In this document: piece by piece, positions 1-64,000 of the stretch
Layout: each line of letters begins with the position of its first letter
Position numbering within the stretch: the first letter of the stretch is position 1
Assembly (NCBI RefSeq): GCF_900128975.1
Contig: NZ_FQVC01000016.1
Location: forward strand, 1 to 64,000
Direction: 5' to 3'
Length of the DNA stretch: 64,000 nucleotides
DNA from: Devosia limi DSM 17137
Lineage (GTDB): Bacteria > Pseudomonadota > Alphaproteobacteria > Rhizobiales > Devosiaceae
Made by a program: the position numbers and the translations under genes
Notes under the pieces: model-generated
Databases searched by the model: none
What the model saw: only the letters and a program-made list of their open reading frames with translations
Told to the model about the DNA's origin: nothing

Positions 1-249
1 CTTTGCGGCAAGAACCTGGAACACCCGCACCCACACGCCAGCCTTGGCCCAACGGTTGAAGCGGTTGTAGACCGTTGTCGAGGGTCCATAGCGCTCGGGC
101 AGGTCGCGCCAGGGCGAACCGGTTCTCAACACCCAGAATATGCCGTTCAGGACCCTGCGGTCGTCTACGCGCGCAACCCCGCGCGGCTTGTTCGGCAACA
201 GGGGCCTAATGAGTTCCCACTCGACATCTGTCAGATCAAATCGCGCCAT
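1..249 (-). CDS. IS5-family transposase, N-terminal part (partial)
   Basis: This reading frame starts with ATG at 249 and runs off the left edge, giving 83 residues. It begins MARFDLTDVEWELIRPLLP and continues with an RVLNGIFWVLRTGSPW segment and a YGPSTTVYNRF segment. These are typical of the DUF4096 N-terminal domain of IS5/IS427-group transposases. In that group the N-terminal part is often a separate frame joined to the DDE catalytic part by frameshifting; the catalytic part is not visible here. The frame is intact over the visible stretch. It is too short for the six-frame minimum applied elsewhere, but the family match is clear by eye. Function: transposition of the element. Confidence 0.85.
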   Translation of the reverse strand, partial: MARFDLTDVEWELIRPLLPNKPRGVARVDDRRVLNGIFWVLRTGSPWRDLPERYGPSTTVYNRFNRWAKAGVWVRVFQVLAAK

Positions 250-320
250 CGCACCCTCCGATTAGCCTGGAGAGTGAATCACGATGGCGCCTAATCGGGA
301 ATCCCGTTTATGAGTTCAGA
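1..320 (-). mobile_element. Right-hand end of an IS5-family insertion sequence (cut by window edge)
   Basis: The first 249 bases encode the start of an IS5-type transposase on the minus strand. The following 70 bases before the alkA stop codon are non-coding and probably include the terminal inverted repeat of the element. The outer boundary is placed between about 298 and 322 by inference only, because the other end of the element lies outside the window and no matching repeat can be compared. Confidence 0.6.
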
Positions 321-322
321 AC

Positions 323-982
323 CTAGGCGACAACGCCCTCGCGGGATTTGAGAACGGCGTAATATCGCCAGAACAACAGCGCTGCAGCTGCCCTGTGGGG
401 CGCCCAGGCCGATGCAATATTTCTGTACTGCCCGATCCTGGGCAGCGCCTCAATGCCCAGTCCGTGAACCATGGCTTTCTGCAGGGCAAGATCACCCGCG
501 GGGAACACATCCTGATGCCCGGCGCAGAACATCAGATAGACCTCCGCCGTCCACTGGCCGATCCCCTTATGCGCTGTCAGATAGGCTACCGCCTCCTCGG
601 GCGGCAGGTCTTCCAGCCGCGACAGCTCCAGTTCGCCATTGGCAATGGCGGTCGCGATCGTGCGTACAGTTGTGAACTTGCCCGCTGAAAAACCCGAGGC
701 GCGCACCACTGCTTCCTCGAGCCCAAGATAGCCCATCGGGTCCAGTGCCCCATCGATGGCGGCAAACCGCCCCCAGATGGCATTGGCGCTGGCCACCGAC
801 AATTGCTGTCCGCAGATGATCCTGACGATCCCGGCAAAACCCGGCTCGGCGATGCGCGGCATGACAAGGCCTGCCCGTTCACGCACAAGGGCAAGGCGCG
901 GATCGAGCCGAACCAGGTGCTCGAGATGCACGGCAATGGCGTCGGGACTATCGAGACGCGGTGACGGGAACGAACGGCTCAT
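323..982 (-). CDS. alkA: DNA-3-methyladenine glycosylase II, AlkA-type (HhH-GPD)
   Basis: This 219-residue protein is likely to remove alkylated purines from DNA as the first step of base-excision repair in the cytoplasm. A helix-hairpin-helix segment lies at about residues 128-150 (LPPEEAVAYLTAHKGIGQW) and the expected catalytic aspartate is D164 in the PAGDLAL motif, both hallmarks of the HhH-GPD superfamily. The length fits short bacterial AlkA proteins that lack the N-terminal Ada-like part. Its ATG is only 28 bases from the gluQRS start on the other strand, so the two promoters must overlap each other or the coding ends. The 3' end abuts the IS5-type element, but the C-terminus looks complete. 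Confidence 0.88.
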   Translation of the reverse strand: MSRSFPSPRLDSPDAIAVHLEHLVRLDPRLALVRERAGLVMPRIAEPGFAGIVRIICGQQLSVASANAIWGRFAAIDGALDPMGYLGLEEAVVRASGFSAGKFTTVRTIATAIANGELELSRLEDLPPEEAVAYLTAHKGIGQWTAEVYLMFCAGHQDVFPAGDLALQKAMVHGLGIEALPRIGQYRNIASAWAPHRAAAALLFWRYYAVLKSREGVVA

Positions 983-1010
983 GCTAGAAACGCCTGGAGG
1001 AATTTTGGCA

Positions 1011-1859
1011 GTGTCATTTCAACCTATATTGCGATTTGCCCCCAGCCCGAACGGGCCTTTGCATCTGGGCCATGCCTATTCGGCGCTGTTCACCTGGCAG
1101 GCGGCAACGCTCCTGGGCGGCGTGGCTTTGTTGCGCATCGAAGACATCGACATCGATCGCAGTAAACCCGAATTTGACGCCGCGATCCAAGCCGACCTGG
1201 CTTGGCTGGGGCTCGATTGGCCCGAGCCGGTGATGCGGCAGTCCCAGCGTTTCCCGGCTTACGAACAGGCCGCCAATGCCCTGCGCCGGCTCGACATTGT
1301 CTATCCCTGCTTTTGCAGCCGCGCTGATATCGCCGCCCGTTCCAGCGCTGGGGATCCCGATGGGGCCCCGCTTTATCCGGGCACCTGCCGGCACCTCCCC
1401 GCCGATGAGGCGGAGACGCGACTGGCGCGCGGCGATGCCGTGCAATATCGCCTGGATATGGGTAAGGCGACCGCGATGACTGGGTCGCTCACTTATTCGG
1501 TAATCGGCCCCACCGTCTTGGATCGCCCGCAGATCCGCTATGCCCGCCCGGAGCGTTGGGGCGATTTCGTGCTGCAGCGCAAGGGCACACCGACCAGCTA
1601 TCACCTGAGCGTCGTGGTCGATGATGCGGCCCAGCACATCACGCACGTGACCCGCGGCCGCGATATGGAAGCCTCGACCGACATCCACGTCCTGCTGCAA
1701 TTTCTGCTCAATCTCGACACGCCCTATTACAGCTTTCACAGGTTGATCCTCGACGCCGAGGGCCGCAAGCTCTCCAAGTCAAAAGGCTCGCCAAGCCTGG
1801 CGAGCCTTCGAGATGCCGGCTGGACCCCGCAGGATGTACGCACCTATCTCGGCTTCTAG
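1011..1859 (+). CDS. gluQRS: Glutamyl-Q tRNA(Asp) synthetase
   Basis: GluQ-RS attaches glutamate to queuosine at position 34 of tRNA-Asp. The protein is a class I aminoacyl-tRNA synthetase-like enzyme without an anticodon-binding domain. Visible motifs are the HIGH-type sequence HLGH at residues 18-21, a KLSKS loop at about 253-257, and a zinc-site-like set of cysteines near residue 100 (YPCFCSR and a later YPGTCRH). I chose GTG at 1011 because a strong GGAGG lies at 996-1000 and the resulting 282 residues match the family. The open frame continues upstream to 756, but that stretch runs antisense through alkA and has no homology features. The stop codon overlaps the stop of the convergent epimerase gene in a shared CTAG. 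Confidence 0.92.
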   Translation: MSFQPILRFAPSPNGPLHLGHAYSALFTWQAATLLGGVALLRIEDIDIDRSKPEFDAAIQADLAWLGLDWPEPVMRQSQRFPAYEQAANALRRLDIVYPCFCSRADIAARSSAGDPDGAPLYPGTCRHLPADEAETRLARGDAVQYRLDMGKATAMTGSLTYSVIGPTVLDRPQIRYARPERWGDFVLQRKGTPTSYHLSVVVDDAAQHITHVTRGRDMEASTDIHVLLQFLLNLDTPYYSFHRLILDAEGRKLSKSKGSPSLASLRDAGWTPQDVRTYLGF

Positions 1860-2803
1860 GCGGCCAGAGCCTGCCGCTGGAAAAACGGCGCTGCGGTCGC
1901 GCCCATTGCCTCTGCCAGTGGCGTGCCGAAATCGGGGCCCAGCAACGCATCGAGCCGGGCATCCTGCAACTGCATCGGATTGTCCCAGAGATAGCGCATC
2001 TTCACCATTTCGCGTATCACCGGCATGAACAGCCCCATGGCCCCAAGCATGGTCCACGGCGTCGCCACCCGGGTGAGCTTCATCGGCGACACTGCCGCGA
2101 TGGCGGCAAACACCTCCCCCGCGGCAGCGAAATGCCCACGGAAATGCAGGTTCTCATAGCTGGCGAGGTCCTGCCGCTGCGCGGCCAGCACCACAAAGGC
2201 GCGGGCCAGATCGGGCAGATAGGCCCAGCTATGGGGCACTTCATGGCTCGACAGGGTCACCTTGCCCTTGCCCGCCTCGCGCAGGATCAGCTGGTCGAAC
2301 CAATCCTGCTGGCTGCCCGGTCCATAAAAATCCCCGGCCCGCAGCACAATAGTCTGGAAGTCCCCCTGCGCCGAGGCGGCCTTGAGCATGGCTTCCATCC
2401 GCACTCGGATTTCACCGCGCGGCCGCTCGGGACGCTGCTGCGTCTGGGGCGTGATAAGGCGATCACTTGCCGCATAATTGTAGACATTGCCGGGAAACAG
2501 CATCGTCTTGCCATCGCTGCCCATCGCCGCAATCACCGAAGCCAGCTGCGCCTCGGCCCGGCCATTGAACCATTTGTCGTAAGGCAGGTTGAGGCCGTTG
2601 AAGACCACACCGGCGCCGGCGATAGCAGCGCGCAAGTCTTCGACGCTATCGGCATCGCCCGCGATAAACTTCACGCCCGCCTGTGGATGGCGGTTGCTGC
2701 GGCCGAAGCCGCTGACGCTCCAGCCTGCCTCGGCAAAGGCTGCCGCCGCGGCCCGCCCGACATGGCCATTAATGCCCAGAATGGTGATCTTGCCCTTGCT
2801 CAT
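1856..2803 (-). CDS. NAD(P)-dependent epimerase/reductase (atypical SDR)
   Basis: This 315-residue protein has an N-terminal Rossmann fold with the nucleotide-binding glycine motif GINGHVG at residues 10-16, followed by an aspartate-containing GDADS segment. It is typical of atypical short-chain dehydrogenases of the NAD-dependent epimerase/NmrA type. A PGNVYNY segment holds a plausible active-site tyrosine. Substrate and pathway cannot be read from sequence. ATG at 2803 is preferred; the frame is open 63 codons further upstream, but that part overlaps the LysR gene and its promoter. The gene is divergent from the LysR regulator at 2889 with 85 bases between them, the usual arrangement for a LysR-controlled target. 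Confidence 0.8.
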   Translation of the reverse strand: MSKGKITILGINGHVGRAAAAAFAEAGWSVSGFGRSNRHPQAGVKFIAGDADSVEDLRAAIAGAGVVFNGLNLPYDKWFNGRAEAQLASVIAAMGSDGKTMLFPGNVYNYAASDRLITPQTQQRPERPRGEIRVRMEAMLKAASAQGDFQTIVLRAGDFYGPGSQQDWFDQLILREAGKGKVTLSSHEVPHSWAYLPDLARAFVVLAAQRQDLASYENLHFRGHFAAAGEVFAAIAAVSPMKLTRVATPWTMLGAMGLFMPVIREMVKMRYLWDNPMQLQDARLDALLGPDFGTPLAEAMGATAAPFFQRQALAA

Positions 2804-2848
2804 GATGCTGCTCCGTTGTGATGGACACAGCATCCTCCATTCAATAAG

Positions 2849-2880
2849 GTTTGGGTATTCGCATAAATCAAAGGCCAAAC
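2849..2880. promoter_or_regulatory. Candidate operator in the epimerase/LysR divergent region
   Basis: The 85-base divergent region contains an inverted repeat GTTTGG (2849-2854) and CCAAAC (2875-2880) separated by 20 bases. The spacing is longer than the classic LysR T-N11-A box, but the position between divergent starts suits a LysR operator. This is a pattern observation without a matched promoter. Confidence 0.3.
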
Positions 2881-2888
2881 ATTCAAAA

Positions 2889-3788
2889 ATGAATAACGAG
2901 CCAGACTGGTCATTATGGCGCAGCTTTTCCGCAGTGATAACCCACGGCTCGCTATCGGCCGCCGCCCGCGAGTTGGGGCTGTCGCAGCCCACCCTTGGCC
3001 GTCACATCGAAGCCCTGGAGCAGGCGCTTGGCCTGTCGCTGTTCGAGCGCACGCTGACCGGCCTCAAACCCAATGCGACCGCCCTGCGGCTTTTTGAACC
3101 AGTCGGCACTGCCCAGGCTGCCCTGGCCGAGGCCGCCATCCTCGCTGAAGGCGCCCAGCTTGACCTCGGCGGCACTGTCCGCCTCACGGCCAGCACCGTC
3201 GTTTCGAGCTATCTGTTGCCCGGCTTGCTGGGTCCGATCCGACAGCGTTATCCCGCCATTGCCATCGAGATCGCGCCCTCGGATTCCGCCGAAAACCTGC
3301 TGCTGCGCGAGGCCGACATTGCCATTCGCATGTTCCGCCCGACCCAGCTTGAACTGGTGACCCGCCACCTCGGCGCCCTGCCCGTCGTGCCCTGCGCACG
3401 GACAGATTACCTGGCGCAGCGGGGCACTCCCACCAGTATTGACGACCTGCGCCAGCACGACCTGATCGGCATGGATCGCTCTGACGCCATCATCGCCCAT
3501 GCCAATGCCATCGGCTTCCCGCTGACCCGTCAGGACTTCATCCTGCGCACCGACAATCAACCGCTGATCTGGGAGCTGATCCGAGCCGGATTGGGTATCG
3601 GTTTCGCCCAGCAAAGTCTTGCCGAGAGCACACCCAATATCACCATCCTCGACCTCGACCTGGCCATCCCACCGCTCGAGGTGTGGCTCACCACACACAA
3701 GGAGCTGTTCACCAGCTACCGAATCCGTGCCATTTATGATGCTCTGGCCGAGGGTCTTGTGGGCTATATCAGCGGCTCGAACGTTTAG
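2889..3788 (+). CDS. LysR-family transcriptional regulator
   Basis: This 299-residue protein has the usual LysR layout: an N-terminal winged helix-turn-helix (about residues 8-66; the segment SLSAAARELGLSQPTLGRHI is the recognition region) and a C-terminal periplasmic-binding-protein-like effector domain. The effector domain is of the kind that senses a small molecule. ATG at 2889 follows the divergent promoter region; the open frame further upstream overlaps the epimerase and is not credible. It most likely controls the divergent epimerase gene and its own expression. The inducer is unknown. The downstream gene starts 18 bases after the stop, but has an unrelated conserved function, so co-transcription is uncertain. 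Confidence 0.9.
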   Translation: MNNEPDWSLWRSFSAVITHGSLSAAARELGLSQPTLGRHIEALEQALGLSLFERTLTGLKPNATALRLFEPVGTAQAALAEAAILAEGAQLDLGGTVRLTASTVVSSYLLPGLLGPIRQRYPAIAIEIAPSDSAENLLLREADIAIRMFRPTQLELVTRHLGALPVVPCARTDYLAQRGTPTSIDDLRQHDLIGMDRSDAIIAHANAIGFPLTRQDFILRTDNQPLIWELIRAGLGIGFAQQSLAESTPNITILDLDLAIPPLEVWLTTHKELFTSYRIRAIYDALAEGLVGYISGSNV

Positions 3789-3806
3789 GTTTATCGGCAG
3801 GATATC

Positions 3807-4010
3807 ATGCAGACAGCACTCAATTTCGCCATCGCACTCGCACTCATCTTCGTCGTCGTGGTGCTCGGCCTGGGCCTCTGGAACATGCTCAAGGGCGGCT
3901 CTGGCAATACCAGCCAGAAACTGATGCGCCTGCGGGTCATGGGCCAGGCCGTAGCTTTGGTACTTCTGCTGGCGGCGCTGTTCTTCTTTGGCGGCGGCGG
4001 GCGCGGCTGA
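3807..4010 (+). CDS. Twin transmembrane (HIG1-like) small protein
   Basis: This 67-residue protein has two hydrophobic helices (about residues 6-28 and 46-62) joined by a short basic loop containing KLMRLRVMGQ. That hairpin with an MRxRVxxQ loop is the pattern of HIG1-domain 'twin transmembrane' proteins found beside corrinoid adenosyltransferase genes in Rhizobiales. HIG1 proteins elsewhere associate with respiratory supercomplexes, but a role for this one is not established. The stop overlaps the next start by one base (TGATG), indicating translational coupling with the adenosyltransferase gene. Confidence 0.8.
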   Translation: MQTALNFAIALALIFVVVVLGLGLWNMLKGGSGNTSQKLMRLRVMGQAVALVLLLAALFFFGGGGRG

Positions 4011-4600
4011 TGGTCAAGCTCAACGTCATCTATACCAAGACCGGTGACGACGGCACGACGGGTCTGGTGCGCGGCCCGCGCCGCGCCAAGTGCGACCTGC
4101 GCGTCGAGGCCTATGGCACGGTTGACGAAGCCAATGCCTTTGTCGGCCAGGCGCGCCTCAATACCGGCACGATGCCAAAGATCGACATGGTGCTGTCGCG
4201 CGTCCAGAACGACCTCTTCGACGTCGGCTCCGATCTTGCCACGCCGGGCGCCGATGCTGCTGACGCCCCGCCATCGCTGCATGTCACCGCAGTGCAGACG
4301 CTCTGGCTGGAAAAGCAGATCGATCATTTCAACGATGCGCTGGAACCGCTGCGCAGCTTCGTGCTCCCCGGCGGCAGTGCCCTGGCAGTCGCGATGCACA
4401 TTGCGCGCACCGTAACGCGCCGCGCCGAACGCATCACCGTCGAGCTGGCCGCCGCCGAACCCGACGTCAATCCGGAAGCCATCCGCTATCTCAACCGGCT
4501 CTCCGACTTGCTGTTCGTCCTCGGCCGCGTTGCCAACGCCAACGGCACCAAGGATGTGCTCTGGGTTCCCGGCAATTACGGCGACACCAAAAAGGGCTGA
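4010..4600 (+). CDS. pduO: Cob(I)alamin adenosyltransferase, PduO type
   Basis: This 196-residue enzyme should transfer the adenosyl group of ATP to cob(I)alamin to make coenzyme B12. It carries the PduO-family N-terminal ATP-binding motif (YTKTGDDGTTGLVRG, residues 7-21), the VEAYGTVDEANAFVG segment, and the RTVTRRAER region near residue 133, all characteristic of the family. The length is typical of the bacterial stand-alone enzyme. It is coupled to the HIG1-like gene in front by a one-base overlap, and a rhomboid protease gene follows after 35 bases, so the three may form one transcript. No cobalamin riboswitch was recognised nearby. Confidence 0.92.
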   Translation: MVKLNVIYTKTGDDGTTGLVRGPRRAKCDLRVEAYGTVDEANAFVGQARLNTGTMPKIDMVLSRVQNDLFDVGSDLATPGADAADAPPSLHVTAVQTLWLEKQIDHFNDALEPLRSFVLPGGSALAVAMHIARTVTRRAERITVELAAAEPDVNPEAIRYLNRLSDLLFVLGRVANANGTKDVLWVPGNYGDTKKG

Positions 4601-4635
4601 TGCCCCCTGCCAGCCCGTCGTGAAGGTATCGCCTG

Positions 4636-5319
4636 ATGTTCCTGCCGCTCCACGACACCAACCCGCTGCGCCACTTGCAGGTGCCCTATGTCACCTATGG
4701 CCTGATGGCCTTCACGACGCTGGTCTATCTGATCCAGGCCATGCTGCCCCAGTCGAGCTTCGATCTGCTGGCGGTGGAATTTGGCATGATCCCGATCGTG
4801 GTGCGCGATGTCTATCCGCAGCCGCTGCCCTGGCTGCCCGATTGGGCGGGCCTGTTCACTTATGCGTTCCTGCACGCCAACTGGATGCACCTGCTGTCCA
4901 ACATGCTGTTTCTCTGGGTCTTCGGTGACAATATCGAAGACGCCATGGGCCATGTCCGCTTCCTGGTGTTTTACCTCGCCTGTGCTGCCCTTGCCGGGCT
5001 CGCCCATCTGGCGTTCAACCCCAATGATATCAGCCCGCTGATCGGCGCCTCGGGCGCGGTGGCGGGGGTCATGGGGGCCTATGTCCTGCTCTATCCACAT
5101 GCACGGGTGTTCGTGCTGGCGCGCATTGTCATTCCCATTCCGCTGCCGATCCCGGCTTTCTGGATGCTGGGCTTCTGGATTGCCACGCAGCTGTTTTTCC
5201 TCGTCATCGGCTCCAATGAGCCGGTGGCCTGGTGGGCCCATCTCGGCGGCTTCCTCGCCGGCATGGTGCTGGCCGCCACACTCAAGCGACGCGCGGTGCC
5301 CCTCTGGGGCGGGCGCTGA
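4636..5319 (+). CDS. Rhomboid-family intramembrane serine protease
   Basis: The 227-residue protein is an integral inner-membrane protease with about six transmembrane segments. The catalytic serine is expected at S139 in the GASGAVAG motif. The partner histidine is expected at H202 in the AHLGGFLAG helix. The HxxxN-type sequence HLLSN on the second helix (about residues 85-89) supports the oxyanion site. Substrates are unknown. Its last 38 bases overlap the 3' end of the convergent diguanylate cyclase gene, so the two transcripts are complementary at their ends. It follows the adenosyltransferase gene by 35 bases. Confidence 0.92.
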   Translation: MFLPLHDTNPLRHLQVPYVTYGLMAFTTLVYLIQAMLPQSSFDLLAVEFGMIPIVVRDVYPQPLPWLPDWAGLFTYAFLHANWMHLLSNMLFLWVFGDNIEDAMGHVRFLVFYLACAALAGLAHLAFNPNDISPLIGASGAVAGVMGAYVLLYPHARVFVLARIVIPIPLPIPAFWMLGFWIATQLFFLVIGSNEPVAWWAHLGGFLAGMVLAATLKRRAVPLWGGR

Positions 5320-6424
5320 CCGGCAGCGGCCCGATTGGGGTGACATCGCGCATCTCTTCGGCCACGCTGACCCGGTTGCGGCCATCGCGCTTGGCGGCAT
5401 AGAGCGCCCCATCGGCCCGCGCAAACATCTGCACGGCCGGCACATCGCCCCGATTGACCGCGACGCCGATACTGGCGGTGACACCGATCACCGGACCATC
5501 CCATTCGATCTGCAAATTCTCGACCGCCCGCCGCAACCGCCCGGCAATCTGACGCGCCCGCGCCAGATTGGTATCCGGCAGCAGCACCGCCATCTCCTCG
5601 CCGCCGAGCCGCGCGACAAGATCGCGTTGGCGCACATGGGTACGTAGCGCCAGGGCCACCCGCTGCAACACATAGTCGCCGGCCGCATGACCATGCGTAT
5701 CGTTGATGTCTTTGAAGTGATCAAGATCGATGATCAGCAGCGCTGCCTCGTTGCGGGTGAGCCGCAACAGCGCCATGCCGCGCTCGAAGGCCCGTCGGTT
5801 CGGCAGGGCCGTCAGCGGATCGGTCAATGCCCGCGTTTTCCAGTGCTCTTCGCGCGCAATCTGGTTGAGTTCGCGATCCAGAAACAGCCCCAGCACCACC
5901 GAAGCAAAGACCGAGGCCACGAGGATATAGGGCGCGACGATCAGCACCAATGTCCAGCCGGACATGCCCTGCACAAATCCCACCAGGAGGTAGAGACTCG
6001 CCACGACCCCGAGCACGGTCAGGTGCTGCGCCTTGAGCCGCCCTTTTGGACGCAGCCACCGCCGCCAGGCCAGGCCCAGTCCTGCTGCCACCACGATGCC
6101 GAAAGCGCCCAACGTCGCCCCCGCGCCACCGATCCAGAGCCGAAACAACGCTGCAAGCACGCCCGCGAACACGGCCGCGGGCCAACCGCCAAACGCCGCG
6201 GCAAAGGCGACAATGATGGCGCGCATATCAATTAATACGCCATTGGGCATCTCGGCTGGCGACAGCATGGCCAGCATCGCTCCGGCACCGAAAATCAGGC
6301 CCTGACAGGCCGAGCGCAGCTGGCGCGGCCAGCTCAGCCGCTCAACGATTCCAAAGGCAATAGCGACCAAGCCCATCAGACCTATGCCATTGACCAAGAC
6401 CAGAAAAATATCAGTATCGATCAT
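5282..6424 (-). CDS. Membrane diguanylate cyclase (LytS-type 5TM sensor + GGDEF)
   Basis: This 380-residue protein combines an N-terminal membrane sensor (about residues 5-185, with the LIDMRAIIVAFAAAFGGWPA and FRLWIGGAGA segments of the 5TM-5TMR_LYT domain) with a C-terminal GGDEF domain. The active-site sequence is GGEEM at residues 274-278, an accepted GGEEF-like variant. The inhibitory RxxD motif is present at 265-268 exactly five residues before it, so both c-di-GMP synthesis and product inhibition are expected. The signal sensed is unknown. No EAL or PilZ domain is present. With the YjfB-like gene next door and the chemoreceptor array further along, a role in motility-to-attachment control is plausible but inferred. 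Confidence 0.88.
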   Translation of the reverse strand: MIDTDIFLVLVNGIGLMGLVAIAFGIVERLSWPRQLRSACQGLIFGAGAMLAMLSPAEMPNGVLIDMRAIIVAFAAAFGGWPAAVFAGVLAALFRLWIGGAGATLGAFGIVVAAGLGLAWRRWLRPKGRLKAQHLTVLGVVASLYLLVGFVQGMSGWTLVLIVAPYILVASVFASVVLGLFLDRELNQIAREEHWKTRALTDPLTALPNRRAFERGMALLRLTRNEAALLIIDLDHFKDINDTHGHAAGDYVLQRVALALRTHVRQRDLVARLGGEEMAVLLPDTNLARARQIAGRLRRAVENLQIEWDGPVIGVTASIGVAVNRGDVPAVQMFARADGALYAAKRDGRNRVSVAEEMRDVTPIGPLPVSARPRGAPRVA

Positions 6425-6646
6425 TCACCATGCCTTGCCCGAGGGCGATTCGAATCGCTGCTCCTATATACGGACTGGGGTGGCCTATGGGTGCGGTGAG
6501 CCGGCCGACGCCGTTAATAAATGGTAAGTATAGACGCCGCGGTTTGCTGGACAAGTGCGCCTTTATGCCAAAGGATCGTTTACCGTCCCCCGCTAGGGTG
6601 GGCGCTTGGACGTCCCAGCTTGAACGTCGCATGACGGGAGGCGGCA

Positions 6647-6829
6647 ATGGATACCGATCTGAGCATGCAATTGGTGTCGGCTCGCACGGCAGCGACGCAT
6701 GGCTCCATTCAGACCACTATGCTCAAGAAGACCCATGAGATGGAGATGAACCTCATCTCCATGCTGACCGAGAACACCTTGGCACCGCCGCCGCCGGGCC
6801 AGGGGCTCAAGGTCGACAAGCAGGCCTGA
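6647..6829 (+). CDS. YjfB-like putative motility protein
   Basis: This 60-residue protein fits the pattern of the YjfB_motility family: a short amphipathic start (DLSMQLVSARTAATHGSIQT) followed by a central MLKKTHEMEMNLISMLTE helix and a proline-rich tail. Members are very small and are linked to motility loci; their mechanism is not known to me. A GGAGGCG sequence at about 6637-6643 supports ATG at 6647. The next small gene starts five bases after its stop, suggesting an operon of two. No flagellar gene is adjacent, so the motility link rests on the family name alone. Confidence 0.65.
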   Translation: MDTDLSMQLVSARTAATHGSIQTTMLKKTHEMEMNLISMLTENTLAPPPPGQGLKVDKQA

Positions 6830-6834
6830 TCGCG

Positions 6835-7056
6835 ATGAGCAACGATCTCGCTATCAATCCCGCCGTCATGATCAACCGCATCGTGGTTCGCGAAAGCACG
6901 CCACAGACAGCAGGACCGGCCAAGGCGGCAATGCTGCACATGGAATTGCAGCTCGCCATCGAACAATCAAAAGCCGAAAACGCCGCTCAGAACCCCGACG
7001 GCGAGGGCCAGGCGCCGGTGGTCGACAGCGGTTTCGCCGTCGACCGACTGATCTAG
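6835..7056 (+). CDS. Small hypothetical protein, partner of the YjfB-like gene
   Basis: A 73-residue protein of unknown function starts five bases after the YjfB-like gene. It is hydrophilic, with a possible helix in the middle (AKAAMLHMELQLAIEQSKAE) and a glycine- and glutamate-rich linker towards the end. There is no signal peptide and no transmembrane segment. Codon use matches the neighbours. The tight spacing suggests co-expression with the YjfB-like protein. It ends a few bases before the 3' end of the convergent tlpA gene. I do not recognise a family. Confidence 0.6.
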   Translation: MSNDLAINPAVMINRIVVRESTPQTAGPAKAAMLHMELQLAIEQSKAENAAQNPDGEGQAPVVDSGFAVDRLI

Positions 7057-7062
7057 CCGTCG

Positions 7063-7728
7063 TTACTTCCTGAGCGCAAGCAGCGCCTCGACCACGGCTT
7101 CGCCATCGGGCGTGTGCCATTCGGCCGGTCCCTGCAACACGGCCAGTTCACAGCCATTCTCGTCCAGAACCAGCGTTGCCGGCAGGCCGATCGCCACCGC
7201 CTCGCGCTTCAGCCGCTCGAACGCCGAAAAGGTCGAATCGGCATAAAGCGGCAGGTTCTCGAACTGGCCCTCATCGAGGAAGGCCTTGGCCTTTTCCAGC
7301 CCGCCCTCGCCGATATCGAGATTGATCGGCAGCACCATGAAGTCGTCGGAATTGTACTTGGTGGCCAGGGCATCGAGCGCCGGCATTTCCTCGCGGCATG
7401 GCACGCACCAGCTGGCCCAGAAATTGACCAGCAGCGCCTTGCCCTTGAACGCGCCGATAGTGGTGTCGACGCCCGCCGCGTCCTTGAAGGCCATGGTCGA
7501 ATAGCCCCGGCCCTCGCCAGTGCCATTGAGTGCGGCCAGTTCACCCACCGCAGCGGCATCGATGGCGGCAGCGGCTTCGGCCTGCACCGGACATTCCTTC
7601 GCCTCCGCACCGGCATTGCTTAGGAAAAGCCAGGCCGATATAGCTACGCCCACGCTGGCAAGCCCCAGAGTCAGGAACAGCCGGGGAAGCGGTGACTTCT
7701 CGCTGTGGGGTGTGCTTTTTTCGGTCAT
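7063..7728 (-). CDS. tlpA: TlpA-type thiol:disulfide interchange protein
   Basis: This 221-residue membrane-anchored thioredoxin-like protein has one N-terminal transmembrane helix (about residues 16-36), a linker, and a thioredoxin fold with the active site WCVPC (C108 and C111). TlpA reduces periplasmic targets such as cytochrome oxidase copper-site proteins and supports cytochrome biogenesis. An extra cysteine pair (C46 and C192) could form a structural disulfide. The gene is divergent from argH with an 18-base gap, the same tlpA/argH arrangement seen in many Rhizobiales, which helps confirm both calls. Confidence 0.9.
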   Translation of the reverse strand: MTEKSTPHSEKSPLPRLFLTLGLASVGVAISAWLFLSNAGAEAKECPVQAEAAAAIDAAAVGELAALNGTGEGRGYSTMAFKDAAGVDTTIGAFKGKALLVNFWASWCVPCREEMPALDALATKYNSDDFMVLPINLDIGEGGLEKAKAFLDEGQFENLPLYADSTFSAFERLKREAVAIGLPATLVLDENGCELAVLQGPAEWHTPDGEAVVEALLALRK

Positions 7729-7746
7729 GCGAGCTCCAGGGAATAG

Positions 7747-9198
7747 ATGATGAGCAACAAGATGTGGGGCGGACGGTTTTCGACTGGCCCCGACGCCATC
7801 ATGGAAGAGATCAATGCCTCAATCGGCTTTGACCAGCGACTCTATAGGCAAGATATTGCCGGATCGATCGCCCATGCCACAATGCTCGCCGAGACGGGCA
7901 TTCTGACGCAGACTGACCGCGACGCCATCGTCGCCGGTCTAACCGAGGTGCTCGCCGAGATCGAGGCTGGCACGTTCACTTTCTCGCGTGCGCTCGAGGA
8001 CATTCACATGAATGTCGAAAGCCGTCTGCGCGAAAAGATCGGCGATGCCGCCGGGCGCCTGCATACGGCGCGCTCGCGCAACGATCAGGTTGCCACCGAT
8101 TTCAAGCTTTATGTCCGCGACACCATCGACACGCTGGTCATCCAGGTCACGACCCTGCAGCTGGCTCTGGTCAATCGTGCCGAAGCAGAAGCCGAAACCA
8201 TCATGCCCGGCTTTACCCATCTGCAGAGCGCCCAGCCGGTGACCTTTGGCCACCACCTGCTGGCCTATGTCGAAATGCTCGGCCGCGATGCCGGTCGTCT
8301 CCTCGATGCCCGCAAGCGCCTCAATGAAAGCCCGCTCGGCTCCGCCGCCCTGGCCGGCACCCCCTATCCTATCGATCGCGACCGCACGGCCGAACAGCTG
8401 GGCTTCGACCGCCCCACCGCCAATTCGCTCGATGCCGTCTCGGACCGCGACTTCATCCTCGAAACCCTGGCAGCTGCCTCGATCTGCGCCATGCACCTCA
8501 GCCGCTTTGCCGAGGAAATGGTGATCTGGTCATCGGCCCAGTTCGGCTTCGTCCGGTTGAGCGACAAGTTCACCACCGGCTCCTCGATCATGCCGCAGAA
8601 GCGCAATCCGGACGCCGCCGAGCTGGTGCGCGCCAAGATCGGCCGCATCCTGGGCGCCCTGACCAGCCTGATCGTGGTGATGAAGGGCCTGCCCCTCGCC
8701 TATTCCAAGGACATGCAGGAAGACAAGGAGGTCGCTTTCGACGCCCTTGATTCCCTGTCGCTGTCGCTGGCGGCGATGACCGGCATGGTCAGCGACATGA
8801 CCGCCAATCGCGAGCGCATGCGCGCCTCGGCCAGCGCCGGCTTCTCCACCGCCACCGACATTGCCGACTGGCTGGTGCGCGAGGTCAACATCCCCTTCCG
8901 CGATGCCCACCACATCACCGGTCAGATCGTTGCCCTAGCCGAACAGAAGGATTGCGGTCTCGAGGGCCTGACCATCGAGGACTTCAAGTCCGTCGATTCG
9001 CGCATCGATAGCCGCATCCACAAGGTCGTGACCGTCGAAGCCTCCGTCGCCGCTCGCCAGAGCTATGGCGGCACCGCCCCGGCCAATGTGCTGGCCCAGG
9101 CGGCGCGCTGGAAAACCATCCTGACGGGCGAAGCCCATGAGCCGCGCCCCTTGGCCAAGAAGAAGCATGGCGGCCACGGCGATGGCGGGGTTGAATAG
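7747..9198 (+). CDS. argH: Argininosuccinate lyase
   Basis: ArgH splits argininosuccinate into arginine and fumarate, the last step of arginine biosynthesis. The 483-residue protein shows the fumarase/aspartase superfamily signature [12 protein letters not shown] at about residues 279-290, the N-terminal MWGGRFSTG sequence, and the [10 protein letters not shown] substrate-binding segment. Two ATG codons in a row at 7747 and 7750 could both start translation. The histidine- and glycine-rich tail after about residue 465 goes beyond the usual C-terminus. It is divergent from tlpA and followed after 62 bases by a chaC-like gene, then lysA. Confidence 0.97.
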
Positions 9199-9260
9199 GC
9201 CCTGCGAATAGGCCACGCTTGCCCTCTCCCTCTGGGAGGGGGCAATAAACGGAGCCGCCG

Positions 9261-9980
9261 GTGAGCAGACAGACCCGACAGATGCGCCTGTCCGAACGTC
9301 ATGTCGCCTTGCTGCAACCGGACACCATCTCGGAAATCCTGCCGCCGCCGCCCGAGGGCATGCATGCCGCGACCCGCGACGACCACCTCGCCACCATGGC
9401 CGAGCTCATGGCGCAGGAACCCAAACTGCCGGAGATCTGGATCTTCGCCTATGGCTCCCTCATCTGGAAGCCAGCCTGCGATTTTGTCGAAATTCGCACC
9501 GGCCTGGTCCGCGGCTGGCATCGCGCCTTCTGCCTCGGCTGGAACAATCGCCACCGCGGCAGCGACGAAAATCCCGGCCTGATGCTGGCGCTGGACCGCG
9601 GCGGCGCCTGCAAGGGTGCGCTCTATCGCCTGCCGCCCGACCGGATCGAAGACAATTTCGTCAAGCTGTTCGAACGCGAAATGAGCTGGCGGCCCTCGCC
9701 CTTCCCGCCGCGCTGGGTCAATGCCCGCAGCGGTGACCGCGTCATTCGCGCCCTCACCTTCTGCATCGACCGCCAGTCCGGCCGCTATGTGACCGGCCTT
9801 TCCAACGAGGCCATCGCCGACGTGCTGGCCAAGGCTGTCGGCAGCCGCGGCTCCATGGCCGAATATCTGTTCGCCACCGTCAAGCACCTCGAGGACATGG
9901 GCATTCAGGACCCCCATCTCTGGCAGCTCCAGGAGCTGGTCGCCCGGCGCATCGAAGCGGCTTATGGGCTGGATCGATAA
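9261..9980 (+). CDS. ChaC-like glutathione-specific gamma-glutamylcyclotransferase (first paralogue)
   Basis: This 239-residue protein should cleave glutathione to 5-oxoproline and Cys-Gly in the cytoplasm. The ChaC signature FAYGSLIWKP lies at about residues 64-73, followed by RGWHRAFCLG and the LFEREM segment that supplies the catalytic glutamate. A 50-residue N-terminal extension before the fold is unusual. The start is GTG at 9261 with a GGAG eight bases upstream at 9251-9254. A second ChaC-like gene is present at 17184-17738; the two differ in length and sequence, so they are old paralogues rather than a recent duplication. Confidence 0.88.
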   Translation: MSRQTRQMRLSERHVALLQPDTISEILPPPPEGMHAATRDDHLATMAELMAQEPKLPEIWIFAYGSLIWKPACDFVEIRTGLVRGWHRAFCLGWNNRHRGSDENPGLMLALDRGGACKGALYRLPPDRIEDNFVKLFEREMSWRPSPFPPRWVNARSGDRVIRALTFCIDRQSGRYVTGLSNEAIADVLAKAVGSRGSMAEYLFATVKHLEDMGIQDPHLWQLQELVARRIEAAYGLDR

Positions 9981-10040
9981 GTCTTGCTTTTGTTTTTGAG
10001 ACCTCTGGCATAGAGGTCTTGCCAACATGACACACCCACC

Positions 10041-10112
10041 GTGTCATTCCGGCGAGAGCCGGAATCCAGTTTTCTTTACAGCGAAACTGGACCCCGGCTT
10101 TCGCGGGGGGGA
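10041..10112. repeat. Extragenic palindromic repeat pair (REP-like)
   Basis: Two facing palindromes lie between chaC and lysA: a GTCATTCCGGC...GCCGGAATCCA unit and an ACCCCGGC...GCGGGG unit, joined by an inner CCAGTTT/AAACTGG pair. The same kind of unit recurs at 11431-11459, 17115-17143 and 23211-23242. Such REP-like elements are frequent between alphaproteobacterial genes and can form hairpins in mRNA. Confidence 0.7.
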
Positions 10113-10144
10113 CGGGCGGTGGGGAAACCCGGAAAGTCACATCC

Positions 10145-11404
10145 TTGGTCCACCATTTCGAGCATCGCGACGGCACCCTCTATGCCGAGGACATCAACCT
10201 GAACGAACTCGCCGCCAAGGTGGGCACCCCGTTCTATGTCTATTCATCGGCGACGCTCCGTCGCCATGTCCGCGTGGTCAAGGCGGCCTTTGAGGGCATT
10301 CCGACCCTGCTCGCTTATGCGATGAAAGCCAATTCCAACCAGGCCGTGCTCAAGCTGATGGCCTCCGAAGGCGCCGGCGCCGACGTGGTCTCGCTGGGCG
10401 AACTTGAACGTGCCTTGGCCGCCGGCATCAAGCCGGAAATGATCGTGTTTTCCGGCGTCGCCAAGACCGTCGCCGAAATGCGCCGGGGCCTGGAAGTCGG
10501 AATTCACTGCTTCAATGTCGAAAGCGAACCCGAGCTGGAACGCCTCGACATGGTCGCGTCCAGCATGGGCAAGATTGCGCGCGTCTCGGTGCGCATCAAC
10601 CCCGATGTCGATGCCCGTACCCACGCCAAGATTTCCACCGGCAAGGCCGAAAACAAGTTCGGCATCCCCTATGCCCGCGCCCGCGAGGTCTATGCCCGCA
10701 TTGCCGAGATGGCCAATGTGCAGCCGGTTGGCGTCGACATGCATATCGGCAGCCAGATCACCGACCTCGAACCCTTCGGCGATGCCTTCACCCTGCTCGC
10801 CGAGCTGGTGACGCAGCTGCGCGCCGATGGCCACCAGCTTGAGCATGTCGATGTCGGCGGCGGTCTCGGCATTCCCTATAACGCCGAGGAAGACGCCCCG
10901 CCGCGCCCGGAGGCCTATGCATCAGTAGTGCGCGCCAAGGTCGAACAACTCGGCGTCAAGCTGGTCATCGAACCCGGGCGCCTATTGGTCGGCAATGCCG
11001 GCATCATGGTCACCAAGGTCGAGTATGTGAAGGAAGGCGGCACCAATTTCGTCATCGTCGACGCGGCGATGAACGACCTGCTTCGCCCGACCCTTTATGA
11101 GGCCCACCACGATGTGGTGCCGGTCAATCACTCCAACCTCGCCCCGATCACCGCCGATATCGTCGGGCCGGTCTGCGAGACCGGTGACTACCTTGCCAAG
11201 GCCCGCACCATGCCGGGCGTGAAGGAGGGCGATCTGCTCGCCGTCATGAGCGCCGGCGCCTATGGCGCCGTCATGGCCTCGACCTACAATTCGCGCCCGC
11301 TGATCCCCGAAATCCTGGTCGACGGCGACCGCTTCCACGTCATCCGCCCCCGCAAATCCATCGACGAGCTGCTGGCGCTCGACAGCGTCCCCGACTGGCT
11401 CTAG
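10145..11404 (+). CDS. lysA: Diaminopimelate decarboxylase
   Basis: LysA removes CO2 from meso-diaminopimelate to give lysine, the last step of lysine biosynthesis. The 419-residue PLP enzyme shows the cofactor lysine in AYAMKANSN (about residue 61), the HIGSQI segment, the DVGGGLGIPY glycine loop, and the EPGRLLVGNAG motif of fold-type III decarboxylases. The only start that keeps the expected N-terminus (VHHFEHRDGTLYAED) is TTG at 10145, with GGAAAG about eight bases upstream. It follows the REP-like pair and is in the same direction as argH. Confidence 0.95.
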   Translation: MVHHFEHRDGTLYAEDINLNELAAKVGTPFYVYSSATLRRHVRVVKAAFEGIPTLLAYAMKANSNQAVLKLMASEGAGADVVSLGELERALAAGIKPEMIVFSGVAKTVAEMRRGLEVGIHCFNVESEPELERLDMVASSMGKIARVSVRINPDVDARTHAKISTGKAENKFGIPYARAREVYARIAEMANVQPVGVDMHIGSQITDLEPFGDAFTLLAELVTQLRADGHQLEHVDVGGGLGIPYNAEEDAPPRPEAYASVVRAKVEQLGVKLVIEPGRLLVGNAGIMVTKVEYVKEGGTNFVIVDAAMNDLLRPTLYEAHHDVVPVNHSNLAPITADIVGPVCETGDYLAKARTMPGVKEGDLLAVMSAGAYGAVMASTYNSRPLIPEILVDGDRFHVIRPRKSIDELLALDSVPDWL

Positions 11405-11430
11405 GCGCCGACCGCATCACGCCCACCGAC

Positions 11431-11459
11431 TGTCATCCCGGCGAAAGCCGGGGTGATAC
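11431..11459. repeat. Extragenic palindromic repeat (REP-like)
   Basis: A TGTCATCCCGGC...GCCGGGGTGATA hairpin follows the lysA stop and shares its core with the repeat at 10041. It may serve as transcript end or stabiliser for lysA; no T-tract follows. Confidence 0.65.
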
Positions 11460-11543
11460 CGAGTGTGCGAAGTGACGCAAACCGATGCTGACAGGGCTTG
11501 TCAGCACCCCCGCATCATACTCTCCTGGCCTTAGGAGATATCG

Positions 11544-12644
11544 ATGACCACGCTCACCAATCGCCAGCTCAACCGCGCCACGCTGGCACGCCAGCTCTTG
11601 CTGCAGCGCACCGCCATGCCAGTCATCGACGCCGTCGATCTGCTCATCGGTCTGCAGGCCCAGACCACCAATGGCCCCTATCAGGCGCTGTGGAGCCGCC
11701 TCGACGGCTTCACCCCGGCATCACTGACTGCTGCCATCCTGGACAAATCGCTGCTACGCGCGACCACCATGCGTTCCACGCTGCACCTGCATACTGTGCC
11801 CGACCTGCTGTCGATCCGCCCGCTGGTGCAGCCGATGCTGGAGCGCACATTCCTTTCAGCCGCCAAGGCCAGCGCCACCAATGCCGCTCGCCCCGCGCTG
11901 CATGCACGGGGTGTTGCGCTTCTCGATCAGCAGCCGATGACCGCGGGCGAGTTGGGCAAGCAATTGGTGCAATCCTGGCCGGATGGGGATCCGCGAGTGC
12001 TGGCGCAGGTGCTGCAATGCCTGGAAACGCTGATCCAGATTCCACCGACCCGCATCTGGGGCCATGGCGGCGCACCGCTGCTGTCGCGCCTGGAAAACTG
12101 GCTCGGCTGCGGTCTCGCCGAACCGGCCGATCTCAAGCAGTTGACGCTGCGCTATCTGGCCGCTTTTGGCCCCGCCAGCATCAGCGATATGCAGACCTGG
12201 TGCGGCCTCACCCGCCTGGCCCCCATACTCGAGAGCCTGCGCCCGCAATTGGCGACTTTCACCGCTGAAGACGGCCGCACGCTCTACGATCTTCCCGATG
12301 CGGCGCGCCCCGATGCCGACACGCCGGCGCCCGTCCGCTTTCTGCCCGAATATGACAATGTCTTGCTGGGCTATGCCAACCGGCTCCGCATCCAGCCACC
12401 GGAGGCCAAACGGCTGATGCCTATGGTCAATGGCTATCCACCCACCTTTACCCATGATGGCTTTATCGCCGGAAAATGGTCTCTCGCGCGCAGGAAAGAC
12501 AATGTCCGCCTGACCATCATCCAGTTCAAACGGCTCCGCCAACGCGCGCTTGCCGAAGTCGAGCAGGAGGGTCGCGCCATGGCGCATTTCCTCACCGAGG
12601 GAAAGGCAGTCATCGACGCTGAGTTTGTCGCCGCGCCGGCCTAG
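11544..12644 (+). CDS. Winged-helix DNA-binding protein, AlkZ/YcaQ-like (HTH_42)
   Basis: This 366-residue protein belongs to the HTH_42 (PF06224) group that includes the AlkZ and YcaQ DNA glycosylases. Those enzymes remove bulky or crosslink-derived bases. Typical sequences here are the opening LNRATLARQLLLQRT, the GLQAQTTNGPYQALWSRL segment, LLRATTMRSTLHLHT, the FLPEYDNVLLGY motif and the final GEGRAMAHFLTEG-like end. The characteristic catalytic QxQ seen in well-studied AlkZ proteins appears as GLQAQ at about residues 35-39. Actual glycosylase activity is inferred from family only. Its stop overlaps the convergent receiver gene in a shared CTAG. Confidence 0.8.
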   Translation: MTTLTNRQLNRATLARQLLLQRTAMPVIDAVDLLIGLQAQTTNGPYQALWSRLDGFTPASLTAAILDKSLLRATTMRSTLHLHTVPDLLSIRPLVQPMLERTFLSAAKASATNAARPALHARGVALLDQQPMTAGELGKQLVQSWPDGDPRVLAQVLQCLETLIQIPPTRIWGHGGAPLLSRLENWLGCGLAEPADLKQLTLRYLAAFGPASISDMQTWCGLTRLAPILESLRPQLATFTAEDGRTLYDLPDAARPDADTPAPVRFLPEYDNVLLGYANRLRIQPPEAKRLMPMVNGYPPTFTHDGFIAGKWSLARRKDNVRLTIIQFKRLRQRALAEVEQEGRAMAHFLTEGKAVIDAEFVAAPA

Positions 12645-13051
12645 CCCTGCATGGCCTGGCGCGCCAGCGACACCACTTCCACCGGCTTGCCCGCCAGTGC
12701 ATCGTCGATCTTGGCCAGCAGGTCCGCCAGCGTGAACGGCTTGACGATGACATCATAGATCAGCGCATCCAGCCCGTGGGCACGCTCGCGCTGATCGGCA
12801 AAGCCGGTCATGAGCACGATGATCATCTGCGGATACTTGGCCGCCACATGCAGCGCCAGCGCGATGCCGTCCATGATCGGCATCTTGATATCTGACAGCA
12901 TCAGGTCGAACCGGCCATGCTCGGCATCGGCCGTTTCGGCGGCCAGGCCGCCATCTTCCTCTGCCACCACTTCGTGCCCCTTCATGGTCAGGGCGCTGAC
13001 GACGAAGGCCCGGACGGATGGATCGTCTTCGGCGACAAGTATGCGAGCCAT
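12641..13051 (-). CDS. Receiver-only response regulator (CpdR/CheY-like)
   Basis: A 136-residue single-domain receiver shows acidic D9/D10, phosphoacceptor D54 in LSDIKMPIMDG, threonine T82 in LMTGF and lysine K104 in VIVKPF, so phosphorylation should be intact. No output domain follows; a short tail continues after about residue 122. Receiver-only proteins with the LMTGF and KPF pattern next to a zinc-ribbon protein and ftsEX are common in Rhizobiales, and resemble the cell-cycle protein CpdR, which controls ClpXP proteolysis. CpdR identity is not proven. Its start overlaps the zinc-ribbon gene stop by one base, so the two are one operon. Confidence 0.85.
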   Translation of the reverse strand: MARILVAEDDPSVRAFVVSALTMKGHEVVAEEDGGLAAETADAEHGRFDLMLSDIKMPIMDGIALALHVAAKYPQMIIVLMTGFADQRERAHGLDALIYDVIVKPFTLADLLAKIDDALAGKPVEVVSLARQAMQG

Positions 13052-13911
13052 CAGTGGTCCTTTCCCGAGATTGCTGCGGCGGCCCCTGCCGCTGACTTGG
13101 CGGCGGCCCCTGGAACCGAGCCTGCGCCCGTAAAGCTCAGTCGCACCCGTGCCGCATCGGCAGGCGGCTGCGTCAATTGTGTTTCGATCATCGCGCTTTC
13201 GCCCGCCATCAGGTCACGGACCTGCGGCGTCAGACTCCACTCATAGATGGCCTCGCCCGCCTCGTTCAGCAAGGTCACCACCACGGGCGGGATAACCACC
13301 GGCACAGGCTTCAGCCCGACCAGTTCGGCCGAAACCACCAACACGTCCTTGCCATCGCGCCTCGTGCGCATGGTCTGGATGCCGGAAATGTCGAGCCCGA
13401 TCACATTGACCCCAAGCCCGACCTTTCCATATAGCCCCGCTGCAGCCGGAAACTGCTCGACGATCTGCACACGCCCGAAATAAGCGACAGCCAGCAGCCC
13501 GACCAGCACCAGGCTGCCCATAATGCGCGCAGCGCGGCGCACCTGCCCTAGCGGCAAGGTTGCGGCTCGGGCGTTCTGACGCCGCGAAAACGCCTTCTGC
13601 CGATTGCGGATCAGCACCGGATCGATACTGTCCGCATTCGCGTCGGTCGCTGCCTGTTGCTCGGCCACCGCGGCCAGTCGCGCCGCAAGTTCAGCCGCAA
13701 CGCGGCGCTCTTCATCAGCCATGATTTCGTCGAGTCCATCCTCGGCCATATTATTGGAAAGCTTGTCGTCCGAGTCAGGCGGGACGACATCCAGCGCCAC
13801 CTGTTTCCAGGCGCCCTGGCAGTGGGCACACTGTACTTTACGGCCAGCCGCACCGATGGCCTCATAGGTCACCTGGTATCGTGTCTGGCAATGAGGACAG
13901 GTAATTATCAT
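13051..13911 (-). CDS. MJ0042-type zinc-ribbon membrane protein (DUF3426-like)
   Basis: This 286-residue protein opens with an MJ0042 zinc ribbon (ITCPHCQTRYQV, then CAHCQGAW; four cysteines at about 5, 8, 28 and 31). A charged linker leads to one transmembrane helix (about residues 131-147, MGSLVLVGLLAVAYFG). The C-terminal periplasmic domain, about 130 residues, contains the ALL-NEAGEAIYEW type segment of DUF3426. No enzymatic motif is visible. Topology predicts a cytoplasmic zinc ribbon and periplasmic domain. It is translationally coupled to the receiver gene and divergent from ftsE with 220 bases between them. The neighbourhood suggests a cell-envelope or division-linked role, but this is inference. 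Confidence 0.8.
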   Translation of the reverse strand: MIITCPHCQTRYQVTYEAIGAAGRKVQCAHCQGAWKQVALDVVPPDSDDKLSNNMAEDGLDEIMADEERRVAAELAARLAAVAEQQAATDANADSIDPVLIRNRQKAFSRRQNARAATLPLGQVRRAARIMGSLVLVGLLAVAYFGRVQIVEQFPAAAGLYGKVGLGVNVIGLDISGIQTMRTRRDGKDVLVVSAELVGLKPVPVVIPPVVVTLLNEAGEAIYEWSLTPQVRDLMAGESAMIETQLTQPPADAARVRLSFTGAGSVPGAAAKSAAGAAAAISGKDH

Positions 13912-14131
13912 GCGGCCGCGTGTGGGGAGGGCAATATGCCGACCCTGACCCTAGCCGGAGGGTGTTAATACTCCTCAAACCTGCGGGCGGCGCACCACAT
14001 TTGCACCGTATTCACATCCCAAAGCCTGCCTGCTGCCGCCATGCGGTTCGCACCCTGATACACTGGCCGCACGCCTGATTCGCGTCAGGCGATCCGACCG
14101 GTAACGTTCGCAACATTGGGAGCCGCCTGTA

Positions 14132-14794
14132 TTGATCGAGTTTTCCGATGTGGGCCTGCGCTACGGCAATGGTCCAGAAATCCTGCGGGACCTGACCTTT
14201 TCGATCGAGCCGGGCTCGTTCCACTTCCTGACCGGCCCTTCAGGCGCCGGCAAGACCAGCTTGCTGCGCCTGCTGCTGCTGTCGCTCAAGCCATCGCGCG
14301 GCCGCGTCACCATGTTCGGCGAGGACGTTTCCGACCTCAGCCAGGACCGCCTGCTGCAGATGCGCCGCCATATTGGCATCGTCTTCCAGGAATTCCGCCT
14401 GCTCGACCATCTGACCACGTTTGAAAACGTTGCCCTGCCGCTGCGCGTCCTGGGTCAGCCCGAGAGCGAGTATCGCCCCAATGTCACCGAATTGCTCGAA
14501 TGGGTCGGGTTGGGCGAACGCATGAACGCACTACCCTCACTGCTCTCTGGTGGTGAGAAACAGCGTGCTGCCATTGCCCGCGCCGTCATCGCCCGCCCCA
14601 AAGTGCTGCTCGCAGACGAGCCCACCGGCAATGTCGATCCGGACCTGTCGAGCCGCCTGGTGCACCTGTTTGCCGAACTTAACCGCACGCTGGGCATGAC
14701 CATCATTCTGGCCACCCACGAATTGCCCTTGCTCGACCAGTTCTCCTATCCGCGCATGTTGCTCTCCAGGGGCGAGTTGGTGATCCATGATTGA
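14132..14794 (+). CDS. ftsE: Cell-division ATP-binding protein FtsE
   Basis: FtsE is the ATPase of the FtsEX complex that activates septal peptidoglycan hydrolases. The 220-residue ABC protein shows Walker A GPSGAGKT (35-42), the signature LSGGEKQR (138-145) and Walker B VLLADEPT (158-165). The start is TTG at 14132, supported by GGGAG at 14118-14122 and the usual IEFSDVGLRYG opening. It overlaps ftsX by eight bases. Both are downstream of a 220-base divergent region shared with the zinc-ribbon gene. Confidence 0.95.
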   Translation: MIEFSDVGLRYGNGPEILRDLTFSIEPGSFHFLTGPSGAGKTSLLRLLLLSLKPSRGRVTMFGEDVSDLSQDRLLQMRRHIGIVFQEFRLLDHLTTFENVALPLRVLGQPESEYRPNVTELLEWVGLGERMNALPSLLSGGEKQRAAIARAVIARPKVLLADEPTGNVDPDLSSRLVHLFAELNRTLGMTIILATHELPLLDQFSYPRMLLSRGELVIHD

Positions 14795-15716
14795 GCAACT
14801 GAAATCTTTCCTGCCGCGCCGCGGCGGCGGGGCCCAGATCGTGCCCGAGCGCAGCGTCGCTGGCCGCACCCTGCTGCTGATGATTACGATCATGAGCTTC
14901 CTGTCGGCGGTGACGCTTGGTGGCGTGGTGCTGGTGCAGAAATCCGCGATCGCTTGGTCGTCCGATGTCGGCCGCGAAGTCACCATCCAGATCCGCCCGG
15001 TCGAGGGGGAGGTGATGGAATCCAACCTGCGCACCGCCGTTGCGCTGGCCGAAGCCACGCCCGGCGTCGCTGCCGCCCATGCCTTGACCCTGGCCGAAAG
15101 CGAAAAGCTGCTTGAGCCCTGGCTCGGTGCCGGCCTCGATCTCACGGCCATTGAAGTGCCGCGCCTCGTCATCGTGCAACTCGCCGATCCGACGGATGCC
15201 GATATCGAAGGGCTGACGCGTAATCTCGGCGCCATCAAGGGCGCAAGCCTGGACACCCATGCCGCCTGGCGCCAACAACTCAACACCATGGCCGGCGCCG
15301 TGGTGATTTCCGGGCTGATGGTGCTAACCCTGATCGGGATTGCGACCGTTCTTGCTATCGTCTTTGCCACCCGCGGCGCCATGGCTTCCAACCGCGAAAT
15401 TGTCGACGTGCTCCACTATATCGGGGCCTCCAACAAGTTCATTGCCGGCGAATTCCAGGGGCGGTTTCTGTCTATCGGCCTGCAAGGCGGCCTGCTGGGC
15501 GCCCTCGCAGCGGTCCTGTTCTTCGCCCTGGTCGGCATGGCCGCCGGCAACGTCCTGTCGGGCGAAGCCAGTGCCCAGGTCGGCGTGCTGTTCGGGCGTT
15601 TTGCCCTCGGTATCGATGGAATTCTGGGCATTGCCGCTGTCGTCCCGGTGATCGCCGCGCTCACTGCCATAACCTCGCGCACCACGACGCAACGCTTCCT
15701 GGCCGAGACTTCCTGA
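14787..15716 (+). CDS. ftsX: Cell-division permease-like protein FtsX
   Basis: FtsX is the membrane partner of FtsE. The 309-residue protein has an N-terminal cytoplasmic stretch, a first transmembrane helix (about residues 28-52), a large periplasmic domain (about 55-165) that binds amidase activators or hydrolases, and three further helices (about 171-196, 222-252 and 273-297). That is the FtsX fold. Sequence outside the membrane helices is poorly conserved, as is usual for the family. The start ATG lies inside the end of ftsE (eight-base overlap), so the two are co-translated. Confidence 0.93.
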   Translation: MIEQLKSFLPRRGGGAQIVPERSVAGRTLLLMITIMSFLSAVTLGGVVLVQKSAIAWSSDVGREVTIQIRPVEGEVMESNLRTAVALAEATPGVAAAHALTLAESEKLLEPWLGAGLDLTAIEVPRLVIVQLADPTDADIEGLTRNLGAIKGASLDTHAAWRQQLNTMAGAVVISGLMVLTLIGIATVLAIVFATRGAMASNREIVDVLHYIGASNKFIAGEFQGRFLSIGLQGGLLGALAAVLFFALVGMAAGNVLSGEASAQVGVLFGRFALGIDGILGIAAVVPVIAALTAITSRTTTQRFLAETS

Positions 15717-15803
15717 GCCTTTCTCTAGCCAAGTCCCCTCACGCCCGCTATGACGGCGCGCATGAGGGCGCACGGCGCCCAGGCGCAGGAGCGAGACAAG
15801 CAT

Positions 15804-16613
15804 ATGGTCGTCCAGGCAATTCGGTCCGCTCTGTTCTATATCTTTTTCATCGGACAAACGGTGCTTGTCGCCGTCAGCATCGGCACCATTGCGCTGGTGA
15901 CCGGTGGCCGCACCATTCTCAGCTGGAACATTGCCAAATACTGGTGCCGGTCCAACCTGTCGATGCTGCGCTGGATCGCCGGTGTCCGCACCAAGGTCAC
16001 CGGCACCGAGAACATCCCCGAGGGCGGCTGCATCATTGCCGCCAAGCACCAGAGCGATTGGGATGTCTTCGCCATCTTCCCCCATACCGGCCGTCCTGCC
16101 TATATCGTCAAGAAGGAGCTGATGCGCATCCCCTTCTTCGGCTGGGCCGCCCGCTCGCTCGACTGTATCGAAGTCGACCGCAAGAAGGGCGCCGAGGCCA
16201 TTCCCTCGATGATGCGCCAGGCCCATGCTGCTATCGAACGCGGCTGCCGCATCGTGATTTTCCCCGAAGGCACCCGCAAGGCGCCGCTCGCCCCCGCTGA
16301 ATATCGGCAGGGCATTGGCCGACTCTATGCCGAGCTCAATGTGCCGGTGGTGCCGGTAGCGCTCAATTCGGGTCTGTTCTGGGGCCGCAATAGCCTCGTG
16401 ATCTGGCCGGGCACCGCCGAAGCCAAGTTCTTGGCCCCAATTGAGCCGGGACTGGCGCCAAATGTTTTCCAGGAGCACCTTAAAGCTGCCATCGAAACAG
16501 AATCGGATGAGCTGATCTTTGATGCGATCGATCGCGGCCTGTCCCGCCCCATAGACGATCGTCTGCGTGCCGCTATTGATACCCGCAAGGGATCGCGCTC
16601 CAAGGCCCGCTAA
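15804..16613 (+). CDS. plsC: 1-acyl-sn-glycerol-3-phosphate acyltransferase (PlsC-type)
   Basis: The 269-residue enzyme should acylate lysophosphatidic acid to phosphatidic acid at the inner membrane. The HxxxxD catalytic motif is in AKHQSDWDVF and the FPEGTR motif follows about 80 residues later, both diagnostic for the PlsC superfamily. A hydrophobic N-terminal helix anchors it. I place the start at ATG 15804, with AGGAG at 15787-15791, rather than the upstream ATG at 15750, which adds a charged tail. It lies 87 bases after ftsX in the same direction, a pairing common in Rhizobiales. Confidence 0.88.
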   Translation: MVVQAIRSALFYIFFIGQTVLVAVSIGTIALVTGGRTILSWNIAKYWCRSNLSMLRWIAGVRTKVTGTENIPEGGCIIAAKHQSDWDVFAIFPHTGRPAYIVKKELMRIPFFGWAARSLDCIEVDRKKGAEAIPSMMRQAHAAIERGCRIVIFPEGTRKAPLAPAEYRQGIGRLYAELNVPVVPVALNSGLFWGRNSLVIWPGTAEAKFLAPIEPGLAPNVFQEHLKAAIETESDELIFDAIDRGLSRPIDDRLRAAIDTRKGSRSKAR

Positions 16614-16675
16614 TCACTACATATTGACAACTTTAACGATCCCTGCCTACATGTAGGCGTGCTGCGTGTGGGCGC

Positions 16676-16709
16676 TTGACGTCTATTGCATTTTGTTCTA
16701 TTTTTGTTC
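16676..16709 (+). promoter_or_regulatory. Sigma-70-type promoter overlapped by a LexA (SOS) box
   Basis: A TTGACG element (16676-16681) and a TATTTT element (16699-16704) are separated by exactly 17 bases. Overlapping the -10 is GTTC at 16695-16698 and GTTC at 16706-16709 with seven bases between them: the direct-repeat LexA box GTTC-N7-GTTC of alphaproteobacteria. LexA bound there would cover the -10 region. The gene downstream starts at 16740. Confidence 0.75.
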
Positions 16710-16739
16710 TACTTCTGGCGCAGCAGGGGAACGGCAACA

Positions 16740-17084
16740 ATGGCCTTTCTGAGCGACAATAAGGTAGTGGCACCGGCCTTCATCCGGCCGGTCAGCTGGC
16801 AGGGGCGCTCCGGGCGGTCCTATGGACTGGTGGGCGAAAGTCTCGACCAATTCGCCATGGCCGAACGCGATCTCTACATCATCGCCAAGGGCAGCCATGT
16901 GCTCTGGGTCGGCTCCACCGGCGAATTGGTCGGCGATCCGATGAGCCGCACCCGTTTTCGCCTCGCGCTCGATTGCGCCGATCGCGTGTTCCGCTGCCTC
17001 ACCCCCGGTGCCGATGCCGAACGCATGGCCACCATTTGGGACCTCGAAGGCGCCGAACCCGTTTCCGAAGTCCAGGCCGCCTAA
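16740..17084 (+). CDS. Hypothetical protein, putatively SOS-controlled
   Basis: This 114-residue protein has no signal peptide, no transmembrane helix and no motif that I recognise. It contains an alternating hydrophobic stretch (RDLYIIAKGSHVLWVGSTGE, about residues 41-60) that looks like beta strands, and three cysteines are not obvious. ATG at 16740 has AGGGGA at 16725-16730 nine bases away, and starts about 30 bases after the predicted transcription start. The open frame extends upstream through the promoter and was not used. Its promoter carries a LexA box, so expression after DNA damage is expected. It stands alone: the next gene is convergent. Confidence 0.7.
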   Translation: MAFLSDNKVVAPAFIRPVSWQGRSGRSYGLVGESLDQFAMAERDLYIIAKGSHVLWVGSTGELVGDPMSRTRFRLALDCADRVFRCLTPGADAERMATIWDLEGAEPVSEVQAA

Positions 17085-17114
17085 CGCCCCCACCACTCAG
17101 ACTTTAGCCCACCA

Positions 17115-17183
17115 GGTCATTCCCGCTCAGGCGGGAATCCATTCGTCGCTTTCTTCCGCACGCCACCGCCCCTCGCGAGGGGC
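17115..17183. repeat. REP-like palindrome and a perfect CCCCTCGCGAGGGG palindrome
   Basis: A GTCATTCCCGC...GCGGGAATCCA unit occupies 17115-17143, and a perfect 16-base palindrome GCCCCTCGCGAGGGGC occupies 17168-17183 next to the stop of the second ChaC gene. They sit between convergent genes and may act as a two-way transcript end, without a clear T-tract. Confidence 0.65.
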
Positions 17184-17738
17184 CTAGGCCGTCCCGAGCT
17201 CCCGCGTCAGCATCTCTGCCAGCGCCATCAGCTGCCGATCCCGGATACCCAGTTCGCTCAGGCGCCGCGCCGTGTTCAGCACATAATCGATATTGGGCCC
17301 CGAAACGCCCATTCCCGCCTGCACCATGGCCAGTTGCCGCTCCAGTTCCAGCCGGCCTGCATATTGGAAATGCCGCTCGTCAACGACGAAGGCCAGCGCG
17401 CCGACCATGCGCCCATCGGCCAGCCACACCTTCCGCATCGCCTCGCGATATACCCCGGTCACCTGCTCGCGCTCGCGCAGATAATCATGCACCCCGCGCC
17501 AGTCGCTATCGGCGACCTCGAACACCATGCCGCGGCACGAACCGCCCCGCGTCAGCCCAAACACCAGTCCCGGCTGCGCCTCGGTCCCGCGATGATGGTG
17601 GGAATAAATCGATAGGCTACGATGCGCCCCCCGCAGCAAGCCCTGCTGCGCGGAAACATGCGTGAAACCGGGATTCCAGATCAATGATCCGTAGCCGAAG
17701 ACCCAATGGGTCGCTGATGTGCTTAATGTATCGAGCAT
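17184..17738 (-). CDS. ChaC-like gamma-glutamylcyclotransferase (second paralogue)
   Basis: This 184-residue protein has the ChaC pattern: VFGYGSLIWNPGF at residues 13-25, LRGAHRSLSIYS, and the LREREQVTGVYRE segment with the catalytic glutamate candidate. It should degrade glutathione in the cytoplasm. Unlike the paralogue at 9261 it lacks the N-terminal extension and is close to the length of the minimal family members. It is convergent with the putative SOS gene and divergent from the DUF2125 gene. Why the genome carries two such enzymes within 8 kb is unclear. Confidence 0.88.
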   Translation of the reverse strand: MLDTLSTSATHWVFGYGSLIWNPGFTHVSAQQGLLRGAHRSLSIYSHHHRGTEAQPGLVFGLTRGGSCRGMVFEVADSDWRGVHDYLREREQVTGVYREAMRKVWLADGRMVGALAFVVDERHFQYAGRLELERQLAMVQAGMGVSGPNIDYVLNTARRLSELGIRDRQLMALAEMLTRELGTA

Positions 17739-17915
17739 TGCCTTGACCTGGCTAGAATCCTAGAGAAGCTGTGCCTGTGAGGCAACAGCCTCTTCTGACT
17801 AGCCACCATGCAAGACTGGATCGACCCGGATTTGCCCGCCCGCCCCCGCCATGCGCGGACTTGCCCATCCGGCCGGGCTTTCGCCAACGCGTCGCCAAGG
17901 ATAGAAGTGCCGCCC

Positions 17916-18884
17916 ATGAAGAAAATCATCGCCCTTGGCATCGTCGTTCTTGTCGTCGTCCTGATCTGGACCGGCGGCTGGTTTTTCCTCGCCGGCCAGC
18001 TTCGCCAGCAGATCGAGGCCCAGGCCCTGGCCGATGGCGTCACCACGCCACGCCTCACCTGCGAAGGCCTGGATGTCACCGGCTTCCCGTTCCGCTTCGA
18101 TGCCGATTGCAGCGGGGCCAGGCTGGTGAGCGGCGACATGGTCGCTGACATCGCCGGCATTCGCGCCAGCGTTCTGGTCTATCGCCCCACCCACATCCTG
18201 GCCTCCGCCCTCGGGCCGGTGACCATTTCCGACGCCTTTACCGGCACCAAGAACAGCGTCAGCTGGTCGGGCCTGGAAGCCAGCCTCCGGCTCGACAATT
18301 GGCGGATTGCCCGCCTGTCTGTCTCGGTTCACGACGCCGTCTGGTCCGATACATTGATGGGCGATACGGTGATTGCCCAAAGCCCGCTGGTGGAACTGCA
18401 CCTGCTCGATATACCCGAACAGCATGACGCTACCGCCGGCCTCGCCGCGCTGGCAGGTTATGTGCAGGTCCAGGGCCTGTCCTATCCCGGCATGACCATC
18501 GCCGATGGCAATGCCCAGATCGAGATCGAGCTCCACGCCTTGCCCGACGACATCAGGCGCTTTGGCGATGTCGATCTGCTGCGCAACTGGCAGGCCGCCA
18601 ACGGCCAGCTCAAGCTGGTCTCGCTACGCGCCGACGATGGCGCCGCCAATCTCAATGCCGAGGGCACGATCAGTCTCGACAATCGCGGACGGGTCGAGGG
18701 GCGCATTACCATGACTTCCAATGGCGTCGTGGCGCGGCTGGAACCCGTCCTCCTCGAGCCCTATCGCACCCTGGTCTTTGGCAATCCCGGCGTCGACGGC
18801 AACCATTCCAATACCGTCAATTTCCGCCTGGGTCGCGTGTTCTCCGGCGTCATCCCGATCGGCGCCATTCCGCCGCTGTTCTGA
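17916..18884 (+). CDS. DUF2125 domain-containing protein
   Basis: A 322-residue protein with one N-terminal transmembrane or signal-anchor helix (KKIIALGIVVLVVVLIWTGG, residues 2-21) and a large exported domain rich in beta strands. The CEGLDVTGFPFRFDADC segment at about 49-65 is the characteristic start of DUF2125, which is confined to alphaproteobacteria and has no known function. ATG at 17916 gives a canonical anchor; the 36 codons upstream in the open frame lack any such feature. It is convergent with tyrC, which is a common pairing in Rhizobiales and supports the call. A two-way terminator follows the stop. Confidence 0.85.
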   Translation: MKKIIALGIVVLVVVLIWTGGWFFLAGQLRQQIEAQALADGVTTPRLTCEGLDVTGFPFRFDADCSGARLVSGDMVADIAGIRASVLVYRPTHILASALGPVTISDAFTGTKNSVSWSGLEASLRLDNWRIARLSVSVHDAVWSDTLMGDTVIAQSPLVELHLLDIPEQHDATAGLAALAGYVQVQGLSYPGMTIADGNAQIEIELHALPDDIRRFGDVDLLRNWQAANGQLKLVSLRADDGAANLNAEGTISLDNRGRVEGRITMTSNGVVARLEPVLLEPYRTLVFGNPGVDGNHSNTVNFRLGRVFSGVIPIGAIPPLF

Positions 18885-18905
18885 CGCCCCAGCACTTCCA
18901 AAAGC

Positions 18906-18938
18906 AAAGACCTCGCTGCCAGCGGCGGCGAGGTCTTT
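18906..18938. terminator. Bidirectional rho-independent terminator
   Basis: AAAGACCTCGC and GCGAGGTCTTT form a perfect 11-base stem with an 11-base loop between the convergent DUF2125 and tyrC genes. The outer A and T runs give a T-tract on both strands, although it is short. Confidence 0.85.
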
Positions 18939-18959
18939 CTCATTCGGCATGATTGCGTT

Positions 18960-19934
18960 TTAGGCGTCGTCGCCGCCGCCATGCTCGCGCAGAATCACGG
19001 GCGACACCGGCGCCGGCGTAGCCTCATGCGGGCGGCCGAAATCCGGCGCGGCCGTTTCCTGTCCCGCACTGATGATCGAACGGCGAATGGCACGGGTGCG
19101 GGTGAACATGGTTTCGAGCGCCGGACCATCCCCAGTCCGCACCGCCCGCTGCAGCACCGACAGGTCCTCCGAGAACCGCCCCAGCATTTCGAGCACCGCA
19201 TCGCGATTGGTCAGGAAAACGTCGCGCCACATCACCGGATCGGACGCGGCAATACGGGTGAAGTCGCGGAAACCCGAGGCCGAAAACTTGATGACTTCCG
19301 ACTGCGTTGCCGCTTCCAGATCCGCCACCGTGCCGACGATATTGTAGGCGACAAGGTGCGGAATATGGCTGGTAATTGCCAGCACCATGTCGTGGTGCGC
19401 CGCGTCCATCGTTTCGACCTGGCTGCCCATGGCGCGCCAGAACCCGGCAAGGCGCTCCGTCTGGGCCGGATCGACCTCAGCGCCCGGCGTCAACACGCAC
19501 CAGCGCCCGGCAAACAGCTCGGCAAAGCCGGCTGACGGCCCCGAATGCTCGGTGCCGGCGATCGGATGCCCGGGGATCAAGTGCACGCCTTCGGGCACCA
19601 GCGGCGCCAGCACCTTGACCACATGGCCCTTGACCGAGCCGACATCGGACAGGATCGCCCCCTTCTCCAGCGCCGGTGCTATCGCACGCATCACACTTTC
19701 ATAGGCGCCGACCGGCGTGCAGAGAATAACGAGATCGGCGCCGCGCACGGCATCAGCGGCATCGAGCGTATAGATATCGCCCAGCCCCAGCTCGCGCGCT
19801 TCGTCCAGCGTCTCGGCCTTGCGGGTCGAAATGGCGATGACATCGGCCAGCCCCTGTCGACGCGCCGCCAGCGCAATCGAGGAACCGATCAGCCCGATGC
19901 CGATCAAAGCCAGTTTCTTGAAGGGAGCGCTCAT
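18960..19934 (-). CDS. tyrC: Prephenate/arogenate dehydrogenase
   Basis: This 324-residue NAD(P)-dependent enzyme oxidatively decarboxylates prephenate or arogenate on the way to tyrosine. The N-terminal Rossmann motif GIGLIGSSIA lies at residues 12-21, and the LIPGHPIAGTEHSG segment at about residues 118-131 carries the catalytic histidine of the TyrA/TyrC family. No chorismate mutase or ACT domain is fused, which is the short form typical of Rhizobiales. Which of the two substrates is used cannot be told from sequence. It overlaps hisC by four bases and is in one operon with it. Confidence 0.93.
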   Translation of the reverse strand: MSAPFKKLALIGIGLIGSSIALAARRQGLADVIAISTRKAETLDEARELGLGDIYTLDAADAVRGADLVILCTPVGAYESVMRAIAPALEKGAILSDVGSVKGHVVKVLAPLVPEGVHLIPGHPIAGTEHSGPSAGFAELFAGRWCVLTPGAEVDPAQTERLAGFWRAMGSQVETMDAAHHDMVLAITSHIPHLVAYNIVGTVADLEAATQSEVIKFSASGFRDFTRIAASDPVMWRDVFLTNRDAVLEMLGRFSEDLSVLQRAVRTGDGPALETMFTRTRAIRRSIISAGQETAAPDFGRPHEATPAPVSPVILREHGGGDDA

Positions 19935-21022
19935 CGGCCTACCGTGGTCTTGAGAATATCGACAACGCCGCGCATCGCGGCTTCCGAGCCGATGGAAATG
20001 CGCAGGCCATTGGGGATGCCATAGGCCGCCCCCACCTGCCGCACGATCAGCCCTTTGGCCATCAGGGCATCGAATGCCGCGTTCGCCTCGGCTTCACTGG
20101 GGAACAGCACCAGCACGAAATTGGCCTGGCTGGGCAGCACCTGCAGCCGGTTGGAGGCAAGCTCTGTCGTCAGCCAGTCGCGCCATTGCGCATTATGCTG
20201 GCGCAGCTTGTCGTTGAATGGGGTATCGCGCGTCGCCTCGGCGGCCGCCAATTGCCCCGCCAGATTGACATTGAACGGCCCGCGAATGCGGTTGATCACA
20301 TCCACCAGGTGCTCGGGACCATACATCCAGCCGATCCGCGCCGCCGCCAGCCCCATCTTGGAGAAGGTGCGCACCATCACGACATTGTCGGCGCTGTCGA
20401 CCAGGTCGATCCCCACCGAGTAATCGGCCGCCGTCACATATTCGGCATAGGCACTGTCGATGACCAGCAGGATATCCCCACGCAATCCAGCATGCAGCCG
20501 CGCCACTTCGGCCGCGCTCAGATAGGTGCCGGTCGGATTGTTCGGATTGGCCAGGAAGACCATCTTGGTCCGCGGAGTGACCGCCGCCAGCAGCGCGTCG
20601 ACATCGGAGCGGTATTCCGCCTCCGGCGCCATGATGATCCTGGCGCCGGCCGCCATGGTGACGATCGGATAGACCGAAAAGCCATACTGGCTCATCACCG
20701 CTTCGTCGCCCTCGCCCAGATAGCATTGCGCCAGCAGATGCAGCAGGTCATCCGAGCCATTGCCGCAGACGATACGCTCGACATCGATGCCATGGACTTG
20801 AGCCAGCGCCACGCGCAGCACCTTGGACGTCCCCTCTGGATAGACCTCCAGATGATCGGCAACCGAGCGGAACGCCGCGATGGCACGCGGCGAAGCGCCG
20901 AGCGGGCTCTCATTGGAGGAGAGCTTGATCGGGGTCACCCCTGGCGCAGCGGCAGAACGGCCGGGCACATAGGGCGCAATATCGAGAATACCGGGCTGCG
21001 GCGTCGGACGTTTAGAGGTCAT
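19931..21022 (-). CDS. hisC: Histidinol-phosphate aminotransferase (HisC-type)
   Basis: This 363-residue fold-type I PLP aminotransferase carries the NPNNPTGTYLS segment (about residue 160-170), the cofactor lysine in RTFSKMGLAAARIGW (about 221), and a C-terminal RQVGAAYGIPNGLRISIG segment with the carboxylate-binding arginine. HisC enzymes next to tyrC often also act on prephenate or aromatic keto acids, so this copy may serve tyrosine/phenylalanine synthesis instead of, or as well as, histidine. The gene is directly upstream of tyrC with a four-base overlap. Start ATG at 21022 is the only good candidate. Confidence 0.92.
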   Translation of the reverse strand: MTSKRPTPQPGILDIAPYVPGRSAAAPGVTPIKLSSNESPLGASPRAIAAFRSVADHLEVYPEGTSKVLRVALAQVHGIDVERIVCGNGSDDLLHLLAQCYLGEGDEAVMSQYGFSVYPIVTMAAGARIIMAPEAEYRSDVDALLAAVTPRTKMVFLANPNNPTGTYLSAAEVARLHAGLRGDILLVIDSAYAEYVTAADYSVGIDLVDSADNVVMVRTFSKMGLAAARIGWMYGPEHLVDVINRIRGPFNVNLAGQLAAAEATRDTPFNDKLRQHNAQWRDWLTTELASNRLQVLPSQANFVLVLFPSEAEANAAFDALMAKGLIVRQVGAAYGIPNGLRISIGSEAAMRGVVDILKTTVGR

Positions 21023-21104
21023 GATGGATGGTTCAAAGGTCAGGAAAAGCCGCGCGGACCATAGTCAAAGTGCGCGCCGATGGCAAAGGAAAGCCGCACC
21101 TGTC

Positions 21105-21836
21105 CTAGCGCAGACGGGCTGTCGCCGGGCTGAGGCCGGGCACCCGCACAAAGCGCTCCTCGCGCTTGCGCCGCGGCACCGCCGGAAACGCTTCCTTACG
21201 GGCCCGCACGCAGATGACCCCGCTCATGGCCGGCCCGAACAGGCGTCCTGCCCCTTCGAAGAACCGGGTCGATTTCAGCACCAGCGAACTCTGGAACGGC
21301 GGCAGGAACAGGCCGTCGCGCCAGGCCTCCGGCACGAAGCTGTGGTCTCGCAGCAATTGCTCCAGCTGCCCCGCCGAATAGGGATTGCCGGTCCCGAACG
21401 GCGTCGTGTCGCGTTGTGCCCAGATCCCGCGCCGCCGCGGCACCACGATCAGCAATTGCCCGTTGGGCGCGGTAATGCGCCAGAGCTCGCGCATCAGCTC
21501 CTCGGCATCGGCGATATGCTCGAGCGCATGCACGGCGATGGTCAGATCGATCGCCGCATCGGTCAGCGGCATTTCCAGCGGGTCGCAGAGGACCGTGCGC
21601 GATGGACCTTCGCGCGGCCAGGCCGATGCGCCCTGCCGGTTGGGCATGAAGGCCAGCACCCGTTCGGCCGGCTCCAGCGCAAACCGCAGATAGGGCGTGG
21701 CAAAGCCCAGCCCCAGCAATCGCTTGCCGCGCACATTGCCGGCCAACCCGATAACCTGCTCGCGCACCAGCGCACGCGAAATCCGACCCAAGGGGGATTT
21801 GTAATACTCGATCAGGCGGGCAACGTCGCTGGTCAT
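21105..21836 (-). CDS. Class I SAM-dependent methyltransferase (Methyltransf_11-like)
   Basis: A 243-residue putative methyltransferase. The N-terminal part carries LLGLGFATPYLRF where a GxGxG-type SAM loop is expected, followed by FMPNRQGASAW. The segment AVHALEHIADAEELMRELWRI is typical of Methyltransf_11 post-I motifs. The glycine loop departs from the usual consensus, so SAM binding should be treated as likely but not certain. The substrate is unknown. It lies between hisC and the divergent gloB gene, the same neighbourhood seen in other Rhizobiales genomes. Confidence 0.75.
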   Translation of the reverse strand: MTSDVARLIEYYKSPLGRISRALVREQVIGLAGNVRGKRLLGLGFATPYLRFALEPAERVLAFMPNRQGASAWPREGPSRTVLCDPLEMPLTDAAIDLTIAVHALEHIADAEELMRELWRITAPNGQLLIVVPRRRGIWAQRDTTPFGTGNPYSAGQLEQLLRDHSFVPEAWRDGLFLPPFQSSLVLKSTRFFEGAGRLFGPAMSGVICVRARKEAFPAVPRRKREERFVRVPGLSPATARLR

Positions 21837-21939
21837 GGCCGGACCTTGCCAAAGGGATGGGGCATTGTCGATTCCGAGGTTGTCATGTTGGCTCCCGACA
21901 CCTAGCTTTCAAGCAGTTGCAATTGCAAGGAATGGACTA

Positions 21940-22707
21940 ATGGGTTTGATCGTCGACGTGTTCGAGGCGCGCAGTGACAATTATGGCTACCTCGCCCACG
22001 ACACCGCTACCGGCCGGACTGCCGCCATCGATGCGCCCGAGGCCGGGCCGATCAAGAACGCCTTGCTCCATCGCGGCTGGCGCCTGACCGACATCTTCAT
22101 CACCCACCATCATATCGACCACGTCGAAGCCATTCCCGAGCTCAAGGCCGAGTTCGGCGTCACCGTCTCCGGCCCACGTGCCGAAGCCGACAATATCCCC
22201 GGTCTCGACGTGCTGCTCGATCCCGGCACCACACTGGCGCTGGGCGAAACCACGTTCGAGATCTTCGCGACCCCGGGCCACACGCTGGGTCATATCGTGT
22301 TCTACAATCCCGCTGGCGGGCACCTGTTCAGCGCCGATGCGCTGTTCTCGCTCGGCGTCGGTCGCATGTTCGAAGGCACGCCCGGCCCGATGTGGGAAGG
22401 CCTCAAGGTGCTACGCGCCCTGCCCGATGCAACGCTGGTTTATCCCGGCCATGAATACACCGCCAGCAACGCCAAGTTCGCGCTGTCGATCGATCCCGAC
22501 AATGCTGTGCTGCAGACCCGCGCCGCCGAGGTCCATGCCCTGCGTGCCGCCGGGCGCTTTACCGTGCCGGCCAATCTCGGCATCGAGAAGCAGGCAAACC
22601 CGTTCCTGCGCGCCGATGATCCGGTGATCGCCCGCTATTATGGCCTCGAAGGCGCTGACCCCGCCGAAGTCTTCGCCGCCATCCGCAAGGGCAAGGACAC
22701 CTTCTAG
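21940..22707 (+). CDS. gloB: Hydroxyacylglutathione hydrolase (glyoxalase II)
   Basis: GloB hydrolyses S-lactoylglutathione to lactate and glutathione, completing methylglyoxal detoxification. The 255-residue metallo-beta-lactamase-fold protein has the metal motif THHHIDH at residues 55-61, later metal ligands in ATPGHTLGH and FSADALFS, and the YPGHEYT segment, with the HAGH domain's C-terminal arginine/lysine region near the end. ATG at 21940 has AAGGA at 21927-21931; the upstream 35 open codons were rejected. mgsA, which makes methylglyoxal, is present elsewhere in this window, but not in the same operon. Confidence 0.95.
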   Translation: MGLIVDVFEARSDNYGYLAHDTATGRTAAIDAPEAGPIKNALLHRGWRLTDIFITHHHIDHVEAIPELKAEFGVTVSGPRAEADNIPGLDVLLDPGTTLALGETTFEIFATPGHTLGHIVFYNPAGGHLFSADALFSLGVGRMFEGTPGPMWEGLKVLRALPDATLVYPGHEYTASNAKFALSIDPDNAVLQTRAAEVHALRAAGRFTVPANLGIEKQANPFLRADDPVIARYYGLEGADPAEVFAAIRKGKDTF

Positions 22708-22804
22708 TCCACCCTTCAGAACCGACCGCATGACGCCGTTTCCGGAAACTCCCGGGGACGGCGTCCTGTTTTGGAACGCTTCCGCGCGATTGGGCTGGAC
22801 AGCG

Positions 22805-22821
22805 TTAACCTTTCGTTTACC
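22805..22821 (+). promoter_or_regulatory. CtrA-like site upstream of the 88-residue gene
   Basis: TTAA at 22805-22808 and TTTA at 22816-22819 are separated by seven bases, matching the CtrA consensus TTAA-N7-TTAA in seven of eight positions, with CC after both halves. It is 95-111 bases upstream of the ATG at 22916. Confidence 0.4.
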
Positions 22822-22841
22822 TATGGCACGGTGATTGCAGC

Positions 22842-22863
22842 TTAACGGGTAAGGGCCCGTTAA
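22842..22863. promoter_or_regulatory. Perfect palindrome TTAACGGG-N6-CCCGTTAA
   Basis: An eight-base inverted repeat (22842-22849 and 22856-22863) with a six-base spacer lies 53 bases before the ATG at 22916. It may be an operator or an RNA hairpin; no T-tract follows. TTAA at both ends makes it overlap the CtrA motif theme seen just upstream. Confidence 0.4.
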
Positions 22864-22915
22864 TATGCTCCACTCCGAGACAGTGTGGCCCGCTTTTGAA
22901 CAGGCAGGTTGCACG

Positions 22916-23182
22916 ATGGCCAAAAACAGCAGCGAGAACCGCCCCAATCCAAGACCCGGGCTTCCCATGGTGACCGAAACGCAGCGTCCGCGGCCCTCTT
23001 TGACCCGCACCACCAGCACCGCCACCTTTGTCAGCCAACTGCTCGTCGAACGCAGCCGGCCTGCCCCGCTCTGGCCGCGGCACAACCTTGCCGTCGAAGG
23101 CGCCCTCGGCGCCTATTCCGCCGGCGCCCAGCGCGGCGTCCGCCGCATGCCCCAAGGTTATCGCAAGAGCGTGCTGGTTTAG
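22916..23182 (+). CDS. Small hypothetical protein, basic
   Basis: An 88-residue basic protein starts at ATG 22916. It has a disordered proline- and arginine-rich N-terminal half (ENRPNPRPGLPMVTETQ) and a C-terminal part with TATFVSQLLVERSRPAPLW and a final VRRMPQGYRKSVLV. I have an impression of small conserved proteins of this shape in Rhizobiales, without a named function. No membrane segment is present. Expression may be cell-cycle linked, given the CtrA-like site upstream, but that is inference. A REP-like palindrome follows the gene. Confidence 0.6.
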   Translation: MAKNSSENRPNPRPGLPMVTETQRPRPSLTRTTSTATFVSQLLVERSRPAPLWPRHNLAVEGALGAYSAGAQRGVRRMPQGYRKSVLV

Positions 23183-23210
23183 CTGCTCTCAGGCCCCCAA
23201 ACCCTCCCGC

Positions 23211-23242
23211 CGTCATTGCCCGGCCTGTCCGGGCAATCCAGC
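23211..23242. repeat. Extragenic palindromic repeat (REP-like)
   Basis: GTCATTGCCCGG...CCGGGCAATCCAG forms a hairpin after the 88-residue gene. It belongs to the same group as 10041, 11431 and 17115. Confidence 0.6.
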
Positions 23243-23321
23243 TTCGGCTCGCAGCCGCCGCGCACCGTGAGGACCGGAAGCGCAACAAGCCGGCATTTGC
23301 AGGCCAGCCTTCGATGAAGGC

Positions 23322-23774
23322 CTAGTCCATCGTCACGTCGCGACTGGCACTGGTAATCGAAACCGAGAAGCCCGCGACCACGTCGATCAGCGCCATCACC
23401 ATCAGCAGGAAGAACACCGAGCTCGACGCCGCCCCGATCAGCAGGAATTCAATCAGGAAAGCGACGAACAGCACCATCGAGAGCATATGCTCCAGAATCG
23501 ATGACGAGCCCGTGCGGGTTGATTTCAGCACTTCAAAGAACAGGCAGAACAGCGACACCACCAGCAGGAAGTCGCCAGCGGTAACAGCCCATGGCGTTCC
23601 CGACACCATCGGGATCACGAACAGGCCATTGCCCCAGCCGCTGGGCTGCCCGCCAAAGGCGGTGAACGTAACCAGATTGTAGATGGCGAATGGAAATACC
23701 AGCAGCGGCACCACGAAGCCGCGGCGGTCCCGCCGGCGATTGCCATGGGGAGGGATAAACACAGTCTCAGTCAT
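23322..23774 (-). CDS. Four-helix hypothetical membrane protein
   Basis: A 150-residue inner-membrane protein with four predicted transmembrane segments: about residues 20-40 (FVVPLLVFPFAIYNLVTF), 63-83, 92-115 and 118-140. The N-terminus is positively charged (HGNRRRDRRG), so it should be cytoplasmic. A serine-rich loop lies between helices two and three. No enzymatic motif is present. Membrane proteins of this size are often found near fumC in Rhizobiales, but a function is not known. The gap to fumC (126 bases) contains a hairpin. Confidence 0.7.
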   Translation of the reverse strand: MTETVFIPPHGNRRRDRRGFVVPLLVFPFAIYNLVTFTAFGGQPSGWGNGLFVIPMVSGTPWAVTAGDFLLVVSLFCLFFEVLKSTRTGSSSILEHMLSMVLFVAFLIEFLLIGAASSSVFFLLMVMALIDVVAGFSVSITSASRDVTMD

Positions 23775-23864
23775 GGCCAGCGGCTCCGTTGCGATGGCCG
23801 CACCATGCCAGAGCTGCAGTCAGGCGGAAAGGCCGAACAAAAGGCCCGACATGCCGCCAGAAGC

Positions 23865-23886
23865 GCCTCCCCTCGCAAGGGGAGGC
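23865..23886 (-). terminator. Hairpin after fumC
   Basis: GCCTCCCCT and AGGGGAGGC form a perfect nine-base stem with a four-base loop, 15 bases beyond the fumC stop. There is no T-tract, so it may end transcription only partly or protect the mRNA. Confidence 0.5.
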
Positions 23887-23900
23887 TGGAGATGCAGCGC

Positions 23901-25295
23901 TTAGCGCTTGAGCGGGCCAACCATCGATTCGGGCTTCACTTCGGCGTCGAATTCCTCGCCGCTCAGCAGGCCCAGTGCGATGGCTTCCTCGCGCAGCGTC
24001 GTGCCGTTCTTGTGCGCGGTCTTGGCGATCTTGGCAGCGTTGTCATAGCCGATCTTGCGATTGAGCGCCGTCACCAGCATCAGCGAATTGTTGAGGTGCT
24101 CATTGATGCGCTTGCGATCGGGTGCGATGCCGATGGCGCAATTGTCGTTGAACGAGCGCGCCGAGTCAGCCAGCAGCCGCACCGACTGCAGGAAATTATA
24201 GGCAATCACCGGTTTGAAGACGTTGAGCTCGAAATTGCCCTGGCTGGCGGCAAAGCCGATCGCCGCGTCATTGCCCATCACCTGCACCGCCACCATGGTC
24301 ATGGCTTCCGACTGGGTCGGGTTGACCTTGCCCGGCATGATCGAGGAGCCCGGCTCATTTTCCGGAATGGTCAGCTCGCCCAGGCCCGAACGCGGGCCCG
24401 ACGCCAGCCAGCGCACGTCATTGGCGATCTTCATCAGCGCGGCGGCCAGCTGCTTCAGGGCCCCCGACGTACCGACAAAGGCGTCATGGCCGGCCATTAC
24501 CGCATATTTGTTTGGTGCGGTCACGAAGTCCTGGCCGGTCAGCGCCGCGATTTCGGCCGCGACGGTCACAGCGTAATCGGGATGGGCATTGAGCCCAGTG
24601 CCGACGGCGGTACCGCCCAGCGCCAGTTCCTTGAGCTGGGGCAGCGTCACCTTGATTGCCTTGACGGCCAGGTCGATCTGGGCGACCCAGCCGCTCATTT
24701 CCTGGCCCAGCGTCAGCGGCGTCGCGTCCTGCAGATGGGTGCGGCCGATCTTGACCACGTCCATGAACTCTTCCGATTTCGCCGCCAGCGTGGCGCGCAG
24801 CACTTCGATGCGCGGGAACAGATAGTTCTCCAGCGCTTCGACGGCGGCGATATGCATGGCCGTCGGATAGGTGTCGTTCGATGACTGGCTCATATTGACA
24901 TGGTCATTGGGATGAACCGGCTTCTTGGAGCCCATGACACCGCCCGAAAGCTCGATGCCGCGGTTGGAGATCACCTCGTTGACGTTCATGTTCGACTGGG
25001 TGCCCGACCCGGTTTGCCACACCACCAGCGGGAAATGCTCGTCGAGCTTGCCCGAGATCACTTCGTCGGCTGCGGCAACGATCAGGTCGCGCGTCGCCTC
25101 GTCGAGCAGGCCGAGCTTATGGTTGGCCAGCGCCGCAGCCTTCTTCAGGATGCCAAAGGCGGTGACGATTTCCGTTGGCATGCGCTCGCCGCCGATGTCG
25201 AAATTGGCAAGGCTGCGGGCCGTCTGCGCGCCATAATACTTGTTGGCGGGCACATTGATGGTGCCCATCGAATCCGATTCAACGCGCATGCTCAT
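23901..25295 (-). CDS. fumC: Fumarate hydratase class II
   Basis: FumC interconverts fumarate and malate in the TCA cycle. The 464-residue protein carries the superfamily signature [13 protein letters not shown] at about residues 318-330, the [15 protein letters not shown] segment and the [14 protein letters not shown] segment of class II fumarases. ATG at 25295 is favoured, with GGAG seven bases before it; a longer reading frame to 25415 adds 40 unrelated residues. An ATG two codons downstream (25289) is also possible. The gene follows rpmF in the same direction but with a strong terminator between them. Confidence 0.96.
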
Positions 25296-25399
25296 GGAAA
25301 ATCTCCGGTCAGGTCTTTGGCCGCTTGCATACATCGTCAAGCAGCCGGCCAATATTGCAACAAAGTCTAGTCGCCCGGCCCGTCGTTCCGGGCAAGACA

Positions 25400-25431
25400 A
25401 AACGGCCGGTCCCACGCGGAACCGGCCGTTT
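25400..25431 (-). terminator. Rho-independent terminator of rpmF
   Basis: AAACGGCCGGT and ACCGGCCGTTT form a perfect 11-base stem with a ten-base loop. On the minus strand, a T-tract (TTTTG) follows the stem, as expected for a terminator 37 bases after the rpmF stop. Confidence 0.88.
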
Positions 25432-25467
25432 CATAATTCTCAAAGCGAGCGCACGGGCGCTGGCTCG

Positions 25468-25650
25468 TTAGTTCTTCGCGGGAGCGAGAACCTGCCGGCC
25501 GCGATACATGCCGGACTTGAGGTCGACGTGATGCGGGCGACGCAGTTCGCCGCTATCCTTGTCTTCAACATAGGAGGATGCGGAAAGCGCATCGGCCGAA
25601 CGGCGGAAGCCGCGCTTCATCGGCGATGTTTTGCGTTTTGGCACTGCCAT
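25468..25650 (-). CDS. rpmF: 50S ribosomal protein L32
   Basis: L32 is a structural protein of the large ribosomal subunit. The 60-residue sequence starts [18 protein letters not shown], contains the basic [12 protein letters not shown] segment, and lacks the zinc-binding cysteines present in some other bacterial L32 proteins. That cysteine-free form is usual in alphaproteobacteria. The gene is transcribed after mtgA in the same direction with 100 bases between them, and is closed by the terminator at 25400-25431. Confidence 0.97.
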
Positions 25651-25750
25651 GATCGGTACTCCGAATTCAATATCGTTGCGCCGCCAGAGCGGCCCAGAGA
25701 CTGGCTCTGTTGGGGTTGGCGGTGTCTATAGATGAGAAAATGCCCGTTGA

Positions 25751-26464
25751 CTAGAGGGCAAGTTGACCGTTTTCCCCCACGCAGGCAGCGCGCTCGCCAT
25801 ATTGACGAGCCCGCGCGGCAATGATCCCGGCAATGCGCTGCATACCCGCCGAAGGCCGGCCTGGCAAGCGCACCATCGGATTGGGCAGAGCCGTGGTCAA
25901 CAGGCTCGCCGTACGCCAGTCCAGATCCTGCGGTTCGATGCCAAAAGCGGCGCGCGCACCAGCTACCGCGCCGAACTGCCCGTCCGGTCCCCATTCGGCA
26001 ATATTGAGGTAGATTTCCATGATCCGTTTCTTCGGCATCACCAGGTCGATATAGAGCGCCAGCGGAATCTCGAGGCCCTTGCGCACAAAACTCTGGTCGT
26101 TCCAAAGAAAGAGGTTCCGCGCCACCTGCATGGTGATTGTCGAAGCGCCCCGTGCATCCTCCCCCGCCATCAGTTTTTCCACCTCGTCGCGCAGCGCACC
26201 GAGATCGACGCCCCAATGGCGGCAGAACTGCCCGTCCTCCGACAGGATCACCGCGGCTTTCAGACGATCGGAAATCTGGTCGATATCGCGCCACTCGCGC
26301 ACCACCGGCCGCCCGGTCAGATAGCGCTCCAGCATCGGCACCGAAACCGGATCGACCACCAGATAGACCGGCGTCAGGATCAACGGAATGGCCACCAGCA
26401 CGGCCAGCACCATGCCGCCCCAGCGCCAGATGCGCCCCCATCCCCTTGCTCGCCGTCTCGCCAT
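25751..26464 (-). CDS. mtgA: Monofunctional peptidoglycan transglycosylase
   Basis: MtgA polymerises lipid II into glycan strands at the inner membrane. The 237-residue protein has a basic N-terminus (ARRRARGWGR), one transmembrane helix (about residues 18-36) and a GT51 domain with the catalytic glutamate in AVILSEDGQFCRHWGVD, plus the RGASTITMQVARNLFL and KKRIMEIYLNIAEWG segments that define the family. I chose ATG at 26464 because it gives the usual short basic start; the open frame extends to 26608 without recognisable sequence. The start region is divergent from the polyprenyl synthase gene. Confidence 0.9.
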   Translation of the reverse strand: MARRRARGWGRIWRWGGMVLAVLVAIPLILTPVYLVVDPVSVPMLERYLTGRPVVREWRDIDQISDRLKAAVILSEDGQFCRHWGVDLGALRDEVEKLMAGEDARGASTITMQVARNLFLWNDQSFVRKGLEIPLALYIDLVMPKKRIMEIYLNIAEWGPDGQFGAVAGARAAFGIEPQDLDWRTASLLTTALPNPMVRLPGRPSAGMQRIAGIIAARARQYGERAACVGENGQLAL

Positions 26465-26625
26465 CCAGCCCTGCCCCTGTGACACCAGCCCCGTGCATAC
26501 CGGCGATGCCGTTCCGGTGAAAGGCAAAATCCCCGCGCGGCCTGTGGTCATCCGATCCGCCCGCCGGGGCGCCAGGGCCCCTACCACCTCTTGCCCCCCT
26601 GCAGCCAATTGGCTAGCAACAGCGC

Positions 26626-27528
26626 ATGTATGATTTTGCCGCCGACATTGCCGATTGTGCCCTGGCCGTCGAAACGGCCCTGGACCGCCACCTGACCGCC
26701 GCGCGGCTCTCGGGTCCCGGCCCGGCCGCCGACCGGCTCGTCGCCGCCATGCGCCATGGCAGCCTCAATGGCGGCAAGCGCCTGCGCCCGCTGCTGGTGC
26801 GCCAGACCGCCACCATCTTTGGCGTGCCGCCGGCCCAGTCGCTGCTGGCTGGTCTGGCCATCGAGGCGGTGCATTGCTACTCGCTGATCCATGATGACCT
26901 GCCGGCCATGGACGACGACGACCTGCGCCGCGGCCGCCCGACCGTCCACAAGGCCTATGACGAAGCCACCGCCATTCTGGCCGGCGACGCGCTGCTGACT
27001 CACGCTTTTGGGCTCCTGTCCCACCCCGACTGCCACCCAGATTCCAGTGTACGCATCGCGCTGGTCAGTGAATTGGTGGCCGGCAGCGGCGCTGGCGGCA
27101 TGGCTGGCGGCCAGATGCGCGACATCGAGGGCGAGACCGCCCCGCTCGATGCCAGCGGCATCGCCACCATGCAGGCGATGAAGACCGGCGCCCTGATCCG
27201 CGCCAGCGTCCGCATCGGCGCCCTTTTGGGCAATGCCGATCCGCGCGCGCTCTCGGCGCTCACCGCCTATGCCGAGGCCGCCGGCCGCGCCTTCCAGCTG
27301 GCCGATGACATTCTCGACGTCACCGCCACACCCGAAGCCATGGGCAAGGCCACCGGCAAGGACGCCAGCCAGGGCAAGCAGACCCTCGTGGCCCGCGTCG
27401 GCGTCGATGCTGCCCGGGCTGAACTCAAGCTCATCATCAATGAAGCGCTGTCGGCGCTGCGCACCTTCGGTCCCAAGGCCGATGGCCTGCGCGCCACCGC
27501 CCGCTATTTCGGCAGCCGGGAGAACTGA
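26626..27528 (+). CDS. ispA: Short-chain polyprenyl diphosphate synthase (farnesyl-PP synthase type)
   Basis: This 300-residue class I prenyltransferase joins dimethylallyl and isopentenyl diphosphate into farnesyl diphosphate, precursor for undecaprenyl carrier and quinones. The first aspartate-rich motif, DDLPAMD at residues 90-96, follows the SLIHDD helix. The six-residue spacing (DDxxxxD) is typical of bacterial farnesyl/geranyl enzymes. The second motif is in LADDILDVT near residue 228. GGKRLRPLL at 49-57 is the diphosphate-binding loop. The MOSC gene starts two bases after its stop. ispG of the same isoprenoid pathway lies 3 kb away. Confidence 0.93.
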   Translation: MYDFAADIADCALAVETALDRHLTAARLSGPGPAADRLVAAMRHGSLNGGKRLRPLLVRQTATIFGVPPAQSLLAGLAIEAVHCYSLIHDDLPAMDDDDLRRGRPTVHKAYDEATAILAGDALLTHAFGLLSHPDCHPDSSVRIALVSELVAGSGAGGMAGGQMRDIEGETAPLDASGIATMQAMKTGALIRASVRIGALLGNADPRALSALTAYAEAAGRAFQLADDILDVTATPEAMGKATGKDASQGKQTLVARVGVDAARAELKLIINEALSALRTFGPKADGLRATARYFGSREN

Positions 27529-27530
27529 GC

Positions 27531-28166
27531 ATGGCCCGGCTGGAGAGCGTCAATCGCGGCAAGGCCGAGCCGATCCCGGCCAAATCCGCCCTGACCGGCA
27601 TCTACAAGCGCCCCGTCAGCGGCCCCGTTGAAATCGATCGCGATGGCCTTGTCGATGACGCCATTATCGACCGCCGCCATCACGGCGGCATCGACCAGGC
27701 CATCTACATTTACTTTGCCGATGACTACGCCTGGTGGAGCCGCGAACTCGACGCCGAGCTCGCCCCCGGCACCTTTGGCGAAAACCTCACCATCGACGGC
27801 ATCACGGGCAGCGCCGTGTCGGTCGGCGATCGCTTCGCCATCGGTCCGGTGCTGCTGGAAGTCACCTCGCACCGCACCCCCTGCATGGTGTTTGCCGCGC
27901 GCATGGGCGATCCCGGCTTCGTCAAACGGTTCCACCGCGCCGGCCGCCCCGGCGCCTATTGCCGCGTCATAACCACGGGCGCCATCGAAGCCGGCATGCC
28001 AGTCGGTTACCAAAACTTTGCCGGAGCGCCCGTCACCGTCAGCGAATTGATGGCACTCGACGGGATCCGCGACATTCCCGCCGCCACGCTCGAGCGCGCC
28101 CTTGCCGCCCCCGTTCATTACAAGCTGCGCCACGATTACGAGCAGCGCCTCGCCCGCCTTTTCTAA
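27531..28166 (+). CDS. MOSC domain protein (YiiM-like)
   Basis: MOSC domains bind the molybdenum cofactor or sulfur carrier groups. In YiiM-type proteins they support reduction of N-hydroxylated compounds. The 211-residue sequence has the YiiM opening (VNRGKAEPIPAKSALTGIYK), the HHGGIDQAIYIYFADDYAWW segment, FGENLTIDG and a cysteine in the SHRTPCMVFA segment (C121) likely to bind the cofactor. The downstream EAGMPV segment is typical. It starts two bases after the polyprenyl synthase stop and ten bases before a YbaK gene, so a shared transcript is likely although the functions seem unrelated. Confidence 0.9.
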   Translation: MARLESVNRGKAEPIPAKSALTGIYKRPVSGPVEIDRDGLVDDAIIDRRHHGGIDQAIYIYFADDYAWWSRELDAELAPGTFGENLTIDGITGSAVSVGDRFAIGPVLLEVTSHRTPCMVFAARMGDPGFVKRFHRAGRPGAYCRVITTGAIEAGMPVGYQNFAGAPVTVSELMALDGIRDIPAATLERALAAPVHYKLRHDYEQRLARLF

Positions 28167-28176
28167 AGGACATTTC

Positions 28177-28653
28177 ATGAGCCTCGACAGCGTCCGCGCC
28201 GACCTTGCCTCACGTGCCCCCGATCTCGCCATCATCGAAACCACCGAATCGACCGCCACCGTCCAGCTGGCCGCCATCGTCCATAATTGCGAGCCCGGCC
28301 AGATCGCCAAGACCCTGTGCATCCGCGTTGGCGGCGAAGTGCTGCTCCTGGTGACGCGGGGCGATGCCCGGCTCGACAATGCCAAGGCCAAGGCCGCCTT
28401 CGGTGGCCGCCCGCGCATGCTGGGCGCCGAGGAAGTCGAAGACCTCACCAGCCACAAGGTCGGCGGCGTCTGCCCCTTTGGCCTGCCCCGGCAATTGCCG
28501 ATCTATTGCGATGCCTCGCTCAGGATCTATGATGAGGTCATCCCGGCCGCCGGCTCGACCCATTCATCGGTTCGCATGAGCGTCGACCGACTGGCCGAAC
28601 TGGTTGGCGGCAAATGGGTCGATGCCTGCCAGCCGCCCGTCGCGGCGGAATAG
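28177..28653 (+). CDS. YbaK/EbsC-family aminoacyl-tRNA deacylase-like protein
   Basis: This 158-residue protein has the YbaK/ProX editing-domain fold. Family members hydrolyse misacylated tRNAs such as Cys-tRNA-Pro or Ala-tRNA-Pro. The characteristic lysine lies in CEPGQIAKTLCIR (about residue 47), and the GGVCPFGLP segment is the other conserved signature. It acts as a free-standing editing factor, not fused to a tRNA synthetase. Which tRNA it edits cannot be told. ATG at 28177 follows an AAAGGA sequence and gives the usual short start; a longer open frame to 28102 lies within the MOSC gene. Confidence 0.9.
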   Translation: MSLDSVRADLASRAPDLAIIETTESTATVQLAAIVHNCEPGQIAKTLCIRVGGEVLLLVTRGDARLDNAKAKAAFGGRPRMLGAEEVEDLTSHKVGGVCPFGLPRQLPIYCDASLRIYDEVIPAAGSTHSSVRMSVDRLAELVGGKWVDACQPPVAAE

Positions 28654-28662
28654 GAACACAAC

Positions 28663-29022
28663 ATGCTGCTGGCCTTCCTCGTCGTCGTTACCGCGATCAA
28701 CGTTCTGGTGGCCACCGGCTTTTCCCTTGCCGGCATCTTCTTGCCGGGCTTGATCGTTAGAGGGGGTGAGGGCTCGCACACCGCGCGGGTCTTTGCGCTT
28801 TATGGCCTGGCCCGTTCCTTGCCCCTGTTACTGGTCGCCGCCTGGGCCATCCTGACCACCTCGCTGCCCGGCCTGCTCTGGGTTGGCACCCTGGCCGGCG
28901 TCAGCCTGCTCGCCGATGCCGCTGTCGGCACCCAGACCGGCGATCGCCTCAAGGTCTGGGGGCCTCTCGGCCTTGGCGCCCTGCAAATCATCGCCGTGCT
29001 GCTCGCGGCCTGGTGGGCCTGA
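28663..29022 (+). CDS. Hypothetical four-helix membrane protein
   Basis: A 119-residue inner-membrane protein with four hydrophobic segments: about residues 2-24, 44-62, 68-88 and 98-118. The residues between helices one and two are RGGEGSHTAR, with one basic/acidic cluster. The shape resembles small DoxX- or DUF4267-like proteins, but no signature is clear enough to assign. It lies nine bases after the YbaK-like gene and ten bases before a methyltransferase gene, so it belongs to the same run of co-directional genes starting at the polyprenyl synthase. Function unknown. Confidence 0.7.
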   Translation: MLLAFLVVVTAINVLVATGFSLAGIFLPGLIVRGGEGSHTARVFALYGLARSLPLLLVAAWAILTTSLPGLLWVGTLAGVSLLADAAVGTQTGDRLKVWGPLGLGALQIIAVLLAAWWA

Positions 29023-29031
29023 GCCAGGGCA

Positions 29032-29688
29032 ATGCCATTCGACACAGCCGCGTTCATCCGCACCCGGCTGCATCTGCTGCCGGTTCCCTCAATCCCCGAA
29101 ATCGTCATTCATACCGCCCATTCCCGCAGCGGCCTTGGCCACCTGCTGGAGCAATCCCGCGACCCGGACCCGCCCGCGCCCTATTGGGCCTATCCCTGGG
29201 CCGGCGGCGTCGCTCTCGCGCGCTATATCTTGGATCACCCCGGGACAGTCCGCGGCCACCGCGTGCTCGATCTCGGCTCGGGCTCGGGCCTTGTCGCCAT
29301 CGCCGCCGCCATGGCGGGCGCCGCCAGCGTGCTGGCCGCCGAAATCGACGCCAATGGCCGCGTGGCCCTCAGGCTCAATGCGGCGGCCAATGGAATTTCA
29401 GTGCAGGTGCTTGATGCCGATATCGTCGCCGGCCTGCCCGTGCCCGTCGACATCGTGCTGGCCGGGGACGTGTTCTACGACCCAGCGGTTGCAGCGCCCA
29501 TGCTGGCCTTTCTCGACCGCTGCCAGGCCGTGGGGCAGCATGTGCTGGTGGGTGATCCCTACCGAGCGGCCCTGCCACTGCAGCGCCTGCGCCGGCTCAT
29601 CGACTATCAGGTGTCCGATGTCGGCAGCGCCCGCCACGCCAGCGCTGTCACCGCCGGCGTCTTCGAGCTTTGCCCTAGAACTGCCTGA
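29032..29688 (+). CDS. Class I SAM-dependent methyltransferase (ETFB-lysine methyltransferase type)
   Basis: This 218-residue protein has a clean SAM-binding motif, LDLGSGSGLVAIAAAMAGA at about residues 79-97, with AAEIDANGRVALRLNA following as the acidic loop. The sequence APYWAYPWAGGVALARYIL before it, and VLAGDVFYDPAVAAPM after it, resemble the electron-transfer flavoprotein beta-subunit lysine methyltransferase group and the PrmA-like fold. The likely target is a protein lysine, but this is inferred from family. It is the last gene of the co-directional run and is convergent with the small membrane gene at 29675, overlapping it by 14 bases. Confidence 0.85.
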   Translation: MPFDTAAFIRTRLHLLPVPSIPEIVIHTAHSRSGLGHLLEQSRDPDPPAPYWAYPWAGGVALARYILDHPGTVRGHRVLDLGSGSGLVAIAAAMAGAASVLAAEIDANGRVALRLNAAANGISVQVLDADIVAGLPVPVDIVLAGDVFYDPAVAAPMLAFLDRCQAVGQHVLVGDPYRAALPLQRLRRLIDYQVSDVGSARHASAVTAGVFELCPRTA

Positions 29689-29800
29689 GATTGCCCGTCA
29701 GCCCGAGCACCAGCAGCGTCACGAGCAAAGCCCCCAGCCAGATCCAGCGGCGGGACGTGCCCTGAAGCGGCTTCAGCAGGGCCTGCAGTTTCTCGTTCAT
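29675..29800 (-). CDS. 41-residue single-helix membrane peptide coupled to ispG
   Basis: A short open frame of 41 residues starts at ATG 29800, four bases inside the end of ispG (ATGA overlap), and ends at TAG 29677-29675. It reads as a basic/amphipathic start ([18 protein letters not shown]), then a strong transmembrane helix ([18 protein letters not shown]) and a short tail NLRQF. The overlap, the codon use and the helix all argue for a real gene rather than chance. The product is below the size limit of most gene finders. Function is unknown; its expression should be tied to IspG. The last 14 bases overlap the convergent methyltransferase gene. Confidence 0.6.
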
Positions 29801-31038
29801 TCCGCCGCACTCTTCTGGCCAGCGCCAAACTTGCGCTCGATATAGTCGGCAACCATCACCTTGAACTGGTCGGCAACATCAGCGCCGCGCAGCGTCGCGA
29901 CCTTCTGGCCATCGACAAACACCGGTGCCGCCGGCGTCTCGCCGGTGCCCGGCAGCGAAATGCCGATATTGGCATGCTTGCTTTCGCCCGGCCCGTTGAC
30001 GATGCATCCCATCACCGCCACCGACAGGCCCTCGACACCCGGATAGCGTTCCTTCCATTCCGGCATAGAGGACGACAAGTGATCCTGAATGTCCTTGGCC
30101 AGATGCTGGAACGTGTTCGACGTCGTGCGCCCGCAACCTGGGCAGGCAGCTACCACCGGCAGAAACTGGCGGAAGCCCATGGTCTGCAGCAATTCCTGCG
30201 CCACCTTGACCTCGGTGGTGCGATCGCCGCCTGGCTCGGGCGTCAGCGAAATACGGATCGTGTCGCCAATGCCCTGCTGCATCAGGATGCCCAGTGCCGC
30301 CGACGAGGCGACGACACCCTTGGTGCCCATGCCCGCCTCGGTCAGCCCGAGATGGAGCGCATAATCGCAACGCGCCGCCAGGTCCTGATAGACTGCGATC
30401 AGGTGCTGCACGTCCGAGACCTTGGTCGAGAGGATAATCCGATCGCGCCCCATGCCAAGCTCTTCGGCCCGCTGCGCGCTGAGCAGCGCCGACTGGATAA
30501 TCGCCTCGCGCTGCACTGCAGCCGCCGAAATCGGCGTTGCGGACGCAGCGTTCTCGTCCATCAGCTTGGTGAGCAATTCCTCGTCGAGCGAACCCCAGTT
30601 CACCCCGATACGCACCGGCTTGTTGTACTTGTTGGCGATCTCGATCAGCGTCGAAAACTGCGTGTCCCGCTTTGCCTTGAAGCCCACATTGCCCGGATTG
30701 ACCCGATATTTCGCCAGCGCTTCGGCGCAAGCCGGATGGTCGGTCAGCAGCTTGTGGCCGATATAGTGGAAGTCCCCCACCAGCGGCACATCGTACCCCA
30801 TGAACGCCAACCGGTCGCGGATAATGGGCACCGCCGCCGCCGACTCGTCACGGTCCACGGTGATCCGCACGATCTCCGAACCGGCGCGCGCCAGCTGCAT
30901 CACCTGTTTGACCGTCGCATCGATATCGGCCGTATCGGTATTGGTCATCGACTGGACGACCACGGGCGCGCCGCCCCCGACCATCACGCCACCGACATCA
31001 ACCCCGACCGAATGCCTGCGCTCTAACGGGCCTGCCAT
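29797..31038 (-). CDS. ispG: 4-hydroxy-3-methylbut-2-enyl diphosphate synthase
   Basis: IspG (GcpE) is an iron-sulfur enzyme that converts MEcPP to HMBPP, the penultimate step of the non-mevalonate isoprenoid pathway. The 413-residue protein has the N-terminal TIM-barrel part ([11 protein letters not shown]) and the C-terminal iron-sulfur part, with cluster cysteines in ACPGCGRTT and CIVNGPGE. It is the flavodoxin-dependent short bacterial type. ATG at 31038 has AAGAGG six bases before it (31045-31050), so the longer TTG frame to 31053 is not needed. A small membrane peptide gene overlaps its stop. Confidence 0.96.
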
Positions 31039-31224
31039 GAAACACCTCTTCAAGATGAGGGAGAAATAAGCCTGCCAGCCTAGAAGAGCAATGTTTCTGC
31101 TTGATGATAGCGCAAGCGTGTCGTTTCAGCGCAGAGCTGTTGCCCTTAGCGGGGCGGTAACCGCCCCTGTAATTTGTGATCGGCATGATCTTGATCCGGC
31201 GTCAGCCCGGACCATCTATAGCTC

Positions 31225-31527
31225 ATGATCAAGATGCTCCTCCCCCGCCTCGTCCTCTTCCGCAAAGAAGTCGTCCAGCTCTGGAAGGCCTTCTTCGCGC
31301 CCGAGACCCCGTTGTTCCTCAAGGCAGCAACGCTGTTCACCGCGTTCTACCTGATCAATCCGTTCGACATCATCCCCGATGTCCTGCCGTTTATCGGCTG
31401 GGTCGATGATCTGATCCTGATCCCCCTGATGGTGGGCTGGATCGTCAGCCGCCTGCCGGTCCCGGTCCGCGCCGACATGCGTGAGCGCAACGGCCAGACC
31501 ATCGACGGCAGTGCCCGCCGGCTTTAG
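31225..31527 (+). CDS. YkvA-family (DUF1232) membrane protein
   Basis: This 100-residue protein belongs to DUF1232: the characteristic TAFYLINPFDIIPDVLPFIGWVDDL segment occupies about residues 39-63, with two hydrophobic helices around it. It should be membrane associated through its amphipathic and hydrophobic segments. Family members are widespread and have no established role. It stands between the ispG promoter region and an extragenic palindrome pair, in the opposite direction to both ispG and pyc, so it is probably transcribed alone. Confidence 0.88.
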   Translation: MIKMLLPRLVLFRKEVVQLWKAFFAPETPLFLKAATLFTAFYLINPFDIIPDVLPFIGWVDDLILIPLMVGWIVSRLPVPVRADMRERNGQTIDGSARRL

Positions 31528-31570
31528 GCCGCCTCGGTCTCGCCGCCGACCTCCCCCACCCACCGCGCTG

Positions 31571-31645
31571 CCCACGGACTTGATCCGTGGGCCACTCTCG
31601 GCGCGGTACATGCGGCGCTTGGTCCCGGATCAAGTCCGGGGACAG
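31571..31645. repeat. Pair of extragenic palindromes with a GACTTGATCC core
   Basis: GCCCACGGACTTGATCCGTGGGCC (31571-31594, palindromic) and TGGTCCCGGATCAAGTCCGGGGACA (31620-31644) are two hairpin units that share a GGA(C/T)TTGATCC core in opposite orientation. A partial copy lies near 37946-37960. They differ from the GTCATTCC group and form a second family. Confidence 0.6.
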
Positions 31646-31682
31646 CACTGTGACTGAGGCAACAGTCCAAACCGCCACAACA

Positions 31683-31710
31683 AAAAAGCCCGGATCGCTC
31701 CGGGCTTTTT
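31683..31710 (-). terminator. Rho-independent terminator of pyc
   Basis: AAAAAGCCCGG and CCGGGCTTTTT form a strong stem around a six-base loop, two bases after the pyc stop codon. The T-tract on the minus strand fits a classical terminator. It would also stop transcription from the plus side. Confidence 0.92.
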
Positions 31711-31711
31711 G

Positions 31712-34700
31712 TTATTCAAACCGGACCAGCAGGTCCTTGGCGTCGATCTGGTCGCCGGGCTTGACCAGCACTTCGGCGATCACCCCATCGGCCTCGGCAT
31801 GGATGGCGGTTTCCATCTTCATCGCCTCGATCGAGCACAGCACGTCGCCCGCGGTCACCTGCTGCCCCTGCTTGACCGCCAGTGACGAAATCACGCCTGG
31901 CATCGGCGCGCCGACCTGCTTGGCATCGCCCAGCACTGCCTTGGCGCGCAGCTTGATCTCACCGGCCTTCAACCGATCCGGCACCGTGATAGTGCGCGGC
32001 TGGCCATTGAGATCGAAGAAGACACGCACTTCGCCCTTCTCATTGGTCTCGGCCCGGCCCAGATACTGGAGCACCAGCGTCTTGCCCTTTTCGATATCGA
32101 CCAGCAGTTCCTGGCCCTCGGTCAGCCCGTAGAAATAGACCGGCGTCGGCAGCACTTCGGTGGGGCCGTAGCGATCCTGGGTCTTTTCGAAATCGGCATA
32201 GACCTTGGGATACATCAGATACGAGGCCAGGCGGAAATCGTCGATCTCGTGCCCGGACTCCTCGACCACCTTCTTGCGTTCGGCTTCGAGATCGACATCC
32301 TTGAGGTAAGAACCTGGCCGTTCGGTGATCGCGGTCTTGCCCTTGAGCACCTTCTTCTGCAGCGCCTTGGGGAAGCCGCCCGGCGGCTGGCCCAGGTCAC
32401 CGGCAAAGAAGCCGACGACGGAATCGGGGAACGCGATATCGCGGTTGGGGTCTTCCACATCGGCGCGGGTCAACCCGGCCGAAACCATGGCCAGCGCCAT
32501 GTCGCCAACCACCTTGGAGCTTGGCGTCACCTTGACGATGTCGCCAAACATCTGGTTGACGTCGGCATAGGTCTGGGCGACCTCGTGCCAGCGCGTTTCC
32601 AGCCCCAGCGAACGTGCCTGTTCCTTGAGATTGGTGAACTGGCCGCCCGGCATTTCGTGCAGATAGACTTCCGAAGCGCCGCCCTTGAGATCGCTTTCAA
32701 AGGCGCGGTACTGGGTGCGCACAGCTTCCCAGTAGAACGAGATCTGGCGGATCGCCTTGGCGTCCAGCCCGGGATCGCGATCGCCATCGGCCAGGGCCGC
32801 CACCAGCGAACCCAGCGTCGGCTGGCTGGTGGTGCCGCTGAGCGCGTCCATCGCCGCATCCACCGCATCGACGCCCGCATCCACTGCCGCCAGCACCGTG
32901 GCCGAAGCCGCACCCGATGTGTCGTGCGTATGCAGGTGGATCGGCAGCGAGATTTCCTGCTTCAGCGTCTCGATCAGCTTTTTGGCCGCCGCCGGGCGCA
33001 ACAGGCCCGCCATGTCCTTGAGCCCCAGCACATGCGCGCCGGCAGCTTCCAGTTCCTTGGCCAGGGCCACATAGTATTTCAGGTCATACTTGGCCCGGTT
33101 CGGGTCCAGCAGGTCGCCGGTATAGCAGATGACGCCCTCAGCCACCTTGCCGGCATCGACCACCGCGTCGAGCGAGACGCGCATGTTCTCGACCCAGTTG
33201 AGGCAATCGAACACCCGGAAAATATCGACCCCGCCCTTGGCCGCCTGGGCGACGAAGAACTTGACCACATTGTCGGGATAATTGGTGTAACCGACGCCAT
33301 TGCTGCCGCGTAGCAGCATCTGGGTCAGGATATTGGGTGCTCCCTCGCGCACCTTGGCCAGCCGCTCCCAGGGATCCTCATTGAGGAAGCGCATCGAAAC
33401 GTCGAACGTTGCGCCACCCCAGCATTCGAGGCTGAAGAGGTTAGGCAATCCGCGCGAATAGGCCTGGGCGATGCGGGTGATATCGAAGCTGCGCATACGC
33501 GTCGCCAGCAGCGACTGATGCGCATCGCGCATCGTCGTGTCGGTGAACAACACGCGGTTCTGCGCCTTCATCCACTCGGCCAGCGCCTTGGGGCCCTGCT
33601 TGTCCAGAATCTGCCGGCTGCCATCGATGACGGCGAGGGGCGGGAATTCCGGCACGATCGGCGCCGCCGCTTCCGCAGGCGGACGCGGCCGGTCGCGCAC
33701 CTCGGGATGCCCGTTGACGGTCACGTCAGCGATATAGCTGAGCAGCTTGGTCGCACGATCCTTACGCGGCTTGAAGTTGAACAGCTCGGGCGTCGTATCG
33801 ATGAAGCGCGTCGTATAGCGGTTCTCGACAAAGTCGGGATGGGTGATGATGTTTTCGAGGAAGGCCAGGTTGGTCGACACCCCCCGGATCCGAAATTCGC
33901 GCAGCGCGCGATGCATGCGGGCAATGGCTTCCTCGGCCGTTGGCGCCCAGCAGGTCACCTTTTCCAGCAGCGGATCATAGAACCGGGTGATGATCGCGCC
34001 CGAATAGGCGGTGCCACCATCAAGGCGCACGCCAAAGCCGGTCGCGCCGCGATAGGCGGTGATGCGGCCATAGTCGGGAATGAAATTGTGCTCGGGATCT
34101 TCGGTGGTCACCCGGCACTGGATGGCATTGCCATTGAGCCGGATATTTTCCTGCAGCGGCACGCCGCTTTCGGGTGTCCCGATCACCGCGCCGTCGAGCA
34201 GATGGATCTGCGCCTTGACGATGTCGATACCTGTCACTTCTTCGGTGACCGTATGCTCCACCTGGATGCGCGGGTTCACTTCGATGAAGTAGAACTTGTC
34301 GGTATCGGCATCCATCAGGAATTCGACCGTGCCGGCGCCACGATAATTGGCCGCCTTGCCGAGCCGCACCGCCGCGTCGGTCAGTTCCTTGCGGACATTG
34401 TCGTCGAGATAAGGCGCTGGCGCCCGCTCGACCACTTTCTGGTTGCGCCGCTGCACCGAGCAGTCGCGTTCATAAAGATGCACAAGGTTGCCGTGATCGT
34501 CGCCGATCAGCTGCACTTCGACATGGCGGGCCCGTTCGACCAGCTTTTCGAGATACATCTCGTCCTTGCCGAACGCCGCCTTGGCCTCGCGCTTGCCTTC
34601 GCTGACTTCCGACAGCAGGCTCTTTTCATCCATGATGCGGCGCATGCCGCGCCCGCCGCCGCCCCAGCTGGCCTTAAGCATCAGCGGATAGCCGATTTCG

Positions 34701-35152
34701 GCCGCCATCTTGCGGATCAGCTCGGGATCATCGGGCAGCGCATCGGTCGCCGGCACCACCGGCACCTTGGACGCGATCGCCATATTGCGCGCCGCCACCT
34801 TGTTGCCGAGATCGCGCATGGTCTGCGCCTGCGGCCCGATAAAGATGATACCGGCATCCTCGCAGGCATCAACGAATTCGGGGCTTTCCGAGAGGAGGCC
34901 ATAGCCGGGATGGATCGCATCGGCGCCCGAGATACGGGCGATGCGGATATATTCATCGATCTGCAGATAGGCCTCGACCGGCCCCTTGCCCACGCCGATC
35001 AGATAGGCCTCGTCAGCCTTGAACCGGTGCAGCGCCAGCTTGTCCTCTTCGGCAAAGGCGGCAACGGTTTTCAGACCCAGTTCATTGGCGGCGCGAAACA
35101 CGCGAATGGCGATTTCGCTGCGGTTGGCAACGAGGATTTTCTTGATTGGCAT
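31712..35152 (-). CDS. pyc: Pyruvate carboxylase
   Basis: This biotin enzyme turns pyruvate, bicarbonate and ATP into oxaloacetate, refilling the TCA cycle. The 1146-residue chain carries all three parts in order: biotin carboxylase (residues 1 to about 450, with the GGGGRGMRRI ATP loop and EVNPRIQVEHTVTEE), carboxyltransferase (about 530-810, with FTDTTMRDAHQSLLATR), the linking PYC_OADA domain, and the biotinyl domain with the acceptor lysine K1112 in EAMKMET. The length matches the single-chain alpha-4 enzyme found in Rhizobiales. A strong terminator follows immediately. Confidence 0.98.
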   Translation of the reverse strand: MPIKKILVANRSEIAIRVFRAANELGLKTVAAFAEEDKLALHRFKADEAYLIGVGKGPVEAYLQIDEYIRIARISGADAIHPGYGLLSESPEFVDACEDAGIIFIGPQAQTMRDLGNKVAARNMAIASKVPVVPATDALPDDPELIRKMAAEIGYPLMLKASWGGGGRGMRRIMDEKSLLSEVSEGKREAKAAFGKDEMYLEKLVERARHVEVQLIGDDHGNLVHLYERDCSVQRRNQKVVERAPAPYLDDNVRKELTDAAVRLGKAANYRGAGTVEFLMDADTDKFYFIEVNPRIQVEHTVTEEVTGIDIVKAQIHLLDGAVIGTPESGVPLQENIRLNGNAIQCRVTTEDPEHNFIPDYGRITAYRGATGFGVRLDGGTAYSGAIITRFYDPLLEKVTCWAPTAEEAIARMHRALREFRIRGVSTNLAFLENIITHPDFVENRYTTRFIDTTPELFNFKPRKDRATKLLSYIADVTVNGHPEVRDRPRPPAEAAAPIVPEFPPLAVIDGSRQILDKQGPKALAEWMKAQNRVLFTDTTMRDAHQSLLATRMRSFDITRIAQAYSRGLPNLFSLECWGGATFDVSMRFLNEDPWERLAKVREGAPNILTQMLLRGSNGVGYTNYPDNVVKFFVAQAAKGGVDIFRVFDCLNWVENMRVSLDAVVDAGKVAEGVICYTGDLLDPNRAKYDLKYYVALAKELEAAGAHVLGLKDMAGLLRPAAAKKLIETLKQEISLPIHLHTHDTSGAASATVLAAVDAGVDAVDAAMDALSGTTSQPTLGSLVAALADGDRDPGLDAKAIRQISFYWEAVRTQYRAFESDLKGGASEVYLHEMPGGQFTNLKEQARSLGLETRWHEVAQTYADVNQMFGDIVKVTPSSKVVGDMALAMVSAGLTRADVEDPNRDIAFPDSVVGFFAGDLGQPPGGFPKALQKKVLKGKTAITERPGSYLKDVDLEAERKKVVEESGHEIDDFRLASYLMYPKVYADFEKTQDRYGPTEVLPTPVYFYGLTEGQELLVDIEKGKTLVLQYLGRAETNEKGEVRVFFDLNGQPRTITVPDRLKAGEIKLRAKAVLGDAKQVGAPMPGVISSLAVKQGQQVTAGDVLCSIEAMKMETAIHAEADGVIAEVLVKPGDQIDAKDLLVRFE

Positions 35153-35251
35153 CGATTTCCGTCCGAGCAGGAGGGGGTGATGGGCGGTAAGGCCCGGCTC
35201 AGTAGTTTCGAAACGGATGTGACGGTTGCCCGCCCAACCGCTTGATATCGT

Positions 35252-35668
35252 CTATTTCTGGCTGAGATGTCCGGCCAGGTGCGACATGTCATAGCCGGCC
35301 TCGGCGGCCTGGCTGATGATCTCGCCGGCCTCCATTTCACCAGCCTGGGACAGGGCCCACAGCGTCGTCGAACGCGTCCCCGACCGGCAGAACGCGAAAA
35401 CCGGGCCATTGCTCCCCTCGAGCGCGGCATGGGTCTTCTCTACCATATCCGGCGACACGCCCTCCCGCCCGAGCGGGATGGCATAATAGGCAAGTCCGGC
35501 GGCCTTGGCGGCTGCTTCTATTTCGGCGCCCGGAACCTGGTCCGGCGATTCGCCGTCTGGGCGATTATTGATGATAGTGACGAAGCCGGCGGCTTTCAGC
35601 GAGGCAACGTCCTCGGGTGCGATCTGCCCGCAGACGCTGATATGATCGTTGATCCGCTTCAATTCCAA
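35252..35668 (-). CDS. TIGR01244-family phosphatase/sulfur-transferase-like protein (DUF442)
   Basis: This 138-residue protein has the DUF442/TIGR01244 pattern: a short N-terminal strand-rich part with FVTIINNRPDGESPDQVPG, the AGLAYYAIPL segment and a catalytic-loop-like CRSGTRS at about residues 94-100. The CxxGxR loop belongs to the protein-tyrosine-phosphatase/rhodanese-like group. In other rhizobia a similar domain is fused to a beta-lactamase-like hydrolase and linked to sulfide handling. Here it is free-standing. Substrate unknown. It is upstream of pyc, about 240 bases from the ATP-binding gene of the osmoprotectant importer. Confidence 0.85.
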   Translation of the reverse strand: MELKRINDHISVCGQIAPEDVASLKAAGFVTIINNRPDGESPDQVPGAEIEAAAKAAGLAYYAIPLGREGVSPDMVEKTHAALEGSNGPVFAFCRSGTRSTTLWALSQAGEMEAGEIISQAAEAGYDMSHLAGHLSQK

Positions 35669-35873
35669 GGCACTACTCCCAATACCGCCACGATGAACGA
35701 GCTGAACGGCATACGCGGCTCAGCATCGATGCACATCGTCTCAGGCTTCCCGGCGCCCCTTATATCCGTGCCGTTGTGCCGGACGCAACTGCGACAGAAG
35801 GATAGCTGTCATGAAGCTGTCACCGATGGCAGCCCTCAAGCGAGATCAAGGCGAAACCGCGCAGAGCGTGCAT

Positions 35874-35903
35874 TGGCCGGTCACGCCCCGTCGCGACCGG
35901 CCA
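35874..35903. terminator. Hairpin after the osmoprotectant importer genes
   Basis: TGGCCGGTC and GACCGGCCA form a nine-base stem around 12 bases, a few bases past the proV stop codon on the minus strand. No T-tract follows, so termination is uncertain. Confidence 0.4.
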
Positions 35904-35907
35904 GCCG

Positions 35908-36954
35908 TTAATTGACGCCTGGCGTATAGCGCGCCAGGGCCGTGATCACCTGCTTGGCCGTCACCCGGCCGATCTGCGCGCCCTGGTCATCGACCACCCC
36001 CACCCATTGATGTTCGGCAAACAGCGGCAGCACATCCTCGCAGCGGGCATCTTTCGATACGGCCTGCGCGCACAATTCATGCTCCCCCCGCTCCATGATC
36101 GAGCGCACATGGATGGCCCGCGCCTTGTTCACCTCGCGCACGAACTCCTCGATATGGGCATTGGCCGGGCGCAGCACGATATCCTCGGGCTTGCCCTCCT
36201 GCTGCAGCGCTCCATCCTTGAGCACGGCGATGCGGTCGCCGATCTTGAGCGCCTCGTCGAAGTCATGGGTGATGAACAGGATCGTCTTGTTCAGCGACTT
36301 TTGCAGTTCGATCAGCTGATCCTGCATCCCCGAGCGGATCAGTGGATCAAGCGCCGAGAACGCTTCGTCCATCAGGATGATATCGGTATCCATCGCCAGC
36401 GCCCGTGCCAGCCCGACACGCTGTTGCTGGCCACCCGACAATTGCCGCGGTTGCGAATTCTCGTAGCCGGACAGCCCGACGATCTCGATCCACTTGGCCG
36501 CTTCCGCCAGCCGCGTCTTGCGCTCGACGCCCCGCACCTCCAGCCCGTAGGCAACGTTGTCGATGACCGAGCGATGCGGCATCAGGCCGAACTTCTGGAA
36601 CACCATCGCCACCTGTGTCCGCCGATAGGTGCGCAGTTCATCCAGGCTCATCTTCAGCACATCGGTGCCATTGACCACGATCTCGCCCGCCGTTGGCTCG
36701 ATCAGTCGGTTGACGTGGCGGATCAGGGTCGACTTGCCCGACCCAGACAGCCCCATGACCACGAAGATCTGGCTTTTGGCGATATCGAGCGAGACATTGT
36801 CCAGGCCCACCACATGGTTGGTCTCGGACTGAACGTCGGACTTGGACTTGCCCGATCGCAGCATTTCAAGCGCCGCCTCCGGTCGCTCTCCGAAAATCTT
36901 GGTGACCCCGCGCATGGCAATGGCGAGATCGGGCGTCGTGGTTGTCGCACTCAT
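35908..36954 (-). CDS. proV: Glycine betaine/proline-type ABC transporter ATP-binding protein
   Basis: This 348-residue ATPase drives import of a compatible solute such as glycine betaine. It has Walker A GLSGSGKS (about residues 69-76), the LSGGQQQRVGLARAL signature, Walker B DIILMDEAFSALDP, and a C-terminal CBS-type tail (about 280-345, HVRSIMER...GRVTAKQVI) that in OpuA-like transporters senses ionic strength. The ATG at 36954 overlaps the stop of proW (ATGA). A much longer open frame to 37665 in this phase runs out of frame through proW and is not real protein. Confidence 0.93.
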   Translation of the reverse strand: MSATTTTPDLAIAMRGVTKIFGERPEAALEMLRSGKSKSDVQSETNHVVGLDNVSLDIAKSQIFVVMGLSGSGKSTLIRHVNRLIEPTAGEIVVNGTDVLKMSLDELRTYRRTQVAMVFQKFGLMPHRSVIDNVAYGLEVRGVERKTRLAEAAKWIEIVGLSGYENSQPRQLSGGQQQRVGLARALAMDTDIILMDEAFSALDPLIRSGMQDQLIELQKSLNKTILFITHDFDEALKIGDRIAVLKDGALQQEGKPEDIVLRPANAHIEEFVREVNKARAIHVRSIMERGEHELCAQAVSKDARCEDVLPLFAEHQWVGVVDDQGAQIGRVTAKQVITALARYTPGVN

Positions 36955-37823
36955 GAGCGGGCCTCCGCCAGGCCGATCCGGGCCTGCAGCTGTTTCCCAA
37001 AGGACTGGGTAATGCGGTCGAACACGATGGCCAGCACCACGATGCCCAGACCGGCGAACAGGCCACGGCTGACCTCCAGCCGCCCAATGCCCTGCAGCAC
37101 CTGATAACCCAGGCCTCCGGCCCCGATCATCGAGGCGATGACCACCATGGACAACGCCATCATCGTGGTCTGGTTGATCCCGGCCAGAATGGTCGGCAAT
37201 GCCAGCGGGATCTGCACGCCCAGCAGGCGCTGGCGCGGATTGGTGCCGAATGCCCGACTGGCTTCCATCACTGCCGGATCGACCGAACGCAGGCCCAGAT
37301 CGGTCAGCCGCACCAGCGGCGGCGCCGCATAGACAATGGTGGCGATCAGTGCCGGAATTTTGCCGGGCCCGAAGATCATCACCGTCGGGATCAAGTAGAC
37401 GAAGCTCGGCAGCGTCTGCATCAGGTCCAGCACCGGGGTGATGAACTTGCGCACATTCAGCGAGCGGCTCATCCACACGCCGACCGGAATGGAGACGATG
37501 ATCGCGGTGATCGTCGCGGCCAGCATCAGCGCCATGGTGGTCATGGCGTCCTTCCACAGGTCCATGACCCCCAGAAACATCAGCCCGGCCACCACGACCG
37601 TCGGCAACTGCCAGCGCCGCGTCGCCAGCCAGGCAATACCGGCCAGAATGGCGATGATCAGCCACCAGGGGGTGGCAATCAGCAGGTCTTCAATCGCCTT
37701 CAGCAACATCAGCAGCGGATAGGCTGCAGCTTCAAAATAGCCGCCCCAGTGGCGCACCACCCAGTTGAGGCCATCATCGACGGCCCGCCGCAGCGGGCGC
37801 GTATCAAACAATTGCGGAAACAC
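36951..37823 (-). CDS. proW: Glycine betaine/proline-type ABC transporter permease
   Basis: This 290-residue inner-membrane permease has about seven transmembrane helices. The permease signature region (EASRAFGTNPRQRLLGVQIPLALPTILAGI, about residues 194-223) contacts the ATPase. It is the channel of the same importer. ATG at 37823 fits the reading frame and a short N-terminus. It overlaps proV by four bases, so the two are translated together. The binding-protein gene lies 254 bases upstream on the same strand. Confidence 0.92.
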   Translation of the reverse strand: MFPQLFDTRPLRRAVDDGLNWVVRHWGGYFEAAAYPLLMLLKAIEDLLIATPWWLIIAILAGIAWLATRRWQLPTVVVAGLMFLGVMDLWKDAMTTMALMLAATITAIIVSIPVGVWMSRSLNVRKFITPVLDLMQTLPSFVYLIPTVMIFGPGKIPALIATIVYAAPPLVRLTDLGLRSVDPAVMEASRAFGTNPRQRLLGVQIPLALPTILAGINQTTMMALSMVVIASMIGAGGLGYQVLQGIGRLEVSRGLFAGLGIVVLAIVFDRITQSFGKQLQARIGLAEARS

Positions 37824-38077
37824 TTCTGGTCACTTTCTCGGAAGGGACGCACGATGCCGAAGAGCGTTGAGAACGCGCCCTCGGGCATTGGGCGGGAATG
37901 TATTGAATTGAATTGATTGCCCTCTACTGCTGTAGCCCCCGAACTTGATCCGGAGGCTTCCTGCTGCAGCGGTGATACGGCAATGGATGGGCCCCACCGC
38001 CCTTGAGGAGGTAGGGGAGTGGGGTGCTGGATCAGCCACCGGCGCTATGCCCTGGCGAACCGCAGCACCCTTCAGCC

Positions 38078-39103
38078 CTAGAGGCTGGCCCGGACCTTGT
38101 CGGCCACTTCAGGCGCAACCCAGCCGGTCCACACGTCTTCCTTGGTCTTGAGGAAGTTCTCTGCGGTCGCGGCGGCATCGGCCTGGTTTTCATCGCCATA
38201 AACCAGCAATTCGCTGATCTCGGCATTGGTCAGGCCGACCTTGGACAGGTAATTGGCGACATTGGGCGCCTCTTCCTGCAGCCAGGCAGCAGCGCCGACG
38301 ATCGCCGGCGAAGACGGATAGGCAGTGATGCCGGCCGGCTCGTCGCAATCGGGATCGGTATTGCAGGCATAGACCTCGGGCTTGGCCTCACCCATGTCGA
38401 GCGCCACCGCATCGAACTTGCCCAGGATCGCCGTCGGACCCCAATAGTAGAACAGGATCGGCTCTTCGCGCGTGAAAGCGCGGGAGATCGAGGCATCGAG
38501 CGCACCGCCAGAACCCGGCGAGAACAGGTTCCACGCGCCGCTCATGTCATAGGCATCGAACAGGGCCGTCGTGGCCAATTCGCAACCCCAGCCCGGCGGG
38601 CACGAATAGATGCGACCCTTGCTGGAATCTTCAGGATCGGGAAACACGCTCGGATTGGCAATCGCCGTTTCGGCGCTGACGATCTCGGGATTGGCTTCCT
38701 GGGTATAGCGCGGGATGAACCAGCCTTCGATGGTGCCGTCGGTAATGGCCTCGCCCAGCTTGACCACCGAACCCTCTTCGAGGGCGCTGTCCCACTGGTC
38801 CTGCACGGTGCTGGTCCACAGTTCTGGCGCAATCGCCGGCGAACCGCGCATCACCATTGAACTGGTCGTCGGAACCGTGTCGCCGGTGACGATGGCCACA
38901 TCGCACCCGAAGCCGGTTTCCAGAATTTTTGCGTGAATATGGGCCAAGGCAGCCGCTGAGGGCCAGGTCATCTCGGCAATGTCGATTGTACGGTCAGTAC
39001 CACAAGCGGTCGCATCCACGTCCTGGGCGACTACGGGCACCGTTGCTGCCGACAATAAGGCAACGGTCATCGCGGCGGCAATGCCACCGGATTTCAATAT
39101 CAT
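38078..39103 (-). CDS. proX: Periplasmic solute-binding protein for osmoprotectant (ProX-like, copy 1)
   Basis: This 341-residue secreted binding protein has a signal peptide (residues 1 to about 27, cut after VVAQ). The mature part carries the aromatic segments expected for betaine binding: PELWTSTVQDQW, GWFIPRY, PPGWGCELA and FYYWGPTA. Tryptophan-rich boxes of this sort form the cage for quaternary ammonium groups in the OpuAC/ProX fold. Paired cysteines may form disulfides. ATG at 39103 has AGGAG seven to ten bases before it; a promoter is visible at 39137-39165. It heads the proX-proW-proV run. The next gene on this strand is a paralogue. Confidence 0.9.
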   Translation of the reverse strand: MILKSGGIAAAMTVALLSAATVPVVAQDVDATACGTDRTIDIAEMTWPSAAALAHIHAKILETGFGCDVAIVTGDTVPTTSSMVMRGSPAIAPELWTSTVQDQWDSALEEGSVVKLGEAITDGTIEGWFIPRYTQEANPEIVSAETAIANPSVFPDPEDSSKGRIYSCPPGWGCELATTALFDAYDMSGAWNLFSPGSGGALDASISRAFTREEPILFYYWGPTAILGKFDAVALDMGEAKPEVYACNTDPDCDEPAGITAYPSSPAIVGAAAWLQEEAPNVANYLSKVGLTNAEISELLVYGDENQADAAATAENFLKTKEDVWTGWVAPEVADKVRASL

Positions 39104-39136
39104 CAGGTCGTCTCCTGGATTTATGTAGGGATGCAA

Positions 39137-39165
39137 ACCATAGTCAGGCAGTTGTGGCCTGTCAA
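39137..39165 (-). promoter_or_regulatory. Sigma-70 promoter of the osmoprotectant importer
   Basis: On the minus strand a perfect TTGACA (39165-39160) and a TATGGT (39142-39137) are separated by exactly 17 bases. Transcription should begin near 39130, giving a leader of about 27 bases before the proX ATG at 39103. Confidence 0.8.
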
Positions 39166-39363
39166 ATCGCGCAATACTTACGTAACAACTGTAAAGTTTA
39201 TGCAGTTAAACTTGAAATGTGAACTAGAAATGACTGACACGAAATTGCGCCAGCCGAAAAATCTGCTCTCAACCAACGAGATCAACTAGCGCTGATCAGA
39301 GCGGCAAACAAAAATAAATTACGCCCAACTGAATTGCCGCAGTTTCGCCCGATTTTAGGCGGG

Positions 39364-40395
39364 TTACGGCGTTCCCGTCCCCACCCAATGGCCCCAGATA
39401 TCACGACGCTCGGCGACGAACTGGTCGGCAATACCCTCGACAGTCGCCCCCGGCTCGTTGAGCCGGGCCAGCAGGATATTCATCTCCGCCAACGGCAATG
39501 TGGTGCGCTGGAAATAGGATGCGATGGCAGGAATATCGGTAAACACCCATTCGGCCAGCGCCACCACCACGCTTTCAGGCGCAAATGCCGATGGCACCGG
39601 CTGCGCACAGGCCAGCTGCGCCAGGCATTTGAATGCTTCGGCATTGTACTCACCCAAACCCAGCGGCTTGAAATCGAACTGCGCCAGCACCGCATTGGGC
39701 TGCCAGTAATAGAACACGATCGGCTCGGTGCGGCTCACCGCCTCGGCGATCAGGGAGTCCATCTCGAACCGATTGGCCGGCTCGATGATTTCGAGCACCC
39801 CATCCAGCCCAAATGCCCGCACCAGATTGCGGTTGATCACCGAACAGCCCCAGTCGGACGGACAGGAAATGAAGCGGATTTTCGCACCACCGCCCAGCGT
39901 CGGCGCCACCGCCCGAAGTGCCGCCGCCCCGGTGAGTTCCGGGTGCACACCAGCCACATAACCGGGCGTGAACCAGCCCTCGAAACTGCTTTCCGCATAG
40001 GTCGTGGTGGCCGGGCGCACCATCTGCGCCTTGATCGCCGGGTTCCACACCTCGGCAATCCGCCCGATCCACAATTCAGGCGCCACCGCCGGCTGCCCTG
40101 TCGTTCCCATGGCCGATCCGATAGCCGCCAGATCGCCCGGAGTAATCTTGGTATCGCAGCCAAATTCCCTGGCCAGGATCCGCGCATGAATCTCGGCAAG
40201 CAGCGCCCCCGACATCCAGCTCATGCGTGCAATCGCCAGGGGCTGCGTGCCACAGATCGGCGGCGGCACGGCTGCCGGCGCCTCGGGTGCACCCACCTGC
40301 TCCTGCGCTTCGTCGAGCACGGTGAACTGGGCCAGTGCCGGCTGGCTCGCCAGGCTCAGTGCAAGCAGGACCGCGCCGACGATACAGATCTTCAT
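39364..40395 (-). CDS. Second ProX-like periplasmic solute-binding protein (copy 2)
   Basis: This 343-residue paralogue of the previous protein has a signal peptide (residues 1 to about 23, MKICIVGAVLLALSLASQPALAQ). It then has a glutamate-, alanine- and proline-rich linker (EAQEQVGAPEAPAAVPPP) not seen in copy 1. The aromatic boxes are kept: PELWIGRIAEVW, GWFTPGY, CPSDWGCSVI and FYYWQPNA, so it should still bind a quaternary amine. It sits upstream of copy 1 with 260 bases and its promoter between. There is no second permease or ATPase nearby, so it is an orphan that may use the same importer. ATG at 40395 gives the normal signal peptide. Confidence 0.88.
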   Translation of the reverse strand: MKICIVGAVLLALSLASQPALAQFTVLDEAQEQVGAPEAPAAVPPPICGTQPLAIARMSWMSGALLAEIHARILAREFGCDTKITPGDLAAIGSAMGTTGQPAVAPELWIGRIAEVWNPAIKAQMVRPATTTYAESSFEGWFTPGYVAGVHPELTGAAALRAVAPTLGGGAKIRFISCPSDWGCSVINRNLVRAFGLDGVLEIIEPANRFEMDSLIAEAVSRTEPIVFYYWQPNAVLAQFDFKPLGLGEYNAEAFKCLAQLACAQPVPSAFAPESVVVALAEWVFTDIPAIASYFQRTTLPLAEMNILLARLNEPGATVEGIADQFVAERRDIWGHWVGTGTP

Positions 40396-40528
40396 GCCGT
40401 GCGCCCTTGTGATCATGACCCCTTACTAATGCAAAAACATGGCTTCTTAAGCAACACCGGCAACGCCATGATCCGCCAATCAATACCGGGTGACTCGATC
40501 ATTATAAGTGTGCCACAGTCCCTGTAGC

Positions 40529-40547
40529 GGGGCGCGCGTTGCGCCCC
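40529..40547 (+). other. GC-rich hairpin in the livK leader
   Basis: GGGGCGC (40529-40535) and GCGCCCC (40541-40547) enclose five bases, about 75 bases before the livK ATG. There is no T-tract. It could be the end of another transcript or a leader structure of livK mRNA. Confidence 0.4.
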
Positions 40548-40623
40548 CTATTTCGCGTTGTTCCGCTCGTCAAGAGAGGCCGGAAAGGCATCCTCGGCGG
40601 GGCAACCAAGCAGAGGGACATCA

Positions 40624-41832
40624 ATGCTCAATCTCAAGAACACTCTCGCCCTGGCGGTTGCCGCCTCGGCTCTCGCGGTCGCCATGCCGGCCATGGCCGA
40701 CGACGTCAAGCTGGGCTTTCTCGCCGACGTGACCGGCCCCATCGCCGGCTTTGCCGGCGGCATGGTTTCGGCGGGCAACCTGGCTGTCGACCACGTCAAT
40801 GCCCAGGGCGGCATTCTGGGTGGCAACAAGCTGGTCTCGATCGTGGCTGACGGCGCCTGCTCGGCCGATACCGCCGGCCCGGCCGCTGACCGTCTGGTCA
40901 ACACCGAGAACGTGACTTCGATCTTCGGCGATTACTGCACCGGCTCGACCCTGGCTGCCGCCAATACCGCTGCCATCCCCGGCAATGTGGTGATGATCTC
41001 CCCATCCGCTTCCGCGCCGACCGTGACCGGCCTCGACGACAATGACCTTGTCTACCGCACCGTGGTTTCCGACGCCTTCCAGGGCGCCAAGGCCGCCGAG
41101 CTGCTGCTGTCGCAGGGCATCAATGAAGTCGGCGTCACCTACGTCAACAATGACTACGGCAAGGGCCTGGCTGACCAGTTCGTCGCCTCCTTCACCGCTG
41201 GCGGCGGCACTGTTGCGGCCAATGTCGCCCACGAAGACGGCAAGGCCGACTACCGTCCGGAAATCGGCCAGATCGAATCCTCGGGTGCAACCACCCTCGT
41301 GATCTACGGCTACGAAAATGCTGGCGGCGGCGCCATCCTCAACCAGGCGCTGGAAGCTGGCAGCTTCGATCTGTTCGTTGGCGGCGACGGCATGGCCGGT
41401 GAAGCCCTGCTCGCCAGCCGCGACGCGGCTTCGCTTGAAGGCCTGATCCTGACCCAGGCTGCTGCCGCTGCCGGCGACGCCTATGACATCTATGCCAAGC
41501 TGGCGACCGATGCCGGCCTCGTGCCCGACACCACCTATGGCCCGCAGTCCTACGACGCTGCCTTCCTGCTGGCTCTGGCCATCGAGAAGAACGGCTCCGC
41601 CGAACGCCAGGGCGTCTCCGCCGCCCTGCGTGAAGTCGCCAGCGCTCCCGGCGAAATCATCCTGCCGGGTGAATGGACCAAGGCTGTCGAGCTGATCAAG
41701 GCCGGCACCGACATCGACTACCGTGGCGCATCGGGCGACGTTGAATTCGACGCAGCGGGCGACGTTGCCGGCGGCATCGACTACTTCGTCGTCGAAGGCG
41801 GCACCATCGTCAACAAGGGTCAGATCCCCTGA
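40624..41832 (+). CDS. livK: Branched-chain amino acid ABC transporter, substrate-binding protein
   Basis: This 402-residue periplasmic binding protein has a signal peptide (residues 1 to about 25, cut after PAMA) followed by the type I fold: KLGFLADVTGPIAGFAGG, FGDYCTGSTLAAANTA, SPSASAPTVTG and YRTVVSDAFQGAKAAEL. These are typical of LivK/LivJ-like proteins. ATG at 40624 has AGAGGGA at 40611-40617. The upstream open frame to 40558 was not used. The permease and ATPase genes of the same importer are convergent with it, on the minus strand at 42550-46367, so it must have its own promoter. A strong terminator follows. Confidence 0.93.
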   Translation: MLNLKNTLALAVAASALAVAMPAMADDVKLGFLADVTGPIAGFAGGMVSAGNLAVDHVNAQGGILGGNKLVSIVADGACSADTAGPAADRLVNTENVTSIFGDYCTGSTLAAANTAAIPGNVVMISPSASAPTVTGLDDNDLVYRTVVSDAFQGAKAAELLLSQGINEVGVTYVNNDYGKGLADQFVASFTAGGGTVAANVAHEDGKADYRPEIGQIESSGATTLVIYGYENAGGGAILNQALEAGSFDLFVGGDGMAGEALLASRDAASLEGLILTQAAAAAGDAYDIYAKLATDAGLVPDTTYGPQSYDAAFLLALAIEKNGSAERQGVSAALREVASAPGEIILPGEWTKAVELIKAGTDIDYRGASGDVEFDAAGDVAGGIDYFVVEGGTIVNKGQIP

Positions 41833-41857
41833 TCAATTCCTAGCCGTTGAGACATCT

Positions 41858-41883
41858 GGCCCGGGAGCGATCCCGGGCCTTTT
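41858..41883 (+). terminator. Rho-independent terminator of livK
   Basis: GGCCCGGGA and TCCCGGGCC form a nine-base stem with a four-base loop followed by TTTT, 26 bases after the livK stop codon. Confidence 0.9.
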
Positions 41884-41901
41884 GCATTTCTGGAGTTCTG
41901 C

Positions 41902-42492
41902 ATGGCCGACGATCCCACGCTCAAATTCTACGCCGACAACGCCGCTGTTTATGCCGGCCGCGCCCGCGACCTGCCGCAGGCCCAGCTCGACGCGTTTCTG
42001 GCGCAGCTGCCGCCCGGCGCCGCCATTCTCGAATTGGGCACCGGCGGCGGCCAGGATGCCGCCCATATGCTGGAACGCGGCTTCGCCGTGACACCCACCG
42101 ACGCCTCCGCCGCCCTCGCCGCCCAGGCCGAGCGCCGCATCGGCCGGCCGGTGCGGTTGATGCGCTTTGCCGAACTGGAGGAAATTGCCACCTATGACGG
42201 GGTCTGGGCCAGCGCCGCCCTGCTGCATGCGCCGCGCAGCGAGCTGACCGATGACCTCACCCGTATCCACCGCGCCCTGCGGCCCGGCGGCCTGCTGGTC
42301 GCCAGCTTCAAGGCCGGCTCCGAAGAGGGCCGCGACAGCCTGGGCCGCTATTACAATTATTTGCAGGCTCCGGCCCTGCTCGCCCATTTCCAGGCCGCCG
42401 CCCCCTGGGCCGACCTCACCCTCACCGAACGCGCCGGCACTGGCTATGACAACGTCCCGACGCAATGGCTCTGGGTGAGCGCCCGCGCGTAA
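41902..42492 (+). CDS. Class I SAM-dependent methyltransferase
   Basis: A 196-residue putative methyltransferase with SAM-binding motif I, AILELGTGGGQDAAHMLERGF, at about residues 41-61 (GTGGGQ instead of GxGxG). The acidic end is in TPTDASAALAAQAE, and motif post-I in GVWASAALLHAPRSELTDDL. It is of the small Methyltransf_11/25 type. Substrate unknown. It begins right after the livK terminator and is convergent with livM, with a hairpin between them. Its placement between the two halves of a branched-chain amino acid importer may be accidental. Confidence 0.85.
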   Translation: MADDPTLKFYADNAAVYAGRARDLPQAQLDAFLAQLPPGAAILELGTGGGQDAAHMLERGFAVTPTDASAALAAQAERRIGRPVRLMRFAELEEIATYDGVWASAALLHAPRSELTDDLTRIHRALRPGGLLVASFKAGSEEGRDSLGRYYNYLQAPALLAHFQAAAPWADLTLTERAGTGYDNVPTQWLWVSARA

Positions 42493-42511
42493 TCGCCTGC
42501 GCTATGGCAAG

Positions 42512-42534
42512 ACCACCCGGCCTGTCCGGGTGGT
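42512..42534. terminator. Hairpin between convergent methyltransferase and livM
   Basis: ACCACCCGG and CCGGGTGGT form a perfect nine-base stem with a five-base loop. Position between convergent stops suggests a two-way transcript end; T-tracts are short. Confidence 0.65.
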
Positions 42535-42549
42535 CCATCTGCCTAAGCC

Positions 42550-43875
42550 TCAGACCTCCCGCTTGACCACTTCGGGCAACAGGCCCCTGGGCGCATAGCG
42601 CAATGCCACGGTGATGATGATGCCCAACACGAACACCCGCATCTGCAGCGCGCGCGAGTCGATTTCCGGGATCGCGCCCCAGCCGAGCGACTGGCTCCAG
42701 CTCGACAGGTTGAGGAAGATCGCCTGCGCCAGCGGATCGGAAATGATCCACACGATATAGATCAGCACCGCCCCAAGCAGGACGCCCCAGTTATTGCCGG
42801 CGCCGCCAACGATCACCATCACCCAGATCATGAAGGTATGGTTGATCGGCTGATAGCCGGCGGGATCGAAAATCTGGTTGAAGGTGACGAGGATCGCGCC
42901 ACCCATGCCGATCAGCACCGAGCCGAACACGAACAGTTCCAGCTGCCGCCCAGTGACATTCTTGCCCATCGAACCGGCGGCGATATGGTTGTCGCGGATC
43001 GCCCGCATCATGCGGCCCCACGGCCCGCCATAGGCGCGCTGCACGAAGAAGAACACCACGATGAAGATCGCCAGCAGCAGCGCGAAGAACCCAAAGCGCG
43101 CATAGACGAAGGATTCGCTGATCGGAATGCCCTGCGCCTGATAATCCTGCGGCAGGTTGACCGGCCAGGGCATCGGCGATGCGGTCATGGTGCCGCGCGT
43201 CAGCCAGTCCATGTTCTTGAGCAGCGCCCGGATGATTTCCGAGATACCGATCGTGGCGATGGCCAGATAATCGGTGCGCAGCCCCAGGCTGATCCGCCCG
43301 ACAATATAGGCGATGACAGCTGCGACCAGCCCGCCGAACAGCCAGCCCAGGATCGGATTGAGCCCAAGCCCGCCGACAAAGCCGGCCGTGGATTCGATAT
43401 AGGCGGCCGCCGGGTCGATCTGGCTGCGATAAACCACATAGGCAATGAACCAGGCCAGCACCAGCAGCGCTGTCTTCCAGCCCCCGCGAACCCCGAGGCG
43501 ATGCGAGTGCCGCGCGCCCCAGACCAGCAGTACGCCGGCCAGGAACGCCAGCAACGCCCGCCCCAGCATGACCGGCCCCTCGCTGTCCCAGAACAGCGCA
43601 TTGACTGGAAACGACACGAACACCACGGAGGCGCCGCCCACCATCATGAAGCCCATCACGGCAAAGTTGAACAACCCGCCATAGCCCCATTGGATATTGA
43701 GCCCCAGCGCGATCAGCGCATAGGCCAGCGCCTGGGTCAGCAGCAGCCCGCTATTGGCCGCGCCCTGCACAAAGCCAACCGCCAGGATCAGCACGAACAT
43801 GGCGCTGAACAGTACGATGGCGCGCACCGTCGGATTGGCGAGATCGATGCGCTTCGCCTGGGCTTCCCCGCTCAT
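42550..43875 (-). CDS. livM: Branched-chain amino acid ABC transporter permease LivM (extended)
   Basis: LivM is one of two permeases of the branched-chain amino acid importer. The 441-residue protein has the family's typical signature (LGLRTDYLAIATIGISEIIRAL and GGAGNNWGVLLGA). It is about 100 residues longer than the common form: an extra stretch after the first helices, about residues 85-170, adds hydrophobic segments (VMLGRALLAFLAGVLLVWGA and TALLVLAWFIAYVVY). Such longer LivM forms occur in alphaproteobacteria. It overlaps livH by four bases and is the last gene of the livGFHM run. Confidence 0.92.
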   Translation of the reverse strand: MSGEAQAKRIDLANPTVRAIVLFSAMFVLILAVGFVQGAANSGLLLTQALAYALIALGLNIQWGYGGLFNFAVMGFMMVGGASVVFVSFPVNALFWDSEGPVMLGRALLAFLAGVLLVWGARHSHRLGVRGGWKTALLVLAWFIAYVVYRSQIDPAAAYIESTAGFVGGLGLNPILGWLFGGLVAAVIAYIVGRISLGLRTDYLAIATIGISEIIRALLKNMDWLTRGTMTASPMPWPVNLPQDYQAQGIPISESFVYARFGFFALLLAIFIVVFFFVQRAYGGPWGRMMRAIRDNHIAAGSMGKNVTGRQLELFVFGSVLIGMGGAILVTFNQIFDPAGYQPINHTFMIWVMVIVGGAGNNWGVLLGAVLIYIVWIISDPLAQAIFLNLSSWSQSLGWGAIPEIDSRALQMRVFVLGIIITVALRYAPRGLLPEVVKREV

Positions 43876-44876
43876 GATGAGGCCCCCTTGAAAATACCGG
43901 TCGGCCGCGCCAGCAGCGTGATCACCAGGATTACGAAGGCCACGGTCAGTTTGTATTCGGTGGGCACCAGCGCCAGGTTGGCCGGCAGCGCCATCCCTTC
44001 GGGAAGCAAGTCATTGAGTGGACGCAGCACCGAGGTCCAGTTGAACACCGACAGCGTCTCGGCAAAGGCGATGAGGAAGCCCCCGACAATGGCGCCATAG
44101 ACATGGCCGAGGCCACCCACGATCGCCGCCGCGAAGATCGGCAGGATGATATTGAACGCCAGGTCCGGCATCAGCGCCACGTCCAGCGCCAGCATGGTGC
44201 CCGCAACGCAGGCCAGCGCCCCCGCCACGATCCAGGTCACCCGCACCACCAGCGCGGTATTGATGCCCGAAACCTGCGCCAGGTCGGCATTGTCGGCCAT
44301 GGCGCGCATCGCCTTGCCCAGCCGCGAGCGCGTCAGGAAGAAGTGCAGCCCCAGCACCAGCAGCGCGGTCACCACGATCATCAGCACCTGTGGTTCGGTA
44401 ATGGTGATCGGGCGCGAGCCGCCCAGGGCCGACATGTCGATGCGGAAGATTTCCTTGGGCTCGCTCTGATAGAACGAGCGCGTTCCCGATCCGAAGATCA
44501 GCCGCAGCAGGCCCTGCAGGATCAGCGTCACGCCGATCGAGGCAATCAGCAGCGTCACCGGCTTGGCGCCGCGCTTGCGCAAGGGTGCGTAAAACCCCTT
44601 GTCGAGCCCCAGCGCAATCACCGCGGTAATCGCCATGGCCACCGGCAGCACCAGAAAGCCGCTGGGAATGGGCGTGACAATGCCCAGCGCCGTGCAGACA
44701 CTGGCCAGCAGGAAGGCGATGAACGCCCCCATGGTCATCATGTCGCCATGCGCGAAATGAGCGAAACGCAGAATGCCGAAGATCAACGTGACGCCAATGG
44801 CGCCCAACGCATAGATCGAGCCCAGCACCGTGCCGGAAATCAAGACGCGGTTGATGAAAAAAACCAGCTCGTCCAA
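43872..44876 (-). CDS. livH: Branched-chain amino acid ABC transporter permease LivH
   Basis: LivH is the second permease of the branched-chain amino acid importer, with about eight membrane helices in 334 residues. Typical segments are IYALGAIGVTLIFGILRFAHFAHGDMMTMGAFI near the N-terminus, the MRAMADNADLAQVSGI loop and the GGLGHVYGAIVGGF sequence. It begins four bases after the livF stop and overlaps livM by four bases, so all four genes of the run are tightly linked. Confidence 0.95.
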   Translation of the reverse strand: MDELVFFINRVLISGTVLGSIYALGAIGVTLIFGILRFAHFAHGDMMTMGAFIAFLLASVCTALGIVTPIPSGFLVLPVAMAITAVIALGLDKGFYAPLRKRGAKPVTLLIASIGVTLILQGLLRLIFGSGTRSFYQSEPKEIFRIDMSALGGSRPITITEPQVLMIVVTALLVLGLHFFLTRSRLGKAMRAMADNADLAQVSGINTALVVRVTWIVAGALACVAGTMLALDVALMPDLAFNIILPIFAAAIVGGLGHVYGAIVGGFLIAFAETLSVFNWTSVLRPLNDLLPEGMALPANLALVPTEYKLTVAFVILVITLLARPTGIFKGASS

Positions 44877-44880
44877 GCGA

Positions 44881-45585
44881 CTAACCTCCCAGAAAACTCT
44901 TGGCGACTTCCGGATCGGCGATCAGTTCCGCCCCGGTGCCGGTGAACCGGTTCCGCCCGCTTGCCAGCACGAACCCCTTGGAGGCAAAGGCCAGCGCCTG
45001 CCGGGCATTCTGCTCGACCATCAGGATGCCGACGCCCTCCTTGTTGACGCGCACAATGGTCTCGAAAATCTCGATCACATAGCGCGGCGACAGGCCGGCG
45101 GAGGGCTCGTCCAGCATCAGCAGCGACGGCTTGCTCATCAATGCCCGGCCCATGGCCACCATCTGGCGCTGCCCGCCCGAAAGCTCGCCCGCCGGCTGCC
45201 GCCGCTTTTCGGCCAGTACCGGAAACATTTCGTAGACCCAGGCCATGGTTTGGGCATAGTCGTCCTTGCGGGTGAACGCCCCCATTTCAAGGTTCTCTTC
45301 CACACTCAGCGAGGTGAAGACGTTCTTTTCCTGCGGCACGAAGCTCAGCCCCTTGGGCACCAGCTTGTCGGGCAGGGAATTGGCGATGTTCTCGCCGCCG
45401 AATTCGATCGTGCCGCCGGTCACCTTGAGCAGCCCGAAGATCGCCTTGAGCGTCGTCGATTTTCCGGCCCCGTTGGGCCCCACGATCACCCCGATATCGG
45501 ATTGTTCGATGGCAATATCGACCCCGTTGAGGATCGGCACGCTGCTATAGCCGCCAACGACGTGCTTGAGTTCGATCAGCGCCAT
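44881..45585 (-). CDS. livF: Branched-chain amino acid ABC transporter ATP-binding protein LivF
   Basis: LivF is one of two ATPases of the importer. The 234-residue sequence shows Walker A GPNGAGKST (about residues 38-46), the LSGGQRQMVAMGRALM signature, and Walker B LLMLDEPSAGL. The family's LSPRYVIEIFETI segment follows. Its ATG overlaps the livG stop by one base (TGATG). Substrates of the complete transporter are branched-chain or similar amino acids, defined by LivK. Confidence 0.95.
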   Translation of the reverse strand: MALIELKHVVGGYSSVPILNGVDIAIEQSDIGVIVGPNGAGKSTTLKAIFGLLKVTGGTIEFGGENIANSLPDKLVPKGLSFVPQEKNVFTSLSVEENLEMGAFTRKDDYAQTMAWVYEMFPVLAEKRRQPAGELSGGQRQMVAMGRALMSKPSLLMLDEPSAGLSPRYVIEIFETIVRVNKEGVGILMVEQNARQALAFASKGFVLASGRNRFTGTGAELIADPEVAKSFLGG

Positions 45586-46367
45586 CAGTCGGCCTCCACC
45601 GGCGAGCCGAAATAGGCCTCGACAATCGCCGCATTGGCGCGAATTTCGCTCATCGGCCCCTCGGCGATCTTCTCACCCTGCGCCATCACGATCACCGGAT
45701 CGCAAAGCCGCCCGATCAGATCCATGTCGTGCTCGATGACGAAGAAAGTATAGCCCAGCTCCTTGTTCATGCGCTCGATATTGGCGGCCAGGTCATGCAG
45801 CAGCGTCTTGTTGACGCCTGCCGCCACCTCGTCCAGCAGCACCACCTTGGCGTCCACCATCATGGTGCGGCCAAGTTCGAGCAGCTTTTTTTGTCCACCC
45901 GACAGGTTCCCCGCCAGCTCGTTGCGCACATGGCCGAGCTTGAGGAAATCGATGACGTCGAGGGCCTTCTTGCGCACCTCGGTCTCGCGCGCCTTGACCA
46001 GCCGCGGCCGCAGCCAGGAATCGACCAGCGACTCCCCCGGCTGGTCGCCTGGAACCATCATCAGGTTCTCCAGCGCCGTCATGTTGGAAAATTCGTGTGC
46101 GATCTGAAAGGTGCGCAACATGCCCTGGCGGAACAATTGGTGCGGGGCCAGCCCGGTCACGTCCTGCCCGTCGAACAACACCTGCCCGCTATCGGGGACG
46201 ATATTGCCGGCCACGATATTGAACAATGTCGACTTGCCGGCCCCATTGGGGCCGATCAGCCCGGTGATCGAGCCGCGTTGCACACTGAGCGAACAATTGT
46301 TGACGGCGGTGAGACCGCCAAAGCGCTTGCTGACGTTGCGAACGTCGATGACTGCGTCAAAGGACAC
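45585..46367 (-). CDS. livG: Branched-chain amino acid ABC transporter ATP-binding protein LivG
   Basis: LivG is the second ATPase of the importer and the first gene of the livGFHM run. The 260-residue sequence has Walker A GPNGAGKST (about residues 38-46), LSGGQKKLLELGRTMM and Walker B VVLLDEVAAGVNKTL. The start is GTG at 46367, giving the usual short N-terminus; the ribosome-binding sequence is weak. A palindrome lies upstream at 46431-46447, between livG and mgsA. Confidence 0.95.
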   Translation of the reverse strand: MSFDAVIDVRNVSKRFGGLTAVNNCSLSVQRGSITGLIGPNGAGKSTLFNIVAGNIVPDSGQVLFDGQDVTGLAPHQLFRQGMLRTFQIAHEFSNMTALENLMMVPGDQPGESLVDSWLRPRLVKARETEVRKKALDVIDFLKLGHVRNELAGNLSGGQKKLLELGRTMMVDAKVVLLDEVAAGVNKTLLHDLAANIERMNKELGYTFFVIEHDMDLIGRLCDPVIVMAQGEKIAEGPMSEIRANAAIVEAYFGSPVEAD

Positions 46368-46430
46368 CCAAATTCGTCCCGTTTCCTGATGTTGCCTGGC
46401 CCTGCTTGCTGCGGGTCATTTGGCCGCATC

Positions 46431-46447
46431 TGGTCATAAGCTGACCA
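46431..46447 (-). promoter_or_regulatory. Palindrome upstream of the livGFHM operon
   Basis: TGGTCA (46431-46436) and TGACCA (46442-46447) are a perfect six-base inverted repeat with five bases between, located 64-80 bases before the livG start codon. It is a plausible operator; the regulator is not known. A -35-like TTGACC lies on the minus strand just upstream (46455-46450). Confidence 0.35.
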
Positions 46448-46492
46448 AGGGGTCAACCATGCTCGAGGGCTCGAACAGAGCAAATCTGGGGA

Positions 46493-46855
46493 TCACAGGG
46501 CCGCCAGCACCGCCTCGGCGGTGGATTTGTTGCAGGCAAAGAACACGTCGTAAAGCGTCGCCAGCCGCGTCAGGGCCTTGACATCGACGTCGTGGGGCTG
46601 CGCCGAGAGCGGATCGATGAAGAAGATCAGCACGTCCAGCCGCCCCTCGGCAATCATCGCGCCCAATTGCTGGTCCCCGCCCAGCGGTCCGCTCTTGAGC
46701 AGGCGCACCTGCAGTCCGGTGGCAGCGTTCACCCGGCTGCCAGTTGTCCCCGTGCCCCACAATTCGTGCGCACTGAGCCGGTCATGGTGCGCATGGGCCC
46801 AGGCGACCAGCTCGTCCTTCTTGTCGTCATGCGCCACCAGGCCGATGCGTGCCAT
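46493..46855 (-). CDS. mgsA: Methylglyoxal synthase
   Basis: MgsA converts dihydroxyacetone phosphate to methylglyoxal and phosphate, a bypass of lower glycolysis under phosphate or sugar stress. The 120-residue protein is of typical size. Active-site residues are in [25 protein letters not shown] (the catalytic aspartate, D61) and [13 protein letters not shown] (H88). It lies upstream of livG on the same strand, with 125 bases and a palindrome between, so it probably has its own promoter. The glyoxalase II gene gloB in the same window belongs to the opposing detoxification pathway. Confidence 0.93.
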
Positions 46856-46935
46856 CTACCGTCTCCACTTTGCGGTTTCGATCCGGCACGCATCAACCCA
46901 ACAGGGCAATGCCGCGCTCCGGCGCAATTGCGGCC

Positions 46936-48510
46936 TCAGGATGCCAGGCGCCGCACATTGCTGTGCGCCGGGATGGCGACCACGGCGCTCCGCCGCTCGT
47001 CGGCAGCGTCCAGCCGGAAGATATCGATGATCCGATCCATCTCGTGGACCTGCCCATCGGTCTGCTCGATGGCGGCATTGGTCTCCTCCACCAGCGCTGC
47101 GTTGTGCTGGGTCATCTCGTCCATCTGGCGCACCGCAATGGTGACTTCGGACAGCGCCGCCGCCTGTTCCTTATTGGCGTGGGCGATCGAATCGATCAGC
47201 ACCGAGCTTTCCTGCGCGCCCAGCAGGATGTCACGCAGCTTTTCGGAGGCCTGCTCCACCAGCCGCGATCCCGACCGGACTTCCTTGGCGCTGGCCTCGA
47301 TCAGCACCTTGACGTCAGCCGATGCCGACGCCGCCGATTGCGCCAGTCGGCGCACTTCCACCGCCACCACGGCAAAGCCCTTGCCGGCCTCGCCCGCCCG
47401 CGCCGCTTCCACCGAAGCGTTCAGCGCCAGCAAATTGGTCTGGAAGGCGATGTCATCGATCAAGCCAATGATGTTGGAAATCTTGCTCGACGAGGTCTGG
47501 ATCGCCCCCATGGCGCCATTGGCCTCTTCCATCACGCTGCCGCCCTCGGTGGCATTGCGCGACACCGCCTGCGCCTTGCCGCTGGCCGTCTCGGCCCGCT
47601 TGGCGTTCTCCACCACCGCCACCGACAATTGCTCGACCGCTGCCGAAGTTTGCTCGATGGTCGCCGCCTGGCGCGTGGTGCGGTCGGCCAGGTCATTGGC
47701 CCCGGCCAGGATCTCCCCGGTCGCCGTCTTGAGCGAACGCGATGTCGCCTGCAATTGGGCCACGATGCTGGCCAATTGGTCGGCCACAGCGTTGGTATCG
47801 TCCTTGATCTGCTGGAATTCGGGGTCGAAGTCGGCATCGATGCGGCTGGTCAGGTCGCCTGCCGCCATGTCCTTGAGCACCGCGCCGGTCAGCGTCACCG
47901 CCCGATTGATCTTGGCCGCCGCAGCAGCTTCGCTGGCACTGGCATCGGCTGTCAGCTTGTCGAAATAGGCCGTCACCCCGATATCGATATCGAGCAGCGT
48001 CGCCTTGATCACGTCGACCAGGCCCTCGGCCATCGCGTCGGCTTCGGCCAGCACGGCCGCAGGGTCGAGAGGCTTCTTGCGGCCGAGCAGGCCGGTTTGC
48101 GGCGCCACGATCTCGGCCATCATGTCATGGATCACCCCACGCACCAGGGTATCCAGGATCAACCCATAGCCCCCGATATGCCAGCGCGGCTCAAGCCCGA
48201 TCTTGGCATGCCGCAGGCCGACCTGCGTACTGGCCTGCAGATAGTCGTCGTCAAACTGGCCCGAGGCAATCGCCTGCCAATGGCCAACCTGCTTGCCCTT
48301 GGCCCGGTCCATCTGCGGGCGCCCCGAAAAGAACGACGCCACGGCCGGCACATTCGCCAGCTTGTCGTAGAACGCCGCGAGGGCCGGCTCCAGATGCCTG
48401 TCGATATGCCCCTGCATACTGGCAAGTCGGGCCCGGGCCTGCTGGTCCAGTCCGATGAAATCGAGGCGGGTCTGCAGGTTTTCGGCTATCGGCGGGGCAG
48501 AGTTGGTCAT
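46936..48510 (-). CDS. Globin-coupled methyl-accepting chemotaxis protein (receptor A)
   Basis: This cytosolic chemoreceptor has 524 residues and no membrane helix. The N-terminal 170 residues are a sensor globin (protoglobin group); the probable proximal histidine is H101 in GLRHAKIGLEPRW, the same place as in HemAT-type oxygen sensors. A HAMP-like segment (about 195-250) and an MCP signalling domain follow, with the hairpin tip [22 protein letters not shown]. The C-terminus (SNVRRLAS) lacks the tethering pentapeptide found in four neighbours. A perfect FNR/FixK-type palindrome sits upstream at 48566-48579. It should signal oxygen or another haem ligand to CheA/CheW. Confidence 0.92.
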   Translation of the reverse strand: MTNSAPPIAENLQTRLDFIGLDQQARARLASMQGHIDRHLEPALAAFYDKLANVPAVASFFSGRPQMDRAKGKQVGHWQAIASGQFDDDYLQASTQVGLRHAKIGLEPRWHIGGYGLILDTLVRGVIHDMMAEIVAPQTGLLGRKKPLDPAAVLAEADAMAEGLVDVIKATLLDIDIGVTAYFDKLTADASASEAAAAAKINRAVTLTGAVLKDMAAGDLTSRIDADFDPEFQQIKDDTNAVADQLASIVAQLQATSRSLKTATGEILAGANDLADRTTRQAATIEQTSAAVEQLSVAVVENAKRAETASGKAQAVSRNATEGGSVMEEANGAMGAIQTSSSKISNIIGLIDDIAFQTNLLALNASVEAARAGEAGKGFAVVAVEVRRLAQSAASASADVKVLIEASAKEVRSGSRLVEQASEKLRDILLGAQESSVLIDSIAHANKEQAAALSEVTIAVRQMDEMTQHNAALVEETNAAIEQTDGQVHEMDRIIDIFRLDAADERRSAVVAIPAHSNVRRLAS

Positions 48511-48565
48511 GGATACGCTCGGTCAAGTAACGGGGCCTGTCTCGGCGGTCCGGGAAGGCCCGGCT

Positions 48566-48579
48566 TTGATTGAGATCAA
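48566..48579 (-). promoter_or_regulatory. FNR/FixK-type box upstream of globin receptor A
   Basis: TTGAT (48566-48570), four bases, then ATCAA (48575-48579) is a perfect match to the FNR/Anr/FixK consensus TTGAT-N4-ATCAA. Its centre is 62 bases before the ATG of receptor A. Centred at -41, it would place the start of transcription about 20 bases before the ATG. No clear -10 element was found. Confidence 0.65.
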
Positions 48580-48636
48580 GCACCACCACTATCTGCGCAT
48601 ACAGGGTAAACAAAGCGATACGAATTACTGCACTTG

Positions 48637-50271
48637 CTAGAATTCAGACCATTCTTTGGCCAGTGCCACCACCGTGCCGTCCCGCCGCCCCCCCGCGCGT
48701 GCGGCAGTATTGGCGCGTGATTGCTGTTGCCGGACGCCCTCGGCCCGCCCTGGCGACGCCTCCGCCTCATCGACCTTGAACACCGCGACAATCCCATCCA
48801 GCGCATTGGCCTGCGCCTCGGTCTGCTCGATGGCGGCATTGGTCTCTTCCACCAGCGCCGCATTGTGCTGGGTCATTTCATCCATGATCCGCACCGCCAC
48901 GGTCACTTCTTCAAGCGCCGCCGACTGCTCCATGCTGGCCTGTGCGATAGCATCGATCAGCCCCGAACTTTCCTGCGCCCCCGCCAGGATATCGAGCAGT
49001 TTTTCGGCGGCCAGCCCCACCAGCCGCGAGCCGTTGCGCACTTCATTGGCGCTGGCCTCGATCAATTGCTTGACCTCGGCCGATGCGCCAGCCGCCGATT
49101 GCGCCAGCCGCCGCACTTCCACCGCCACCACGGCAAACCCCTTGCCGGCATCGCCCGCCCGCGCCGCCTCGACCGAGGCGTTCAGGGCCAGCAGATTGGT
49201 CTGGAAGGCAATGTCATCGATCAATCCGATGATATTGGAGATCTTGCCCGACGAGGTTTCGATCGCCGCCATGGCCACATTGGCCTCGTTCATCACCTGC
49301 CCGCCCTCGGTGGCGCTGCTCGACACCAGTTGCGCCTTCTGGCTGGCCGTCGCCGCGCGCTTGGCATTGTCCAGCACCGCGCCGGACAATTGCTCGACCG
49401 AGGCGGTGGTTTCCTCGATGGTGGCCGCCTGCCTTGTGGTGCGCTCGCTCAGGTCGTTGGCGCCCGACAGGATCTCCCCCGTCGCCGTCTTCAATGATCG
49501 CGAGGTCGAACGCAGCTGCATCACGATATCGGCCAGGCGCTCGGCCACCGCATTGGTGTCCTGCTTGATCTGCTCGAATTCGGGCTCGAACTCGGCGCTG
49601 ATCCGGTTGGTGAGATCGCCCTTCGAGAGGTCCTTGAGCACCTCGCCGGTCAGCTCCACCGCCCGCGTGATCTTGGCTGCGGCTTCGGCCTGCTGTTCGG
49701 CGGCTTCCGCCGCGAGCTTCTCGAAATATGTGGACACCCCGATATCGATATCGAGCAGCATGGATTTGACCACATCGGCCAGCGCCGCGCCCAGCGCATC
49801 GGCCTCGGCCAGCACATGCACGGGATCCAGCGGCGCCTTGCGACCGAACATGGCGCTCTTTTGCACCAGCACATCGGCCATGAAGTCGTGCACCACCCCC
49901 GCCAGCAGGGTTTCCAGGATGATGCCATAGCCTCCGATATGCCAGCGCGGCTCCAACCCGATCTGCGCATGGCGCAGCCCGACCCTTGTGCTGGCCTCGA
50001 AATAGGCATTGTCGAACTCGCCCGCCGCGATGGCCTTCCAATGGCCGGTCTGCTTGCCCTGGGCCCGCTGCATCTGCTCCTTGCCGGAAAAGAATTTCTG
50101 CACGGCGGGGACGCCCGATATCTTGGCGTAGAACTTGTCCAGGGCCAGCGGCAGGTGCCTGTCGACATGGGCCTGCACCCGCGCCAGGCGATCCCGCGCC
50201 GACTGGTCCATTCCGATGAAATCGAGGCGCGATTGCAGGGCGTCAATGATCGGTTCGGCGTGGCGGGTCAT
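48637..50271 (-). CDS. Globin-coupled methyl-accepting chemotaxis protein (receptor B)
   Basis: A second cytosolic globin-coupled receptor of 544 residues. The layout is the same as receptor A: sensor globin 1-170 with the candidate proximal histidine H101 in [13 protein letters not shown], a HAMP-like unit, and a signalling domain with the same tip. It ends in KEWSEF, a WxxF-type pentapeptide that can tether CheR or CheB, which receptor A lacks. ATG at 50271 has a perfect GGAGGAACC before it; a longer frame to 50340 was rejected. No FNR-type box was seen upstream. The two globin receptors may differ in ligand or in adaptation. Confidence 0.92.
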
Positions 50272-50467
50272 GGTTCCTCCCCTATGCACCGACGCGGACC
50301 TGCTCACTGGCATTGGCCCCGAATCAGGTGAAAGCCTCAAACGCGATCAGGATGCCCGCTGTCGCCCGCCGGCAATATTAGGGTAGTCCCGTAGGCCCGG
50401 TGGGCCCCGCCAGCAACTTGCCCCCATGCGCCCGCCGCGGCGCCCGCAATTTCATTGGTGACAGCAC

Positions 50468-52225
50468 CTAGCGCCGTGCCGCTGCCACCACCCGCCCGGC
50501 TGCGCCCGCCCGTTGCTGCAATGACCTGATGTCTTTGCCCCCGACGATCGCGTCCTCATCCAGCGTGAACACGTCGATAATGCCGTCCAGCCCGCTCGCC
50601 TGCGCTTCGGTCTGCTCTATTGCAGCATTGGTTTGCTCGACCAGCGCCGCATTGTGCTGGGTCATTTCGTCCATCTGCCGCACCGCTACAGTCACTTCCT
50701 CGAGCGCAGCCGATTGCTCCCTGTTGGCCTGGGCGATGGAGTCGATCAGGCTCGAGCTTTCCTGCGCCCCCGACAGAATATCGCGCAGTTTTTCGGCGGC
50801 CTGCCCCACCAGTTTGGAGCCCACCCGCACCTCGTCGGCGCTGGCCTCGATCAATTGCTTGACCTCGGCCGAAGCGCCCGCCGCCGATTGCGCCAGGCGC
50901 CGCACCTCCACTGCCACCACGGCGAACCCCTTGCCGGCATCGCCGGCCCGCGCCGCCTCGACAGAAGCATTGAGCGCCAGAAGGTTCGTCTGGAAAGCGA
51001 TGTCGTCGATCAGCCCGATAATGCTTGAAATCTTGGCCGACGACGCCTCGATCCCGGCCATTGCCGCATTGGCCTCGTTCATCACCGCACCGCCCTCGGT
51101 GGCATTGCTGGACACCGCCTGTGCCTTGATGCTGGCTGTTGCCGCCCGCTCGGCATTGTCCAGCACGGCGCTGGAGAGCTGCTCGATGGAGGCCGAGGTC
51201 TCCTCGATGGTGGCCGCCTGCCGCGTTGTGCGCTCTGCCAGATCATTGGCGCCCGACAGGATTTCTCCCGTAGCCGTCTTGAGCGAGCGGGAGGTGCGCT
51301 GCAGCCGTGTGACGATATCGTAGAGCCGTCCCAGCGACTGGTTGAACGCCAGCCGCAATTGCTCGTATTGACCGCTGAACTGAATATCCACCCGCCCGGT
51401 CAGGTCGCCCTCTGCCATCCTGGCAAGGCTCGACGACAACAGCGCGATAATGCCCTCGGCCCGCTTGCGCTCGGTGATGTCGGTGGCAAATTTGATCACC
51501 TTGACCGGCTTGCCATCGGCATTCAGGATCGGATTGTAGGAGGCCTGGATCCAGATTTCCTTGCCGCCCTTGCCGACACGCTGAAATTCGGCGACGACAT
51601 ATTCGCCTGCCCGCAACCGTTCCCAGAACGCGGCATAGTCCGTCCCGCGGGCAAAATCGGGATCGCAGAACATGCGATGATGCTGGCCGACGATCTCCTC
51701 GAGGCGATAGCCCAGCACGGTCAGGAAATTCTCATTGGCCGTGATCACCGTGCCATCGAGACTGAATTCGATCACCGCCTGTACCCGCGAGATGGCCTCG
51801 ATCTGCGCCCGATGGCCGGCTGAGCGGTTGGTCTGCTCGGTAATGTCGCTGGCAAACTTGATGATCTTGATCGGTTTGCCGGATGGCCCCAACACCGGGT
51901 TATAGCTCGCCTGGATCCAGACTTCCTTGCCGCCCTTGCCGATCCGGCGATAGGCGGCGGACTGGAACTTGCCCTGCCCCAATTCCTGCCAGAAGGCCCG
52001 GTAGCCGGCGCTTTGCGCTTCGGCCGGCTCGACAAACATGCGGTGGTGCTGGCCGACGATCTCGCTCAGCTCGTAGCCCAGCACATCGAGGAAATTCTGG
52101 TTCGCCGTCAGCACTTTGCCATCGAGCGAAAACTCGATCACCGCCTGCGAGCGCATGATCGCATCGATCTTGGAGCGGTCTTCGTTCCGGCTCGACAATC
52201 CAAAACCACCGAACAGGCTGCCCAT
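50468..52225 (-). CDS. PAS-PAS methyl-accepting chemotaxis protein (receptor C)
   Basis: This 585-residue cytosolic receptor has two similar PAS domains in a row (about residues 20-135 and 142-258). Both contain the [23 protein letters not shown] and WIQASYNP segments, so they arose by duplication. PAS domains of this type in receptors such as Aer bind FAD or haem and report redox or energy state; no cofactor can be proven here. A helical linker, a HAMP-like unit and a signalling domain with the same tip as the neighbours follow. The C-terminus ([10 protein letters not shown]) lacks the tethering pentapeptide. Confidence 0.9.
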
Positions 52226-52503
52226 GCGACGTCTCCCCCGATCAATGAAAAAAGTGTGCGCCGCGAATATTAAGGAGGTCCTTCGATCAACTACGGAAAA
52301 ACCCGAAAATTGGACAACTTGTTACTATTTTCTCCTCAAGCCACGCCCTTTTCGGCTCGCGCCGCCCCACTCAATTGGCGACTGACCTTGCATCCGGGTT
52401 TCGATCTCTGGCGACCAGTCCGTCCTGACCCCGCCTGCCAAAGCAAAGGCCACCGCCGCTGGTGCGGGGTGGCCTGCCGGTTCAGTTCAGTTCGGCGCGA
52501 CGA

Positions 52504-54543
52504 CTAGAATTCGTTCCAGTCGCTTGCGAGCGCGGCATTGCCATTGCTCAGATAGGAGCGGGCCGTCTGCTGCACCTTGCTGGGTGCCGGTCGGGCCGCA
52601 GGCCGCGTGGCCACCCGGCTGGTGCGCTCGGCCGCCACCGGACGGACATCTTCGGTGGTGAACACATCGACGATATTGTCGAGTTCGCTCGCCTGGGCTT
52701 CGGTCTGCTCGATGGCCGCATTGGTTTCTTCCACCAGCGCCGCATTGTGCTGGGTCATCTCGTCCATCTGCCGGACCGCGATATTGACCTCTTCGATGGC
52801 CGAAGCCTGTTCACGGCTGTCGCGGGCAATGCCATCCATCAAGACGCTGTTGGCGCGAGCCGCCGACAGCATGGCCGAAAGCCGCCCGGCCGCATCCGAA
52901 ACCAGCTTGGAGCCCTGGCTGACTTCGCCTGCCGATTGCTCGATCAGCACCTTCACCTCGGCTGAAGCCGAGGCGGCCGACTGCGCCAGTCGCCGCACTT
53001 CCACTGCCACGACGGCAAAGCCCTTGCCGGCATCGCCGGCCCGCGCCGCTTCCACCGAGGCATTCAGTGCCAACAGGTTGGTCTGGAAGGCGATATCGTC
53101 GATCAGGCCGATAATGTTGGAGATCTTGCCCGACGAGGCTTCGATCGCCGCCATGGCCAGATTGGCCTTTTCCATCACCGCGCCACCCTCTTCGGCGGTT
53201 TTGGTGACATCGCCGGCATTGACGCTGGCATCGCGGGCCCGCGTCGCGTTCTGAGCCACGGTCGAGGCCAGCTGGTCCATGGCCGCCGAGGTTTCCTCGA
53301 TGGTCGCCGCCTGCTTGGTGGTGCGCTCGCTCAGATCATTGGCACCGGAGAGGATTTCGCCGGTCGCGGTCTTGAGTGCCCGCGAGGTGTCCTTGAGCCG
53401 CGTCACCACTTCGCTCAGCGTATCGCCCACCGCATTGGTGTCGGCTTTGAGCTTGGCGAAGGCCCCCTCATACTCGCCCTGCATGCGCACGGTCAGGTCG
53501 GTATGGGCCAATGCCGTCAGCACACGGCCGGTTTCGGCAATGCCGCGGTCGACATTGCTGACGAGGTTGTTGACGCTGGAGGCCAGGCCATTGAGCTCGG
53601 GATCGGGGAATTCGGTCTCGACCCGACGGGTGAAGTCGCCGGCAATCGCCGCATCCACCACCTGGCCGAAGGCGCTCTGCAACTCGCTCATCATCTGCTG
53701 GCGCGCGGCCTGGTCGGCGATGATCCGCGCCGCTTCCGCTTCGGTCATCTGGCTGACCCGCAGCCCGTTCTCACGGAACACTTCGACAGCCTGCGCCATG
53801 CGACCGATTTCGTCCTTGCGCTCGGTGCCCTGCACTTCGGTCTCGAACCGGCCACCGGCGATCTCGACCATATTGTCATTGAGCTTGCCGATCGGCTTGG
53901 TAATACCGCGCACGATGAAAAAGCCCAGTACCAGCATGGCCAGTACGATGGCGCCGGTGATCTCGGCGCTGGTCAACGCCGCCGAGGCGAATGCGGCATC
54001 GACCGTCTCGTTCAGCACGCCGGTCGCCACCACCCAGCCCCATGGCTCGAACGCCTGGGCATAGGTGACCTTGTCGCGCGACACGCCTTCGGGGCCCTTC
54101 CAGGCATAGTCCATGAAGGTCGAACCGCCGGCCTTGGCCTCGTCGATCATCTGCTTCATGTAGAACTTGCCATTGACGTCGGTCACACCGACACGGTCGG
54201 TGCCCTCCTTCTCCGGCTGCTTGGCATGCATGATGTTGATATAGTCGAAGCTGTCGATGAACAGGTATTCCCCGTCCTGGTAGGTCATGGCGCGCACCGA
54301 GTCCGCCGCATAGGTCTGCGCATCCTCCAGCTTCAGCGTGCCGTCCTGCACCTGCTGGTCGTAATCGGCCAGCACCGAGATGGCGGCCTCGACGACACTC
54401 TGCAGCTCCTCGTGTTTGAACTCGACCAGGTTCCGCCGCATCTCGACCAGTTGGAAGACCACGACGCCGGCAAAACCGATCGTAAACAGAAACAGCAGGC
54501 TATAGAGACGCCGGGCAATGCTGCCGGTGAAAAAGGTGGTCAA
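52504..54543 (-). CDS. Transmembrane methyl-accepting chemotaxis protein with sCache_2-like sensor (receptor D)
   Basis: This 679-residue receptor has one membrane helix at about residues 12-32, a periplasmic sCache_2-like sensor (about 35-190; [20 protein letters not shown] is the key segment), a second helix at about 195-213, and a HAMP domain directly after. A second HAMP-like unit (from about 270) precedes the signalling domain, so it is a poly-HAMP receptor. The C-terminus ASDWNEF matches the WxxF tethering pentapeptide. sCache_2 sensors commonly bind small organic acids, but the ligand is unknown here. GATG TTG-type starts upstream were not needed. Confidence 0.92.
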
Positions 54544-55030
54544 TTGAGGCTCCGGATCGGGCTAGGTTGAATGTAGAGGATGGTCATTTTCGTTGGCTGG
54601 TTCGGCATTGTGCGGCAGGGCGGACGGAGCGGGAGGATCACCCCGGCCCGCCATGCGCATGCGGGCGGTCGACCCAAGGCCGGGATCCGCCCGGATCGAG
54701 GGATCGATCCGTCTGGCCGAGGCTGCTAGTCAGGCGTGTTGACGTCATCAGGCCTCAACTCGACACGCTGCCGCCCTCGCGGGCCGGCCGCGTCAGATAT
54801 TAAATGCGTCCGCCGAACAATATGCCGGTGCCGAGTTAAGGCCCGGTAAAGCAAGCAAGATTGCTGCCGAGCGAAGCAAAAAGGCGCCAAGCGGGTGCCT
54901 TCTTGTGTGCAAGACTTGAGACAGGCGCGAACGCATCCAGGGCCCAACCTGCTTCATCTGTGCCGGAACAGGCGCAAAAAAGCCCCGTTCGCGCTGGCGA
55001 ACGGGGCCCGGAAATGTCGTCTGGCCTGGT
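54544..55030. other. 487-base intergenic stretch in the receptor array
   Basis: No coding frame with support was found. The region holds the promoter area of receptor D at its low-coordinate side. An imperfect hairpin AAGGCGCC...GGTGCCTT (about 54883-54903) has a run of five A before it that reads as T-tract on the minus strand. The clear terminator of receptor E is at 54976-55007. Two hairpins about 80 bases apart on the same strand could bound a short transcript, but no promoter between them is convincing. Confidence 0.5.
54976..55007 (-). terminator. Rho-independent terminator of receptor E
   Basis: GCCCCGTTCGC and GCGAACGGGGC form a perfect 11-base stem with a four-base loop, and six A residues on the plus strand give a T-tract on the minus strand. 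It is 24 bases past the receptor E stop codon. Confidence 0.93.
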
Positions 55031-57127
55031 CTAGAACTCGGCCCAGTCCTTCTCGACCGCGGCATTGCCCTCGCTGCGATAGCCTGCGCCATCAAAGCCC
55101 TTGAGCTTGTCCTGCAGGCGCCGCGCACCGGAGCCGCCATCGCGGCGGACGCCGGCCACTTCGGCCTGCAGGCGCGCCGCCATGCCATGGCTCGCATCGA
55201 TGACGAAGACATCCACGATCCGGTCCAGCTCGCTGGCCTGCGCCTCGGTCTGCTCGATCGCCGCATTGGTTTGTTCCACCAGCGCCGCGTTGTGCTGGGT
55301 CATCTCGTCCATGGTGCGCACGGCCGTATTGACCTCTTCGATTGCCGAAGCCTGGTCGCGGCTGTCGCGGGCAATGGAGTCCAGCAGCCCGTTATTGCCC
55401 CGCGCTGCGTCCAGCATCGCCTTGAGCTTGCCGGCTGCATCGCCCACCAGCTTGGAGCCGGTTTTAACTTCGCCCGCCGATTGCTCGATCAGCGCCTTGA
55501 CGTCCGAAGACGCCGACGCCGCCGATTGCGCCAGCCGCCGCACTTCCACTGCCACGACGGCAAAACCCTTGCCGGCGTCGCCTGCCCGCGCCGCTTCCAC
55601 CGAGGCGTTCAGCGCCAGCAGATTGGTCTGGAAGGCGATATCGTCGATCATCCCGATAATATTGGAGATCTTGGCCGAGGATTGGGTGATCCGCTCCATC
55701 GCCGCCGTTGCATCGTCCATCACCTGCCCGCCTTCCTCAGCGGTGCGGGTGACCGAAGCGGCATTGACGCTGGCATCCTTGGCGCGCTCGGCATTCGCCA
55801 GCACGGTCGATGCCAGCTGCTCCATCGCTGCCGAGGTTTCCTCGATGGTGGCGGCCTGTTTGGTGGTGCGCTCGCTCAGGTCATTGGCACCCGACAGGAT
55901 TTCCCCGGTTGCCGTCTTCAGCGCACCCGAGGTCGAGCGCAGCTGGGTGACAACTTCGCTCAGCTTGTCCGCCACCGCATTGGTATCGGCCTTGAGCCTG
56001 GCAAAGGCGCCTTCATACTCGCCTTCCATGCGCATGGTCAGGTCGGTATCGGCCATCGCACCCAGCACCGCGCCGATTTCAGTGACACCGCGATTGAACG
56101 TCGACACCAGGTTGTTGACGCTGGAGGCCAGACCATTCAGTTCGGGATCGGGGAATTCGGCGGTCACCTGGCGGCTGAAATCGCCGGCCACCGCCGCATC
56201 GACCACTTCGCCGAACGCGGCCTGCAGCTCGCTCATCATCTGCTGGCGGCTTTCCTGGTCGGCAATGATCCGGGCGGCTTCCGCCTCGGTCATCTGGCTG
56301 ACCCGCAGCCCGTTCTCGCGGAACACTTCCACGGCGCGGGCCATGCTGCCCACTTCATTGCCGCGCTCCAGATAGGGCACGCTGGTTTCGTAATTGCCTT
56401 CGGCGATCTCTTCCATCGAACTGGCCAGCCTGGGGATCGGCTTGGTGATGACGCGCGACAGCACGAAGCCGATGGCGCCCAGCACCACGGTGACGATGCC
56501 ACCCACTACCATGATCAGCGTCAGCGTCTCGTTGGCGGCGGCGTTGACCTCATCCATCGGCACGCCGACATAGATCGTGCCCATGACTTCGCCGCTCATT
56601 TTTTCGATCGGCTGGAACGCGCCGAGGAACGGGACGCCCTGCACCTGCGTCTGGCCGACAAAGGGCTCGCCCGCCATGATCGCGGCATAGGCCGGATTGT
56701 CGGGGCCCAGCACCATGTCGATCGCGCGCGTGCCATCTGGTAGCGTCAGGCTGGTTGTCTTGCTGAGAAAGGTCTGCGTGGCCGCATCATAGACGTAGAG
56801 CGAAGCATCCTGGCGGGTAACGCGGGTCACCGAATCGATGATTTCGGTGTCGTAGAAGGGCGGGATCGCCCAGCTCTGGAACGTGGCAATCTCCCCTTCG
56901 GGCGTCCAGTTCATCACCGAGCCGGAAATACGGCGCTCCAGAATGGTCGCGGCGACAGCAACATTGGCCTCCTGCTGCGCCTGGCTGGTTGCCACCGAAC
57001 GCGCATGCAGGTTCATATAGATGGCGCCCGATACCACCGCGATCGATCCGATGATCGAGCACAGCACCAGCGCCGCAATCGCAGCAGTCATCTTCACGTT
57101 TCCGAAGAAGCGGCCGATACTATTCAT
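55031..57127 (-). CDS. Transmembrane methyl-accepting chemotaxis protein with sCache_3-like sensor (receptor E)
   Basis: This 698-residue receptor has an N-terminal helix (about residues 12-35), a periplasmic sensor of the Cache_3 type (about 38-195), with [23 protein letters not shown] as a typical segment, a second helix (about 200-225) and HAMP, a further HAMP-like unit and the signalling domain. The C-terminus VEKDWAEF carries a WxxF pentapeptide. ATG at 57127 has GGGGGAG eight bases before it. The sequence of the output part is nearly the same as in receptor F, with which it also shares the sensor type, so these two are the closest pair in the array. Confidence 0.92.
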
Positions 57128-57263
57128 GAACTTTCTCCCCCAAGGCGCACGCAAACAGGCGTCCAAACGCCTGGCATTCGCAGTTATTATCGGTGAAACT
57201 ACCGTATAGGCCTTAACCGATTGTTGTCCTCAGCCGGCCGAGCCTCCCCCTATTCGGAATGCA

Positions 57264-57289
57264 CAAAGGGCGCCATCGGGCGCCCTTTG
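57264..57289 (-). terminator. Terminator hairpin of receptor F
   Basis: CAAAGGGCGCC and GGCGCCCTTTG form a perfect 11-base stem with a four-base loop, 27 bases after the receptor F stop. The T-tract is short (TTTG). Confidence 0.75.
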
Positions 57290-57315
57290 CTGGATGCTGT
57301 CGCACTGCGCCGCGA

Positions 57316-59397
57316 TCAGAACGCGCTCCAGTCCTTGTCAATCGCTGCATTGCCCTGACTGAGATAACCTTGCGCCACGGTCTTGAGCTTGGCGGAGAAC
57401 CCGGCCGGCGCCGGCGGGGCAGCGACGGGCCGGCGCAGCCCTGCCGGCGCCTCCTCGAGCTTGAACACATCGACGATCCGGTCCAGCTCGTTCGCCTGCG
57501 CCTCGGTCTGCTCGATGGCGGCATTGATCTCCTCGACCAGCGCCGCATTATGCTGGGTCATCTCGTCCATGGTGCGGACTGCGGTGTTCACCTCATCGAT
57601 GGCCGAGGCCTGTTCGCGGCTGTCCCGGGCAATCCCGCTCATCAATTCGTTCGACGAGCGCGCCGCGCTCAGCATGGCCTCGAGCTTGGCCGCCGCATCG
57701 GCCACCAGCCGCGTGCCACCCCTGACCTCGCCGGCCGACTGCTCGATCAGCACCTTGACGTCCGAGGAGGCACGCGCGGCCGACTGCGCCAGCCGGCGCA
57801 CTTCCACCGCCACCACCGCAAAGCCCTTGCCCGCATCCCCGGCCCGTGCCGCTTCCACCGAAGCGTTCAGCGCCAGCAGGTTGGTCTGGAAGGCGATATC
57901 GTCGATCAATCCGATAATGTTGGAGATCTTGCCCGAGGAAACGGTAATCCGCTCCATTGCTTCGGTCGCCTGATGCATCACCACCCCGCCTTCTTCGGCA
58001 GTCTGCGTCACCGTCGCCGCCACCGCGCTGGCCCCGTTGGCCCGCTCGGCATTCGCCAGCACGGTGGACGCCAGCTGCTCCATCGCCGCCGAGGTTTCCT
58101 CAATGGTCGCGGCCTGCTTGGTGGTGCGCTCACTCAGGTCATTGGCGCCCGACAGGATTTCCCCGGTGGCGGTCTTGAGCGCCCCCGATGTGTCCTTGAG
58201 TTGCCCCACCACTGCCGCCAGCTTGTCGGTCACCGCGCTGGTATCGGCCTTGAGTCTGGCAAACGCCCCCTCATACTCGCCCGCCATGCCCTGCGTCAGG
58301 TCGGCATCGGCCAGTGCGCCCAGCACCGTGCCGATATCGGTCACGCCGCGATGGAAGCTCGACACCAGGTTATTGATGCTGGCGGCCAGCCCGTTCAGCT
58401 CGGCATCGGGAAATTCCACATTCACCCGGCGGGTGAAATCGCCGGCCACCGCCGCGTCCACCACTTCGCCAAAGGCTGACTGCAATTGGCGCATCATCTG
58501 CTGCCGATTGGCCTGGTCGGCAATGATTCGCGCGGCTTCCGCCTCGGTCATCTCGGCGACCTTCTGGCCATTGTCGCGGAACACTTCCACCGCCCGCGCC
58601 ATGGCACCGACCTCGTTGCCGCGCCCGGTATAGGGCACTTCGGTCTCGAAATCCCCGGCCGCGATCGACTGCATCGCGCCCGCCAGCCGGGGGATCGGCC
58701 GGGTGATGGCCAGCGACAGCAGATAACCCGCAATCCCCAGCACCATGGTCACCACCGATGCCACGATCAGCATCAGCGTCATCATGCCGACCAGCGTGCC
58801 CTCAGTGGCCGAAACCGGCTCGCCCACGAACAGCGCCCCGGCCAGCGCCCCGTCTTCCCGGTTCACCGGATGATAGGCGGTGAAATAGCGTTGTCCGTCG
58901 ATCACCTCTTCGCCGAAATAGGACGCGCCGGCGGCCAACGCCGTGGCGATCGGCCCCGCCGGATCGAGCACCGCCCCCTTGGCCGCCGAACTCCCCTCAT
59001 TGCTGAAGGTCGAGGTATTGACCACGAGGTCCTTGCTGTCCTTGTCGGTAATGTAGATGCCGGTCTCCGCCCCGGTCACCCGCGAAATGCCATCGACCAG
59101 TACGGTGTCAAAGAATGGCAGCAGCGCCCACAGCGTGACCTTGCCCAGCGCGCCATCCTCGTTCCAGTTGGCCACGGTGCCACCCGCCGAATTGGTGGTG
59201 CTGGCAAAGATCGTCGCTGCGGTCCGCAGGTTCGCCGCCTGTCGTTCGCGGCCCTGTTCGACCACGCTGGCGCTCAGATTGACGTAGATCCCGCTGGCCA
59301 CCGCGGTGATCGACACCACGATGGCGACGATCACCAGCGCCGATATGAGCAGCCTCAGGCTCAGATTCCCAAAGAATGCAGAGATGAATTTGGGCAT
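57316..59397 (-). CDS. Transmembrane methyl-accepting chemotaxis protein with sCache_3-like sensor (receptor F)
   Basis: This 693-residue receptor has a first helix (about residues 14-37), a periplasmic Cache_3-like sensor (about 40-200, with [21 protein letters not shown] and [11 protein letters not shown]), a second helix (about 203-230), HAMP, a second HAMP-like unit and a signalling domain. The C-terminus IDKDWSAF carries a WxxF pentapeptide. ATG at 59397 has GGGGGAGG upstream. Its sensor shares the plan of receptor E but with different residues at likely ligand positions, suggesting a different ligand. It is the first of the six receptors in direction of transcription, 304 bases after cheY. 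Confidence 0.92.
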
Positions 59398-59701
59398 GGC
59401 AGCCTCCCCCGTGGCGCTAAGATCCAAAGCAATGGCGGGGAGAATATGAGCGCGCAGTTTAATTAAGCATTACAACAACTTAGCGAAGGTTCATTTTCAG
59501 TTATTGCCTCTATTCGTGAAATTACTGAGCCAGGAAAGCCTCTCAAGCGCGTTCATTTACACAAAATCCGACAAATGCCCCGTTCCGGCAGAACGGCACG
59601 CCATCGGCCGGCGCGGGCCGAGGCCGTGGCACCCTGCAACGACCGCACGACAAAAAGCCGCCCATCGGGGCGGCTTTCGTCAGTCCAGTCTGATGGATCG
59701 C
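59398..59701. other. 304-base region between receptor F and cheY
   Basis: The low-coordinate side is AT-rich and should hold the receptor F promoter on the minus strand. TTAA at 59459-59462 and TTAC at 59470-59473 are separated by seven bases, a weak CtrA-like match. The high-coordinate side holds the cheY terminator. No gene was found. Confidence 0.5.
59652..59677 (-). terminator. Rho-independent terminator of cheY
   Basis: AAAGCCGCCC and GGGCGGCTTT form a ten-base stem with a four-base loop; the A run at 59652-59656 gives a T-tract on the minus strand. It lies 25 bases past the cheY stop. Confidence 0.9.
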
Positions 59702-60091
59702 CTAGGACAGCGCGCCGATCACCGCCTCGATACGCTTCTTCATGGTCGAAGCGTCAAAGGGCTTGATGATGTAGTTGTTGACGCCAAACGAGATGGCTTC
59801 CTTGACCTGCTCCTTGTCGGAACGACCGGTCGCCATGATGAATGGCAGCGCCTGGGTCCGCGGATGCTTGCGGATCACCTTGAGCAGGGTCAGCCCGTCG
59901 ATATCTTCCATGTTCCAGTCGGAGATGATCAGATCGACATGGGATTTTTCCAGCTTGCCCAGCGCATCGCGGCCGCTCTTGGCCTCGATGATGTCCTTGA
60001 AGCCGAGTTGGGTCAGGATATATTTGCAGATGCCACGCATGGACTGCTGGTCATCGACGATCAAAACGCTGACTGCGCTTGCTTTAGGCAT
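59702..60091 (-). CDS. cheY: CheY-type chemotaxis response regulator
   Basis: This 129-residue single-domain receiver has acidic D13/D14, phosphoacceptor D58 in LIISDWNMEDIDG, T88 in FIMATGRSD, and K110 in YIIKPFDA. The DWNM sequence, KPF and length are those of CheY. It should relay the signal from the CheA kinase to the flagellar switch. Because alphaproteobacteria often have several CheY proteins, this one may alternatively act as a phosphate sink. It lies at the head of the receptor array on the same strand, but no cheA, cheW, cheR or cheB is in the window. Confidence 0.92.
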   Translation of the reverse strand: MPKASAVSVLIVDDQQSMRGICKYILTQLGFKDIIEAKSGRDALGKLEKSHVDLIISDWNMEDIDGLTLLKVIRKHPRTQALPFIMATGRSDKEQVKEAISFGVNNYIIKPFDASTMKKRIEAVIGALS

Positions 60092-60423
60092 GGTTCAGTT
60101 TCACCTTTACGCGCCCGGGCCTTGGGTCCCGTACTTGGCCTCACCCTAGGCAACAAGGGTTACAAATCTATCAACCCCGCCATTGGCATTGTGGCGTGCC
60201 CGTTAGCATCCACGGCCGACCCGTGCCAAGGCCGCACCAGGCCCCGCGCCGCATTGTCCTGCCCCGTTTCAGCGTCCTGATCGGGGGGCACGTTTTCCTT
60301 AATCCGGGCGCTATTGCAGGTATTTGCGGCCATGCTAAGAGTTCGTTAACCACGGCCTATCACCTTGCAGTAACCAAGGCCGCGTAAGGGTAAACAACTC
60401 CTCACCACTCGGGCTGCAATACC
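60092..60423. other. 332-base divergent region between cheY and the L,D-transpeptidase
   Basis: No gene was found. The region holds the cheY promoter at the low-coordinate side. A CtrA-like site at 60335-60351 lies upstream of the transpeptidase. The middle is GC-rich with no clear structure. Confidence 0.5.
60335..60351 (+). promoter_or_regulatory. CtrA-like site upstream of the L,D-transpeptidase gene
   Basis: CTAA (60335-60338), seven bases and TTAA (60346-60349) followed by CC match the CtrA box TTAA-N7-TTAA in seven of eight positions. It is about 75 bases before the start codon at 60424. Confidence 0.45.
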
Positions 60424-61464
60424 TTGAATTTCTCCCTCATTCGCAAGATTTGCTCGGTCATCGTGCTCGTCTGGATCGCATTGGCCCTCGCCGCCTGCGG
60501 TGGCTTTGTCAAAGGCGACAACCGTCACAATCAACCCCTGTCCGGCGCGACGCAGGCGGGCCTGCGCAATATGGGCTCGTCCCCGGGCGCGCCCATGGTC
60601 ATCCGCATCTTCAAGCAGGAAAGTGTCCTCGAGGTCTGGAAGAAAACCGCCTCGGGCGAGATGCGCCTGTTCAAGACCTATGAGATTTGCGCCTATTCCG
60701 GTGACCTCGGCCCCAAATTCAAGGAAGGCGACCGGCAGAGCCCCGAGGGCTTCTATACGATCACCCCCGGCCTGATGAACCCGAAGTCCAATTACTATCT
60801 GGCCTTCAATACCGGCTTTCCCAACAAGTTCGACCGCTCCTGGGGCCGCACCGGCTCCGACCTGATGGTGCATGGCGATTGCTCGTCGCGCGGCTGCTAC
60901 GCCATGACCGATGAAGGCATTGCCGAAATCTATGCGCTGGCCCGCGAGACCTTCAAGGGTGGCAATTCCAGTTTCCAGCTGCAGATCTTCCCCTTCCGCA
61001 TGACCGCCGCCAATCTCGCCAAGCAGGCAGCGAGCCCGCATCTGCCGTTCTGGAAGAACATCAAGGAAGGCCACGATCTGTTCAATGTGGCCAAGGCGGC
61101 GCCGGCCTGGGACGTCTGTGAGCGGCGCTACATTTTCAATGCGGCAACCAGCGGCCCGCTCGACGCCATGGGCGCCTGCCCTGGCGTGACCCGCGATGCC
61201 AGCGTCGTCGCCCTGCAGGCCGCCGAGGAGGCCGCCTTCTCCGCCGAGGTCGAGACCCTCGCCCAGAAGGATGCCCGTCTCAAGGCCGCGGCCGAACGCC
61301 AGGCCGCAGCTGATGCCGCCGCCAAGGCGCGAGGCGAGGCCATCAATGGCGCTGTCAGCGGCTTTTTCGGCAGCATCTTTGGCGGTGGCCAGCCAGCGAC
61401 GCCCGATCCTGCCGCCCCCGCAGCCGGCAATCCAGCCCCCGTGCCGGCAACCAACCGCCCCTAG
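60424..61464 (+). CDS. L,D-transpeptidase family lipoprotein (YkuD/YafK-like)
   Basis: This 346-residue protein is a predicted lipoprotein: hydrophobic signal (residues 6-24), lipobox ALAAC with C25 as lipid attachment. The catalytic YkuD core follows, with the motif HGDCSSRGCYAM; the active-site pair is H150 and C158. L,D-transpeptidases make 3-3 crosslinks or attach proteins to peptidoglycan; members of the YafK/DpaA group can do the reverse. A C-terminal alanine- and glutamine-rich helical segment (about 260-310) and a proline-rich tail follow. The start is TTG at 60424. It is the first of three co-directional genes. Confidence 0.9.
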   Translation: MNFSLIRKICSVIVLVWIALALAACGGFVKGDNRHNQPLSGATQAGLRNMGSSPGAPMVIRIFKQESVLEVWKKTASGEMRLFKTYEICAYSGDLGPKFKEGDRQSPEGFYTITPGLMNPKSNYYLAFNTGFPNKFDRSWGRTGSDLMVHGDCSSRGCYAMTDEGIAEIYALARETFKGGNSSFQLQIFPFRMTAANLAKQAASPHLPFWKNIKEGHDLFNVAKAAPAWDVCERRYIFNAATSGPLDAMGACPGVTRDASVVALQAAEEAAFSAEVETLAQKDARLKAAAERQAAADAAAKARGEAINGAVSGFFGSIFGGGQPATPDPAAPAAGNPAPVPATNRP

Positions 61465-61628
61465 CCCTCTTTTCGGCGTGATCGCGGCGCATACCACCAT
61501 GCCGCGCACCCGCAGCAGCGGCGCGCCGGTAAAGACCTGTCGCCAGCCCTTCGGGATCGGCCACATCGGCTGGCAGTTCGGGCCATCGCACTGCCGGCGC
61601 CCCTGCGCCCCATGGACCACCTGGCGAT

Positions 61629-62321
61629 ATGACCCTCCCCACGCCGACGCCGCCAATCCGCCAGTTTGATCGCACGGCCCTGCGCGTCGACCTGCAGGCC
61701 GCCGGCCTGGCGCTTGGCAACGCCACGCTGGTGCGCATCTTCAAGCGCGAACAGCGGCTGGAGGTGTGGATGCGGGGGGGCGATGCGCTCTTCGTGCGCT
61801 TCCGCGATTACGCGATCTGCAAATATTCCGGCACGCTCGGCCCCAAACTGGCCGAAGGCGACCTTCAGGCGCCCGAGGGTTTCTACCGGGTCGGTCTCGG
61901 CCAACTCAATCCCCGGTCCCGCCATCATCTGGCCTTCAATCTGGGTTTTCCCAATGCCCATGATCGGGCGCTGGGGCGCACCGGCTCGGCGCTCATGGTG
62001 CATGGCGGCTGCAGCTCGGTCGGCTGCTACGCCATGGGGGACGCGCAGATTGACGAGATTTACGCTATTGTGGAAGCGGCGCTCCGCGCCGGCCAGACTG
62101 CGGTCGATGTCCACGCCTTTCCATTCGTGCTCGGCGACGATGCCCTGGCGGCGATGGCGGACCACAACTGGGCCGGGTTCTGGGCCAATCTGAAGCAGGG
62201 CTACGACCTGTTCGAACAAAGCCGCGTGCCGCCAAGACTGGGCACCTGTAACGGAGACTATCGCTTTGGAAGAGACGTCGACGGTGAAGCCTGTGTCGAA
62301 ATCGGCGCCTGGCGCGCATGA
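61629..62321 (+). CDS. Second L,D-transpeptidase-like protein, without visible signal peptide
   Basis: This 230-residue protein is clearly related to the preceding one: IRIFK-type LVRIFKREQRLEVW, YSGTLGPKLAEGDLQAPEGFYRV and the catalytic motif HGGCSSVGCYAM (H125 and C133). The core is complete, but the N-terminus (MTLPTPTPPIRQFDRTALRVDL) has no signal peptide or lipobox. Reading upstream in the same frame gives about 30 more residues before a stop, and no hydrophobic segment. So either it is exported by another route, stays in the cytoplasm, or its true N-terminus was lost or shifted. The next gene starts inside its 3' end. Confidence 0.8.
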   Translation: MTLPTPTPPIRQFDRTALRVDLQAAGLALGNATLVRIFKREQRLEVWMRGGDALFVRFRDYAICKYSGTLGPKLAEGDLQAPEGFYRVGLGQLNPRSRHHLAFNLGFPNAHDRALGRTGSALMVHGGCSSVGCYAMGDAQIDEIYAIVEAALRAGQTAVDVHAFPFVLGDDALAAMADHNWAGFWANLKQGYDLFEQSRVPPRLGTCNGDYRFGRDVDGEACVEIGAWRA

Positions 62322-62907
62322 CCCCTCGCCTGAAACCGCGCCGGCCTCCAGGACCACCCTGGCGCCCCGCCTTTTGAGCTTCGCCGTTGGCCTGGCGGCA
62401 ATCGGTGCCATCGCCGCCAGCACCTGGGTCTATGTCGCCACCCAGCGCGATATTGTGCGCATGTCCACCGACATCGCCCAGATTCGGCTGAGCCTTGAAC
62501 TGTTCGGCCGCCAGCAGCCTGGCGGGGGCGCCCCAGCGCCCTCGCTCGATCAGCGCCTGCTCGACCTCTCCAACCGCCTCGCCATCCTCGAAGACAGCTG
62601 GCGCAACCAGCCTGCCGCCGCTCTGCCGGCCATCGGCACCGGCGCAACCAGTGCCGGCCCGACCAGCGACTGCATGCCTGCCGGCACCCGCTTCCTCGTC
62701 GCCTCGGGCGATGAATATCCCATCTGCGGCACGACCGGCATCATCGCCGTCACCAGCGTCAATCCCGGCTATGTGGTGTTCCAGGACGGCACCACCATCG
62801 CCAATGGCGGCAATGCCGGCCTGAAGGGCACCGCCTGCACCCTCGCCGTCGTCTCCTCCAGCGCCGACGGTATGGACGGCTACGCCGAACTCCGCGTCAG
62901 CTGCTGA
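62266..62907 (+). CDS. Hypothetical membrane protein with a coiled-coil segment
   Basis: A 213-residue protein of unknown function. It has a hydrophilic start, a transmembrane helix at about residues 35-57 (LLSFAVGLAAIGAIAASTWV), a short helical coiled-coil-like segment (about 58-110; MSTDIAQIRLSLELF and RLLDLSNRLAILEDSW) and a C-terminal beta-rich part with four cysteines (C136, C153, C191 and C213), likely exported. The start is TTG at 62266 with ACGGAGA at 62252-62258, overlapping the transpeptidase gene by 56 bases. Overlap and direction suggest an operon with the two transpeptidases. Confidence 0.7.
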   Translation: MEETSTVKPVSKSAPGAHDPSPETAPASRTTLAPRLLSFAVGLAAIGAIAASTWVYVATQRDIVRMSTDIAQIRLSLELFGRQQPGGGAPAPSLDQRLLDLSNRLAILEDSWRNQPAAALPAIGTGATSAGPTSDCMPAGTRFLVASGDEYPICGTTGIIAVTSVNPGYVVFQDGTTIANGGNAGLKGTACTLAVVSSSADGMDGYAELRVSC

Positions 62908-62944
62908 TCTTTGTCAGGTGGCGGCTACCCTGCCCACCGCGCTG

Positions 62945-63066
62945 CCTTCCCCCCTCCCCCTTGAGTGGAGGGGCCGGGGGCGGGGGTGCTGAGGGCCGAA
63001 CGAACACCGAGCGCGTGAATATCGCAGCACCCCCACCCTGACCTTCCCCTCAGGGGGAGGGAAACC
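62945..63066. repeat. Large extragenic inverted repeat
   Basis: CTCCCCCTTGAGTGGAGGGG and its surroundings near 62950-62990 pair with CAGCACCCCCACC and CCCTCAGGGGGAGGG near 63025-63062, so the region can fold into a long GC-rich hairpin. Shorter CCCTCC...GGAGGG pieces occur near 9223-9243 as well. It lies between the coiled-coil gene and secA (convergent). Confidence 0.6.
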
Positions 63067-63110
63067 GACTGCCACCTCCGCGCCGCTTGCGATTCAAAAG
63101 CCCCAAAAAC

Positions 63111-63139
63111 AAAAAAAGCCCGGACCTGGGTCCGGGCTT
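63111..63139 (-). terminator. Rho-independent terminator of secA
   Basis: AAGCCCGGAC and GTCCGGGCTT form a ten-base stem with a four-base loop. Seven A residues on the plus strand provide a T-tract on the minus strand, 27 bases past the secA stop. Confidence 0.92.
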
Positions 63140-63165
63140 CTTCAATCTCTGAACTCTCCCAGCGC

Positions 63166-64000
63166 CTAGAAAGCGCCGTGGCAATGCTTGAATTTCTTGC
63201 CCGAGCCGCACGGGCATGGGGCATTGCGCGACACCCCGATCAGCAGCTTGGGGTCGATTGGCTTCAGCGACGGATCGCCGCCCACCGCACCCAGCGAATC
63301 GGCACTGGTATCGCCCTCGTCCGCATCGTTCTCGCCGGTCAGCGGATCGATATGGATTTCCTGCAGGCCACTCAGGTCCGGCACCGGCGGCGGTGGCGGC
63401 TCCTGGCGGATCTGCAGCTCGATATGGCTGAGCTGGGTCGTCACCAGTTCGCGCAGGCTGGTCAGCAGGGTCTGGAACAGCTCATAGGCTTCCTGCTTGT
63501 ATTCGTTCAGCGGATCGCGCTGGGCGATACCGCGCCAGCCGACCACCTTGCTGAGGTGATCCAGCGTCACCAGATGCTCGCGCCACAGCCCGTCGATCGA
63601 TTGCAGCAGGATCGACTTTTCCACCTGGCGCATGATCGGGGGCGAATATTTGGCTGCCTTGGCGGCTGCCGCTTCATCCGCCATGGTCAGGATGCGCTCG
63701 GAGACGGTCTCGGGATCGATGCCCTCTTCGGCAACCCAGTCCTGGATCGGGATATCGATGTTGAGATAGGTCTTGGCGGCGGCCTGCAGCTGCTCGGCAT
63801 TCCACTGCTCGGGATAGGAGCGTGGCGGGATCGACTTGGCGATGATCGCCTCGACCACGTCATGGCGCATGTCCTTGACGGTGTCGCTGACATCCTCGGC
63901 ATCCATCAATTCGATGCGCTGCTCGAAGATCACCTTGCGCTGATCATTCATCACGTCATCATATTTCAGGATATTCTTGCGGATGTCGAAATTGCGGCTT
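63166..64000 (-). CDS. secA: Preprotein translocase subunit SecA, C-terminal part (partial)
   Basis: The window ends inside secA. The visible 278 codons at the 3' end cover the helical wing and scaffold domains, starting NFDIRKNILKYDDVMN, then DGLWREHLVTLDHLS and the zinc-binding tail CPCGSGKKFKHCHG. The tail has three cysteines and a histidine that bind zinc and contact SecB. SecA is the ATPase motor of the Sec export system. The frame stays open to base 64000, and the start codon lies beyond the window. A strong terminator follows the stop. Confidence 0.97.
   Translation of the reverse strand, partial: SRNFDIRKNILKYDDVMNDQRKVIFEQRIELMDAEDVSDTVKDMRHDVVEAIIAKSIPPRSYPEQWNAEQLQAAAKTYLNIDIPIQDWVAEEGIDPETVSERILTMADEAAAAKAAKYSPPIMRQVEKSILLQSIDGLWREHLVTLDHLSKVVGWRGIAQRDPLNEYKQEAYELFQTLLTSLRELVTTQLSHIELQIRQEPPPPPVPDLSGLQEIHIDPLTGENDADEGDTSADSLGAVGGDPSLKPIDPKLLIGVSRNAPCPCGSGKKFKHCHGAF

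Follow-up and report, generated by a model that had tools for sequence, protein, structure and literature searches.

Two questions arise at this locus: whether a small gene whose promoter carries a LexA-like repeat belongs to the SOS response, and what its product would do there. The window, the whole 64,000-nucleotide stretch of DNA analysed, contains the promoter TTGACG-N17-TATTTT, the GTTC-N7-GTTC direct repeat overlapping its -10 element and the 114-residue product behind it, each as an earlier note on this DNA had described.

16676..16681, + strand: -35 hexamer TTGACG (promoter scan; window letters)
16695..16709, + strand: LexA box GTTCTATTTTTGTTC, GTTC-N7-GTTC (pattern search; kept before orthologues)
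16699..16704, + strand: -10 hexamer TATTTT, 17 bases after the -35 hexamer and within the LexA box (promoter scan)
16725..16732, + strand: probable ribosome-binding stretch AGGGGAAC (window letters)
16740..17084, + strand: predicted pseudo-GIY-YIG protein of 114 residues, stop included (translation, model, profile comparison, residue columns)

The ATG at 16740, preceded by a GGGGAA stretch, opens a reading frame that ends with a stop at 17084. A promoter scan of 16560-17300 returned a single site, against 0.2 expected. A second promoter starting from TTGACA at 16624-16629 was considered and is absent from the scan output.

Exact GTTC-N7-GTTC occurs twice in the window, against 1.2 expected, and a count this near to chance makes the box by itself weak evidence. 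The window alone could not reject the alternative that promoter letters happen to spell the repeat and the gene lies outside SOS control; the significance of the box depends on conservation before orthologues and on controls. The second exact copy in the window, GTTCTCGCCGGGTTC, lies at 38511-38525 on the minus strand, and there are no others.

Distribution and gene neighbourhood

Of 136 genomes in the window's family, probably Devosiaceae, 131 encode the protein (118/119 among those of good quality), with one match per genome except in two (G094 and G106), where the match is split in two. Beyond the family, a single-sequence search of 24 genomes matched none (0/24). The window-family profile A2 found matches in 32 of 297 genomes of the order, of which 13 belong to the window's family; among the other matches, at least three proved unrelated on inspection. 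Profile A3 reached 228 of 397 order genomes, 21 from the window's family, a count in which many matches beyond the family have weak E-values and were taken uninspected. Built from other families only, profile A5 recovers the window protein as the sole match in its genome (E 8.4e-7) and has matches in just 7 of the 385 genomes searched in the class beyond the order. Named relatives carrying the gene include Stappia, Pseudovibrio, Prosthecomicrobium, Afifella and Bauldia. A plasmid search with one orthologue as query returned no match.

Three neighbours provide a syntenic frame:

15750..16613, + strand: acyltransferase (PF01553, PlsC-like), upstream neighbour (Pfam; synteny)
17184..17738, - strand: ChaC-like protein (PF04752), downstream convergent neighbour (Pfam; synteny)
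17808..18884, + strand: DUF2125 protein (PF09898), next neighbour (Pfam; synteny)

The gene order of the window, PlsC-like before and ChaC after, is also that of loci in other families. Among 54 such loci, hand-picked from the A3 matches to spread over families, a PlsC-like gene precedes the orthologue in 31 and an opposite-strand ChaC gene follows it in 38; both are present at 24 and neither at 9.

Conservation of the LexA box

The earlier note had proposed looking for GTTC-N7-GTTC upstream of orthologues, and this search found the repeat at 69 of 70 loci of the window's family and at 45 of the 54 loci of other families. The family set combines 30 loci from the initial search, the window's own included, all with the exact box (30/30), and 40 diverse picks from the 131 positive genomes (39/40); the sole locus without it is L034, in genome G125. 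In the other families the box lies at most 350 nt upstream. The genomes of eight of these 54 loci overlap an earlier set of 17 A2 loci (seven with the box), and the other 46, from previously unseen genomes, carry it in 38 cases. A forward box is missing at nine of the 54 (L158, L159, L167, L179, L181-L184 and L133). The named loci carry it in 26 of 28 cases, but at least nine of the 28 share their contigs with members of the set of 54.

Within the 17 other-family A2 loci, a near box was found at seven, plus L091 after position correction; L085, L087, L088, L095, L097 and L099 have none, and L093, L096 and L098 were set aside as unrelated. Five of the six boxless loci lie outside the 54, as does the box-bearing L084. 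No forward box was found at nine class-level A5 loci, two within the order and seven from distant relatives outside it. The reversed repeat, GAAC-N7-GAAC, occurs upstream of L159, L167 and L179 among the 54 and of L217 among these nine, all of which have no forward box.

Spacing and position controls single out the same pattern. Across 48 loci, a spacing of 7 gave 52 matches and spacings of 3-6 and 8-13 gave 3-12; across 30 family loci, the corresponding counts were 31 for spacing 7 and 1-9 for spacings 4-6 and 8-11. Control windows of 380 bases from elsewhere contained the box in 2 of 239 cases.

In all 69 family promoters the distance from the start of TTGAC to the box is 17-20 bases, and in 55 of them it is 19; of 44 other-family promoters, 34 have TTG at -19 or -20. 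Operator and core promoter overlap in the window and in the family promoters, and across the order most of the orthologues examined likewise have the box over the -10 element of a sigma-70-type promoter. In 10 of the 44 other-family promoters the box is followed by TCATG, placing a start codon two bases after it (L142, L144, L148 and L173, for example), which suggests leaderless transcripts.

The genome's own lexA gene is preceded by the box GTTCAGTCTTTGTTC, starting 38 bases before its ATG. The repeat had been called the established alphaproteobacterial LexA site; the motif agrees with this lexA box and with GTTC-N7-GTTC as the LexA motif of Alphaproteobacteria in the accessible sections of PMC7987155. 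Conservation, controls, the lexA box and the published motif together make LexA control of the window gene very likely. A chance overlap, which the window count would have allowed, is rejected by the orthologues, the spacing controls and the 2/239 control windows, and we regard it as very improbable. From these comparisons we judge that the gene truly belongs to the SOS response in much of the order. The suggestion in the earlier note that it is an undescribed SOS gene thus gains support from the conserved box, and induction is predicted.

An NrdR-like palindrome pair upstream

When 69 family promoters are aligned at the LexA box, further conserved blocks stand out at about -80 to -69 and about -50 to -39. 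In the window, these correspond to two palindromes:

16617..16626, + strand: palindrome 1, NrdR-box-like, core CTACATATTG, overlapped by TTGACA at 16624-16629 (conserved block; nrdJ matrix)
16647..16656, + strand: palindrome 2, NrdR-box-like, core CTACATGTAG, 30 bp from palindrome 1 (conserved block; nrdJ matrix)

The palindromes are most commonly 31 bp apart in the window's family and 30 bp apart in the window. They were scored with a matrix built solely from predicted NrdR boxes before nrdJ at nine ribonucleotide reductase (RNR) loci of the family; the boxes were selected through a consensus sequence with a gap of 31 imposed, and three of twelve RNR loci were left out as weak or pairless (L262, L263 and L264). 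With the gap left free, 31 is best or tied-best at eight of the nine loci, and L269 ties 33 and 31 at other sites.

Applied to the promoters of the SOS gene, the matrix gives a mean score of 8.08 at gap 31, compared with 0.45, -3.67, -3.08 and 0.10 at gaps 29, 30, 32 and 33. The match starts at -82 in 42 of 69 promoters. At the strict threshold, 64 of 70 promoters outscore all 470 control windows from elsewhere in the family loci, windows that are probably less AT-rich than the promoters; compared with shuffles, 60 of 69 lie beyond the 95% mark. Because 62/70 and 65/70 promoters also clear a lax threshold at gaps of 28 and 34, respectively, the case is built on the mean score and the strict threshold. 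The window pair scores 13.2 at its gap of 30, and both of its boxes have the conserved C and G nine bases apart.

Published NrdR box pairs have this spacing. Spacers between NrdR boxes are 15-16 bp in three of four bacteria and 25-26 bp in the fourth, and 14-17 bp spacers were bound by all four NrdRs tested (PMC12051234, accessible sections); boxes are placed about three turns apart in the accessible part of PMC9110341. In a Pseudomonas aeruginosa nrdR mutant, the lexA, recA and recN transcripts were changed, an effect that its authors call indirect (PMC4409342, accessible sections). The family pair resembles the NrdR box pairs of RNR promoters in having two palindromes ~31 bp apart and differs from them in that the gene behind it is not an RNR gene and that palindrome 2 lacks the conserved C in most relatives, with A at this position in 44 of 69 promoters.

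NrdR itself is encoded in the genome (TIGR00244, E 1.1e-45), and the pair suggests a second, dNTP-sensing input to the promoter in the window's family; we regard NrdR control there as likely. L034 keeps the pair in the absence of an exact LexA box, and the two controls may therefore be lost separately. These same observations, NrdR-like spacing, a match to the nrdJ matrix, an encoded NrdR and the pair at L034, would also suit a protein that is placed under LexA and NrdR in order to adjust RNR or spare dNTPs during repair. The substituted C of palindrome 2 speaks against such a role, as does the absence of a group trend towards a tandem pair in the 44 other-family promoters. We know of no RNR contact for this protein, and consider this role improbable.

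A probable relationship to the GIY-YIG fold

The product had been described as a protein without known domain. This holds for curated libraries: searches of Pfam, NCBIfam and PADLOC up to E 1 returned nothing for the window protein. Profile and structure comparison, however, points to a degenerate GIY-YIG fold. Across the 61 members from the window's family and 50 from other families, the best Pfam strays have E-values of 0.0024 (61 members) and 0.0016 (50 members) and the best NCBIfam stray 0.0039 (50 members), each from one or two members; PHROGs gave nothing worth naming, with a best stray of E 0.011 (50 members), likewise from one or two members. The Pfam GIY-YIG model PF01541 is unmatched at E up to 1 by any of the 61 and 50 members. 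Searched against the PDB by sequence, the window protein has best rows of E 0.28 or worse and no UvrC up to E 10.

Modelled with AlphaFold (pLDDT 78.6, pTM 0.67), the window protein begins with four strands, which are followed by two helices, one more strand and a final helix. UvrC GIY-YIG domains rank first, weakly, in Foldseek (E 0.37), and a second structural aligner returned five UvrC entries and a plant Grx domain, 2lwf, which we take to be GIY-YIG, with Z of 3.6-4.2 and an unrelated pilin chain (Z 3.7) amid the UvrC rows. A second model, of the orthologue L134 and from other-family sequences only, reached a pLDDT of 85.5 and a pTM of 0.76. Its top eight matches in the second aligner are 2lwf, five UvrC GIY-YIG domains and two R.Eco29kI GIY-YIG chains (Z 3.6-5.9; next 3.4), and Foldseek gave no GIY-YIG chain among the best 50 matches listed. 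Across both models, GIY-YIG chains have structural Z scores of 2.4-5.9, all under 6.

The bridge to GIY-YIG came from class-level profile matches; a PF01541 search of 61 order genomes did not yield it. The A5 matches at class level, with one protein from an onward search, have a W-x-G-x-S-G-x-x-Y-like start followed by recognisable GIY-YIG. Tested against PF01541, four of five bridging proteins score below the cut-off and the fifth has no score, and a Bradyrhizobium relative of one of them is annotated as 'GIY-YIG nuclease family protein'. Aligned with hhalign, A5 matches these five relatives at 99.2% (E 2.9e-19), A2 matches the same five at 94.4% (E 9.4e-8) and A2 matches A5 at 98.2% (E 2.8e-14). 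The comparison of A2 with the five is the fairer test, because some of the five were found via A5. By BLASTP, the Bradyrhizobium protein, WP_231146028.1, is 36% identical over 90 aa to the orthologue L183, a locus without a LexA box.

The link to GIY-YIG is stronger from sequence than from structure. Profiles and models indicate a product related to a small GIY-YIG nuclease family, whose fold it probably keeps. With the W-x-G-x-S-G-x-x-Y family (WP_231146028.1, Bradyrhizobium barranii plasmid pCC829_3), the SOS family shares the start motif and a D-L end motif, and it differs in the replacement of the catalytic Tyr, Arg and Glu. The N-terminal GIY-YIG domain of UvrC (1ycz, 1yd5 and 1yd6) ranks near the top of the structural matches for either model, and it has a DNA-repair context in common with the SOS family; here the Z scores are only 2.8-5.1, and the PDB sequence search missed the domain.

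Replacement of the catalytic residues

A joint alignment shows that the five bridging proteins retain Tyr, Tyr, Arg, Glu and Asn. The 61 members from the window's family keep the first Tyr in 47 cases, have Trp at the YIG Tyr in all 61 and Asp at the Arg column in 57, this column being the least certain of the alignment; no Glu is among the residues listed at the Glu column. With the catalytic Tyr, Arg and Glu replaced, the window-family protein is most likely a pseudonuclease.

The UvrC GIY-YIG domain and Cho, an SOS-induced UvrC relative of Escherichia coli, are active nucleases, and the window protein could likewise cut DNA in the SOS response if its catalytic residues had been relocated, for example to R70 and to D101 or E103. 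In favour of this, R70 and F73 never vary within the window's family and D101-L102-E103 hardly does, while the Glu persists in 8 of the 50 members from other families. Against relocation, the window's family has other residues at all three catalytic positions, and R70 and E103 are not kept in other families, though D101-L102 is. We think an active enzyme improbable.

SulA and SidA are SOS-induced inhibitors that work by protein contact, and, as a second alternative, a small protein behind a LexA box could similarly inhibit division or replication as a checkpoint protein with a recycled fold. Of the family members, 63 of 70 end in Ala-Ala, as do 20 of 51 outside the family; such a C-terminus would suit rapid ClpXP removal and might mark the protein for ClpXP. 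This degron reading is weakened because Ala-Ala also closes 30 of 88 reading frames of the unrelated ChaC neighbour, counted in family and order loci, and no known inhibitor was matched in the libraries searched. A checkpoint role is unlikely in our estimation, if somewhat less so than relocated catalysis. Ala-Ala ends were also counted in two other neighbours, PlsC (1/92) and FtsX (0/26).

A probable LexA-repressed pseudonuclease

The probable explanation of the locus, in our assessment, is a LexA-repressed SOS gene whose product is a GIY-YIG pseudonuclease acting by binding, with what may be a second input, from NrdR, in the window's family. LexA seated on the -10 element would block RNA polymerase; upon damage, RecA-triggered cleavage of LexA would clear the promoter, and the pseudonuclease would then be made in a burst. 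The protein would bind rather than cut, its likeliest target being either a repair protein or DNA with a branched or damaged structure, and would serve as a non-cutting accessory or protective factor in the SOS response. In the window's family, low dATP, relieving NrdR repression, would also feed expression. A fuller version, which we rate as rather less likely than not, is that an SOS gene of much of Hyphomicrobiales encodes a dead GIY-YIG protein and that the promoter of one family integrates signals of DNA damage (LexA) and of the dATP level (NrdR), so that the pseudonuclease would be produced at times of both damage and dNTP demand.

The gene is undescribed in the literature searched, and no gene under direct joint control of LexA and NrdR was found in it. 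The accessible sections of PMC12051234, PMC7987155, PMC6813329, PMC9110341, PMC4409342 and PMC13384398 mention neither the gene nor such direct joint control. Compared with the known alphaproteobacterial LexA regulon, the window gene shares GTTC-N7-GTTC and its position over the -10 element; it differs in that the NrdR-like pair upstream would add an input and in that no such gene is named in the sections surveyed. Within the limits of that literature, this would be a new SOS gene family with a known operator and probably a known fold. Should the explanation hold, the SOS response of Alphaproteobacteria would gain a member of wide conservation, one in which a nuclease fold has been turned to a non-cutting role, and a testable link between SOS and dNTP supply at the level of a promoter would be proposed. 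The sharp operator and the small gene make laboratory testing easy.

Further candidate LexA boxes in the genome

In the same genome, the pattern GTTC-N5-TTGTTC occurs 11 times, against one occurrence of a reversed control pattern. A candidate box, GTTCCCTATTTGTTC, stands behind TTGACT at G000:C6:77337-77351 (locus L101), before a gene of 269 aa that has no Pfam match up to E 0.001 and looks imuA-like. Another, GTTCTTTGTTTGTTC, likewise behind TTGACT, is located at G000:C6:262867-262881 (locus L102) before a GFA-family gene (PF04828), which is a second candidate SOS gene.
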